From contig NC_134653.1 of the NCBI RefSeq assembly GCF_030463565.1, forward strand, positions 28,209,150 to 28,273,149: a stretch of 64,000 nt of DNA, given 5' to 3'. The position numbers and the translations under genes are program-made. Position 1 is the stretch's first letter. Every line of letters starts with the position of its first letter. Source of the stretch: Pelecanus crispus (Eukaryota; Chordata; Aves; Pelecaniformes; Pelecanidae). Shown here piece after piece: positions 1 to 64,000 of this stretch. Below the pieces are notes generated by a model. That model did not search any database, had not been told where the DNA came from, and saw only the letters and a program-made list of their open reading frames with translations.

Positions 1-1666
1 TCACCATGTCAGGCCAGACAGTCCAGTGAGACCTACACCCCAAACACAAAAGCAGAGCCTATCTACCGAGAAATGTTACTTTCATAAAATTCTCTTCCTA
101 GAGATATACCAAACATTCTTTGTCAACATCACCCTGTTGCACCCTCCATGCAACAACTTAAATTGCTGACTAATACACTAGGCAACAAGAGAAGATAAAA
201 AAACTGTTTTCTACGAATGTGGATGTTCCTATATTCCCAAAAGTGAAGCCTTCAGTGCTTTTTGAGTAAATCCAAACATTAACATGACTCTGGTCTCCCC
301 TAGCCGTTGACTTCCATTAACCTCCAGAATTTTATTAGGTCCCTAGTTTTTCACATTTGGCCAAAGTTAGCTAAAAAGGAGGAAGAATAACAGCACAACT
401 ATAAAATCATCTTTCTTTAGGACATCCACATTGTAAAGAATACCCTTAAACAGAGTATCAATGGCACAGTTTAATTTTCTATGTCACAAGAAACTACGTA
501 CAGCTTTTTCCCCCCATGCTGCAAGTAGATACACTCAAACTAGCCAAAAGCTTTCTAAAAAGAGCACTGAGCACATTCTTTTAATTATTTGTGTGTGCCA
601 CACACTGGGGAGGTGGCTAACTATAACACAGTTTCAAAGTTTGAGTGTTAGATTTACTTCTCTAATTCCATTAGAAAATATGAATATTTAGAAGAGCTTG
701 CTTCTATACAATACCGATGTTAACATTTTGTAGCACATCTCTAAAATAGCTCAAAACTCAGAATGACAGACTGAATGCTGTGATGACGATGCTGCAAAGT
801 TCATGTGATTCTCTCCCAAGCAAATTAAGTAGTTTAGTGGCAAAGAACTTCCTAAAACAGTTTTTGAATGTAAGGTAGTCACACTGTAGAGACAAAAGTT
901 TTGAATTTTGCCACAGTTGAATTCATGCTTTCAGATTCCTGCTTCATTGTTCTTAAAGAAAAAAAAAAAAATTACAGGTCCATTTTTAAGACACACAGAA
1001 AAAGAGTTGCACTGGCCTGTTTTTTGAAGAACAAATGAAAATATTCAAAACTGTGATTATACATTCACAATCAAAAATTTTTGTTTCCTTGCTTTTTTAA
1101 AGACAGCTCAGTATCCAGTAGCTTTAGCAGAGAACCACTGCTGGTGATAGGCTCCTGAAAGCATATGATCACAGGAGTTTATGAAGAGTAAATATACCAG
1201 CTTGTCTGGCAGAACAAAGTTCTCCACTTAAGCACAAGAAGCATAATCAGAACAGGGAGCAATAAAACAAGCTCTCTACTCAAGTCCAACAACGTCACCC
1301 AGCACAGTTTGAGTGATATACAACCAAAACAGTAATTCCAAATTTAACCACAGGCCTATGTGGCATTTTGGTTTAATGGCAACATGATTTTTTCCCTTGT
1401 CATTTTTAGACTACAAACTCTCCTCATCTTCAGGATACCTACTTTGCCTGCAAGAATGGAAGGATAATTCAGACAAGCAAAAAACTGTTTGTAGCATTGG
1501 TTGCATAAAATTAAGAGAAGCCAAATCGAAGTTTGTTAATAATGGGTACAGTTCTACCAAACAATCTCCACTTTCAAATAAAAATGAGCAAGCAATCTTA
1601 AAGAGTCAAAGTACTTCTGCAAAACAAGCTGACACTGGGATAAGCAGTCTCCTCAGCTTTACTTAC
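1..1666 (-). other. DGCR2: DGCR2 intron 2 (partial)
   Basis: AT-rich sequence downstream, on the minus strand, of the DGCR2 exon 2 splice donor at 1665-1666. No further DGCR2 exon is recognisable here; the C-type-lectin, VWC, transmembrane and cytoplasmic exons must lie beyond the left edge. The only notable local feature is a short A-run near 958-971. Short open frames in this stretch have no family resemblance that I can see. Confidence 0.75.
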
Positions 1667-4600
1667 CTGGACAGTCAACTTCATCACTCTCGTCCTCACA
1701 GGTGGGCCATCCATCACACTGCCAATTTGAAGGGATGCACTGGATGGTACCACTCCGACACGCAAACTGCCCTGGGGTGCAGCGGAGCTCTAGGAAAGAA
1801 TAAAGTTGTGCTTTGTTTGAAGTGTTATTTATTCTTGCAAGTCTATACATACATTAATTATCCATCATGTAACGTATCACTGAAGCGTAATGGACAAAAC
1901 CTCTGGATAACTCAGCCTGTTAAAAACTGCTTCATTTCAGATCGCTTCCGTGTTTTAAACTGCATGTTTGTGGTTTTAGACTGGAGGGCTGGCTTCCAGC
2001 ACCTGGTAAATAATTCTCTCGGACATCCATAGTAAAAACTTCCTGATAAAGATACCATGTGAACAGCTATCACCATAGCGTTACCCATTTACTTCTTGAG
2101 GGGCTGAGGACTACTTGTTCACTTTTCTCAGAACCAAAGTTCAGCAAAAATACACTACAGCAGTTAAGTGCTAGATTATGCAATAAATTCAGAATCCTAT
2201 TTCCATTCCAATCACTATGTATGCCAGGACCCACTAGACTTGCGCAAATTCCAGCCTGATTTAGACCCATTTCATAGAACTATTTGTAAAACAATTTCTA
2301 TATCCATGAACTTGTTTTCACTTTCTAGCTTAAGCTCTTTTGTAGAATTTCTCCATACAAATACATCCTTTACAAGAAACTGTCAATATCTGCAAACATG
2401 TAGTTCCCACTTCTGCAAGAGTACTGCCTACTTACCATCACTATACTGTCACACCTAATTAGCATTATAAAAAGTACAATTTTTTTTCAAAGCTTTTTTA
2501 TAACAATTCCATCTATCAAATGCCAGAACCTAGTAATTCAGCTTCATTTTGTGTCCCTCAAAACATTTTGCAGGGGGAGGGGGGGGCATATCTGTCTACA
2601 CAAGTGAACAATTCTAAGCTTGTTTACAGATGGCAGGTCTACAAGTCGCCACTAGCATCCATAGGCTCACTTTCGCACCAGACTATCACCGTTCATCTTT
2701 CTTCTGGATGGTGGCTGTCAATTTGCCAACCAATGGTTTTGAAAAATTTAGCACGTTTTCCTCTCAGCGAGTTACAATAATCCCAGGTAAGCTATGTCTG
2801 GAGAACAAGCACCTTTTTAAAATAAAATAAAATAAAAAAAAAAAAAAAGGGGTGTTTTAAGTAAAACACACTCATCCCTGATTTTGAAAGAATCAAGTAG
2901 GTAACTGTTTTGCAGGGAGAAACCTCTAAAAGAAAATTTAAAATACAGGTATATATTCGCTCATCCACCATTTACAACCTAAGAAGAGAGCTGTAATTGC
3001 AGTTGTTACCATCTTAAAACACACGTCTAAACTAAATCAAGACAGAGGTCACATTTAAGTGTTCAGGCAACATGACCAGCCGTAATAAAACCAGTCATCA
3101 TGCACTCTCAATAAAAGCTGTACCTGTACACCTAGTAATTGGTATAGGATATTGATAACAGGCTTCTGATTTGGTATTAGACTGAAATAATTTCTAGTAC
3201 TGGTTTCTCTTCAAAGCACAGACCTGTTCTTCTTGAAAAATAAGTTCTTCTTGAAAAAGTAGGCACATTGTCTTAGCAACCACCTACTCAGAGCAAACAT
3301 TCAGGTCACAAAATGGCTAAGAACTCACACAGACCTGCCAGACTACTGATGGCAACAACAGACCTTACAGCTAGACATGAGTATTCTCACCCATTTAGAG
3401 TTTTCCTCAGTCCAAACAGCTAACAGTGAATGAGCACAGGGAGAAATGTAAAAAAAAAAAAAAAAAAAAAATCACCACACCAAGCCAAATCTACCAGCTT
3501 ACGTCATAATGATCCCCCCCCCCCCCCCCAACTATAACTTAAGTAATTTATTTAGTCCAAAGAGGGAAAGGGGGAATAAAAGGTTAAGATTCACTTGCCC
3601 AATATAGCAAGAGAAAAAAAATATAAAATGTATCTTTGGGGGGGGTGTGGTGTGGGTGTGGAAACAAACACCAAAACAAACACAAAACCTCAAGCTGAAA
3701 TTAAAACTATTCCAATTTCAAGTTCACAGAGAAGAGTCAACTCTTCAGTAAATCACTCTAGCTTCTTTCACCACTTTCATGCTATGTCAGCACGCAGTGG
3801 GAGGTTTCTTAGAAAGTTCTACTATCACAGTTTCAAGCACAGAATTTACACTGGAGCCTGTGGTAGATATTTTAACACGTGAAAGACTGTCCTCAGCCCA
3901 GCTCCAGGTTTTCATTGCATCCACCTGCAGTTATGGCAAAATCCAATTCAAAATTCAGTACTTTAAATAAACAATTTTTTACTGCTTTATTTTAATGGAA
4001 GTCACGCGCACACCCTGTGAAGAAAGCTACTCTGCAGCCCTCTGGTTTCACAGGCAGCATCCACCAGGAAAGCACAAGCCAACATGCACATGGGAAAACG
4101 ATGTAAAACCAGTAAAGAACGCTTTTGTCTCTCTACAATTTCATACATGCTATTACTATTTTATGTACAATTACATATGACTGGTTCAGATAAAAGGATG
4201 ACTCCATCCCAATATTATGGGCATTAAAAAAAATGCCAGTTACATGCCATGATGTCATTACTTCCTGTATTACAGACACTCCTCTCTGAAGAATGTGGAC
4301 ACATGGAATAGTACAAAACATTTCTATTAAAACACCACTCAAACCAGCTGAGCAATTGCTCCCAATGGAAACCATGCTATATCAGGTGCACTAATTATTT
4401 CAGACCAAGGAACACGAACTGCTATGCAATTTTATTGCAGAAGGGAAAAAAGTGACACCAAAAGACTTACTGTGAAATGAAAATGCCCATATTCTGCAAA
4501 CGCTGCCAGTAACACCTCCTGAGCCATCCTAACCCAGGGCCCGTATCCCCACGCATTACTGAACTACCTAAATCATCGTGCAGTTTCTGGAAGAGTTTCA

Positions 4601-7600
4601 TCTTAATTGTTTTGCTTCCACATGCTGCCTGTTGTGGTTTAGCACAAAGAGAAACAAGATGCAATCATCTGAGAAAAATCTAACTGCCTTTCTCACTTGT
4701 GCTCAGGGTGGGTTTGGACATACCCAATGGACTCTTTGAGAACTGATGCTTAAGATCAGCTGTTTTGGAAACCCCCTGCCACTGATGGAATACAGATTTC
4801 TACTAAGGCCTCACCAGATGCATACTGGCGGGCTGTCATCTGGACAAGAGAGAGCAGTGGGCGGCATACAGCAGCACAGCACAGCCCTGCCCTGCAGCAC
4901 CCAGCCAAGGGCAAGGGCCACCTGCCGACACCATCCCCTCGGCCCCGTGCGCCCCACATGGACTGGTGCACCAGGCTCAAGACTCCCACAGCAGAACACA
5001 ACAGCTAGCCAGGGCAGGAGCCTTCAAAGGTAAAATACAGACATGAAAATAGATGAAAGCCCATAATGAACATGGGGGATACTCGGCCAAGGAACAGGAG
5101 AAATCTGGGAGAGGCGAGGATGCACAGGATAGGTGCTAGTCTCCACAACCCTGTCAAGCATTTCATTTCAGTAGCCTATTTTTAAGTCAAAACAGCAGAA
5201 AAATGAAGACATTTCAAGCCTATTTCTTTACTGCAGAAAAGGCGAGTCATGCTGCCAGCAGAACAGGATTCATGTGCAGCTCTGAAGACATATGAGCAGT
5301 AGCAAACAACAGTACAACACAATGTAATCATCCATCTTTCCTGAAATGTGATTACGTACTAAGTGTAACACACGCTCAGACTTTGTACTTTTGAGAAGCG
5401 TGGTAATTAAGAACTGTCTCTTCACCCATACAAGATTTCCAGTTCTTCAAAAGAATAGCAAGGTTTCAAAAATACCAGTACCACTTCTGTCCCTAAAGTC
5501 AGATATCCCACACTGTTCATAGCTATCGATGGTAATTCACAGCAAGAAAGGATGAGAAAAGTATCTTAAACTATCACCTCCTAGCAGCACTAAAAACACT
5601 TATTTTCCACCAGCTGTTAGAGCAGAATTATTTCGTATTTTCAATATTGTTAGAAAACACGTAATGGCACGAGTTCAGCTATAAGCAAGCAAGCAGCTGT
5701 TGCAGCAGAGGCACCGATACAACGTTAGCTAATGGCATCAACAACTGCTTAGAAGTGAAAAAATGGAAATGCAACCATCTCCAGCATTCACGTACGATGT
5801 AATGAGTTACGTCAGCAGTATTATGATTCACATATGAAATTCTGAAAGAAAAAGAAGTCTTTTATGTTAAGGATCAGATGCAGTCTTCGCTATGCTACAG
5901 CACAAAATTTAGTACACTGCAATCTCATTTTAGAGCAATTAAATTCATCTGGCATTTGCTGGGAAGAAGGGAGGCACATAAAACACTGGAAATAGCAGCA
6001 ATTGTAGTTTTTGCACTATACACAATATAAACTTGCAAAACATCACGAAGTTCAAGCAGTGTCAGAACATGAAAACACTTCAAGCAGCAAGGTGTCATTA
6101 CACAGTCTCTTCACTTTATCGTCTCAAAGCACTTCTACAGTGTTAACCCTCAACAATCTTGCCAACCACTGCATCCTTCTGCCAGTGGTTACAATGGAGT
6201 ACTGAAAAAATACATAGCTTGCCAAAGGCTACAGGTAAGATTAGCCTACGAGTCTGCGCTTCCATGCTTTCATGACAACACGGTGTTTCTTCCCTAGAAC
6301 ACAAGCAACCTGCCGGTTCACCAGCACATGCCTACCTACCTAAACAAACATTTGTCTTTCAGAAATATGGACAATTAATAACAATGTATTCTCTGGTAAC
6401 ACTTCACCTGTTCTCTCTAGCAACAGTTTATTAAGAGCTACAAATTAGCCAGAGGGAGCAAGAAACTCCTTAACTTTTTATATGAAGAGGAGAAGAAAAA
6501 TTGAAATAATGTTCAAACCACGTATCAGTTCTACAAGCTTAATATATAACCCAAGATAAAACCTGCTGTCGAGTGAAGGCCAAAAAACCCAATACCAATT
6601 TGTTCTGACGCATTATTAGATAATATAACCTGCCCATGAGTCACTCACCTGAAAGAAGTCTTGCCAAAGCTAGTCGTGGACCTGTAATTTGAAATTTAAA
6701 AGAAAACTTACAAAACAGTTGGAAACTTAATTAATCAAACACCAGAAATAACAGGCAAGACTAAATAAATTTAAACAGTGCCATACAGACAAGAAGTCTT
6801 CATCTCCTTTAGCTACCGAACATTATTTTTCTAAGTTTGTCAGTGACAAAACACACAAGATTTTTGACTAATAGAAAAGCCTAGGTTTCATACAGGAAAA
6901 AACTATGTTTTCAAGGTGGTTGCTCACACTCTTGTAGAAAGCTTTTGTTCCAAAGATTTTTCCCAATTACATGTTGAATGCCAGGTGTTTCACAGCACTC
7001 ATCATGTATTTCAACATAGGGCTCAATTAGCTTTTAAAATTTTCTTTACAGCATGCTAATTTCCAGATTTTCTGCTAAGTACTCAAAATAGACATTTACA
7101 ACAAGCATTATCCATAGGAAGGACTTCATGACAGATGAATAAAATACCCACCCACCCAGCTTCACATGTTTCATAAAACAAACACCCCTTTGCCATTATA
7201 AAGTGATACCGGAAGCCCTTTCAGGTTTAATCATCTCATATAATCTTTCCATGTAATTGAGAATGTTTTCCTTCTGGAGCCTGAGTGCTGGGAAGTCACA
7301 GTGCATCCTTCCAGCAGCAGATGCACACTTGGTCAGCGTGCTGCCCTGGGCATTACACTATCTGCAACCTGTATTTTCTGCTTCATTTTAAGTCTTTCAG
7401 AAATGCGTTTGGACTAGGACACCTCCTAATTGCATTCAAACTGGCACTAATTTCTTATTCATCTTCCTCTTTTTTATGCAAGAGATAAGGGATAATTAGT
7501 TACTCAAAATAATTATTTTATTTGAAAGAAAGGTGGAGAGGATCTATATCCAGGATCCGAGATGACTTTTCAACACATTAAGTCTCATTTTAGAGCTTCC

Positions 7601-10600
7601 AATAGCAAGTCAAGACTGTAATAGACACATGAGAGAAAGTGTTGATTCAGTACAAGTTCACCTTGCTAGTTCAGTTTTCTGAATAAATTTGATGAGTTGG
7701 CTTTGAAACAGCAAGCTTCAGATCAAATGAAGCTATTGTCTATCCACATTAATTCTAAGTCAGATCAGCTGCGGTTTGTCCCCCTGCAACCAGAAAGATC
7801 ACATGCTCCAACTAATTCAGCAGAAATATAGTGGTACAGATCCAGTATCAATAAATGTGGAACTGGAGCCTCATAATAGTTGCCTGCCAATGAAGCTAGA
7901 ACATCTACTAATGTGTTTAATTTATTTTTTTAAATATTAGCTCCAATAGAAGACGTTTTCTGATATGCTGGGATTCCACACATCCCCTCAGAGGCAGAAC
8001 AGCTAGTTTCAGCCCTGTGCTACCAGAAGCTGCCCTGTGAACAGAGCTGGGACCTTTACCTCCATACCGTAGGAAAAGCCTTGATTACTGACCAGAGTCA
8101 CAGCTCTGACCCATAAAGACCTGTACCAGGCCACACCAGCACAGGGATAAAGGAAGCAGCAGGAGTGGAAATAGCTCTCACAAACAGGCAAAAAACAGCA
8201 AGCTGTAAAAATTTCTGCCAAGTGACAGAAGCCAACTGCTCATGAACCTCAAAAAAGCACCTCTCGTCAAAAAAGCACCTATCTAAAGCACTATTTACTC
8301 ATCAAAACACATCTGCAAAGATAAGCTGGTGAGTGAATGAGAATGCTTTGATACTGCCTTCCCAGGATTATTTATCCTCCCTTAATTCAAGACAGAGATA
8401 TAAAAGGAACTCAGCCCGAAGAAATACTACATCCAATAAAAATGCCAGAGGCCCTGACTCTTACACCTGAGGTATAATAAACATCTCCTGTAAAGCATTA
8501 GGTGAGCACATCAAAGTTTTCAAAAAAATCGAAACTTCAGCCTTGTATTTCCAAGACACTGAAGTTCACCGCTACAGGAACCAGGGGAAAAAAGAAGACT
8601 AGAAAGCCCAATCTCTTCTAAGGTAGAAACGTATCCCTGACAGACAGAAGATTCCCCTTACTTTTAAACCATGTGTTCTTAACTCTGATACATAAACAAA
8701 AAAACTCAATGCCTCATCAATTCACAATTTAAGAGGTGGGTAAATGCATGAACCTATACAGATGAGGAGCCAGAGCTCTCAACGAAAGCCTCAGAAATGT
8801 AAGTCTCAATTCAGGAGAGTACTTTGATACAAAGATTAAATTCAGTGAACTGCAATCACTGATTGTGAAAGTTTGGGTTCTTCTGCTTGCAATGACTTAA
8901 TTTCTCTTTAATAAAAGAGATTCACCAGTCAGTAAAGTCTGATACATTAAGATATTCTTTTAGTAACTAAGACTATGGATGCACGTTAGGTTTTAGCATT
9001 TACATAGGTAGTATAGATTTGAATCTATTTTCGTTTTTAATAGAAAGAAATGCTGCTTTTCATTTGCTACGCTAATTGTTTGTTCTTGTCTGCTAAGCTT
9101 CATTTCTACGGAAATTGAAATTTGATTAAATGCACAAACCCAGCATTTCATGTTATTTCAATTATAAGCTATTACTCTAACTGAAATGCATATGTTGGAA
9201 AAGATAAGCTTGAAGTACGTGATTTGGTTTTGTACGTAAGCTTTTAACAAACAATGGCAGTTTTGTGTGTACCTCACATGTACTTCACTTATTTTGGTCA
9301 CATTTCTCAAGACTGGATCCGGTAGATCCTCTGGCATCATTTTTATTTACAGACTGAAGGAAAACAGAAAACAAAAACTCCTCCTGCTTTCTCAGTGTAA
9401 GTCACGCATTGTCCCAGACCAGATGAACCAACCTGTAAGAAAATATTCTGTTCAGATTTCAAGAGGCAATTACAGCTATCAAAAGCTGATTAAGCATCAA
9501 CAAAAACTCTAACTACAGGTGCTTAGGCCAGTAACTCTTCTTATTCAGATTTTAACTTGTCCAACAGGTCTTTCTTATATTTTACAATACCAAACTTACA
9601 TACTTGAGACCTGTACCTGTATGTTGCACTACTGTTTTGTATTTTAACACATTTAAGTTTACTAAAATTGAAATTTTTTTTCTTAAATCACTATATCTAT
9701 ATATCCTGCCACATGCTAAATTGTACAAGCATGATCAGATCCTAGCGTCTTCAGCAAGAAGCCTAACCCCCTAAAGTCCTTAGCTCCTGAAGATTTTACT
9801 CTGTATCAATGCTCTATAAATGCCTGCAAACAAGCATCAGAAACAAAACAACAAAAGAAACACCACACCCTAATCATCAGCTCCATATCTAATATTTATG
9901 CTCAAGAGGAAGCATAGCATAACCAATATTTCTCTAGACTTATATTTACTGAAGTAACAGAAACTTTGAAATATTCTTAGTATTTCAAATACAACAATAC
10001 TGCAATGGTACTCTGAATTTAATCCTCAGCAGAGATGTGAAAAAACTGTCCGTAAGCTAGTCCTCTGCACTCGAAAAGCAGTTTTCTTAACTTAGACTTC
10101 TCTCGAGTCCACTGCTGAAGTTCACCGGAGCAGGTACCATACCTCACACAAAACTGCTGACAATCTGCCAGCTTGTAAACAGCACAGCAGTCCTGCCCAG
10201 CCTCTGCTCCTGGTGGCCAGAAGTCTGTTGCTGAACAAAGTGTCTTCAGTGACAGAGAAGCTGACTACAAACTTGAGGATGTTCTGACACAGTCTTTGAA
10301 TGGGTTTTCTTGTTTTTAACTTGTCTCTGAGGTATCACTGATCCCACGCAAAGGCTCTGCTCTCAGGCAAGTGAAGCCGTACCCAAGTGGTATTTCCCCT
10401 CAGCTCCAGATCACGGAGAAAGTTTCACTATCCATTCATCTCCCAGCGAGTTTCTTTATGTCACCTGGTGAATTTTACTTCCATTACCTGTTTTTAGATT
10501 TATCCTTACCCCACCCACCGCTGCATTCAGTGTACCAGAGTGAGCACATAGCAAAGCCACAGTAGGAGAAAAACACACTATGATACCACCACCTTATTTT

Positions 10601-13600
10601 CAGTGAAGAAAACTATTTGTTAAGCTCATGAGTCACCATCAGACAATTATCCATTCCATAGATTAAGTTTATTAAAGGTTTCTCAATAAAATTGGTTCTG
10701 TTTACTGTTCTTCAAATTAAAAGCCTACAGAAGAACAGAGAACTCTAATCTTCACGTTCAGTTCCACATTAGATACAATGCTCAGCCATTCATCTGTGCT
10801 ACTGAAAATGTGCCTAAGCACAATCCTTAGGTCAGGTTGTTTTCATTCGTCATGACCAGAGTGTGTGCAGGAGGGTATGAAAGCACAATGGCAGAGCCCA
10901 GGAAATCAAAAGGGCCCTGTGCTATGCACAGGGCCAAACACAACCCACACCTATTCTCAGACTTAATTCCAGCTCCTGAAAAATTAGAGATTCTGGAATT
11001 ATAATCCCATTTGGTAGAAACGCATCAGTTCAAAAAAATAAATAAATAATACATGTTAGAGGCAACGGCACTTTCTGCATGACCTCAGCGTGCAATTTTA
11101 TGAAGTAATTAAAATTGTGACAGCATTCCAGCTGAAAACTGTAAATCCTTAATGAATAACTCTAATGAACATTCTGTATTACTCAGTGTTCTGTCACAGT
11201 AAATTATGCTAGATGGCCCCAACATCCATCAGAAGGTTTGACAGCACGGTAAGGAATGCTGGCAGTCTCCTTCCCCTCATCCCCTCTCATCGATATTATA
11301 CCTACGCTCTGCACGAGCTTGGAACTGACCCAGTTTCTCCTTGCTCACAAGTGTCATTCATTGCAATTCATTGTCTGCTCTTTGTCTGGAGGGCAGACTC
11401 AATGCCAGTAAGGATTAAAAAAAAAAAAAATTAAAAAAAAAAAAAAAAGCTAAGGCAGTGCAAGAGACCCGGCATTCAGCCAAAGCAACAACATCAGAGC
11501 TTCTTGAATGGGAACCCTGGCTATGATTTCCTAAGACTTAGAAAATACAGACTTTGTGCTTTATGAATGTGGACACTTATTCCTAAGGCTAAAACAGGAA
11601 AAAAATGTATTCCCCATTCCCCAGTACTGCTAAAACCAAATTTGCTACTTGAAATAAGCCAAAAGAATACCGTGAATTAGGCAGTGCAACATTCCAGACT
11701 AGAAAACAGTTTACTGTCATAGCAGTGAGGATACCAGCTAAGCAACAGGCTTACATTTTCCTCCCCACTAAGAAACTTGTATTATGATAGTAAGCAAATA
11801 GGCAGAAGGGAAAAGCGTAATACAGCACTGGCACAAAGAGCATTCAGTACCAACAAAACCAAAGCCATGGGTCCACAAGAACCCTTTCATATGGCTCAAA
11901 ATTAAAGCCTACAGTTCCTCTATACTAACAACCTTGTTGAGGACTTCAGACATTTCGTACACTCTTAGGTGGGACTTAAGTCTTTTAGTACAACAGTGAC
12001 AAAGTGACCTAAACCTATGCAGCACCAAATTTTTGTCCCTTTCCCTAAAGAAAGCCTGAGCGGTAAGTAGCTCAGTGAAACTGCCAATCACACCTCACTA
12101 ACCAGTTTTACTCAAGCTTAAGAAAGAAGTCAAGACCAGAAAAATACAGTGTGCAGTGCAAGTTTTAGAAAGGAAAAGAATAAGGAAAGGAAACTACAAT
12201 GACCGCCTCAAACTTCAGAGGGCAGGAAACCCCCACATGGCTTGCACTGTTCAGCAGCTGCCAGCCCACCAGCACATCTGCGTGTCACGCTGTCACCGTG
12301 GTGGGGTGGCTTCCCAGCTGGCAGCAGAGGGATGTGGTGAGCTGGGGTAACCGAACCCTTGCACGAGACCCTGCAGGACTCCCAGCTTCCTCGTGCCAGA
12401 GGACGTATTTTGGACAGACGGAGGGGACCTGGGGAAAGCACAGCCTTATTAAATCAGTGGTGTCAGGCAAGGCTACTACAGCAGAGGAAGTACAGGGACA
12501 CAGGAGACAAGCCCGTTGGAGTCCAGGTTTCATTAAACCCCACTACTTATGAAACATGCTCATGGGTGCTAGGAAAATAGCAGTATTCCTCACACAGAAT
12601 GTAAATACAGTCACACACACAACATATTAATTCTCCTAATAAATGCAGCAACCAAAAAAAAGTCCATTAAGAATGACATCAATAGTGAAATACTCAGCAA
12701 GTCATCAATTCTGTCCAGAAAAGAGCACCATCACAAACAGTACTTTCTCTCCTACAATCCATATACCCAGGTCAGGACAGATGGATTATCCCACATACAC
12801 CACAAATACTTTAACTACATGGGTACCTCAGCTTAGCTACTTCCAGATTCCATCCTCAATCCTCACCTCAAACCTTCACCTTATTCTAAACACAGCTTTT
12901 ATGACAAGATCCTCATACTCCATTGCATCTAAATACTCTAAAACATCATATTAATGTACACATACTCTTCTTGCTTATTTGCAGTTATTCACAAAGCTGG
13001 GGTCATTCTGAACAGGGAGAAAGCATCTGGTTCTCAGCTCTGTCTTCGCAAGTTTTCAGCATTACCTGCACGTCTTTCCTCCCTGCAGGCATCTGCACTG
13101 GTCTTTCACCAGTACAATCTCCAGTACATTTCAGAGTCACCTCTGGGATGTCCAGAACCACACAGCGGTGCCAACAACCCTAGAAGGACCAATCTGGTAA
13201 TCAAAAGTATTTCAATATGAGGAACTTATTTTTTTTTTCCAATTTCTGACAGTCTCTGCACAAACTGCTTGTTGGAAAGCCTTTAAGAAGCAATCTAGAG
13301 AAACTACCGATAAAAGTAATCTAGAAAGTACTGCCATATCTTAAGCTATTAACTGGTAGCTGCCTACCCAAAATACCCCCAAAAATCTAGGCATGTGAGA
13401 TAGTACCTCTCCTCTTCCAACCATATTATCAGGATTAGAAAAGTACACATCCTACCAAGTCAGTTTGGACGAATATTTGTTCCTGTGCAAAACAGGTTTC
13501 ACTTAAGAAGGATCACCGGGGAAAGAAGCTGTATTCCCTTTGACCAAATAAACTGCAGGTATTTAAAAAAAAAAAAAGCTAAAACCCAACAAATACTCTA

Positions 13601-16600
13601 TAGAGATCAGAGTTTTCCACAGAGGAAAGAAAAATTTAAATCCAAAGTTTTACACAAACTGTATTAGTATTTTCTTTAGATCAGGTTTCAACAAGAAGAG
13701 TATTCAGATGAAACATGATAACAGCAATTCAAGTACTGTCAGAGCAATCAAGGCTAATTTGTAGCCACCATTAAATTGAAAGTAGGAATTGCCAGATTTC
13801 AGCAGTATTAGTTATCAAGTACATTTACTTTCTACAAGACAACACATGTTCCTACTTTGCAGGAAAACAAAAAAGTTAACATCTCATCTTTTTTTTTTTT
13901 CCCCAGTACAGAATTCAATAGTATTTAAGATTATCCTTAAACTTTCATCACATGAGCAAGCCAAACAAATCTAATGAAAATATAGAATTTAAGGCCAAGT
14001 AGTATTTCAAATACCTTGCTGAATTAAAACATGAGGAACTGTAATAGTCTTTAATGCCAAACAGGTGACAAAATCCTACCTATGAAATCAGATACTTTTT
14101 AAACCCTCCACTCTCCAAAAACTAACACCATTTCTTAATTTCAAAACCAAATGAACATGGAAGAAGCTCTCTACAGGGTCCTAAGGAAGGACACAGTCTT
14201 AAACAAGAAGCGTGGTCTTAAACAAGAATCTAACAATTCAGGGAGACGGGAAACCTGCACGTAAGCACTACTGAAATGCAGGTCATACTAAAAAAAAAAA
14301 CCAAACCCTTGTGCTCGTTTCATTTTTTTTTCTTCACTTCTTGTACAAGACTTGATGAGAAAGCACCTAGAACACTTAAAAGCAAAAATTCAATATACAG
14401 AAATATTCTGACCTCGAATATGGAAAACCCATTTTATCCTTCGCACAGTAGCTGGTGCAGTGGCTGTTGTGTACGAGAGCAAATGGCTCATGCTTTGAAT
14501 AGCATTCCCCTGCTCAACTGAAGCCGAACACAGCAGGAATGCAGCCAATGTTAGTCACTGCTGCATTTGTCCACGTTGTACGAGATACTGTGCTTTCTTC
14601 TTCCATGGTAAAACAAATACCTGAACAGCAATTTCATACACCAACCCCCTAAGTTTAATAGTTATATCAGAAGCCAGCAAATAAAAGTCCGACCCATTTA
14701 TAAAAAGGCATTTAAACCTTTAAGAGTAGTTTTCTCATTCCCCACACCTTCTAACAGCTCAAGTACTGCCAGCACTCTTCAGCTCCTCATCAGATTCTAT
14801 TATGCACGTGTGTCAGGTACTATCCCATGAAATTTGATCTTTGCCATTTTTTTAGCTGTGACATCAATAGAAAAATTACATTCAACTCCATTATTGCTCA
14901 GAAAGACACAGATGAGCACTGATATACTACAGCACCCGTGGACGATCTCTCTCCAATCTACTTACTACCAGAATCGAGGGGGAACGATGCTTCTGATTAA
15001 GTCTTTGTACTTAGATCTCTCTCACTCCTGCAAGATCCACAATTTTTCATAAAGATTTTTTCCAAGATCTCATTAATAGAGTACATATGCTACTTGGGCA
15101 CAGAGTAGCAAAATGCAAGCAGGTGTTAGAAGCAGGATTATTTGCTTTCTTTTAAAGTGTATAAAAGAAGGCATGTTACTTTTAAGTCAGAAGAAACCTT
15201 TTTATTTAAATTGCTAAAGAGATATTAGCACAGACAAAACATACAGATACTGAAGGACAACACTAACTCAGTTTTATGTAACATTCTTCTCACTCATGCA
15301 AAGGTGGTGCTTGACACCTACCCTAGTTTCAGCCCATCTACCTTCCCACAGAGATCTGAGGGCAGAGCTGGGCTGGGAGAGCCACAGTCCAGGCTGGAGC
15401 TGACCTCCCTCCATACAGATCTAAAGGCTGCGCTCACCCACTTCAAACCTCAGCTGCTGTCGTATTGCCCACTCTGCAATGCAGATTTGAGTGTCAAAAC
15501 ACAAACCAATGCAGGCTTCAGCATTTCAAAGTGACACCTGAAGCCCCCTCAAGAAAACACAGTTGCAGCCAGCCCAGAACACCCAGCATCGTTCTACCAG
15601 AAACAGTACTTCATTCCATTTTTCTACTAGCTTTGGTTCCCAAGTAATTTCACTGGCTACCCCAAGTAACTGGTCTCATAGTGGGAAAGGTACAAGGAAG
15701 CACAGCAGAGGAGGTATATGAAAGAGAAGGCAACACAGGGAAAAAAAGTTACACTAATGAAAACATGACAAAGAAAAACAAGTAAGTTAAAGGACAGAGG
15801 AGCAGGGAATGTCCCCAGAGCAGCCACCAAAAGCTAATTCTACATTTCCACCCACCAAACTGGCTGACAATTGCAAAGCGCTAATCAATAAACAGAAGCT
15901 AAATATAATGGTTAGATCAACCAATTTTAATTAACTAGGAAGCTGAATGTTATTTTGTTTAGCTATAGTTAATGAGGCAACTCTCAACTTCTATTAAATT
16001 GAAAATTGTATTTCTAAATAATCTAAATGATAGGCATCAAACACTAATAACAACTTCCTTAGGAGTTCCGTATAGCAAATACCATTAAAGTGCTGTACAT
16101 CAAACCCAGAATGAGCAGGCTGACCCTTTAATACAAAGACAAAATTAAAAGTTTCCCAGGAAACCACAAGATGCCAGAGGATTTCACAGTTTGGGGAATG
16201 TGGATTAAAGGTTAATCCCAAACTCACATTTTTAAGCAACCCGGTTGCTAGAGTTCTGCTACAGCTCATCAATGACTTCACCAAACTATCTGTGATTTCT
16301 CTTCGACTCAATAGGTCCTCTACAAAACCACCACTGGAAATACAATGCAAAGGTGTGAGCCTGCCATGCAAGGCTCTTGAATGGTACATAAACCCTTCCA
16401 GAGAGTGGAAAGCCAGGAAGGAATGGGCACCACCAGGCACCTCCCACACTTATCGCTGCTGAAAAACTGGTGGGTCCTGGCACCTGCACAGTCTTGGGGA
16501 AACGGCAAACTGTTCTTTGTAACTGTAGCATGAGGGGGACACATGCACGACACTGTATTTAGACAGGAAGAATAAGCTGCAACTGCAGAACAAGCAACAG

Positions 16601-19600
16601 ACTAGCAACGAGACTTACCAAAAGAATCTGGTGTTTGGAGTCTCTATCATAGAAAAACATTAAAAATGTGCTAGACAAATACCCTTCAAGAATTGCCTGG
16701 GTTTAGATTTTGTTTTGGGACAGGAAGACGGACAACCCCACCTCTTAGTACCCCTTCTAGCCATAATTTTCTATCAGTCTACTCAGAACAAAAGATTAGG
16801 AAGCCTTTTCCCATCACAGGTTAGCCCTTGAAATCACGCAGGCAAAGATTAGCAGAGCCTCTCATCAAGCCTGCCATTAGCCACGATCTGGTTTTTTTCT
16901 ATCTCAAGGACTTCCTTGTTCAGTCTATCAGTGCAGGAACCCCTCACACTCTTACTTCGTTTCAAAATACAAAACAAACTCAAGCACCCAAGCGGTGCTG
17001 AAGGGCAGGAGCGGCGATGCCACTGAGCTGTTTCCAGGTTCTGCTCTGGCCACACTTCAGGTACCAGAAGTTCGATTCGGGATACAGTGGCTCTGCCACG
17101 GTGCAACGCATATGAGCACAACGGGAAGTTCTGCTAATCACGAAAGAAGTTATTTATATGTATCCCACAGGATGAAACCAGACCTTATAAAAGTTGCTAG
17201 AAATAACCACGTAAAAACCCAGAGACCCAGGCATTATTCAAAGATGGATTCTAAAGGCGGTTACTACTCCTGCATTAAAATTCAACACCAAAACCAGCCC
17301 TAACAAAGGTAATTTCAGGGGACGGAATAATTCATTGAAGTCTTGGCTGGTTTTCTGACATTCGCTAGGGGATTTTACATCTTTCATACTCAGCATCTGA
17401 AATTCCTCTCTCCAAGCTAGCTGTGCCTTTCCCCCCTAACTACTGAGAAAGAAGTAGCGCTTCCACAGCTGCTTCCTCCCGCTACAGAGAGAAGATGCAG
17501 CAGTGCTCTCTTCTCCATCACTTCTGCTTTTCTGGCCTACCCTTCCTCTACTCCCACACCTGCCGCAAGGACACAGAAGTCACATGTCTGCAAATCCCCA
17601 AGTTCCCCTCCTGTTTTATTACTTCTCAGAACCAGAGCGATGCATGCAAGCAGCCCTCTGCCTACTGACGCCTTTCTTCTCCCTTACTTTGTAGCCTCAG
17701 CTAGTAGCAAACCCACTCACACCTCAAAAATTTTGCCTTATAATTAACATTAGGAATTACCAGTCTTAAAGTATCAGACCTGCTAATAAGGTCTGATACC
17801 TTGTGCCTTGTCTCTCTGCTACACTGATAGCAGCCGCAAGAAAGCCTTTTCAAATCCATCAGCCTCACTTTGCAGCACATAACAGCAGCAAACAGCAGAG
17901 CACAGGAACACCAGGAAAAGAGCACACTAATATGTAACAGTAGGAAGCAAAAAACCAACCCCTAAAACCAGTGGATTAAGTAGTAAGGGGATGAGGGGGG
18001 AACATAAGACTGGAAGACAGGCCAGCCCTACTTTCAGCTAAACTAACTCACAAGGTGTGATAAAACCCCTTCTGCCCCTCACACCTAGAAGCCCTCACTT
18101 GGGAATTCAGCTAAATACAAAGACAGGGACTGTAGTTAGCAACAACATGGAACTGAATAAATATTACCCACCACAGCTCTCACTAAGGTAGAGACAGTGA
18201 ACAAAAAGCAAAATAAGGGCTTCTATTTGCCTACCAACGAACTCCCTTTAGAGCAGAGGAACGCTGGGCCCAGGTCACATTTTATGACTGATATATTTGG
18301 GTGTCCAATCAAATTAACTGGTACAATTCAACTAGTGAAAACCAGACATATTCAGTCACAGCGCACAAGTGGATCACCTTGAAATGATGTTGATTGTGGG
18401 TTTGTTTAGACTTCTACTCCAAGGAGCTCTGCTTTGCATTTAAGGCCTACAACTTTTGACTAAGTGACCAGAAAGAGTTAGCAATTTAAACACACTTGTC
18501 AATTGTATTGTGTCAAGATACCAACGCCCCACTAGTAAGAGCAAAACCGCCAGCTGCACACAAGCAAGCACCAAAGCATATGAAGAGTTCAAACTTTAAG
18601 CTAAAGTTGTGAGGCTTTTTAATTAAACCACTTGCACTGACAAGTCTTTCTAAACATTGCCGATTGGGTAAGTTGTGCAAAATTTTCAAAAAACAGAACT
18701 TGGGTAATAAAATTACTTCCTCTATCTGGCTTTGAAGTGGAAAAAAAGAGCTGCAAGAATGAGAACTCAATTGGCTTTTAGCTGCCTGGCAAATGCTCTA
18801 ATAAGAAAGCCCGATGACCTACATTCACAAGGCTCTGTACTAAACCACTATTACAAAATCCAATATAAAGCCTGACCATGTTTAAGTGTTTTCCATTAGC
18901 AAGCAGCAGTATCTTGTTAGAGAAATATGAAAACATGTTATTGCCTTTAGCGATGATGATCTTAATTAATCCTCTAAACACTATTCTGAAACATGTCATC
19001 CTGATCGTTCCAGACTGTTTAAGTTCCCAATGTTACATAAAGACACCAAAACCTTTGCTTTTTGATTGTGCAATGGGATATTAACAGAAACTTCTTACCT
19101 ACTCTCAAACTGTGCTGCAAAACTGAATTCGTAACAATTTACATCTCTGATACTCTTTCGACAACCGAAAGAAATCCACTGGTGTTCAGAAACTTGGTCT
19201 AAATCCAAGCTAGCACTAGTACAGTTTATTGTGACTCAGTTAACACGCAATGAAATATTCCTTCACATAAAGACAACAGCTCTCAGCCAGCTAGTCAGAT
19301 AACCTGAAGCAGATGTTTTAAGTTGTCCCGGAAAAGATATTACTAAGCCAAACCCTACTGTGGTAAATATCCCCCAAAACAAGTGTCTGAACACCAGATA
19401 TAATCAATTCAGTAAGTCTTTAAAGGAAATACTAGGTTAGTCCTTCACTGTACACCCATATAGTTGGAAAAGACCGGCACATTCAGCTTCAATTCACATT
19501 AGTAGCTTCCAAACGCATAATGAGTAACACAACTCAAGAAAAAATGCCCTACTTAAAAATAACTCTTTCAACAATGCATTATAAAGCAGGCAACTAGTCA

Positions 19601-22600
19601 AAATAAGCAACTTATGGTCAAAACACTTAGAAAGGGAAAGAGGGAAACACTGGGACAAAAAAATCCAAGTGGAGATTCTCAAAGGCACAAGATTACCATT
19701 AAAAGTCCACAGGCTCAGAAAAATCTCACTGCCCACAGTACATTCAGGAACCCAAGTCTCCACAGCTAGGGCTGATGCCATGGTATGTTGGATGTACCTG
19801 ACGCTGTTAGCGATGGCAGCAGCATAAAACAGACTCATGTAACCAAGACAGAAAAATCAGGAAAAAAAGGACATTTTAATTAATTTCTCTCCTAATTTAC
19901 TAAAACCCACCTCACCCTAAATGCAGAAAAAATAGGTCCACGTAAAATCACTGCCTTTCAGATTGCCTGAAAAGATACTATAGTTGAGAAGGCTTAAAAG
20001 GTTTTATTTATCTGAAGAGCACAGCAAGAACATGGGTACAAAGCTAGTGTCAAATTAACATGGAAGTACAAAGAGGTGCCTGATTCGCTGGGACTGAATT
20101 GTGAAGGGACTACACATTCATCTCAGAGTACATAAAACCTCCCATCACTCTGCAGCACTCATTTGATAGCTCCAAGTACAGATTTAAGCTAAGCAAGCTG
20201 CAGGCATCCTTCCTAAACCAGTAAGACGGTTGCTACAATACACAGGTTTAAAGAAGCAAAAAGAAAAACAAACACCACTAGGAAAATAAATTCTAAGACC
20301 AAATAATCTTCCCTTTCTGAGGAAATCCATGCACCTCCCCAAAAAAGACAAGGGAGACTTCTTCACCATCGATTAAAATTATAAATTTGATTCTGTACAT
20401 TCTCTGTACTTGCATGAACCAGATTTTCCCTATTTGCACCTTTTGTTTCAGGATCAATCCACATACTATTTAATCTACTAAATGGGTGATCCATTTGAGA
20501 TGGTAGATTCCAGATATTAAATGAAGCAAGCAAAAAGAAAACAATGTTGGCCAAAAGATGCGAGACCACCCTGAAGCAATGGGCTCTCTTCTGAGGAGGA
20601 AAGAGAGGCATCACCATGGACAGCTCAACCACCACACTCATCCAGAGCCTCCAAGTAAACAGGATGTATGAGTGTATTCCAAATGGAATTCAGAAATTCC
20701 TCATACAGCAAGGAATTCCAGCTGCAACACTACATCCAGTTGGATTACTTCACGTTAAGGTTCAGAAATACATATAGTTCAAGCAAAATTATAGGAATGT
20801 ATATGGAGTTGCCATAGAGGAATCCTAATGCTAGAGGTTTCAAAGCCAGTGGTGTATAACCTGAGCAGATGAGTTAGGGTTTGTTCACAAGAAGGATGCT
20901 TCTGCCAATGTGGCTACAGCACCACAAATCTCTAAAGTAGATACATTACAGCACCAGCGAAAAAAATTCATTTGCCTTAAAGAAGCAAACCTCAGTGAAA
21001 AACCTGTCTTCATCCATCAAGCATCAGCTGCTGACAGAGATTTGATATCAAACTGGAGTGACAAATGTTCTGACACAATATGGAAAATTCCATTTTCTAA
21101 TTTCTAGAAGGCTACAACACTCAACACCAACAGAGTTCATGGTCAAATCTACCTACCTGTAAAAGTACACAGACAGCTATGAATCTCTGCTGAACCTTTT
21201 CAACCAGCAATTCAGCTGCCTGTAGCACTTAGTGCCAGCTCTAAAGGAAGTTGCTTGAAATCAGTTTTACATAGTATCTTCTCCTACATAAAAGCCTCTA
21301 GCTGTAATAATACTAAGTTAGCAACTCCATAGGTTTTTTGGGGGTTTTTTTGGCTACTTAAGAGCATATCATAAGCCCTATATATACACTGCACTGCCAA
21401 AAAAACAAGCTAAAACAAAACAAGGCACACACAGAGCAGTTTCAACATCTAAGTTAGTTATTTCAATAGACTGCCTACACTGACCCAATTGTGTTTCAGC
21501 CGTACGGCGAACTTGCTTAAACGCAGTTTACTAATACTGTTACGTTTTATTAGTCTGGGTCATAAAAGTTATTTTGAAGAGAAAGAACAAGGGGATTTCA
21601 AAGTTACAATAACACCACCGTCATTCTTACTCTCCTATTTACAAAGGAGCAAGTATCACCCAGGAGCAGTCGCACTATGTGACGGGAGGACAGTTTCCAA
21701 ACCTGCAAAGCCACTCCAGGCAGCCTCACACCTTGGCTACCAATGCTCTCTGGCAAGAGCAGCCCAAGATACACGAGGGCTCTGCCAAGCTCCAAGCGAG
21801 TTCAACACCCGAAAAAAACCTCCAACTGAGCGATGTAGCTCAAAAAAGCAGGCATTTTCAACCAGCAAACACCAACGATTTCTTGACAGTTAATCATCTT
21901 AACATGTTAAAGCACCATGCCTAGCAGCTACCACACAAACTCCATCACTAAATTATTTCCCTAAAAGAAGCAAAAACAGAACTAGGAAGATGACATACGA
22001 ACCGAGATGAAACAGGGGTTTTTATTCTTTTTGGCATGATCATATGGCACTTTGAAAGTGAGGTTTTTGTGTTGTTTTGTTGGCACCCAAGGCCCACAAC
22101 ATCAAAACAGTTAAGGAAGAAGCACCTGAAAACTCAGTCATGCCACCACATTTCCACTGCTAATTAACTGTAGGGTTATGTAGTTTTCTACCTAAGCTTT
22201 CAAAGTTTAAATTATTTTTTTTTTACCCTAACTCACAGCCCTCTCAAGACCCAGCCAGCCAGCACGGGGGACCGACGTTTCAGCCCATGACTCGGCCAGG
22301 TCACATCTCTTTTAAAAAGTGTACCGAAGCGGCAGAGATGCCGTGGACAGAACCATAACCAACCCCTGAGCCTGGGACCGGCTTTGGGCCATGGCGACCC
22401 CAGAGCCGGACCCCTCCCGGCGCCCCATCCCCGGCGGGGGGGAAACGGCACCGGCGCCCCTCCGCACCCGTCCGCGCTGACCTCCCAGGGACGCTGCTCA
22501 CCGGAGGCCACCCCGGCCGGCCTCCCGCGCCCACGGGCGGCTCTCGCCCGGGCCCGCCGCTCGCTCTCCCTCCAGCCCCAGGGGAGCCCCGGCGCCCCCC

Positions 22601-22753
22601 GCACGGCTCTGGGCCCGGGACCCGCCCGCAGGCTGAGGAGGGAGGACCGGCACCCCCGGCCCCGCCGCCCCTACCTGGCCGCAGCGGCTCGGTGATGCTC
22701 AGCACCAGGAGGAAGAGGAGGAGGAAGGTGCCGCTGTCCGCCTTGGGCACCAT
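1667..22753 (-). CDS. DGCR2: DGCR2 (integral membrane protein IDD), 5' two coding exons; gene runs off left edge
   Basis: Partial gene read leftwards. Exon 1 coding part is 22753-22675: the ATG has a good context (A at -3, G at +4) and gives a 26-residue start, [10 protein letters not shown] then a leucine-rich signal peptide ending TEPLRP. Exon 2 is 1789-1667 and carries an LDL-receptor class A module with six cysteines at about residues 30, 37, 44, 51, 57 and 66 and the acidic calcium-site motif DESDE at 59-63. The phase fits: one base from exon 1 plus AG from exon 2 makes the Glu codon. Human DGCR2 begins almost identically, with the LDLa module directly after the signal peptide. The family is a single-pass surface protein with LDLa, C-type lectin and VWC-like parts, proposed in cell adhesion; the later parts are not in this window. 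Identification is firm from both exons and from the ESS2/GSC2 neighbourhood. Confidence 0.95.
3450..3471. repeat. A22 mononucleotide run
   Basis: Uninterrupted run of 22 A residues inside DGCR2 intron 1, followed 43 bases later by a C-run. No open frame or transposon body is recognisable on the 5' side, so it is annotated only as a simple repeat. Confidence 0.9.
3514..3529. repeat. C16 mononucleotide run
   Basis: Uninterrupted run of 16 C residues in DGCR2 intron 1. Its length makes it likely to be length-variable and error-prone in assemblies. Confidence 0.9.
11417..11448. repeat. Interrupted A-rich run
   Basis: Fourteen A, two T, then sixteen A within DGCR2 intron 1. Simple repeat with no recognisable element attached. 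Confidence 0.85.
17771..17799. repeat. Short perfect hairpin (10-bp arms, 9-nt loop)
   Basis: GTATCAGACC at 17771-17780 is the exact reverse complement of GGTCTGATAC at 17790-17799. It sits in DGCR2 intron 1. An isolated hairpin this short occurs by chance in tens of kilobases, so no function is claimed. Confidence 0.6.
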
Positions 22754-23250
22754 TTATCCTCCGTTCATCCTCCCCCGGCGCAGCGCCACAAACCCGCGGG
22801 GAGGGACGCGAGAGGCGGCGGGAGGAGGGGCCGCCGCCGCCGGGCCCGCGGGGGGCTCCCGTCAGCACCGAGCTCTTCCCCTCCCCCGTCCGCCGCCGCC
22901 CCCGGGCGGGAGCCAGCGGCCCTGGCTGCGGCGACGGCTGCGGCGGGAGCAGCGCGGGGGTCGGGCGGCGCCACGCTGCGGGCCGCTCGCCTGGCTCCGG
23001 CGACGCACAAGATGGCGGCCGCACCTCCCCACCGCCTTCCCCCCGCGCCGCCACGCCCCCCTCCCCTCCGGCGCCGCTCGGCCAATCGGCGGCGCGGGGG
23101 CGGTGCCGAGAGCCCGTATCTGCACACGCCCCGCCCACAACGGGGATGGGCGGGGCCGAGCGGGGCGGGGGTCGGCGGCAGCGGGCACGGGCGGAGGGCG
23201 CGGTGGCTGCAGCCGGGACGTGCGGCTCACCGGCGGCTTCCGCCCCCCGG
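22380..23250 (-). promoter_or_regulatory. DGCR2: DGCR2 CpG-island promoter and 5' UTR
   Basis: Very GC- and CpG-rich block around DGCR2 exon 1, in sharp contrast to the AT-rich intron. It contains a CCAAT box (23082-23086, plus-strand reading), several GC boxes near 23155-23170, and a strong YY1-type motif AAGATGGCGGC at 23009-23019. There is no TATA box at an obvious position, as is usual for a housekeeping CpG promoter. The minus-strand transcript probably starts between about 22.85 and 23.05 kb. The YY1 core reads on the plus strand, so a divergent transcript is conceivable, but no plus-strand coding exon is supported. Confidence 0.7.
23009..23019 (+). promoter_or_regulatory. YY1-like site in DGCR2 promoter
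   Basis: AAGATGGCGGC matches the well-known YY1 core (AANATGGCGGC) that typically lies close to transcription starts of CpG-island genes. Sequence match only; occupancy is inferred. Confidence 0.55.
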
Positions 23251-23755
23251 GACGGCCTCCACCGGTCCCCTCTGTCCCCCCCGGGATGGCCTTGCCCGGT
23301 CCCTTCCGTCCCCCCGGGGGGGGGTCATCGCCAGCCGCCTCCGTCCCCGCAGAATGGCCTCTACCGCTCCCCTCTGTCCCCACCAGGACAGCTCCCACCG
23401 GTCCCCTCTGTCCCCCGGGATGGCCACTGCCAGCCACCACCGTCCTCCCGGGGTGGCCTCTGCCTGTCCCCTCTGTCCTCACCGGGATGGCAATGCAGGC
23501 CCCTCCATACCCCCAGGATGGCCTTGCCCAGTTCCCTCCATCCCCACTGGGATGGCCTCCACCGGTCCCCTTTGTCCCCCTGGGACAGCATTTCCCTGTC
23601 CCCAGCTGGGGTGGCCTTTCCTGCTCACCTCAGTCACCCCCAGACAGCCTTTCCCCATCCCCTCCATAACAGCCTGAAACAGCCTCTTCTGTCCCCCACG
23701 ACAGCCTTTCCCTGTCCCCTCCATCCCCGCTGCGACAGCCTTTCCCTGCTGCTGC
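23249..23755. repeat. GC-rich minisatellite, about 33-bp unit, about 15 degenerate copies
   Basis: A repeating pattern of GGGATGGCCT, a short variable stretch, then GTCCCCTCTGTCCCC recurs every 31-35 bases. The left copies are closer to each other; the right copies drift to GACAGCCTTTCCC with CCATCCCC and are more degenerate. It lies directly upstream of the DGCR2 promoter. The repeat keeps long reading frames open on several frames of both strands, giving proline/glycine-rich pseudo-proteins that should not be taken as genes. Confidence 0.85.
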
Positions 23756-24849
23756 GGAGACTCCCCAGCACCGTCACCCTGCCTGTCCCTGGGGCACCAA
23801 GCACTGGGGTTTCCCAGCCCCAGCAGGCTCCAAGGTTGACCACCATTTGCCTGCTTCATTAATCTGCTCCTGCCTGCCCACCGCAGGGTGAGACAGTCCC
23901 TGTTTTCACATCTGCAGGGGTGATATCGACAACCAGCACCCCATGTTGGGATGCCCCCAGTGCCAGGGCCCTGGCCATACCTCCTGGAAACACTGCATTC
24001 CCAGTTCCCAGGCCCAGACAGAGGGGAAACCCATAAAGAAAACTAATTGTGCAGCTCAGATCATTGTTAATGGCCCTGCAAATGACAGGTGCCTTTAGGA
24101 ATTTGACCCTGGGTGTTGCTGCGCATCAGGCTGAGCAGGGTGGTGGCTGTCCTTGACAGGGAGCCCAGCCTGAGGAGGTGGCACTATCCCCAGTGCCACA
24201 ACTCCCCTCGTGCCGGAGGCCAGCCCAGGTGGCATTTGGAACAAAAGGCAGTTTTACCTCCAGTGCCCACCGCCCAGATTGACCTGGAATTTCCTCTGAT
24301 GATGGGAAGCAGACAAGCAGTGTTTGGGCAGCACCAGGGCATGGCAGCCAACCCACAGTGGCTGCTGCGGTTGCAGGGAACTGGCACCTTCCTCTGCAGG
24401 GAATTCCAGCTTTTCAGTAAAGCCAAAAGCTAGGGAGCTGCCTGGGAATTTTTTATATTGTTTTGATTTTGTTGAACTAAAGTATCTGGAAGTATCTCAC
24501 AACAAAGTACTTTTCACTTTTATGCTACAATGTGAAGTTCTCAAATTAAACATGGAAATTCCAGTAAGGACTATTTTAACCCAATCATATACTCCCCGTT
24601 TCGCTGTTAGTACCAGTTACTCACTAAACCCAGCAGCAAACCTCCCTCAGGGGCATTCCCAATGGATGTACAGATACCTCTGTTCTCACGTTGCTTCTGC
24701 CTCCCCCCCAGCCACTGCCCGGGCTGGACGCTGGCTGCCGACCCACATGCAGAGGGACAGGGGCTTCTGCGGGTTTTCTTGGGCACTCGCTGCCTCCGGC
24801 CCCACAGGAGCTGTTGCCATGCTCAGGTCAGCAGCATCAGAGAGACGTT
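23756..24849. other. Intergenic region between DGCR2 promoter and TSSK relic
   Basis: GC-moderate sequence with no supported gene. A short frame near 23.95 kb shows two closely spaced Cys and a following His and Cys, but the spacing is not that of a standard zinc knuckle and no surrounding domain is seen. Sequence upstream of 24850 does not show a recognisable TSSK N-terminus. Confidence 0.6.
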
Positions 24850-25310
24850 ATTCCTAAAGCTAAATGTAAAGTTTGACGTGGCAGTGGAAATTGGTGCCCA
24901 CAAAGACCGCAGAGCTGGGATAGCAGCAAGCGTCAGCCATGGCTCCATCACCCAGAACTGCGAGCCCTGCAGGGCCCCAGAAGGGCTGCGTGGCGGGGGA
25001 TGCGCGTGCTGGAGTGCGTCACAAGCAGCGGAGGATTGCCTGAAGATTTAGGCCAAACCCCATTTTGCCAGCTCTCACATGCTGCCAAATGCTGTCATGA
25101 TCTGAATGTTCGTGGGGACCTGAAGCGTGACAACATCCTCCAGCACGAAGGCACAAGCGTCAGATTCCCCAGCTTTGTTCCTCCCAAGGGATGCTGTGGG
25201 GAGAGGCTGTTTTCAGCCCAGCTTCTGCAACGCAGCCACATATGCTGACCCCAGATTGATCCAGGACATTCCTTATCCGCCCCAAGCCCATGACACCTCA
25301 TCACCCATGT
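24850..25310 (+). pseudogene. TSSK-family kinase pseudogene
   Basis: Three successive stretches, in kinase order, match testis-specific serine kinases. At about 24869 the frame reads KFDVAVEI, followed at 24938 by HGSI, like the beta-3 lysine region KFNVAVKI and the NHGSI segment of TSSK2. From 25069, in another frame, comes QLSHAAKCCHDLNVRGDLK then RDNIL, like [20 protein letters not shown] then CENLL. At 25220-25294, back in the first frame, come SFCNAATYADPRLIQDIPY and PPQAHD, like the TSSK activation loop and APE region. At least two frame changes and an internal shortening are needed, the catalytic HRD is degraded to RGD and the APE to DPR, and the C-lobe beyond about 25310 is not recognisable. 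It resembles mammalian TSSK2 at least as well as the intact kinase 5 kb downstream, so it looks like an old second TSSK gene, not a recent copy. Confidence 0.8.
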
Positions 25311-28300
25311 ATAAGTAAATGCCCTGCAGTGCCTCTGGCATGAGAGCAGCTCTCCCGTTGCAGATGGGGCACATGCTGTTTCTCCCTGGCTTTTGACCCA
25401 AGAAAACACAGACCTCGTTTCCTCACGCCACAGCCCACAGTGTCCTGCCGGCTCTGAAAAGAGGCAGGTCTGGAGCACGCACATGTGCCAAGCGAGCACC
25501 ACAACCTGCACAGCACCTCTGAGTAAACAGGCAATAAATGGCCCAGCAACACAGGAGCACAAAGGTGAAGGGTAAGAGGCACCCAGTTCCCTGGGCTGTG
25601 CCATGCTGAGCAATGTAACGCTGGCAGAGACCGACATTACGATCCCATCAATGCCCTGGCTGAGCCACAGGCAGGTGCGAGGCAGGGCCGCCCCGTTCGG
25701 CCGCACCGGCCCCAAGCCCCCAGGCAGGAGGGCCAGGGCACCGGGGGGCTGCGCCGGGGAGAGCCGGGGCCAGCACGATGCCCCGGGCAGGAGGGGTGAG
25801 GACAGAGCATGCTAACAAAAACACAGTGAGTGCCTCTGCCCAGGCCGCGCGGCAGCTGGCACATCCCAGGCACTCCCAGTTTCCTACTGGGAGCAAGTGT
25901 TTCTCTAACCAGTGAGTGCAGATCACCTGTGCCCAAAAAGTGGCAGAGAAAAGCTGCCGTGCCTGGGAGGAGCAGAGGGAAGGGGCTCATGGGGAGGGTG
26001 GCCAAACCCAGCTCTCGCCCTGGCCTGACTCTGAGCTGGGGTTTGCAGCTGGCTGCTGTGGGGCCAGCTGTACTGAGTTGGGATTGAGGCAACAAATGCA
26101 AATACGAGAAAGTGGGAATTGCCCCATCTCCCCCTCCCCTGACTGAGTGGATTCATTTTCTTTGGTTTTGCAGAGAAATAGCCCAGTCCTCCAAAACAAC
26201 AAAGCATCTCCAACCACACCTTCCCTTCCGAGCTAAATAATCAGAGAAGCAGAAAGCAGTGCAGAGAGCCCCAGCCCTTACTGGAACCTGCTTTCAGGTG
26301 GGTGCAAAGCTGCAGCCTCTGCACACCCCCTGCACCATGCAGGGGTGGCTACTTCTGCCCCAGGGAAATGCTCTCGGCCCTGAACGTGAATTGCAGAGGG
26401 AACCAGCTTGGGGCTCAGTGCCTTTAGGAAGTCCCATTGCTGCAAGACACGGCTCATATGGGCTGCAAGGGATCAGCAAAACTAAGCTGGAGTGCAGCCT
26501 CCTGCCCCAAGGCAGTAGCCTCACTGCTCCCATGACCGCTCTGGCCTGGCTGTTTGCTCAAAGTATGGCATGGGGTGATTGTAAGAGTTTCTCTTCTCAC
26601 TCGCCTCACCAAACTCTGTGTTGCTGCTTGTCTGCTGCTTAGCATTTTCTTACCTGTGCCCCACAAAGAAAAGAGCAGCAGTCATCCCTGGTGTAATTGG
26701 TGTTTTGCTTCTTTAAGGCAGCTGAGTCTGCCTTCTCCATCCAGGTTACAGCAACTCATCCCTCATCCTCACTGGCTCTTCACTAACGGTTCTTGCAACT
26801 TTCTCTCTAAGAATTACATCCTGCTGTTCCCCAAATCAGCCATAATCCCCTCCCCCCCTTTCCCATCCACTTATAAGAACAAGAATCCCTTGTGGTACCT
26901 CATCTTCTTTCCTACGTAGAGCAAGGAGCCAAGCCCCCCTGCACATGCAAGCACCCACAGACTCTGCACGCGCCGATGTTATAGCCCCGTGTCGCACCAC
27001 GCGGCCCCAGGTCCACTGGGGCTCCCACGATTTCTTGCGAGCAGCCGGTAACCCACTGCAGCCAGCCCTGCCACCCAGGAGAGCCCTGCTGCTGCCGAAG
27101 CTCGCTGCCAGCTGCCTCTGCAGCATTAGGAGAGCTCCGGGTGCTATTCTGGCTGAGGGAGAAAGCATGCTTGGGCCTTGCACACAGGAAAATGCAGATA
27201 TACAGGAACAGCAAAATGAAAATAACTCTCTGAAAAATGTAAGGGGGGGAAAAAACCCCACAAGTCATCAAGAACCAAGATGTTTTTTCACACTGGATTT
27301 GGCCCTTTAAGGCACATTATCTGCTAGGGTTACAGCAGCAAAAATATCTGGCAACAAAGAGTTTACTGCTTCCCTAATTACAGATAGCAGGGACTGAACT
27401 GCAGCAGGAAGCAGAGACCAGACACTGCAGCAGGCGTTACAAGAATAGCCCATCTGAAGAGCACTACATCCCCTTCAAGAGATCCAGTTTTAGAGCATTG
27501 CACTGAAAATAAATTACATTCCCAGCAAACACATGAAGGCCCTTCAGTCTGGCAGAATCGAGACTGTGATTTTAGTAGGGCTGTCTAGGTTAATTCACTT
27601 GAGAGCAAACACAAAACCAATGCCATCCCGCAGGATATTTAATCCAATCTGCTTTTAAGCATGAATTGCATAACATGGAACTAAGGAACTAATCATTCTC
27701 AGATATCATATTCCCCTCTCTGTTGTTCCAGCTACATCTTGGTATGAGCATGACCAGTTTGAAATGCTGTGGAAGATGCATGCCCCATCCTGCTTCCAAC
27801 CCACATGTACACTCCATCCACGGTCCCTTGAACACTGCCCAACCTTTACGTGCATCCCATGCCCAGAAGAGAGACCTCCTGCACCCAGCGAGTGGGTAGG
27901 AATCATCTAAGAAGAAGATGGAGGAGATCAGGCACCGGGCTTGAGACGCACGCTGACCAAAGCCTTCTTCTGTACATTCAGCCCATATCCCAGCTTCCCT
28001 CCATGTTCCCATGCTTGCTTTTCTCTAATCCCTCCCTTTCTCTAACCTTCATCTCCTCCCAAAATACACCTCTCTCATTACTTTTTCCTGTTGGGCCCAG
28101 TTTTCCTACATTTGTAGACAAATTCGGTGTTTCTGATACCTCTCACTGGGTCACCTCCACCTCGCCAGGTTCCACGCCCTGGGTGGTCCCTGTGCTCCTC
28201 AATCATCGGTGAAGCTCAGCCATTTCCCCAGGTGCTCTCTGTAGCGGTCCAGCAGCTAGCTACCTGTTACCTGCTGCATCTGGCCATCTCTCATGTCACA

Positions 28301-29990
28301 CCTACTCCTTTCTCCTGGTCTGTTCAGTGACCCAAACTGCAGGCCAGGGCCTGACCATCTGCCTGCGTACCCTAAGAGAGAGCTCCTACATTTCATGGAG
28401 ACAAGCAGATCATGTGATCATTATGAAATAAACAATTAGTTTTTAAAATTACTTAAGAACTTCATTGTTATTTAGCCAGTTCACTCCTTAAATAACATCT
28501 CTGAAAGCATGGAAACATTAGTAAATGGATTCCCTTTACATTCGTTCATGAGTACCTGAGAATAATTTTTTTGCTTAAAGAAAAAAATTTAGCCTTCAAT
28601 TATTTCTGAACTAAAAAAAAAGCAAGTATTACTAATTTCTTGCAGTCACAATTCCTAGCAATACCATGTTGATCAACTGATTTTTACAAGATACACTATA
28701 AAAATCAAGTCCCTTGGAAGGGTTTTTCATGGCCAGGGACATGAGTTTTGGAAGTGGCAGCAGAAGCCATGCAAGAGGAAGCTCTCCACCACAACAAACA
28801 CAGCATCAAATACCCCAGACCTTACAGAAGGCAGCAGGCACTGCTCAAAGACCATCCATTCCATGGATGCTCCCTCAGTAAAACACCACCCAATTATAGC
28901 ATATGTCAAGACTGCCAAGTGTTACACAGGCTGTCTTGTACTCGGGTGTGGTTGCAAGAAGTATACACATCTGGCTACGCCTGCTTCCTCCTAAAAGGTG
29001 CTCAGTGCTTCTCCAGGCTGGAACACACTGCACAAGTGCTCATCCCACACTCAAAGGTCAGCTCATACTGGAGCAACCACAGCTCTGAGTGCAGGCTATG
29101 TATGGTTAAAACACCTCTTAATTTTTTTGGCTAATTACAAAAATTATCCAAAAGTTTCAAAGAAAGGGGGGGGAAAAAAAACAAACAAAAGCCCCAGTGT
29201 GGCTGTCAGAAGTACCACTTCTGTTCTTCAGAATGACATTGTCATCCACGTTGGTGGACAAAGCAGGATCACCCCTAGCCCCTGTGCTGTCATCATCAAG
29301 TCTTTGGAGTCACGCGCATAGCAGCTGCAAAAACAAATTTGAAAAAGCTGAAATCAACACAAAGCAAAAAGCCCCAGAGGCTGATTACAGTGAAGCAATC
29401 AACATGCAAAACAGTAATCCTCAGAGCCCTTCTGAGGAAGGTGTTGGTGTGAGCCTTTCTCAAGAACACCAGAAGCTGGAAGTCAAAACATAAATCCCCC
29501 ACTGAGTAAGGGCTTAAGAAAAAGCCAGCTGCAAAGCCCAGAAAAGCAGCCAATCATCAGAGCTACAAAACTGAGGTCTGGATGAACAACAAGGAAATGA
29601 ACTTAAGAGAAGCTACCTCCTTCCCCTAACAAGCCCCTAAGGAAAAAGAAGAAAAAAAAACCCCAAACAGTTCTTGAACACAGCCCCAGTGAAGACAAGA
29701 AAAGCAGCATCCCACCCCTTTTGAAGAAAGCTGGCCGACGAGGAACAAGGCCACTGTACGCCAGAAGCAAGTCCATGTGAGGCTTGAAAGATCATCTGAG
29801 ACATACAAAAAGACAAGAGACAAAATTTCACTTGACTAACATGTGAATAAATATAAAAAAAAAACTTAGGTAAATTTAGCAAAGAAAAACATTTAAGCTA
29901 CTTCCATCCTGTCAGCAAAACTAAAGGTTATTTTATGAAGAAGGCAGAGCACAACCGATGTCTCTCAGCAACTTGATGTTCAAGTTTTGC
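25311..29990. other. Intergenic region upstream of TSSK
   Basis: About 4.7 kb with no supported gene on either strand. Open frames of 60-200 codons here (for example around 25.1-26.1 kb and 28.7-29.1 kb) lack domains, splice structure or family resemblance. A G-run/A-run patch lies near 29166-29185. Nothing else stands out by eye. Confidence 0.6.
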
Positions 29991-29996
29991 CCTGTA

Positions 29997-30056
29997 TGAC
30001 ATCATCCGGTAGCTTTATAAAAGCACTGAAAGGTCCTTCCATTGCCTGTGACATCA
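29997..30056 (+). promoter_or_regulatory. TSSK2: Predicted TSSK core promoter: CRE-like sites and TATA box
   Basis: TGACATCA (a one-base variant of the CRE palindrome) occurs at 29997-30004 and again at 30049-30056, flanking a TATAAAA box at 30016-30022. A TATA box here predicts a start site near 30045-30050, giving a 5' UTR of about 150 bases before the kinase ATG. CRE-like sites read by CREM are a known theme in haploid-spermatid genes, which suits a TSSK; the assignment is inference from motif and position. Confidence 0.6.
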
Positions 30057-30197
30057 CACAGCAGCCAGTGCTGGGGTGCCCACCTGCCTGCCACGCCAGT
30101 GCCAGGGCAGCCACCATGGTGCACGGGCACGCCACCTGCCACCACGCATGATGCACACCAGCACCAACTCATGCAGCTCCCCCCCAGCTCTCCCACC

Positions 30198-31163
30198 ATG
30201 GATGATGCTGTGGTGCTTGGAAAGAAAGGCTATAGCCTGAGCAACACACTAGGAGAAGGCTCTTACGGCAAAGTGAAATCTGCCTACTGCGACCGGCTGA
30301 AATGTAACGTAGCTGTCAAGATAATCGACAAGAGGAAAACTCCTCGGGACTTCCTGGAAAGATTTCTCCCCAGGGAAATAGAGGCTTTGAGACGTTTGCG
30401 CCACCCCTCAATCATCAAAACCTATGAGATTTTTGAGACATCAGCTGGGAAAGTGTACATCGTGATGGAGCTGGGGGAAAAGGGAGACCTCCTGGACTAC
30501 ATCAAGATCACAGGAGCTATGAAAGAGGACATTGCTCGCATCAAGTTTCAGCAGTTGGCTTCTGCCATCAAGCATTGCCACGACTCGGACTTCGCTCACA
30601 GGGACCTGAAATGTGAGAACATCCTTCTTGATGAAGAACTCAACATCAAGCTGTCAGACTTCGGCTTTTCCAAATCCTTGTCTCGGGATGAAAACGGAAG
30701 AACTATTCTCAGCAAAACCTTCTGTGGGTCTGCTGCATACGCAGCCCCTGAAGTGCTACAGGGCATTCCTTGTGACCCCAGGATTTCTGACATATGGAGC
30801 CTGGGTGTCATCCTGTATACAATGGTCTACGCTTTAATGCCATTTGACGATTCCAATGTCAGGAAAATGATCTGTGTTCAGAAACAACACAGGATTCCCT
30901 TCCCCAACTCAAAATGCCTGACCGTAGAGTGCAAGGACCTCATTTACCACTTGCTCCAGCCCAATGTGTCTCAGAGGTTGTGCATAGATGAGGTTTTGAA
31001 ACACTCGTGGTTGCAGACTCCGAAATCCACAATCCCTTCACCTATGCCAGCTGCAGAAGAAGGTGAGTGTTCCCAAAACCTGCATGAAGGAAAGCCACAC
31101 AACCAGCAAGCCAAATCCCATTCTGCAGAAGGAGGAGAGGCAAAGGAAACAGGATCCTCTTAA
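30198..31163 (+). CDS. TSSK2: Testis-specific serine/threonine kinase (TSSK1/2 group), single exon
   Basis: Intronless 321-residue kinase starting [12 protein letters not shown], the family's typical start; human TSSK2 starts MDDATVLRKKGY and has 358 residues. All catalytic parts are intact: glycine loop GEGSYGKV (19-26), lysine 41 in VAVKII, Glu60, HRDLKCEN with H134-D136, DFG 154-156, activation-loop Thr174 in SKTFCGS, and APE 183-185. The kinase domain ends near 272 with HSWL; the hydrophilic tail is shorter than in mammals. ATG 30198 has a near-perfect Kozak context (CCACCATGG). The frame stays open upstream to an ATG at 30042, but the TATA box at 30016 would place transcription start after it. 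TSSKs act in post-meiotic germ cells and phosphorylate sperm proteins such as TSKS. Intronless structure and position between DGCR2 and ESS2 match mammalian TSSK2; whether it is strictly TSSK1 or TSSK2 cannot be told without a tree. Confidence 0.92.
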
Positions 31164-32168
31164 GGATGGCTGGTTTTAACAATACCACAAATTTGGTCGA
31201 ACTTGTGAACTACTGGTTCTCAACTTCAGCTTCTCTGGACCCTTTCAGCAATAGTCCTCATCTTTTGCTTTACAAAGTATGGCAACAGAAGACACAGCAC
31301 ATCTGCTGAGGCGAACGAACACTATTATTCTCAAAAGACCTGTCTCTGATGTGGTTTGCGGGGATGAGAAGGTACGGTCAAAACACATAGGAAAGCTTCT
31401 TTCAGTGCTGCTGACACTTAACAGCTCTTACGCTCGCATTTCTCAAGTTCCTGACTACACCAGCTGCAGAATTCACATGTGCATCAACAGCATTTTGGAT
31501 TCAGTAAGAGGCCAGGTTATTAGGAAGTGTGAACTGATGTCTGAAACTGTATGCATGCTGTTTTCATAACGTACCAACTCTCTCCACAGGCCTGCTGTAC
31601 ATTCAAGAGCATCAGTTTAAACTCCACTTAAATTAAAGAGAAGCCCTTTAAAATTCTGGGTCATGTCTCAATATATACATGGTTGTATCCCCTCTTCTGC
31701 AAAGTACAAAACCAAAGGAGTCTGACAAGCTGAAAGAAAGTCAGTTCAACCTTTTAGGAAGGCTTACCACATTTTATAAATAAACATATCTGTACAGAAA
31801 TGTATTTAAATGCATGGCCATCTTAAAAAGAAATACATCTTTAAAAAATTATCGCCATTTTCCAAGAGTCCAGAATCTTCTCTGCTATTGCAGGAAGCAT
31901 CCTCTTGCTACAGCAGCCCTGTGCATCCCACCCATGCAGTTCAAAAGGAAGTTACACCACAGCAGGAGATACTCTGCTTCCAAAAAGCACATCGCAGGCT
32001 ATTTTAGATACATAGTCTAGAGTAGCACTGGTCCCGGATCTTGTAACCGCTGGCTTCCATTCTGGCAGCTGTATCTAGACACCCCTTACTACTAATGGCT
32101 CACAACATCCAATCTGCAGACAGCTGAGCACAGCCAGTTCACTATCGCCTTGCTGGTGACTGGAATAT
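31164..32168. other. TSSK / ESS2 convergent 3' region
   Basis: About 1 kb shared by the 3' ends of the plus-strand kinase and the minus-strand ESS2. A canonical AATAAA at 31779-31784 would serve the kinase transcript, about 616 bases after its stop. I did not find a clear minus-strand AATAAA for ESS2 in this interval. No further coding sequence is supported. Confidence 0.65.
31779..31784 (+). terminator. TSSK2: Poly(A) signal AATAAA for TSSK
   Basis: Canonical hexamer downstream of the TSSK stop codon, on the coding strand. It is the first canonical AATAAA I noticed there. Confidence 0.55.
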
Positions 32169-35100
32169 TCAGAAGAAATCAGATGCCTTCCTTCTTTTAG
32201 GAAGCTGCAGTAAATTGTCTGTAATCGATGTAGTATCCTGAGATACTGGCGTCTGAGATACTGTCCTAGACTGTGGGGTGTTTGTGGGTGTATGAGGCCC
32301 ACTTGCTGGGGTCTTGTAACCAGGAGTTCCTGTGTGGGCTGGGGAAGGAGTATAGCTGGCTCGCAAGGCTTTGTCGGTATATTTACTTGCAGTCCTGTTT
32401 ACTAGTCTTTGCAAAGCTGGTGACATTGCTGGGCTTAGTCCTTTCGGAGTAAGGCTGGAATAGAATAAACAGTTTTAAAAGATTTTACAGTAAAAATTTG
32501 CCATTTATCAGGAAGAGCCATCAATGCTTCCACAGGCGAGCTTGGTGTCCACTCCCTCCACAGACCAGACCCACTGGCTGCAGAAGTCATTCTGCCTGCA
32601 GGTAAATGCAGCCTGTCTCTCTAGGGAGACAAGTGACAGAGAAACCTCTTAGAACCCTCCTAAACCTGAGTGGCACTGCCTGTCTTTTCCTTTGAGCCTG
32701 TTCTGTCCTTCCCATGACCCAGCCAAGCAAGCGTTATCATGTCTCCTCTTTGCAATGAGGCAAGACACTGACCCAGGATGCGTTGCTGGGTGGCTGTAGG
32801 GCAGAACAACAATGCTGACAAAAGGGAGTATCAGGGACAGTCACCTTCCCTCACAAATTAAGTTTTTTAGTTTATAAAAAAATTTTAGTTTGACTGTACA
32901 TCTTCCTGTTTCCAGTACTCTTATCATTCCTCCCTTTCTACATATGTTGTTTTAAATCTCATCAGAAAATACCCATCCCCAGTTCTGCTGTCAGAACAGA
33001 AGGCTCACCTGGCCAAGTTTTCTGTCACTTTTCGAAGTGCTTCCTGCTTCTTTGCGCGGTTTTTAGCTGCCACTTCATTGGCCATCTTGAGTCCTAACCT
33101 CTCACGGCGCCCAGGCTCCAGGATCTGTAAATGTATCACACAGTTCACTCGCCAAGGCACCCATATGAGTACTGCATAAATGAGTCAAAGCACCTTCACA
33201 GCTGGATTCCAGCCTGCAGGGATCTAAACTGGGGAGAAGTGGGGTGAGCCCACACCTCTCTGCTGCTATATGAAAGCCAGAGAGGACACGGAGAGACTTT
33301 CAACCTGCTTTAGCAAGTAACAAATATGGTAAAACCAGTTCAGTCAAGGAAGCAGCCATTACCTTTGGCATTTCCTCCTACTGTCTCTCCTAGACAAACA
33401 ATGTCACCTGTGTCTTGCCTAGCCTGGCCTGTAGCCAGCCAACTCTCAGGCAAACACAAACATTGCTAAAGAGCAGGAGAACCAGTCAAGGGCTTCGGAG
33501 TCTGACAAAACAGAAGCACATAGAGCAAATTACACCTTCCTTAAACTAAGAGTCTCAGACAGCTCATATTCAATGACACCAGCAGGAGACAGGTGGCATG
33601 CAGGGTCAGGTGCCATTAGCAAAGCCAGAGCACCTTTTCTACTCTCAAGTGATACACCTGCCTCAGGCTGTGACAGCCAGAAGATCAAGACAGAGGGAAA
33701 TCCTACAATTTCTACCCATTCATACATTAAAATCAGAGAAATCAGGTATCTCCTCAGCTTCCTCTGAAATCCCCTCTGTCTGGGCTTATCATCAAATGTT
33801 GAGTCTCACTCTCCTGCCAACAGTGTGTGTTCCACCTCAGGTATCTCCACCAAGTAGCTTTCATGTGGAGCCATGTCCACCTCCACCCTCCAAGCAGAAC
33901 CTGGATTATTAGTCTCAAGGACTAGGAACACAGCCCAGAGATGTGTCACACTCCCACAACAATGTTAACCTATTAGTTACTCACTTGCCTTTCCCTTCTT
34001 AGTCCTTCCCCCAAAAAAGAATGACATGTTGACTCCTGACATGAAATACCTTGAAGGCTGGTCCAGGTGTTCTGTCCACATACGGCGTTTCTGACCCTTC
34101 TAGACGCAAAGGGGTACTTTCGATTTCACCCCATGTCATAAAAGGAGACTCATTCACACCTAAAAACAAATTTAAAAAGTCATGCTCACACAAGACATTT
34201 TGTTGTTCGTTCACCACAAAAAATCCAGAGGCACAAATTACGAAATGCAGCAAATTCATCTACACACAAAGGAGCCCCTCCACTACAGAGGAAATCACAG
34301 CCAATGTGGAATAGTAACATGCAGTTCCCATTAAAAGAGCATGACCTTTAACTCACAGGATTGCCTGTGGCCATGTTACCCTCTAGGTTACTGTCTTTTC
34401 CATGTGTTTATTTTTCCATTTGGTAAGCTTTGGCTTAGCAACACTTTCATTTTTTCCTCTACGGTACTAGTCTGGCCCTCTGCTATTGTATGAGAACTCC
34501 TTCAACACAAGGAACTACTTAAAAGCAGGGAAACAGGCAGAGGACTTAAGGTACAGGTAATAGCTAAACGTACCCTCAATTCATCTTGAGGCTAGCCTGT
34601 ACCAGTGACTGCACCTTGTCTAACAGCTACAACTACAGAATAGATTCTAAGAGCCCGATTAAGTCACTGGCTAGAAAATCCTGCTGTCCGGGGTTCAGAA
34701 AAGGCATTTACAATGGAGAAAGGAGGTGCGCTCCAAATGCCACCTACAGGCTTTCTGGAGGAAAAGCCTCAGTATGTTCACTTTTTAGCATAATAACCAG
34801 AGACAGGGAAACATAATAGCTGGTGAAGAAAAGCTAAAAATTTAGATACCACATTTCAACTGGAAGAAAAATAATCAGTTTGCTCTAACTGAAAGTATCC
34901 TGCAGCTAATACATCTGAACAAAAGGAATCTATAATACACAAGTGTATTCAGACAAAGGAAGAACCTAGAAAGCAGTAGACCTGGAGGAAAACAGTAGGT
35001 TAGACTGTGAAGGAAGTGAGATATGCCACATCCCTATGAGCCAGGCTGAACCATCACTCAGCAAACTACTGGACACACTGACACGAATGCTCCTTGTTTT

Positions 35101-38100
35101 GAAAAATGAGCACCTGAACTCATTAGAAGGTTAATGCTTGTGAAATGTTTGAGTTCTTGTCTTTAAGCTCTAGAGAAGCATCACCCAGGGATAAACCAAG
35201 CAGCCACATCACTGCAGTTGCCCAGGAAGGCTCACTGCCCTCTAGATGACTCCTAAGTAATGGCACAGCAGCTTGCCCAGAGCCTCTTGGGTACAGCATG
35301 ACTTCTCTTGCCAGTGTATTGGACTAGGATTTAAGCGCTGAATCAAGCTGGCATGCACGGTATACAAGAAAGTCACCAGCTCATGAGACATACACAGATA
35401 CAAGGCTTACCTCCTTGTCTAAACCAACAACGATACCCCAGTGTTGAACAAACAGAACATCAAAGTAAGTGCAGTAGCAGTCCTCTTACATCAGAAAAAA
35501 ATAAGAAAACCCTCTTACCAGGGGCAGGAGAGGGGGTAGCCACAAATCCATATCCATTCACTTTTGGAGACTCTTGGGGTATCAGTTCTTTCCCATCTGG
35601 TCCCACTTTGCCCTGTTTGTACTGAAATAAAACAGACAATGCCATTTGTGTGGAGAAAGGCATGAGTCAGCTGTATCTAGTACAGGCATAGTTCTCCTGG
35701 TTGTTGAACAACACCAGAGGGCAGAGTTTAACAAGGTTTTAGTCAGAAGAAGTGAAATTAGCCAACCTGAGCATTGAGGGCTGCAGCTTGTTGGAGCTGT
35801 GATTTGCTCACAGCTTGGCTAAAAGGGTCCTTCACAAAACGGGTGTTTCGATGGACAACTTCCCTGGGCTTCTTAAATACTTCCTCCTCATCAGGTACAC
35901 CTTGAAAAGCAAAAAGCAAAACATCTTTTAAGAAAGGGCTCAGGTAACACTAAGCAGTGTGCTCTAAAGCTCCGAACCAGCATGACACTTGTCACACATT
36001 CCTACACAACACAGAATCCATCAGTAATTGCAGTGTGTATCTCTATCAATTTAAAACAAAATTTGCACTAGGTACATGCTTTGTAACACCTGAAATCTAT
36101 AAATTAAGATCAGATTTCCTTTTTTTTTTTTTTAAGAAAACAGTCAACAAGACTTTCTTTCCTCCACTTCACTCGTTTGCAGAAATTATCAATTGTACAT
36201 TTATAGCCAAAAAGAAAACTACATTTACAAAATGATGTAGTTTTCTATAGCAACCAAGGGTCCAACAAGCCCAAGGAGCACTCTTTGAGCAGAAGCAATG
36301 AATGAATAAAGATGACAAGAAAGTGCTCATAAATAAGATATACCAAACTGGAAAGAGCTTTGGCTCCTGAAAACAAGTGGTTCTATAATACAGATAATGA
36401 GCTTCTCAATGACAAACAGAACACGATCAACTTTGCAATCACATGCAAAAGAGCAAGGTCCAAAGAAAGAAAAGGAGAAAAAAAAAAAAAAAAAGACTTT
36501 TTTAAACAACTTTACATATCTGAGCTTCACAGAAGAAAAAGTATTAGCAGTATTAGCAGTAAGAGCTGCTCAGTCATCTACAGAAGTGCTGTAAGCACTG
36601 TTTGGAGTCAACCCACCTACAACCAATGCCTCTCCTGAGAAACCTATGTGCCTCACCTGTCGGATAATACATGAGGGTGTTTCGAGCCGTGTACTCCCAG
36701 GTCTCCAGTCCAGCTTTCACATTCTCCAGAGCTTGCTGCTCTGCTGAAGGAAGTGCCAGGTTTTCATTTCGTCGCTGAAAGGGCAATGGAAAAAAAATTT
36801 AAGAAAAACAACAACAAAAAAAATCAGGTCTGAAACAGACTCCTGCAATCTTTTTAATCAGGCATACACAACTTGGCGAGCTCAATCATGAGCTCAGCTA
36901 CATGCCCTAACACACTTTGCATCTGGCACGGTACAAGCACTCTCTCTCCAGGAAGTGGCATTTCAGAAATCATCCTGTTCCCAGGTGAGCCTGCAAACAA
37001 CAACTGCACATGAAGTTCTGGGATACAACCAAGTGAGAACTAAAGAATTAAATTCTCAGAAAGATTGTGTTTATGACTTTGTTATATCTTGTGACAGCAC
37101 TTGTGATGGCTCAAACTCTTCCTGTTTTTTCTCTATCTACTAATCAAAATTCAAATGAAACATTCATTGCTCAATAAGGGAAGAACAACATATAACACTT
37201 ATAAAGGCAGTCTACAAGGCTTTGGCATGTAACCTTGGGAGAATATTTGTACCATCCTAGTCTTGCGCGAACTATATCAGCTGAGGCAAGGAGTAACAAC
37301 AGAACAGACACTTCTTCAATACTTGGGGAGTTTTCAAGTATTTCCATAGGCAGTACAGGTATGGAAGCATTTGACATTCACACAATTGTGTGCTGTTACC
37401 AGCGTACTAGTATCACTGATACCAAAAAGAAACTAATAGAATGCAGTCAGCCACCAATGAGTTAACTCCATTTTAAAATTCTCACACTAATTAAACTAGA
37501 CAATTACTGCCAGAAGCTATATATTAAAGACATCAACTGATGTTGTCTTTAATAGGCATCGTCCATATATATTTCAATAGCAGTACTGTCACTGAATATG
37601 TTAAATGAGGCATAGCAAAGTTGTCTGCTACACAAACAGGCATGCTGTGCAAGGAAATGCAAGGTCTGAACAGAGTGCTGGCTGACAGGAAGACACACAA
37701 CATCAGCACAAGTCCGGCTTTGGCAACTTCACCTTGACCTGAAACAAGCCCTGTGCTTTGGGAATGTTCTCCTGCTGCCTGCCTTTTAATTCTGGATGAA
37801 AGCATTCGAGCAAAGAAGATGCATAAGGAGCCACAGACAGCATTTTTATTGTAACAGACTCCGAGGGTTTACATTAGCTGGGATAAAAACGTAACACTCA
37901 CAAGAACAGCAGTACACACTTATGTATCCGTGTCAAACTTCATTAAAAGATACTGCAGCTCACATCCATCACTGACACATCTGGCAACAGTGGCAGCTGC
38001 TCACTGCTGATGGAGAAAGATTGACATGGCAGCCCCAGAACAGCTCCTGAACCTCCCACGAAGCTAGCTGAGGGAGGCAGCACAGCCAGCCATACTGTGT

Positions 38101-41100
38101 ACAGTATTTTACTTTGGCAGCTGAATGGATTATTACTGATAATAGAAACAGAAAACTGAAATAAGAAAGACAATCTAACTGTGAATAATAAAGGGCTGAC
38201 GGACAAACAACAGGAACTGTTCTCAGCTGCTCTCCTTGATATTGCTGCTTATGGAAGAGACTGCCAAGAACAGCAATACTTGCACTTAGGGCAATGTTTC
38301 ACAGTCTCAAAGCTTCAGGAAGAGACAGATCCTCAGCAACTACATCAACACTGTTCTTGCGTTACAGATGTGGAAAACACAGGACTGCAAAAAGAAGCAA
38401 TGAGTTGTCACAGGACCCAGGAAACTCAGGCTTAGCTCAGATTTAGATGTGATCACTCCATGCACCTACTATTCAAAATCAAGACCTTTCTGTTCTTATT
38501 CAATATGAGTAATTCAACAGTCTACTCCAATAGCCCCATGCTCAGAGCCAATGAATTCTCATATTTATAGCAGGATTCAAAACCAGAAAGTAAGATAATA
38601 TTCTATTTAATCAAACAAGAAAGAAATACAGTAAAATGGTATTTTCCTGTTGTGTCACTTTGGAAGAGCAGAGATACAGCTGAGCCATTTCCCTACCTGG
38701 GCATACTCCTCTTCTGCACTGTACAGCCAAGCATGCTTGACTTTCTCCTTCTCTTTGGCCACTTCCATGATCTGCTCAAACGAAGCATTATCTTCACTTG
38801 TGTGTTTTGCTAAGAAGCTGTCCAGACTGGGAAGTGCATCTTTTTCTGCTTCTCCTAACAAGAGGAGGGAAGAAGCCTGAGAAAGGTTAATACCTCTCTT
38901 TCTATGAGAGCACTATACATAACTCTTAATCCCTTCTGACAGTGAGCCTTCTACAAACCCACTAATAATTAACATGAAGCTTGGTGGGAAAAAAAAAAAT
39001 ATACATGCAGAATTATTTTTTGGTAGACATATAATCAACTTTCACACAAAACCTTTTATGGCATATATAGCTATTTGTGTTAAAGGGAAGGTGCACAAGT
39101 GGCCAGCTGCTAGCAGACATTTTTAATATACTGCATGAATAGCTCTGCCCCTATGATCTTTGCTTACTTACAGAATTAATTTCAGGTGACACAGGAAAAA
39201 TTTACTGCCTTCATAGAGATCAGCTGAGTTAAGAATTTACACAGCCATAAAGAAACCAATAATTAGGAATTCACACACATGATGTAAAACATTACATCAA
39301 GTTCAACTTCAGAGTGATCATTTTCATCTATTAGAAGGTTAAAGGAAACTGCTTAAACATCTGCTAAATACCCAAAACCCTTACAGGAGACAGAGCTCAC
39401 AAAAGTATTTTCCTGACACTGAAGAATTCAGCTGGAGAAACATCATTCTCCTACCCTCCTCTGCAGCTTTGGTGCCAGCTTTGGATTTATTCCCCACTGG
39501 AAGACCACCCGGATGCACTTCTGGCGTTTCAAATGTGGCTGGAGTAACATCTGTGACAGAAAAAAAAAGGGCTCACATGGTTACCGGAGCACGGAACAGG
39601 ACACTTTGCTGTGACATCTTCCACCACAGTAAGGGTCATGTGCCAAACAAGTCACAGAAGACACATCAAAAGAAGAATTTAATTAAGAAGTTGTAAAAAG
39701 ACTCCAAAATACTCTATTCTGTCCCAACCACCGAACAGGATTATGCTCTCATCTAAGACATTATTTTTCCCCTGCTGGAAAAAATTCATAGGAAAGCCAC
39801 AGCCCAGTATATTTGCCACCTTATCTACAGCTTTAACTAACAGAAGCAAGCAGCAGCGTAACAATCCTAACCTAGGCCAGGGCCAGCACCCAGGAAGGAA
39901 AATCATTTGGTGACACATGCCCTTTGCCACAAGAAAGCCAGTTACCTAAACCCCACCATGAGAGCTCAGCCAGGGACTGGGCTTTAGTATAAGAAACACC
40001 TGAACTTGAAGTGAAAGCAAACATACAACAGGGCATTGTATATCTGCTAGGCCAACCTCTGATAATCACAAGCTTCCAATACCTTCTGTCCCCAACATAG
40101 GAAAGTCTTACACATCTGTAGATGCAACAAGAACCCCATAAACTATAATAAGGATTCAAAACACAGCTTAGAGTTTCTAATAGCATAATATTGCATGTTA
40201 GAGCATGTAACATTCCCTAGGGAGCAGGAACTCAGCAAAAGATGCCTATGAGGAATGGTTATTCAGTAGGTGTTTTTCCAAAATCATTCCCTCAAGAAGA
40301 AGTTATTAGACACCATCAAAGAAAAATTCACCATCAGGTATCAGATGCTGGTTACTGCCCAATTCAGTATACTAATTCCCATGCAAAGTCAATCTTGATT
40401 CTTTAAGATAAACGCTGCCTGCACAAAGTTAGATAAACTAGAGTAGTAATATTAGATATAAAACCCTTATGCCCCAGTGAGCCAGTTCTTACAGGGTGCA
40501 GGTGTGTCCCTCGATGATTTACCCAAGGAGGAACCAAACTTGATAGCAATTTGTCTCATTTTCTCCAAGTCACCGTTTTCTTCAGCCTCCAGATACTCCT
40601 TCTGCGCTCGCAACTTCTCCACATCAGGAAAGAAGTCTCGCTGAATGATTTTCTCTAAACTCTACGAACAGAGAGACAACTGCAAGGCCGCGCTGGGACA
40701 CCTCGGAGTGCGGCTCGGCTCGGGGCCCGCCGCACGCAGTGCTGGGGAAGGACGGCAGCCCACGGGCGCTTCAAGCCGAGGCTGGGCCGGTGGCAGCGCG
40801 CTGACAGCTGTCGCCGCAGAGGTGCAGGAGCCCAAGGGGCGGCCCCAGAGCTGCCTCGTCCCCGGGCCCGCACCGCAGCCGGGATTACAGCGGGCAGCAG
40901 CGGCCGTGGGCGGAGCCGAGCCGGGCAGACCCGAGCCGGGCAGACCCGAGCCGGGCCCCGCCGCGCCGGAAGCCGCTCGGCCCAGGTGCCAGGAGAGCGG
41001 GGCCCCCCGGGCCGGGCCCGGGCCCGGGCCCAGGCCCGCCGGCCTACCTCGATGTAGGCCTCCTCATCCAGGACCTTCTTCGGGCGCCTCGGGGCCGGCG

Positions 41101-41194
41101 GGGTCGCCTCCTTCGCCGTCGCCACGGCGGTGCCCGCGGCGGCAGCGGGCACCAAATCGCCGGAGGAGGCCGCTGGAACCGCCGCCCCCTCCAT
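32169..41194 (-). CDS. ESS2: ESS2 (DGCR14/ES2) splicing factor homologue, 10 coding exons
   Basis: Complete minus-strand gene. Coding exons in order: 41194-41048, 40661-40493, 39550-39455, 38854-38697, 36774-36657, 35900-35767, 35621-35519, 34159-34050, 33124-33009, 32454-32169. All introns are GT/AG and phases join without a break to give 478 residues (human is about 476). Recognisable Es2-family stretches are VLDEEAYIE at the exon 1 end, QRDFFPDVEKL, YLEAEENGDLEKMRQIAIKF, YVTPATFETPEV, TSEDNASFEQIMEVAKEKEK, KVGPDGKELIPQES, GSETPYVDRTPGPAFK, and the C-terminus LLQLPKRRKASDFF. The N-terminus is Ala/Pro-rich and differs from mammals. The family is a nuclear protein of the late (C-complex) spliceosome. 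It lies tail-to-tail with TSSK and head-on in the same orientation as GSC2, the order seen around human 22q11. Confidence 0.97.
32455..33008 (-). other. ESS2: ESS2 intron 9
   Basis: Spliceosomal intron of about 550 bases between the phase-2 donor after NLA and the acceptor before TPKGLSP. Nothing notable is seen inside. Confidence 0.85.
33125..34049 (-). other. ESS2: ESS2 intron 8
   Basis: Intron of about 925 bases between the PAFK exon and the ILEPGRRE exon. No coding or repeat structure is recognised. Confidence 0.85.
34160..35518 (-). other. ESS2: ESS2 intron 7
   Basis: Intron of about 1.36 kb between the TPSPAPG exon and the VNESPFMTW exon. No further gene or repeat is recognised. Confidence 0.85.
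35901..36656 (-). other. ESS2: ESS2 intron 5
   Basis: Intron of about 756 bases. It contains a T-run around 36119-36133 and an A-run around 36478-36494; otherwise unremarkable. Confidence 0.85.
36775..38696 (-). other. ESS2: ESS2 intron 4
   Basis: Longest ESS2 intron, about 1.9 kb, between the SAEEEYAQ exon and the RRNENLALPS exon. No second gene, RNA gene or transposon is recognised in it. Confidence 0.85.
38855..39454 (-). other. ESS2: ESS2 intron 3
   Basis: Intron of 600 bases, AT-rich, no notable content. Confidence 0.85.
39551..40492 (-). other. ESS2: ESS2 intron 2
   Basis: Intron of about 940 bases, AT-rich, nothing notable seen. Confidence 0.85.
40662..41047 (-). other. ESS2: ESS2 intron 1, CpG-rich
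   Basis: Short GC-rich first intron inside the CpG island. It holds a 14-base tandem motif (GAGCCGGGCAGACC) repeated about three times at roughly 40916-40958. Long open frames here on both strands reflect base composition only. Confidence 0.8.
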
Positions 41195-41800
41195 AGCGCC
41201 GAGAGCCCGGGCGGTCGGCGAGCGCCCTGACCCTCCTCAGCCGCCGTCGCGAACGCGACACGCCCTGACGTCACGCCGCCGCGCCGCGGAGAGCCGGAAC
41301 GTCCCGCGCCCGCCGCCCCGCCCGGGAGAGACGCACGGAGCCGTGCGCACGGCGGCCAGCGCGCCCCCTGCCGGCTGGGAGGACCCGCCCGGTCCCGCTC
41401 CGTGACGGTGGCGCGACCTCGGTCCGGGGGGGTGGCGGCGGCCTCACGGCCTGGGCTGTGCCGGGCCGCGGGGGACTGCGGCCGGGGGACCGGGCCCCGG
41501 CCTGGGGGCAGCCGCGGGGCGCGCAGCCTGGCCCTGCCGGTGCAGGCCGGGGCCGGGGCGAGGCCTTTGGCAGCCCCAGGCCGCGCGTTGCGTTTCTGCC
41601 CCCCAGCACCACCCCCGGCCGCCCTCACGGCTTCTCGGAAACCCCCCGGGCTCCCCGGGGAGCGGGGACCGCCGCCTGGGTGCTCGAGGGCTGTGGGCGG
41701 CCTGCCCGGGGCCGTGGGGCAGGCGAAGGCCCTGCGGGGAGCAGGCACCACTGGCCGGCATGGCCAGGGCCCCCAGCGCCGGCTCTCCACAGCACGCACG
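40680..41800 (-). promoter_or_regulatory. ESS2: ESS2 CpG-island promoter with perfect CRE
   Basis: CpG-dense block spanning ESS2 exon 1 and its upstream flank. A perfect palindromic CRE/ATF site TGACGTCA lies at 41266-41273, about 72 bases upstream of the ATG, with no TATA box. This architecture suits a broadly expressed splicing factor. The CRE is seen directly; its use is inferred. Confidence 0.7.
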
Positions 41801-42469
41801 GAGCTGACGGGGACAGATTTATTTATCTCACTGCTTTACAGGACGTGGTTGCTCTTCAGCCCTGCCGGGGACACTGACAGGGAACCGGCTCGGGCTGGCC
41901 GCGGAGGTGAGCTGAGCGCTCGCTGTGCCAACCCCTCTCAGCGCAACAGGTGGATCGCCTCTCCCACGGGCTGCAGGGAGAAATCCGTGTTTCTTGGTTA
42001 AGGGACAAATCACCTGTTCAGTAAGCTCAACCCCAAAAGCAACTCTAGAAGCCATCGAGGTGCTGAAAATAGGAAATACTCATTTGCAGGATATTTTGCA
42101 AATCTACAGTAGTAAAACAAGCACAAATACTACCTGCACAGAGCAAAGACAAGAAGGGGAGCCTCCCCTTCTGAAGCACACACATTTAACACGGGTACAG
42201 CTCTGTCGCCTGCATGGGCTTTTGGCAGTGGTTTCTGCTTAAGCATCTGAGGGTCATGCCTGGTGAGTTATTTGCCATGTGAGCTAGGTTTGGAAGAGAA
42301 ACTGGGATGTGAAAGTACCATGTCTGCTTTTACCTCTCCTCCTCCTCCAGGAATCACAGAGATTCCCTTTTGCTTCATTAGTCCCCCTTGGGCTACCCCC
42401 TATGGAACCTGTCAGCTGCAGGAAACGAATGCTCTTGGCATTCATCTGCTGAGATGCAGCCTGCGACCA
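41195..42469. other. ESS2 upstream flank and GSC2 3' region
   Basis: GC-rich near ESS2, dropping in GC from about 41.8 kb. The minus-strand GSC2 transcript would end here: TTTATT at 41818-41823 is AATAAA on the minus strand, about 650 bases past the GSC2 stop. Open frames between 41.27 and 42.0 kb on both strands are CpG-island shadows without family resemblance. Confidence 0.6.
41818..41823 (-). terminator. GSC2: Candidate GSC2 poly(A) signal
   Basis: AATAAA on the minus strand about 650 bases downstream of the GSC2 stop codon and before the ESS2 CpG island. Position and hexamer only. Confidence 0.45.
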
Positions 42470-44458
42470 CTAACAGCTCTCCTCAGAGGGCTTCTTGGTG
42501 CCTTGAAGGATCAGCGCTGAAGCAGATGTCCTCTTCTGATGCCGCCACTTGGCCCGCCGATTTTTAAACCAAACCTAGAAAGTGCAAAACAAGAACAACT
42601 TTTGCATTTCATGTGTTCCTTGCAGGGGAGCAGGCAGTTACACTCCTGGGCTGTACAGCGTAAGCTTTAGGATACTCAATACATTTCCCGATATAAAGGT
42701 TTGATACAAAATGTAATCAGTCCCTCCCCTGCAATCCTGCTCAGATACATGTAAGGGGCACAAGGGAGCTGGGACCCCCCCATGGCAAATTGAGAAGTCA
42801 CACAGATCACATAACTAAGGAATATACACTCGGGTGCAGGGGATGAGCAGAACTGGGCATGTCTGTGTTTGTATAGGTGGATCTAGGAGAGAGAGTGAGT
42901 GAGTTTATGGGACCAGATTCTAGAACAAATCAGCCCATCAGAATTGTTTTATATTCTTCCGTTGCTTGCTACACCTGAACTGTGTTTTGTTGAATACCCA
43001 AGAAAGGTTTTTAAAATGAGGCCCTGGGTCTGCAGCTCCCAGAAAAGTCTCGGATGCCCCAGTCTGTGTTCTCAGGGGGCTGCAGCAAACAGCACCTCAC
43101 CAAGTGGCAGGATCTCACCTCTACCCTCTCCTCCTTCAAGTGAATGCGGTTTGCCAGGTGCTCGCGGGTGATGACATCCGGGTACTGGTTCTGATGGAAA
43201 AGCGTCTCCAGGGCCTGCAGCTGATCCTCGGTGAATATGGTGCGATGCCGGCGTGTCCGGCGCTGGATCTGGTGGAAAGTCTGCAGCTTGCTCGGGCTCC
43301 CCTGGGGACTCTTGCAGACCCTGACCGCCGAATGGAAGAGCTGCATGGGCCAGGGGAACCGGGCATCTGCAGGCGGAGAGGTTACAGCAGCAGCATTAGG
43401 GGTGAGGGGCTGAAACTCCCACCTTGCTCAAGGCAGTGCAGACACAAGTTGCATCCATGCATGTGGCTTGGAAGGAGGCTGCTGGCTGGCTGGCGTGGGT
43501 GACAAGCTGCATGATCACCATGCAAGTGATAGAAGGGCTTAGGGCATCACTTTGGGAGAAGTGTGCAGGTGGGGAGCACTGGTTGGGTTTTCGTTGGTTA
43601 CTTACCAATTGCACTATGGCCAGCTCCAGAAAATGGATGGAAACTCACAGCCCGGCTAGGAGCTGTGTTTCAGTCCTGACATGGGGGATTTCTGAACTTT
43701 CAGGACACTCTTGAACTGCATTTTTAAGGGTTTGCTGCTTTTTTTTTTTTTTTTGCTAGATGTAGCCAAAAATTCTTTTCCTTAAAGAACAAGTGAGGTT
43801 CCCCAGGGCCAGTGTTGTCAGGAAGCACAGGCATAGCTCTGCGCATGGACAGCACGACCATGGGTCCCCACACTCCACAGAGAACTTCCACCCCCAGAAG
43901 CGTCACCCTTTCAAGTGTTTTACAATAAACCAGTAATATATAGCCCCTGCTGCTTTTAAAAATCTGGTAGCATGGCAGGTAAAAGTGCCTGCTCTTAGGA
44001 GTTATGCTGCGAATGGATCCTGCTGCCCCTCGCCGGAGCTGGGGTCTGAGAAGACCACCGTGGCAGCAGGCCAGGCGCTATATTGGCACTCAACGTCCAG
44101 GCTTTCCCCTCCACAAGCCGCACACATGAAACAAATCCCAACACTCACCCAGCCAACTCGGCAAGTCCTGCCGGGAACGAGTGCTTGTGTGAGAACAGCA
44201 GCAGCAGTTGCAGCCTGCCCCTTCCAGCTCTTCCTCCTCCTCCACCTCCTCTTCCTCCTGGAGGGAGCTGGCTGGGATGGCCTCCAGCTCACACAGCCCC
44301 TTGGGTGCGCAGTCCAAGATGCCCTGCAGGCACAGTGGGATCAGGACCTGGGGGCTCTTCTCTGCTGGGCTGGAGAGGATGTCCTCAATGCTGAACGAAC
44401 ATGGCTTCTTGAGGCCTCTCCTGCCGGCATCGGCATCCGACACCGGCTCCGAAGACAT
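42470..44458 (-). CDS. GSC2: GSC2 (goosecoid-2 / goosecoid-like) homeobox repressor, 3 exons
   Basis: Complete minus-strand gene with exons 44458-44149, 43366-43119 and 42574-42470, GT/AG introns and matching phases, giving 220 residues (human GSC2 about 205). An eh1 Groucho-binding motif FSIEDIL lies at 22-28. An acidic run (about 68-79) is followed by a cysteine cluster CNCCCC (83-88). The homeodomain spans about 141-200, from [13 protein letters not shown] to [12 protein letters not shown], with the bicoid-class Lys50 at residue 190; its third helix is split by the last intron, as in other goosecoid genes. The C-terminus [10 protein letters not shown], then KKPSEESC, resembles human GSC2. 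It is a predicted nuclear transcriptional repressor binding TAATCC-type sites. Position next to ESS2 matches the mammalian locus. Confidence 0.95.
42575..43118 (-). other. GSC2: GSC2 intron 2
   Basis: Intron of 544 bases splitting homeodomain helix 3, between Glu and Val of RVEVWFKN. Nothing else is recognised. Confidence 0.85.
43367..44148 (-). other. GSC2: GSC2 intron 1
   Basis: Intron of 782 bases; contains a T-run at about 43739-43754. No further exon is recognised. Confidence 0.8.
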
Positions 44459-44652
44459 CCTCTGCTGGGAGCAGTGGCCGCGGGAACGGGCAGCTCACAC
44501 TGAGTGGGGTTTGCTTTCCGTGCGCTAACTCCGGAGTGGGGTCTCGCAAGGAAAAAGGCAGCTTACGTTGCTTATAAAATGGACCAGAGAAGCCATCCAG
44601 AATCGTTGCTTTGTCTTGGCGTTTCAAGTGACTATCATTCTTGCAGCCGAGT

Positions 44653-44664
44653 TTTTATTTTATA
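44653..44664 (-). promoter_or_regulatory. GSC2: Candidate GSC2 TATA box
   Basis: On the minus strand this reads TATAAAATAAAA, about 195 bases upstream of the GSC2 ATG. It would place the start near 44625 and give a 5' UTR of about 170 bases. Motif and position only. A second, weaker TTATAA lies nearer the ATG, around 44571-44579. Confidence 0.45.
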
Positions 44665-47600
44665 CACACACGCACTTTTTCTCCCTCTAACCTAGCTGCT
44701 TTATGACTGAAGCCACCCTAAATATATATATATAGAGAGAGATATAATCCCTTTGGAAAGAAAACCGTAAACCCCCCTGTGAATAAAATAAATTCTAACT
44801 AATCTTGGCAGCTTTGTGAAGGGTTAGTGTGGATCTAAGATTTAGCTAATCCCACAAAAATGACTGGAGAAGGAAATCTGATTTCTCCATCTCGGGTGTA
44901 GATTTGAGGTGGTTATGATCTCCATTGTGCTGCTGCCTCCGATCCAAGGAAGGGGGAGGATAGCTGTTCCCAGCCCGGAAATGGACCAGAGGATTAACTC
45001 CTTAAAAGAAGCAAATTATCCCTTTCTCTGGCCAAATGAAAGCTTTCCCATCAAAAGAGAGCTGTCATATCATACAATATGAGAGAGGAGAGAGTTCAGC
45101 TTAATAAAAAATCATTTTTAATGATAGCACAGCCTTTGGCTGTGCCAGAACTCTGTGAAAGTTGATTTATTTTCTGCTGAAAGCACAAAAATTGTATTTT
45201 CCCTCCTTCCCCTTTCCCCCACCTCCACTGCCCTAATCACAATGATAATGCAGATGCTTTGCGTGTATCCAACACACTCTTTGCAAGGATTCAAAGCCCT
45301 TAATAAATTAGATTACCGGCAGCTCATGGCAGCTCTGTGGTATAGCTTAGTGGCACGTAGCCACCTCCTGTACAGCTGAGCTGTACCCCTGCTTGGCGTT
45401 GGGAAGGGGAGGAGTGCTGCCTGCTGCCTCCGTGTGTGGGCAGGCAGGCAGCGAGGTCCTGCAGCAGCTCGGGCAGGACCGTGGTCTCAGTGCCACTAAT
45501 GGGCAGTTCAGTGAGCCCAGAGCAGCCAGGATGGCTGCCTGGGGCAGCCAGGCTTCCCCAAAGCTTTGTCAGTCCAATTCCCAACTTCTTCTGTTCAGCA
45601 AGAGAAACAGGGGCGAGGCCACAGCCAAGAGCGGTGACTCAGGATGGATGGGGACGCCTGGCATTGACCCTCCCGAGGGCAAACAGCAAGGCCTGGCAGA
45701 TGTGATCCATGGGAGGAGAGAGGACATCTTCCATCTTGGGTTTATAACTGAAATGAGTAGCTGGCGTTAAAATAGAGAACCTGGGGTTGAGCTCAGGTTG
45801 CTTAGGAAAGTTTAGACCCAAGTTCTCTTGCCCTCAGCGTGGTTTAAGCCAACATGGGTAGCGCGGCTTTGGGAGCTCACATGAGGAACCCTCCCGCTTG
45901 GTGTTTCTTCGCAGGGGAGAGAAGATACCAGCCCCACTCATGGTACACCGAGCAGGCACACAGGTGAGTGCTGTGAAACCACTGCACATCAAAGGTCCTC
46001 GTGGCACCTCGTGACTTCACGCCGAACAGCCCAGCAACCCCTCCAGCACTGCACAGAAATGAGAGCCAGTCTCCAGGAGAGCCCCCTCTCAGTCCCCTTT
46101 ATTTTCTCTTTGGCCCTGCTTTCTGCCTGCCCTTCCTCACTATGCTGGTCTCCCAGTGCTGGGAAGAGATGCCCCATAGCCACCCTACCTGTGACCCTCC
46201 AATCTCTGTAAAATCTCACTTAAAGCCAAACCACTATTTTTTCTTCCATCCCTTTATTTGCCTCTCCTTCAGCTATGCCAGTGGTGTAACATAAATTATA
46301 ACCACGTTCTATGAATCTTTACATATTTGCTATAGGTTTGAGAGGAAGACACCTTTGTAGCTGCCTGGTTTGGGTTCCCTGCTGCCCTGCCAAGGCGTCA
46401 GCACTCCGGAGAGGAACTGGGAATGCACGAATGCCAGGGGTGATCACAAACTGCTCCCAGCTTTTATATATATACCCAAACGCTGACATAGGAGATGGAT
46501 GTGGGGCCGGGTTCTGTTCCCCATGCCATGCTGGTCCAGAGCGACGGCAGGGCGTGTGAGCTGGGACGTGCCATGGGCAGGCGCAGGATTGGACCCTTTC
46601 TGCTCTCAGCTGTAATAATCATAGGCCCGAAGCGGATTAATTCTCCTTCCCCATCCGTAACAAAGGATGCCTTTCCCTGGCCTCCCCTGCCCGTCCCTGC
46701 CTTCCCACCGCACATGCACTTAGCCTATTAGGATCTCTGCTGATTGCTTTCTTTCATTCCTCCCGTACCTTTCACTTCAGAAAATGGACTGGTAATACTT
46801 CTTTTATCAAAGAATTATGGGATTTAGGACCCAGATCTTACAAAGAGACTTTTGATAGCTGCTGGTAATCAAATCCCAATCATCAGACACTTCTCTGCAC
46901 CCTGTTACCGGAGAGGAATAAAGGAAAGGGATTATTGATGTTCTGTTTACTGAGCCTCCAGGAGATAGGATCGCTGGGCTATTTCATATTAGAAAAGGAA
47001 AGGAAAATAAAACAAGAAAGAAAAAAAATGCAGACAAGGGAGGACAATATAGATATAGATAAAAAGAAAAGAAACAGGCTCTTATCATTTTCTTATTGGT
47101 TAAGGAGATTCCAAAGCCATTATAGAGGATTAGCAAAAAGGTTAATCTGCTTTAGCTGTTCGCTTGTCAAAAGTGAACTTATAGGGTTTGAAAATCCTTC
47201 CTATGGTGAAACCAGAAAAAATCCCTCTCTTCCTCCCCTGCCTCTCCCTTCTGCAGGCAGCGCAAGGGGATGGGAACAGGAGCTTCAGAGACCTAAAACA
47301 CAGGAGCACCCTCCCTTGCCTTGCCCCTGCCTGGGTGCTGGCACCCATAGGAGCTCTGGTTTGGCAGCGCTTCCCCCCACTCCCTCACCCACGTGAGGTG
47401 GCTGCAGGGCTCGGGGAGCGGAGGAGCAGGTCCGAGGGATGTGACCATCCTCCTGCACTGCTCTGCCCTACCTGGGGTAAATTCTGGGCTGATATTGGCA
47501 GCAGTCAGGGCAAACCTGGACCCGTGGCTGGATTTGGGCATCCAGGTTGATTTCTAAAGTGGAACAGAGGTGGACACTGCTGGCAAATGTTGCCAAAAAC

Positions 47601-47909
47601 TACAGTCTGGGGCCTCTCTGTCTGCAAGCATGGTGCTCACCCAGGGAGCAACATGTCAGCATCCTCCTGGTCACACAGCGCAGATGCTGGCCCATCCCAG
47701 CCGTGCTTTCCTGGGCTGCCCGTGCCACTGATTCACCCAAGCGGCCAATGCCCACCGCTCGCCCCAGTGCCACTGTGAGAAGCAACCCAAGGGAAAAACA
47801 ATCCTTCAAGGTCAAAACCAGCCAGGAGCACTTTCTTGATAGCTGTTGGGTGATATTCAGCAGCATGCATTAGTCAGGAGTTATAACTACATTTAATAAA
47901 GACACAGAA
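44665..47909. other. Intergenic region upstream of GSC2
   Basis: About 3.2 kb without a supported gene. A TA/GA microsatellite lies near 44720-44748. AT-rich patches around 45.0-45.3 kb and 46.75-47.2 kb could be GSC2 enhancers but this cannot be judged without comparison. Open frames such as those near 45.4, 46.0 and 47.2 kb show no domain or splice structure. Confidence 0.6.
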
Positions 47910-47972
47910 ATCATAGAATCACAGAATGGTTTGGGTTGGAAGGGACCTTTAAAGGTCATCTAGTCCAACCCG
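47910..47972 (-). mobile_element. CR1 LINE 3'-terminal fragment
   Basis: About 63 bases reading ATCATAGAATCACAGAATGG then TTTGGGTTGGAAGGGACC and GTCATCTAGTCCAACCC. This is the reverse complement of the standard bird CR1 3' end. Truncated, no coding part. It lies in opposite orientation to the CR1 pieces that follow. Confidence 0.85.
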
Positions 47973-48159
47973 CAAATCATGCCTGTTAAAATAGTTCAAC
48001 CTTGTGCCAAGTGACAAAAAGAACCCAGATAAAATCATTTGGATTTAATGACAGTTAACATCAGGTGTTATAATAAGTCTGTTTCTCTCTCCAAAGGCCA
48101 TTCCATCCCGCAGGAAGAAGCAGGGTCCCTCCGCTGGCTATTGGTGTTAATAGTGATGG

Positions 48160-48214
48160 TAGCTAATAGGTTGGACTGATGATCTTAGAGGTCCTTTCCA
48201 ACCTTAATGATTCT
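48160..48214 (+). mobile_element. CR1 LINE 3'-end fragment
   Basis: The stretch GGTTGGACTGATGATCTTAG followed by AGGTCCTTTCCAACCTTAATG matches the terminal 50 or so bases of CR1. It forms the left edge of the direct duplication described at 48200-48396. Confidence 0.75.
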
Positions 48215-48396
48215 ATTCTTGGTTTACTTTCATTAAAAAATAATCCAGCCACCAAGCCAGGAAACATGAAATTAATTATTACTCTACCCTTAATTGGTTT
48301 AGTGGTGGACTTGGTAGTGTTAGGTTAATGGGTGGACTGGATGATCTCAAAGGTCTTTTCCAACCTAAACAATTCTATGATTCTATGATTCTATGC
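48200..48396 (+). repeat. Direct repeat, copy 1 (contains a CR1 tail)
   Basis: Begins CCAACCTTAATGATTC, runs through a non-CR1 stretch (AATAATCCAGCCACCAAGCC, then AGGAAACATG) and ends in a CR1 tail with the octamer ATTCTATG repeated about three times. The same order recurs at 49130-49312, about 930 bases downstream, with some small indels and substitutions. Confidence 0.85.
48300..48396 (+). mobile_element. CR1 LINE 3'-terminal fragment with octamer tail
   Basis: GGTTAATGGGTGGACTGGAT then GTCTTTTCCAACCTAAAC and tandem ATTCTATG units: the characteristic CR1 3' end. Heavily 5'-truncated. Confidence 0.85.
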
Positions 48397-48639
48397 TGGC
48401 TAATAGGGATGGTGCCTGTGGCGTAGCAGGAGGACCATGCGGGACCAGCCCTCCTTTGATGCAATGAGGCATGGTGGAGAGAGACAACTATTTCACTCTG
48501 AAGCATTTCATTTGGTATTTCAGAGACCTTACAGCCACCAACTCAGGCTGTCCGGTTTCACTCTGTGCTCGTCAGCAAGCACCATCTCCCCGTTTTCAGC
48601 CTTTCTGGGGGGCTCTCTCTCTCCACCGACTATGGGAAC

Positions 48640-49138
48640 AACTTCAGACAATGACCTCAAATACTGTGTCCAGTTTTGGGCCCCTCAGTACAAGACAGAC
48701 ATTGAGGTGCTGGAGCGTGTCCAGAGAAGGGCAACAAGGCTGGTGAAGGGTCTGGAGCACAGGCCTTATGAGGAGCGGCTGAGGGAACTGGGGTTGTTTA
48801 GCCTGGAGAAGAGGAGGCTGAGGGGGGACCTTATCGCTCTCTACAACCACCTGAAAGGAGGGTGTAGTGAGGTGGGTGTTGGTCTCTTCTCCCAAGTAGT
48901 TAGTGATAAGACGAGAGGAAATGGGCTCAAGATGCATCAGGGGAGGTTTAGATTGGATATTAGGAAAAATTTCTTCATGGAAAGAGTAGTCAAGCGTTGG
49001 ACCAGGCTGCCCAGAGAGGTGGTGGAGTCACCATCCCTGGAGGTGTTCAAAAAACGGGTAGACGTGGCACTTTGGGACATGGTTTAGTAGGCATGGTGGT
49101 GTTGGGTTGATGACCTTAGAGGTCCTTGCCAACCTTAA
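48640..49138 (+). mobile_element. CR1 LINE, 3' part of ORF2 plus 3' end
   Basis: About 500 bases whose plus-strand frame reads like the CR1 ORF2 C-terminus: [20 protein letters not shown], then [20 protein letters not shown], later [11 protein letters not shown] and [18 protein letters not shown], ending DMV and stop. A CR1 3' UTR with TTAGAGGTCCTTGCCAACC follows. The open frame extends artificially upstream to 48437. The 5' part of the element (endonuclease, RT core) is absent, the usual CR1 truncation. The frame is intact over this fragment, suggesting moderate age. Confidence 0.9.
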
Positions 49139-49312
49139 TGATTCCTAGTTTTTACTTTCATTAAAAAATAATCCAGCCACCAAGCCAGGAAACATGCAAT
49201 TGGTACTCTATCCTTAATTGGTTTAGTGGTGGACTTGGTAGTGTTAGGTTAATGGGTGGACTGGATGATCCTAAAGGTTTTTTCCAACCTAAACGATTCT
49301 ATGATTCTCTGA
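49130..49312 (+). repeat. Direct repeat, copy 2 (contains a CR1 tail)
   Basis: Second copy of the block at 48200-48396. The shared non-CR1 core AATAATCCAGCCACCAAGCC shows this is a duplication of one composite segment, not two independent CR1 insertions. It ends with CR1 octamer units ATTCTATG and a variant. Confidence 0.85.
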
Positions 49313-49356
49313 TGTTGCTTTTTAATCCCTGACTCACAATCTGCGCTGGATCCAGC

Positions 49357-49454
49357 GGCGTGCTGAAGGCGGCGGGACGAGGCGACCCTCCCCGACCGGC
49401 GACCACCGTCGCCGGTCGGGGAGGGTCGCCTCGTCCCGCCGCCTTCAGCACGCC
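49357..49454. repeat. Perfect inverted repeat, 47-bp arms, 4-nt loop
   Basis: The arm at 49357-49403 is the exact reverse complement of 49408-49454, with CACC between. The arms are GC-rich (start GGCGTGCTGAAGG, inner end CCGACCGGCGAC). It lies directly after the CR1 cluster and about 100 bases before the first likely ATG of the THADA-like gene. It would form a very stable hairpin. Because long-read or amplification fold-backs create such structures, an assembly artefact must be considered. Confidence 0.95.
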
Positions 49455-49557
49455 CAGCGCTGCCAGGAGCTTCCACCACCCCCGGAGCCTGCCCAGCTGG
49501 CCGGGGGGGACAGCGCTAGGGGGGGCCGCTGAGCCGGCAGGAGCAGGGCCGAGCTCT

Positions 49558-52500
49558 ATGGTGGTGGCTTCGCCGGCCATGGGAGCCGAGCGGGAGGCGC
49601 GGGCCTGCGCTGCCTTCTACGGGGCGCTGGGCATCGCTCAGCCGGTGCTCTCCTGCCTGAGCTGCCTGCGGCAATTCGCGGGGTAAGAGGATGGGCCCCG
49701 GGGCAAGGAGCACCCGGCAGCCCCCGGCCACGGCTCCGTGTCCGCCTCCCCCCCCCCCCCCCCCAACCCCGGGAATCCGCCGGCGCGGATCTCGGCGTCC
49801 CCCGGGTGTGGGTACCCGGTGCGGGTCCCCCGAGCATCCCCCCGGGGGCGGGTCGGGAGGTGGGGAAGGCTTAGCTTGCCCCCCGGCAGGGGGACAGAGC
49901 CACCCGCACTTGCCATCATCCCCTTCCAGCCCGCTCTGCAGCAGCAGAGCAGCAAGATTTTGGGATTTTTGGGCCCTCCTGCCCCCCCCCCAGGCTTGCG
50001 TTTGCCAGAAGCGGCTGGGTTGTGGACTCTGAGGAGTTCCCTTCCCTCGCCCCCCCCCGCCCCGCCATGCAATGCTGAGTGCAGTTGGGAGAGAGGAGCA
50101 TCCCAAGCCGCGGCACCCCAACCCTAACCCCTATCAAGCCAGGGCACCTCTACCCCAATCCAAATCAAGCTAGGGCACCCCAACTCTAATCCCCACCAAG
50201 CCAGAGCACCCCCACCCTAATCCAAATCGAGCTGGGGTACCCCTACTCCAATCCACACTGAACTGGGGCACCCCAATCCTAATCCCCACCAAGATGGGGT
50301 ATCCACACCCCAAACCCCATCAAGCCAGGCTATCCTCACCCCCATCCCTGTCCCATTTCAGGAGTACTGCCAAGAGATGCAAAGACAAGCACCTGGAGGA
50401 GGCTCTCCTGCTGTCGCGGGCGCTGAGTGAGGGTCTGCAGGCGCTGGGCGAGGCAGAGGCACGGCCCCTGCTCCGCTGCATCCTGGCTTTCCAGATGGAG
50501 GCAACCGGCAGCTCCAGCTCCTTCCAGAAACTGGAACAGGTCTGTAATGCAACCGGCTGGGCTGCAGCTTCAGAGCTCTATTAGCCACGAGTGTAAGCGA
50601 TGGTCTTGCCTGGCTCTGCCTGCTGCCGGCACAGCCCCAGCACGGTGCATCCTTACCGGCAAAGGGGCCACGGTGATGCCACAGAGCTCCCCTAAAAGGC
50701 ATTGCAGCTGGTATCTCTCGGGGGTCCAGGCAGACTGGCTGATTCGGGGTGTCTCTCGGCAGATCGTGACCCAGCTGGCGGTGGGGAAAGAAGCCCTGCT
50801 AGCCCAGGAGGTGGGCGCGCTGCTGGCTGGCCTGGCGCCGCAGGGAGAGGTGAGAGCACCCCGGTTGTGTGGTAGCACTGGCTTTCACAGGGGCTTGGCC
50901 AGAGCCCATGTGCGACAGGAACGTCCTGGTTTGAGCTGCCTGGGGTCCTTTGCTTCTCTTCCCACCTTGCTGGGGGCTCCCCCTTGCTTGCAGCCAGCAA
51001 CACATGGCTGCCCCTCACACCAGCCCTTTGCTTATTGCTGGGACAGCTTCTGGCACAGGCAGGACCCTCCTGCCCGAGGCACTGAGCCCCAGCATGTCGT
51101 CACACAGGACAAACTGTCCTTCTGCCTCCGCAGGTGCTGTCTCCTGGGGACCTTCAGTCAGGTCAGTCTCTGCTCCTTCCCCTCTGGGGGCTTCTCCCAG
51201 CCCACACCACCAACGTATGGGACACCTCTTGCCCACCCAGACCGAGTTCTCTGCGCTCGTGGGAGGGAGAGCAGGGATCAGCCAGATCTGTGGGATTTCT
51301 GCAGAGGTCCCAGCAGCACCCAATGGCTCTGCCCACCTGCCTGAGGCAGCTGGAAACTGGACAAGCCAAAGCAACCCCTGCATCCCAGCCCCATTCTTAC
51401 CCCACATACTGGCAGCACAGACCTTGGTTTAACCGGGAGCAGGGCTGGCTGCGGGCACAGTGCCAGGAGGGCCGGGGACTGATGGTGTCCCCTTGCCCGC
51501 AGTGTGCATGTTCATGGAGGAGAGCAGCCTGGGCAGACAGCACTGGCGGCAGAACCTGGCCCCGCTGCTGCAGCGCCTGGCCACCACCTTGCGCTGGGTG
51601 CTGCAGAGCCAGCCTGCGCCCGGCAGCACGTGGGGCTGCCTGGCTGTCAAGGTAAGAGTTGAGTTTCGGACGAGGCGGGAAGGATCAGCCCCTGCAAGGA
51701 CAGGGACATGCTGGAGCCCCCTTCCAGCCAGGCACTGGCAGCGATGTCCAGGAGGGATTGTGGCACACAGCGCCATTTCGAATGGCTGTCCCAGGGGAAT
51801 CGCTGCTTTTTGAGAGGTGAGGGATGCTGACAGCCATGCCCGCGGCCCCCATCCCTTCTCCTCCAGGCCTGCCTCCAGCTCTTCCAGGCACTGCCGAAGG
51901 ACGTGGCCCCTCTAGTGTGGAGCACGGCGGGGAAGAGCGAAGCCCTGCAGAGCCTCTTGGGGCTGCTGCTGGAGGTGGTTTGGGGGAAGGTGCGTACAGC
52001 CCTGGGGAGGGATGGTGCTGCCTGTCCTGAGGGCCAGAGCGCTGCCATCCTTCACGGTTGCTTTCCCCATTCCCTTCCCCAAGGGGAGCCTGCAGAGGCA
52101 GCCCCAACACCTGGGGTGTCCGAGGGACCCTGCGTAGTTGCCCGCGTGGGCATGGAGGGAGGGTTAAATGGGGTCTGCTTTTCAAATGGTGTTTTGAGCT
52201 GTGCCTTTGCCTCCCCTGCGAGTTCAGGCCCTGAACAAGGACACGCGGCTGCTGGCGGGTACGGCCCTGAGCATGCTGGTGAACACGGCCCCCCAGCCTG
52301 AGCATGGGGCCAGCGCCGTGCTGGCCCTCTTCCAGCTCCCCGACCGAGGTGTGTGCTCTGTCCCAAGCCAGGGATGGCCCCTGGAGATAGGGACCGGCAT
52401 GTTTGGGTGCAAGGGGACAGAGGCCAGTGCCACTCATCAGCAGTCCAAGCTGGACTCTGCTGCCATGTCCCGCTCTTGGGGTGCAGGAGCCCCAGCTGCC

Positions 52501-55500
52501 ACCGGCCACCTCCTGCAGTCACTCTGGGATGAGCCAGGGCAGTCCACTCTCAGAGCAGCATTTCGGTTTGCCATCTTCCTGCCATCTAATGCAGCCATTT
52601 CCAACCAGGCACAGGGGAGCTGAAGTTTGGGGAGCTGGTGGTAGAGGCCCCCCCCATCCTGGAGCCAGACGGGCTAGAGAAGCTGGTGCTCACCAGAGGT
52701 TTGCTGACGTGCTGCAAGACGGACATCCTCAGCTGCCAGCTGGAGAGCTTCACCCACAAGGTAGGAGAGCACAAGCCCCGCGGCCAGGGATTTGGAGAGC
52801 ACCTTGTGCAGGGCTGGCAGCTACCGGTAGGGGCTGTGGATCCCCGGGGGACGTAGCCAGGCTGCACTGCTCCACACCAGCAGCTCCACACACCCTGCTG
52901 AGCACGGTGCTTTAGCCAGGAGCTTGCTTTTTCCAAAGACATCTTAGCAGAGATTTCCCTCTCCTGGGGATGGTGAGAAGCCAGGTGGTGCCAAAAGTAG
53001 CCGCCACACAAGTGAAGCGGCAGCAGCATTCACCCCCCGGGCGGAACGCAGCCTCCAGCTCTGCCCATCTGCAGCGTCTTTCCATCCTCAAGAGCTGAGG
53101 ACTTCCAGACAGGGAGTGAAAGCTAGGTTTAAGCTGCTGTAAGAGCAGGAAAACCATGCAGTGCTCTCACATGTCTTATCGTGGGGTTTTCTCACCCTGG
53201 AAAGCCCGTGCCTGCCCGCTCCCTGAGCCAATGTGCTCCCGCAGGCCTGCCTGCTGCTGGACGTGGTCTTTCCCACTGTGTGTGCCCTGACCAAGGAGCA
53301 GAAGGACTGCCGCTACTACTGCTTCCAAGGTAGGAGACGATGACCCTGCCATGGCGGGGGCGTTTTGAAGGATTCACTGCGCTCATGATACACGGAGCCC
53401 CCATGGCACTTCATCTTCTCCTGGGGAAGATGCTTTTCTGGATCTTGGTGGCTGGTTTGGAAAGTGCGATTAATATCTGCTCCAGCCTGATGGACACTAA
53501 CCTTCTCAGGCTCTTGTGTATCTAATGGGCAAACGGCTCCCCTTGCCCACGGGGTCCTTAAGCCCAGCAGTCTGCAACAGCTCTGACGCATGCAAGTGTC
53601 TCGGGCAAGGGCTGCAGCGGTGCTCTCTACTTTTGCAGCCTGCGCCCTGTGGCTGCAGCGCCTGCAGGAGAGCCTGCCTGCCATCTGGCACCTGACGGGG
53701 ACCCACATCCTGGCCCAGGACACCGAGCTCCTCCAGCAGCTCACCCAGCTGGTGTGGGACAACGCCGAGACCCTGGTAAGGCTGGGGTGCTGAAAGCCCA
53801 TGCCATGGCAGCCAGACACAGCCCTTCCTTCACCTGGCTTAGCTGCCCTTCCCCTGCCCATAACACACCCCTGCCTGTTTCGGCTCAATCAAGCAAATAC
53901 AACCCCTTTGCCTGCAGCTGCCTTCCTCGGGCAGGGCAGGGGCACCCATGCTGCAGAGGCCGAGGCACTTGTCACACACGGCCTCTGCAGGGCCATGTCC
54001 CAGTGCTTTGCCTTCTGCACGCAGCACCCATGGGTGCAGTCCCAGCTGGTCCACGCCCTGGCTCATGGGCCATCCCCAGCTCCTAACCTTGTGGTTACCA
54101 GCCAGTACCGAAAGTCCACGGCCACGGGAAAGCAAAGGGTCTTTCCTGAAGTAGTGAGACAGGAGGGGGACCCCAGCCTAACTTCTCCTGCTTGCCGTTT
54201 TTCTCCCCCCAGGTGGAAGGGGTGTCCGAGTTCATCCACAGCTCCTTCCGACTGCTCCTGGAGATCTACCACCTTGAGTGCCAGCACTTCCAGGACCAGG
54301 AGAGACCCCTCTACCAGCAGATGCTGCAGAGGGTGATCTCGATGCCGTGGCAAATCAGAGCCAGATATGTGCCCCTGTGTGCCATCGTCCCCTATATGGG
54401 CAGCCAGCAGGTCAGGAATGTTGGGGGACAGGGAGGCTCGGTTCTGGCTGGCGCTGCTGCCAGGGTGGCACAGCCTCTGTCTGCTGCCTGTCACCTTCCC
54501 CTGCCCAGCTCAGCTTTCCAGCCAGAGGGGCCATTTTAGCATCACCCAAGGGGTAGTATCCGTGGTGGGGTAGTGAGCTGCAGCAACAGTGATAAACCCT
54601 GGGGGACTTCCAGTGGGGAGGGAAGCTTTGCCTGTTGATGCCCACCAAAATCTGACCAAAAGCAGCTTGGGATACCAGAGATGCTCAGCGTCATGGGTGA
54701 CCACAGTGTGGTCTGTACCCAGATCTGTCCCCTGCCATACACAGCCTTCAGCCTGGCAGGAAGATGAGGGTCGTCTGCCTTTCTCCCAGGTGCTGGATGC
54801 CTACCCGGACCTGCCGCAGCACCTCCTGAGCTGCCTCGCCACCAACCACCTGTGTCCCGCAGCTGCCGAGGTCTACAAGGCCCTGGTGCGGCAGCAGTGC
54901 GCCGAGTGGCAGGGTGGGCAGCCGGGTGCGGAGGTGGCTTTGGTGGAGCAGTGGGTGCTGCGCTGGCTGCCCCTGCTCTCCCAGGCGCTCCGCTCCCCCC
55001 TGCCCATCCTGCAGAGCAACACTGCCAACCACCTCCTCGCCTGGACCCTGCGGCAGCTCCCGGCTGCCCAGGCACCACTGGCCACCCAGTTCAGTGGATG
55101 GGACACGGCATCGCTCCGGGCTTGGGTCTTGCTGCTGAAGGTGCAGAAGAGCGTGGCAGGGGCCCTGCCGCTGCAGGGCGAGGCACTGGAGCGGCTCACC
55201 TGCTGCCTAGGTGCCCGCGAGGAGGGCATTCGGCTGGCAGCGCTGGGTCTCCTCTGCTGCAGCCCCAGCACCAACGAGCCCCTCTCGAGCACCGAGGTGC
55301 GGCTGCTGCGGGAGTTCCTGCCCTTCAACCTCAACTGCGACTCCTCCTCATTCCGGCAGCTGCTGCAGGCAGCAGTGAGGAAGGCGCTGGTCCGGCTGCG
55401 GGACAGCTCGCTGGCCCAGCTTCGAGGGAAGGTGCCCCGAGGCACCGAGCCGGGCAAGGGAGCAGGGCAGCTCGCCCAGGCAGTAGGTGAGGCAGCTGAC

Positions 55501-58500
55501 CTGGCACCTCCACCGCAGTCCCTGGGGGAATTGGGAGTGGATGCCCAGCCCAGCATCACTTGCTGCCACGCTCTCTCCCCACAGGCTTTGTGGAGTGGCT
55601 CCTGCAGCTCAGCATCGCCTCACTCAGCCCGGGCTCCAACTACCAGAGGAAGAAGACAGCTCTGCTCCTCCTGGCCGCTGTTTTGGAGACCTGCACGGAC
55701 ACCTGGAGCCCCGACAAGAAGAAAGGCCAGCCCCCGCGTGAGTACGGGCAGCCCGCCTAGAGCATCCCACCTTGGCTGTGGGGGTGCTCCCTGCCGGCCC
55801 CAGCCCACCGCCCCTTGTTCCCACCACAGGGACCATGGCCACGCTGCTTAGCTATGCCAGGCAGAGCGGCTGCTGGGACTTCTTCTCTCAGCCCAATTTG
55901 TTGGCGCTGCTGAGCTGCTTGCAGGACAGCACTAATGAGGTGATCCTTACTGGTTGTAAAGCCACCTGCCTCGGCCCCGAGTGGGCTCAGAGGGGAAGGG
56001 TGGTGGGCTTCCCCTCCTGCCCTGCCCCAGCTGCTTTCCCCTCCATCTTGTGTCCCAATTCCCCCCACCTCTCCTGTCTTGACAGATCAGAGACTTGGCC
56101 TCAGAGCTGCTTGTCCACTACTTCCCAGCCACGTTCCCCGAGCCCATTGCCCTCGCTCTCTTCCAGCTGGCCCAGGATGCCCTGGGCAGCCCACGAGTGC
56201 AGGAGGCTGAAGCCGGAGCCGTGCTGATGAAGACCATCCTGCAGAAGTATGAGCTCCCAGCCTCCCCCTCCCCACAGTGGCACAGCAGCCCCCGAGAGCA
56301 CATCGGCAGCACCGGTGTCTCGCCAGAGGCTGTGTTTACAACTCAGGGCAGCGATGGCTTGGGTTTGAAATAGCCTTGCAGTGGGGAGCTGGGTAGGGTT
56401 GGGGGTGCAGGACCTCAAGCCGGGGGAGGAAGGAGCCACAACAGCATGAGTTGGGCAGAAAACTCCCTCATCCTCACGGCAGCCTTTGCTCCTTCCCCCA
56501 GGTCAGACAGCGGCACCATGAAGAGCCTGGCCCTGGAGGCCGAAGCAGCCCCCACGCTGCCCAACCGAGGCCTCTGCTTCGCTCAGCACCTTCTCCACAT
56601 GCTGCAAGCCCAGTATGCTGCGGCGTGCCGGGACCTGCTGCAGGCAGCAGCCACTGCACCGATGCACGGTACATCCCCAGCCTGGCAGGGCAGCAAGCAG
56701 CTCCCGTGGCAGGGCTCCTCCCCAGGAGCTTGGAGCAGGCAGGAATTGTATAGGCAGGACTGAGGCCACAACTCAGTGCTGATGCCACATCCTTGCCTCA
56801 GTTTCCCTGTCTTGCTGCTCCACCTGCCCAGCGTGCCCTTCACCTAGGGGCCCTGCTTGCTCCCCTGCTCATGAGCCATTTCAGCAGCAGGCTCAGGCAG
56901 GAGAGCGGGGGCTGCGCTGGCAACCGCTGTGACTGGGGGTGGGTGTTTGTGCAGGAGCCATCACAGCCCTGCGGAGGTGCCTGCTCCAGGTGCCGGAGGT
57001 GGCCGCCTCCATGCGGGCAGCGGAGTCAGTGCAGAGCTGGCAGGAGCTCCTCACCTGCCTGGTGACCACAGCAAGAGACATCACTTCCTTCCTCCTGGGC
57101 ACTCTGCAGAGCCAGCAAGGCCCCGGCGCTGATGAACAAGGTGAGCGTGTCCAGCCCTGGGAACCACTGACACCTCCATCACAGCCATCCTTGACCCAGC
57201 AGTCCTCCAGCCTGTGGGGAAGGCAGTTGCTTTGCACTCACTGCCTCTAGCAGGGGACAGCAGTGGGGCCAGGCAGGGAAGGTTGGCCCAGGAGTGAGAG
57301 GTCCAGAGGAGGACACCCAGTTAAGGATGCTCCAGGTGTTGGGCAGAGGACCCTGGAAACACAGGAGCAGAACAGCTAGTGCCTGGTGTTGGGTCCCTTT
57401 CTCAACTGCACATGAGAACAGCAGCAAAAGTAGAGGCAAAAAAACTTCCAGAAGCAGCGAGGCACTGGCCAGATTGAATTTGCTGTGAGAGCAGGGGCTG
57501 GCAGAGCCCTTGCAGCAATGGCTCAGAAAGAGCAGTGGGGCAAAGCACAACTGCAGTCCTGAGCAGAACACGTTGCAGGACAGGAGCCACTGCCATTTGT
57601 GCAGACTCTGAACAGGGGACAGCAGATACCCCACCCCCCAGCAGCAGCATTCCCCTCACTCTGCCCCACACAGCCCCACTCAGACCAGGCTTCTTCCTTT
57701 CACAGCTGCTGCCCCATCGTTTGCAGACATGGGGAATGCCATCGGCTCCCTCATCATGCTGGGGAAAGGCCAGGGGCAGCAGGAGGACGAGGACTCAGTC
57801 CTGCTGTCAGAAGAGCACAGCCTGATCCTGACCTGCTGCTGGGTATCAGTGAAGGTAGGCACCCCTCCCCACAGCACCAGGGAGGGGGACACCCCAGCAC
57901 AGCACCCACCGCCCACCCCACCCCAGCAGCTGGGTTCTCCAGCTGCCCTTGGGGCACTTATCCTCCCTGGGGACAAAGAAGGGGGATCTCTGCCCTTACC
58001 TTGGAGCTGCCACAGGCCATCCTCACCCTCTGCCAGAGAAGATGCAACCACCACCCTCCCCAAAAGCAGCCACCTCCCTGCCTGCCCTTATGCAGCCCAG
58101 CTGGTTCCCAGGCACTGACAGACTCCAGCTGCAGCAGAGCCAGGCTCCCTGGCTTGCAGCCCTGTGACTGCCCGTCATGGCTCCTTTCCGACAGCCACCC
58201 ATCCCGGCTTCTCCTCTCCGGTGGCTGCCTGGAAAAAGGCCATCTTTGCCATGCGTGCCTTGAATCTGTCTGGGAAACCACCGTGCTGCTGAGCCTGCGT
58301 GTGCTCATGGGCATCCCACCGGCCATGCTGCCTGACAGCACCAGCAACCAAGAGCACCCGTGCTGGGGGGGCGACGGCAGCGCTCGCTGTGCTCCCCTGC
58401 GGCAGCGCTGGCGGGGCAGGACAGGAACGGGGCACGACAAGAACAGGGCAGCCCCACTGCCAGTCCCCGTGACCTTCTGCTTCTTCCCAGGAGATAGGAC

Positions 58501-61500
58501 TGCTCTTGGGGGGCTTGGTCGAGCTGCTGCTGGCCCCAGCGCTGCCGGTCGGATTGGGGCCCCTCCTGTCACTCCCCACCCTGCAGACAGCCGCAAGGGT
58601 GTTCCAGGAAATCCTGCTGCGGTGCCGGCACTGGGTAAGACCGTGTCCCCCCTGGGGTAGCTTGGCCCCTCGCCCCCCCTCTGGCCCCATCCCTGCCCCA
58701 GGCCAACAGCTGGGGGCTCTCGCCAGCATGCCGGGAGGCCAAGTGTAACAGGGCAGCACCTGCTCTGGAGCAGGACACAGGACATGTCTGGGATCCTGGT
58801 GTCAAACCCTGTCATGTCCCCACACCATCATGTCTTCCTGCTTTCTCCTTCCCCTTTGCAAAGAGGTTTCTGGGGGTTGGGGTGGCTGGTGGGTGCAGCC
58901 TTGGGGGTGTGGAGGGCCTGACCTAGGGCCTCTGCCCTAGGGAGCAGTGGAGGGCTGCAGTATGGGCTTCACCAAATTTTGCGCCACTCTGTTGAACCAC
59001 CCGGACACGGAGCTGCAGGCAATCCCACAGACCATGCTGGAGCAGGTACCACACTTGTTCTGTCCCACATTCCCCCTGTGCCCTGGGGAGGCCCAGGGCC
59101 ATGTCCCTGTGTCCCCCCACCCTGGGGGTAGCACCCGCCTGGCAGCTGGGATGCTGCAGTGTGGGGTTGGTGCAGCCGGTGCCCTCCCCTGCAGAGCAGC
59201 TGCAGGCTCCAGCCAGCAGGTTTCCAGCCATATCTTGGGTGGGTTTGTTCCTCAGGGCTTAGAAGCACTGAGCGGACCCCGGAGCAGCTCTATCACGCGC
59301 CGCGCTGCCGGCTTCCCTATGCTCTTCCTCTGCATCGTCAGTGGGGAGGCCCCGGCGCAGGCACGGCCGCTGCTGACTCGCTGCGTCCAGACACTGCTGG
59401 CCTTGGCCACCACGGCCCTGCCGCAGGACTGGGACCAGACCCTCGACCTCCCACAGGTGAGCATGGCAGGCACTGAGCTCCTGGCTGCTGTAGCCCATTT
59501 GGGGACAGGGTGATCTGCACAAGGTCCCCTAAAGGGACCCAAGCCGGGTACCCCAGCACAAGGCTGTGCTACTGCAGAGACCTTGGGGTGAGCAAAAAAT
59601 GGCAGCCCTGGCTCTGCTGCCCATCCCAGCAGCCCGAGAGCTGATGGCCCCTTGGCTCCCCCATCTCTTCCCACCATCTTCCCTCTGCACGGGAGCGTGA
59701 GCCCCCTCCCCACACAGTGCTGCTGAGCCCTGCGCGCTCTCCCCAGGTGTGTGCCTTCCATGTGCTGCAGACGCTGGTCCGTGGCGCAGGGCTGGGTGGC
59801 GCGCTGCTGCGGCACGCCACGCCAATGGTGGCCCTGGCGCTGCGGGGCCTGGGCTCACCATGCTGGGCCATGAGGAACGCGGCCATCCAGCTCTTCAGTA
59901 AGTACCGAGGGGGAGAGGTCAGAGATCCCTGCGGGACCAATGCAGCCCCCGGGGTTCGAAGCCTGGCCGGGGCGAAGTGTGGTGGGCTGGGCAGGGGTAG
60001 AGGAGACCTGACGCTGCTTTCTGCTCTGTCCCTGCAGGTGCCCTCACATCCCGGCTGCTGGGCCAGCAGCGGAGCCGTGGGGAGGGCTGCCCGGCGGAGG
60101 GGGTGAGCCTGCAAGCCTTCCTGGGGCAGCACCCCCAGCTGGGCGCCGTGCTGCTGGGGGAGCTGGGGGAGGCCACTGGGCCCGCGCTGGGGGGGCCCCG
60201 CCTGCACCCTGCACTCCATGCCATCCTCACCCTCCTGGCCCAGCTGCAGCCCGGTGCCGACGATGGCCCCAGCAGGTGAGGGGACAGCAGGGATGCTCTG
60301 CCCCTGCCAAGGGTTCCTGCAGCCAGAGGTGGTCCTGCAGTGCTGGGGCTGGCCCTGGCTCTCGGGGGGGTTTTGCTCTGGCTGGAGCATCACCGCACAG
60401 TGCCCTTTTTGCTCCACAGCCCCTCTGCTCGCTTCCTGGAGCCGCTGCTGGGGCTGGCAGGGAGCCCCATCTACGCCGTGCGAGCGATGGCCGCCAAGGC
60501 GCTGGTGCCGGTCGTCCCGCCGCCCCGGCGCCAGGGGCTCCTCCTGCAGCTGGCCCGGCAGCTCCCCACTGCACCCGGACTGGTCCGCTCACACAACACC
60601 ATCCACGGGCGCCTGCTGCAGATGCGGGCACTGCTGGCCCCCGCCCCGGGCACCAGTGGGTGAGTGGTCGCAAGCCAGCCCACTGCCCCGGTAGTTGCTC
60701 TGTGCCGAAATGCAGCTTTTTGGCTGAAAAGCAGCACCCGCCCTTGTGCTGTGGACCCCATGGTGAGGCTCCACATCTCTCCGCAGGCTGTCGGCCGAGG
60801 CACTGCGCCCCGTGGCTCTGCAGCTGGAGGTGCGGGGCTGGTTGCTCACCCCTGCCCAGCGCTGCCCACTTGTCCGTGACACCTTCCTCCAGGTCCTCGC
60901 CCTCCTGCCTGCATCCCTTAGCCACAGCTTCACCCGGAGCATCCGCGACACTGTCAGCACTGAGCTGGGCAGCCTCTCGGCAGGTGGAAAGCTAGGATGT
61001 GCCGAGCTGCAGGTACCACTTGCTGCCGGGAAAATCACAGCCGTGGCCTCCCTGATGGCGAGGCCAGCAGTGGGAGGTGGGGACCCCTGTGCTCAGGAAG
61101 GCACACACCACACTTGAGGCCGAGTGTTGGAAAGGGGATCCTGGTTTTCCTCCAGGTGGGCTCGGCCATCCTCCACCAAACCATGGCCTGCTTCATGTGC
61201 AGCGAGGCAGCCCGCTGGCAGACAGCGAGCAGATTGGTGCCGTCTGCTCACTTGTCCGTCAGCCGAATCCTGACATCCAGCTTGCCGTCCTGAACTGGGT
61301 GATCACCGGGGAGGGAGGAACATGCAAGGAGCTGGAGAAGGCTCTCAGGCTGACGCTGCTGGTATGACAAGGCTCAAAAGTCACCGAGTAAAGCAGAGGG
61401 TCCCCCACGCACCATGCAGACAGGATGCTGGGTGCTCACTGAGAAGCATGGTGCTCCCTGGGCAGAAGGAGCACGGGTGCGGGGTGCTTGCCCAATTGTG

Positions 61501-63598
61501 CTGAGGTCGGCACCCCGTGGTGCTGGTGCCACTAACCGTGTACCTTCTTTCCCGTTGTCAACTAGGAGAGCTTGGGGTCGGTGCTGCGAGAGAGAAGGGA
61601 CAAAGAGTTCCTGAGATTGTACCTTGAGGCTTTGCTGCATCTTTACAGAGACCCCTCGTCGTGGTCCCAGGAAGCTTCCCGTAAGCTCCAGGGCTCCTCG
61701 GCAGCATGCCTGGAGATGCTGCTGCACATGGTGGAGGCTGAGTGTCCTGGCCCTGACCTCCTCTTCCAGGCGCTGTGTGCCACCAGCCTGCTGCTCACCT
61801 GCCGGTAGGTCCCCGGCGCTGCCAGGGGGCTCTGCCTGACCCCTTCAGGAGATTTTTCCTTAGTCCTTGCTGGAAACAGAGCCACAAGTTCTCGCCTGTA
61901 AATGACAGCCGGCTTTGTGCTTGGGTCCTGTGGTCTCAGGGCAGCTTGTGGCCTTTGGACCCCCAGACGGAGCCGGTAGGTGTGCCTGAATTCCCTCTCC
62001 TTCCCCGGCCTCTGACAGGTTTGAGGACGAGGACAGCACCCTGGTCGAGCGATGGTGCACGGCACTGGAGGAGTGCAGCCGGTCTGCTTCATTCGAGGTG
62101 CTGCGGCTGGCGGCTGCCCGCTCCCTGCAGACGGCGGGTGCCGATGTGGTGCAGCGATCCCTGCGCGCTGCCTGTCCCTCGCTCGTTCCCGTGGCTCTGC
62201 GGTAGGTCCTTGCAGGAGCAGCACTGCCCACAGCCCCAGGGTGTTGCAGGTTAATAGGCTGACCCTGCAAAAGGTGATATCCCCTGCGAAAAATTCAAGG
62301 GCATTAAAGAAAACCCCAATCATTAAAAAATCACTAGCACCCAAGAGCTTGCAGCCTACAAAAAATTTGTGGGTGGCATTTTAATAGAAGCAGGCAGTCC
62401 CTTATGAGTAATAAACTGCATTGATGGGTCCCCTCGATCCCCGTCACAGTCCCTGCCCTCCCAAGCAGTGAGCCCTTGGGTGGTGGCTGTGCCTTTCACA
62501 ACCCCGGAGAAAAGTCCGTCGGGGAAGTGTTGGCCTGGAGGGGGTCTCATCCTTCCCTGACCCTCCAGGCAGGCGGGGGATGCTCTGGGGAGTGCAGCGG
62601 CTTTCCCTTCTCTTCCCTTTCCCCAGGCTGATAAACGTGGGCATTCACCTTCTGCAAGATGAGGAGCGGGAGGTCCGGCATGAGGCCTCAGGTTTCGCCA
62701 GCCTCCTGCGGCAGGACCCTGGTGAGCCCCTCCAAGACAGCTGCGTTTTTGTGCAAGACAATGTGGGCCTCCTGGGCCTCCTGCAGCTCCTCCTGGCAGA
62801 GTTTGGGGAGCACCCCGAAACCTTCAACTTGCTGCTGCAGCATCTCCCCATCCTAGATCTCAGGGGCATCATGGAGGAGCTGGAGGCCAACAAGTGAGTT
62901 GCCAGACCCCTGGGCTGGGTACAAGGGAGCGTGGGGGGCCATGGGGCCGGCCCTGGCTTCACCTGCACCTCGGTTTTCCCCCACCAGAGCTGCCAGCCTG
63001 TACAAGGAGGACGAACCCAACGTTTTTGCAGAGCCGGCCGTCCTGGCACGGCAGCTGCTCCCCGTCCTGCTGCAGCTCCTAGAGAAGGCGCCTGCTGGCA
63101 GCCAGCTCCATGCCTCAGCTCTGCGCTGGCTGGCAGCCGCGGGCCCCAGTGTCCTGTGCGACCTGCGGTACTGCAAGCACCGCTGGAGCCAAGGTACGGC
63201 GCGGGGGGAGCGGGGTGGCACAAAGGCCCAAGGACAGGCAAGCTGGTGTCCTCATCCCCTGGGCTGGCTCTGCCTGGGAGGGTGTCCCTGCCATGCTCAC
63301 GGCTCTTTCGCCCACTCTCTCCGCAGAGACCGCCGCCCGCTGGGGGATGAAGGCGCTGGGCTGTGCCAAGCTGCACGCGGCCGTGGCCGTGCTGCTGGTG
63401 AGGGCTCGGCTGGTGGCACAGGTGCTGCAGGTGCTGGGGGAAAGTGCCGCCACCGTGCCGGGGCTGGGCTGCAGTGCCCGGCAGCTGGAGCAGGAGCTTC
63501 AGCTGGTGCAGGGGCTGCTGGCACAGCATGGGCTGGCCCCCACGCTGAGCCAGGGCGATGTGCTGGGGGAGCCGGGACCACCGTCCGGGGCTGCCTGA
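49558..63598 (+). CDS. THADA-like: THADA/Trm732-family HEAT-repeat protein (THADA paralogue), 31 exons
   Basis: Exons: 49558-49682, 50362-50539, 50763-50849, 51134-51161, 51503-51651, 51867-51989, 52228-52348, 52609-52760, 53245-53329, 53639-53775, 54213-54410, 54790-55486, 55585-55737, 55830-55939, 56086-56246, 56502-56668, 56955-57140, 57706-57854, 58491-58634, 58941-59045, 59256-59456, 59747-59897, 60038-60275, 60420-60659, 60787-61012, 61156-61361, 61566-61804, 62019-62201, 62627-62893, 62988-63193, 63327-63598. All introns are GT/AG and phases agree except in exon 26, which is one base short. Predicted length is about 1,894 residues (human THADA 1,953). Family marks: GLLTCCKTDIL, EGVSEFIHSSFRLLLEIY, FLPFNLNCDSSSFRQLLQAA, and a DUF2428 region (about residues 1050-1360) with TRRAAGFP, SPCWAMRNAAIQLFSALTSR, SPIYAVRAMAAKALVPVV and NTIHGRLLQM. 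THADA and yeast Trm732 partner the FTSJ1/Trm7 enzyme for 2'-O-methylation of tRNA position 32; that role here is inferred. Classical THADA lies elsewhere, so this is probably a paralogue. The start is uncertain: ATG 49579 has a better context, and the frame is open back to 49360. Confidence 0.88.
49683..50361 (+). other. THADA-like: THADA-like intron 1 with minisatellite
   Basis: Intron of about 680 bases, GC-rich. It contains a C-run at about 49750-49763, and the right half is a tandem repeat array annotated separately. The open frames on both strands here are composition effects. Confidence 0.85.
50113..50343 (+). repeat. Minisatellite, 31-bp unit, about 7 copies
   Basis: Units begin GCACCCCAACCCTAAT and end ATCAAGCCAGG, each 30-32 bases. 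Alternating units share variants (TCCAAATC versus TCCCCACC), hinting at a 62-bp higher-order unit. It lies wholly within intron 1 of the THADA-like gene, close to the exon 2 acceptor. Confidence 0.85.
57141..57705 (+). other. THADA-like: THADA-like intron 17
   Basis: Intron of 565 bases between the GADEQ exon and the AAAPSFADMGN exon. No repeat or extra exon is recognised. Confidence 0.8.
57855..58490 (+). other. THADA-like: THADA-like intron 18
   Basis: Intron of 636 bases between the CCWVSVK exon and the EIGLLLGGLVELL exon. Open frames inside are shadows of GC-rich sequence. Confidence 0.8.
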
Positions 63599-64000
63599 TG
63601 GCTCCAGGCGTGGAGTCGCATCATGCCAAGCCCCACAGCCACAAGGGTCCTGGTTCACATTGCTACATCCCTCCGTTTGCTGGATGCTCTCTCTGGCCAC
63701 CAGGCAGGACTGCAGGTTTGGTGGTGTAACTCAGGGGAACCCCACTGACCGTGCAGGACACGATCCCTTTGTTCCCAATGTTTTGTAGCTCTCCATCCCG
63801 AGGACGCCAGTGCAGCATTGCCTTGGCCTGTGCCTGCACTGCTGCCCGCAGCATCCCTGCCCTCGGGTCTGGCTGGGAAGAGGGGGCATGTGCCCCGGAG
63901 CCCTCACACCCCCTTGCACTTCTTGACTCCCACCACCTTTTTTTTAACCAACATTTTAGCTCCTCTTTTATGGCCGACCTGGGCTTTTATCCCAAATAAA
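63599..64000 (+). other. THADA-like: THADA-like 3' UTR and poly(A) signal
   Basis: The stop codon TGA ends at 63598. The 3' UTR runs to a canonical AATAAA at 63995-64000, which is also the window's last hexamer, so cleavage falls just outside. No other feature is seen. Confidence 0.75.
63995..64000 (+). terminator. THADA-like: Poly(A) signal AATAAA of THADA-like gene
   Basis: Canonical hexamer about 400 bases after the stop codon, and the last six bases of the window. Confidence 0.65.

Follow-up and report, generated by a model that had tools for sequence, protein, structure and literature searches.

Genes and features of the GSC2 locus

The window analysed in the present study is a stretch of 64,000 nucleotides of the Pelecanus crispus genome (C11:28209150-28273149), and all positions below are in window numbering. 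It holds a THADA-family gene on the plus strand at 49558-63598, hereafter the window gene, which sits between GSC2 and SLC25A1 in the conserved DGCR2-TSSK-ESS2-GSC2-SLC25A1-CLTCL1 locus. The original prediction had placed the gene beside GSC2, and this position was found again, with the GSC2 exons on one side and SLC25A1-like peptides next along. The first exons of DGCR2 and ESS2 and the name TSSK are presumptive identifications, and the SLC25A1-like and CLTCL1-like peptides are presumed to be such from signature words (5 of the 13 neighbour words matched).

near 22753, minus strand: presumed first exon of DGCR2 (by eye, no Pfam match)
30042-31160, plus strand: open reading frame of a presumed TSSK-like kinase, flanked by the first exons of DGCR2 and ESS2 (Pfam Pkinase)
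near 41071, minus strand: presumed first exon of ESS2 (by eye, no Pfam match)
43116-43277 and 42473-42577, minus strand: GSC2 exons (Pfam Homeodomain)
72608 and 74670 (beyond the window), minus strand: presumed SLC25A1-like peptides (signature words)
98662 (beyond the window), minus strand: presumed CLTCL1-like peptide (signature words)

Six open reading frames of the window were compared with Pfam, and four of them (the GSC2 first exon, ESS2, DGCR2 and a repeat frame) gave no match. The order is that of human 22q11, where GSC2 adjoins SLC25A1, with the window gene as one gene more.

The exons of the window gene come from an ab initio splice-and-codon model, which was trained on the window gene itself and changed by hand at two places, namely the acceptor of exon 3 and exon 25. 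Further sources are given in brackets.

49558..49682 (+): exon 1, start codon
50362..50539 (+): exon 2
50763..50849 (+): exon 3 (acceptor picked by hand)
51134..51161 (+): exon 4, 28 nt, the least certain exon of the model
51503..51651 (+): exon 5
51867..51989 (+): exon 6
52228..52348 (+): exon 7
52615..52760 (+): exon 8
53245..53329 (+): exon 9
53639..53775 (+): exon 10
54213..54410 (+): exon 11
54790..55486 (+): exon 12, 697 nt, start of the TPR_Trm732 match (Pfam)
55585..55737 (+): exon 13
55830..55939 (+): exon 14
56086..56246 (+): exon 15
56502..56668 (+): exon 16
56955..57140 (+): exon 17, start of the DUF2428 match (Pfam)
57727..57854 (+): exon 18
58491..58634 (+): exon 19, bulk of motif 1, LLRCRHW (motif alignment)
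58941..59045 (+): exon 20
59256..59456 (+): exon 21, motif 2, ITRRAAGFP (motif alignment; the genome scan also recovered this exon with a score above the Pfam cut-off)
59747..59897 (+): exon 22; the preceding intron is the single core intron exactly at a position of the C3 THADA gene (intron comparison)
60038..60275 (+): exon 23, inside the TPR_Trm732_C match (Pfam)
60420..60659 (+): exon 24, motif 3, NTIHGRLL (motif alignment)
60787..61012 (+): exon 25 (hand-made join of two pieces that the model had predicted within a single open frame)
61203..61361 (+): exon 26, 5' border uncertain
61566..61804 (+): exon 27
62019..62201 (+): exon 28
62627..62893 (+): exon 29
62988..63193 (+): exon 30
63327..63598 (+): exon 31, stop codon
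63995..64000 (+): AATAAA, possible polyadenylation signal (sequence only)

The 31 exons join into 5610 nt in one frame with the sole stop at the end, and encode 1869 amino acids; GT-AG borders are present in all 30 introns. Together with the matches to three Pfam family models described below, this bears out the prediction of 31 phase-consistent exons for a THADA-family protein, and its length is indeed close to that of human THADA, for which PMC2430699 gives 1954 amino acids, with fewer exons here (31 against 38). Since there are 30 introns, the window gene is not a processed copy. It is a real and apparently intact second THADA-family gene.

Relationship to THADA and age of the split

In hmmscan, the window protein scored 187.6 bits for DUF2428 (PF10350), 117.3 for TPR_Trm732_C (PF25151) and 89.9 for TPR_Trm732 (PF25150), with a cut-off of 27 bits for each of these three THADA/Trm732 models. 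These matches, together with motifs 1 to 3 (see below), make it a member of the THADA/Trm732 family; its likeness to yeast Trm732, which is named in the matched models, is known through those models only. Human THADA is able to substitute for Trm732 in yeast (PMC12145424). The DUF2428-type motifs quoted in the original prediction were recovered (RRAAGFP, and SPCWAMRN at residues 1180-1187). The sole PDB match at E <= 0.001 was human THADA (8y2o chain A; E 3e-65, 248 of 924 aligned residues identical). A search with residues 1-368 alone did not recover THADA even with the E limit set at 1, and no alignment to human THADA was obtained beyond residue 1401, so the likeness is detectable over the core only. 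One HEAT repeat exceeded its Pfam cut-off (25.4 against 23.5 bits), and the prediction for exon 12, the only exon folded, was helical but, with a mean pLDDT of 45.8, of insufficient quality to be used in a fold search. The window protein may be a THADA-like HEAT-repeat solenoid. The segment from DUF2428 to TPR_C is basic in the window protein, human THADA and C3 THADA (pI 9.3, 8.9 and 8.8, respectively), and the entire window protein is slightly acidic (pI 6.1).

A separate THADA gene is present in the same genome, as had been predicted. Scanning of the whole 1.31-Gb genome with PF10350 gave five matches among 11 candidates scored, four at 40.515-40.534 Mb of C3 (minus strand) and one in the window on C11. 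Pieces of human THADA match in order along 200 kb of C3; of the 18 matches above 28 bits there, 14 have 62-91% identity, three have 52-59% and one has 30% over non-matching sequence. The core of C3 THADA was taken from a spliced alignment in which the start of one exon had to be corrected manually, the program's exon at that place being false. Over 894 gap-free core columns, human and C3 THADA are identical at 634 (70.9%), whereas the window protein is identical to human THADA at 243 (27.2%) and to C3 THADA at 237 (26.5%). The closest gene of this genome to human THADA is therefore the C3 gene and not the window gene, whose identity, as well as its introns (1 of 13 exactly coincident), is not that of an orthologue of vertebrate THADA. 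In the matching segments, DUF2428 scores 176.6 bits for the window protein against 261.4 for C3 THADA. The two proteins, in both of which this was tested, have DUF2428 and TPR_Trm732_C in the same order, and the window protein resembles human (8y2o chain A) and C3 THADA in motifs 1 to 3 and in length. In contrast, its core introns lie mostly elsewhere and its ends cannot be aligned with THADA; furthermore, the window gene occupies 14 kb, compared with approximately 97 kb for just the core of C3 THADA. A search of the genome with the 909-aa core found no further copies, all 13 matches (18 candidates scored) being at the window locus, and the window gene is single-copy as far as seen. THADA had been known earlier from chicken, with 59% protein similarity to dog THADA (PMC2430699).

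One possible explanation of the window gene would be that it is the sole THADA of the genome, moved by translocation, but the separate gene on C3 rules this out, and we regard it as practically impossible. Another would be that the gene was duplicated in the bird or sauropsid lineage and then evolved very fast. The far greater divergence of the window protein (27% identity to human THADA, against 71% for C3 THADA) could be read in this way, and without an outgroup identity alone leaves fast evolution possible. However, an origin well within the bird line would give changes in common with C3 THADA, and none are seen in excess: human and C3 THADA differ at 260 columns, and there the window protein agrees with human at 31 and with C3 at 25, so that the share of C3 is 25 of 56 matches (95% interval 31-59%), without sign of changes common to the bird lineage. 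This comparison comprises three sequences and is unrooted, with human and C3 THADA as the THADA side. As to whether a tree would place the window gene inside orthologous THADA, the comparison covers these three sequences, and within them it argues against such nesting (31 against 25). The introns, which lie mostly at other places, also argue against a bird or sauropsid duplication, and together with the 31/25 split they make a recent origin in birds very unlikely. Because of the separate THADA on C3 and this split, the window gene is, on the sequence evidence, a paralogue of THADA and not a relocated THADA, in agreement with the old duplication proposed originally; the split appears to predate the common ancestor of mammals and birds.

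Intron positions were compared within the two core segments that contain introns in both genes (13 in the window gene, 15 in C3 THADA), using the ab initio model on the one side and one hand-set acceptor on the other. Exact coincidence was observed for one of the 13 (P 0.082); within 3 nt there were three coincidences (random mean 0.58, P 0.019), and within 6 nt still three (P 0.086). These values are weak evidence for a few old introns common to both genes among mostly different ones. The window gene has introns after residues 393 and 459, where C3 THADA is intronless for 175 codons. In two small controls, the best other match to the GSC2 homeodomain (C6, 68%), which we take to be GSC, ends at the GSC2 splice point, and a 74-aa exon of CLTCL1 has a single other match (C12, 86%), presumably CLTC, which spans the exon from end to end. 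GSC/GSC2 and CLTC/CLTCL1 are vertebrate ohnologue pairs. Since the introns of the window gene and C3 THADA mostly disagree, the split probably predates vertebrates and the vertebrate genome duplications, as far as an unrooted comparison with two small controls can indicate.

Motifs, contacts and possible function

In structure 8y2o, as described in PMC12145424, the tRNA lies inside the hollow THADA cylinder and FTSJ1 is on top. Positions of motifs 1 to 3 were taken from the same paper, with an offset of 28 residues for the 8y2o chain. Motif 1 reads LLQSRHRG in human and C3 THADA and LLRCRHWG in the window protein; motif 2 reads ATRRSAGIP in the former two and ITRRAAGFP in the latter; motif 3 is NHIHGTLL in human, NNIHGTLL in C3 THADA and NTIHGRLL in the window protein. 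Over the three motifs, 17 of 25 residues of the window protein equal those of human THADA; outside the motifs the count is 226 of 869 (Fisher P 1.8e-5). When only columns identical in human and C3 THADA are considered, the figures are 17/24 against 195/610 (P 2e-4). The motif-1 contacts appear in the text of PMC12145424 as Arg1105 and His1106, and later as His1105; with the offset of 28 they correspond to 1104 and 1105. Eight human tRNA contacts fall in the aligned core, and C3 THADA has all of them, whereas the window protein has four (Q680, W1054, R1104 and H1105); position 1106 is R in human and C3 THADA and W in the window protein. Nine FTSJ1 contacts were compared: three are retained in the window protein (P1358, R1363 and N1401), with K replacing R1368, and C3 THADA keeps six of the eight that can be aligned. 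Arg199 and Lys92 are not covered by the aligned core. Among contacts that are not part of the motifs, 4 of 14 are retained in the window protein, which is its background rate, and this argues against an unchanged FTSJ1/tRNA role. According to PMC12145424, conservation of the residues that bind tRNA is not high even when human, yeast and worm THADA are compared, so the loss of tRNA contacts says little.

The reading that we favour, with some confidence, is that of a diverged THADA paralogue at the GSC2-SLC25A1 locus, split off before the mammal-bird ancestor and perhaps still a THADA-like adaptor, since the family motifs are kept while single human contacts are not. For the adaptor function taken by itself, the chances appear about evenly balanced. 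Such an adaptor would bind tRNA or another RNA, bring it to a 2'-O-methyltransferase of the FTSJ1 type and select substrates of its own. An RNA-handling family scaffold near a methyltransferase, whose partners or substrates have changed, would fit these observations, and its role may be with FTSJ1 or new. It is also possible, if more doubtful, that the same ancient paralogue was freed from tRNA methylation and is now a scaffold for something else. The background-level retention of non-motif contacts, nearly all of which C3 THADA keeps where they can be aligned, would suit a freed scaffold, as would N- and C-terminal parts without detectable likeness to human THADA; on the other hand, motifs 1 to 3 are held well above background, and the variability of tRNA-binding residues among known THADA proteins weakens the argument from lost contacts. 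A decaying pseudogene, at least in P. crispus, seems highly improbable. Its one foothold is the 5' border of exon 26, the weak point of the gene model, where the acceptor at 61157 looks stronger but shifts the frame and soon meets a stop; however, the acceptor at 61203 is phase-consistent, the frame is open for 5610 nt over 31 exons with GT-AG in every intron, and chicken has an annotated gene, glossed as THADA, in the matching megabase.

If the adaptor reading is extended, early animals may have had two THADA-type adaptors, split before vertebrates. Birds, and perhaps other tetrapods, would have retained the second one between GSC2 and SLC25A1, and mammals would have lost it; it would bring other RNAs than THADA does to a methyltransferase of the FTSJ1 type, and bird tRNA 2'-O-methylation would thus use three adaptors (THADA, WDR6 and the window protein). 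We consider this scenario speculative and on balance unlikely. FTSJ1 has many short exons, and for this reason we assume that none of the six matches, at four loci, of the genome-wide FtsJ family scan is FTSJ1, which was not located by that scan. THADA helps to modify transfer RNAs, and a second, deeply split member offers a natural comparison for its FTSJ1- and tRNA-binding parts.

The chicken gene and minor features

The chicken gene LOC416924 is glossed as THADA in PMC9951459, and a table of PMC7402339 lists it in the 8.0-9.0 Mb window of chromosome 15 with DGCR2 and GSC2. Furthermore, the legend of a 2022 tetrapod synteny figure names THADA alongside genes of the DGCR2, GSC2 locus. From its location and name rather than its sequence, LOC416924 is very probably the orthologue of the window gene. 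Since it shares a megabase with GSC2 and DGCR2, and the synteny legend names THADA, chicken probably has the window gene too and the gene is not confined to P. crispus. The original claim thus stands as regards an old retained copy, but the copy is probably not peculiar to the species. Annotators seem to have the gene listed already, under the name THADA. In the literature searched, we found no description of a THADA paralogue or of a second, deeply split THADA gene: the FTSJ1-THADA paper (PMC12145424) treats THADA as one gene and the word 'paralog' is absent from its text, and one paper uses the term 'THADA-like' for cryo-EM particles. Bird studies that name 'THADA' from LOC416924 may not concern THADA at all; in the chicken cold-adaptation study (PMC9951459), the THADA link would concern the paralogue if LOC416924 is the orthologue.

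No tRNAs or Rfam families were found in the 64-kb window. At 61157-61210, the acceptor 46 bases before 61203 opens a short plausible frame ending in a stop; this is either an unused site or a frame change in the assembly. Just before the window gene, at 48437-49084, there is an open frame of 216 amino acids with no Pfam match, which to us looks like the tail of an avian CR1 LINE. The first intron contains a minisatellite (50104-50329) with a 31-base unit in 7.3 copies, which can also be read with units of 62 or 93. A perfect inverted repeat of two 47-nt arms with 4 nt between them occupies 49357-49454; the repeat ends approximately 100 bases upstream of the start codon, and the 130 nt around it fold as RNA at about -130 kcal/mol. 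Either the promoter or 5' UTR contains a genuine palindrome here, or the repeat is a fold-back of the assembly.
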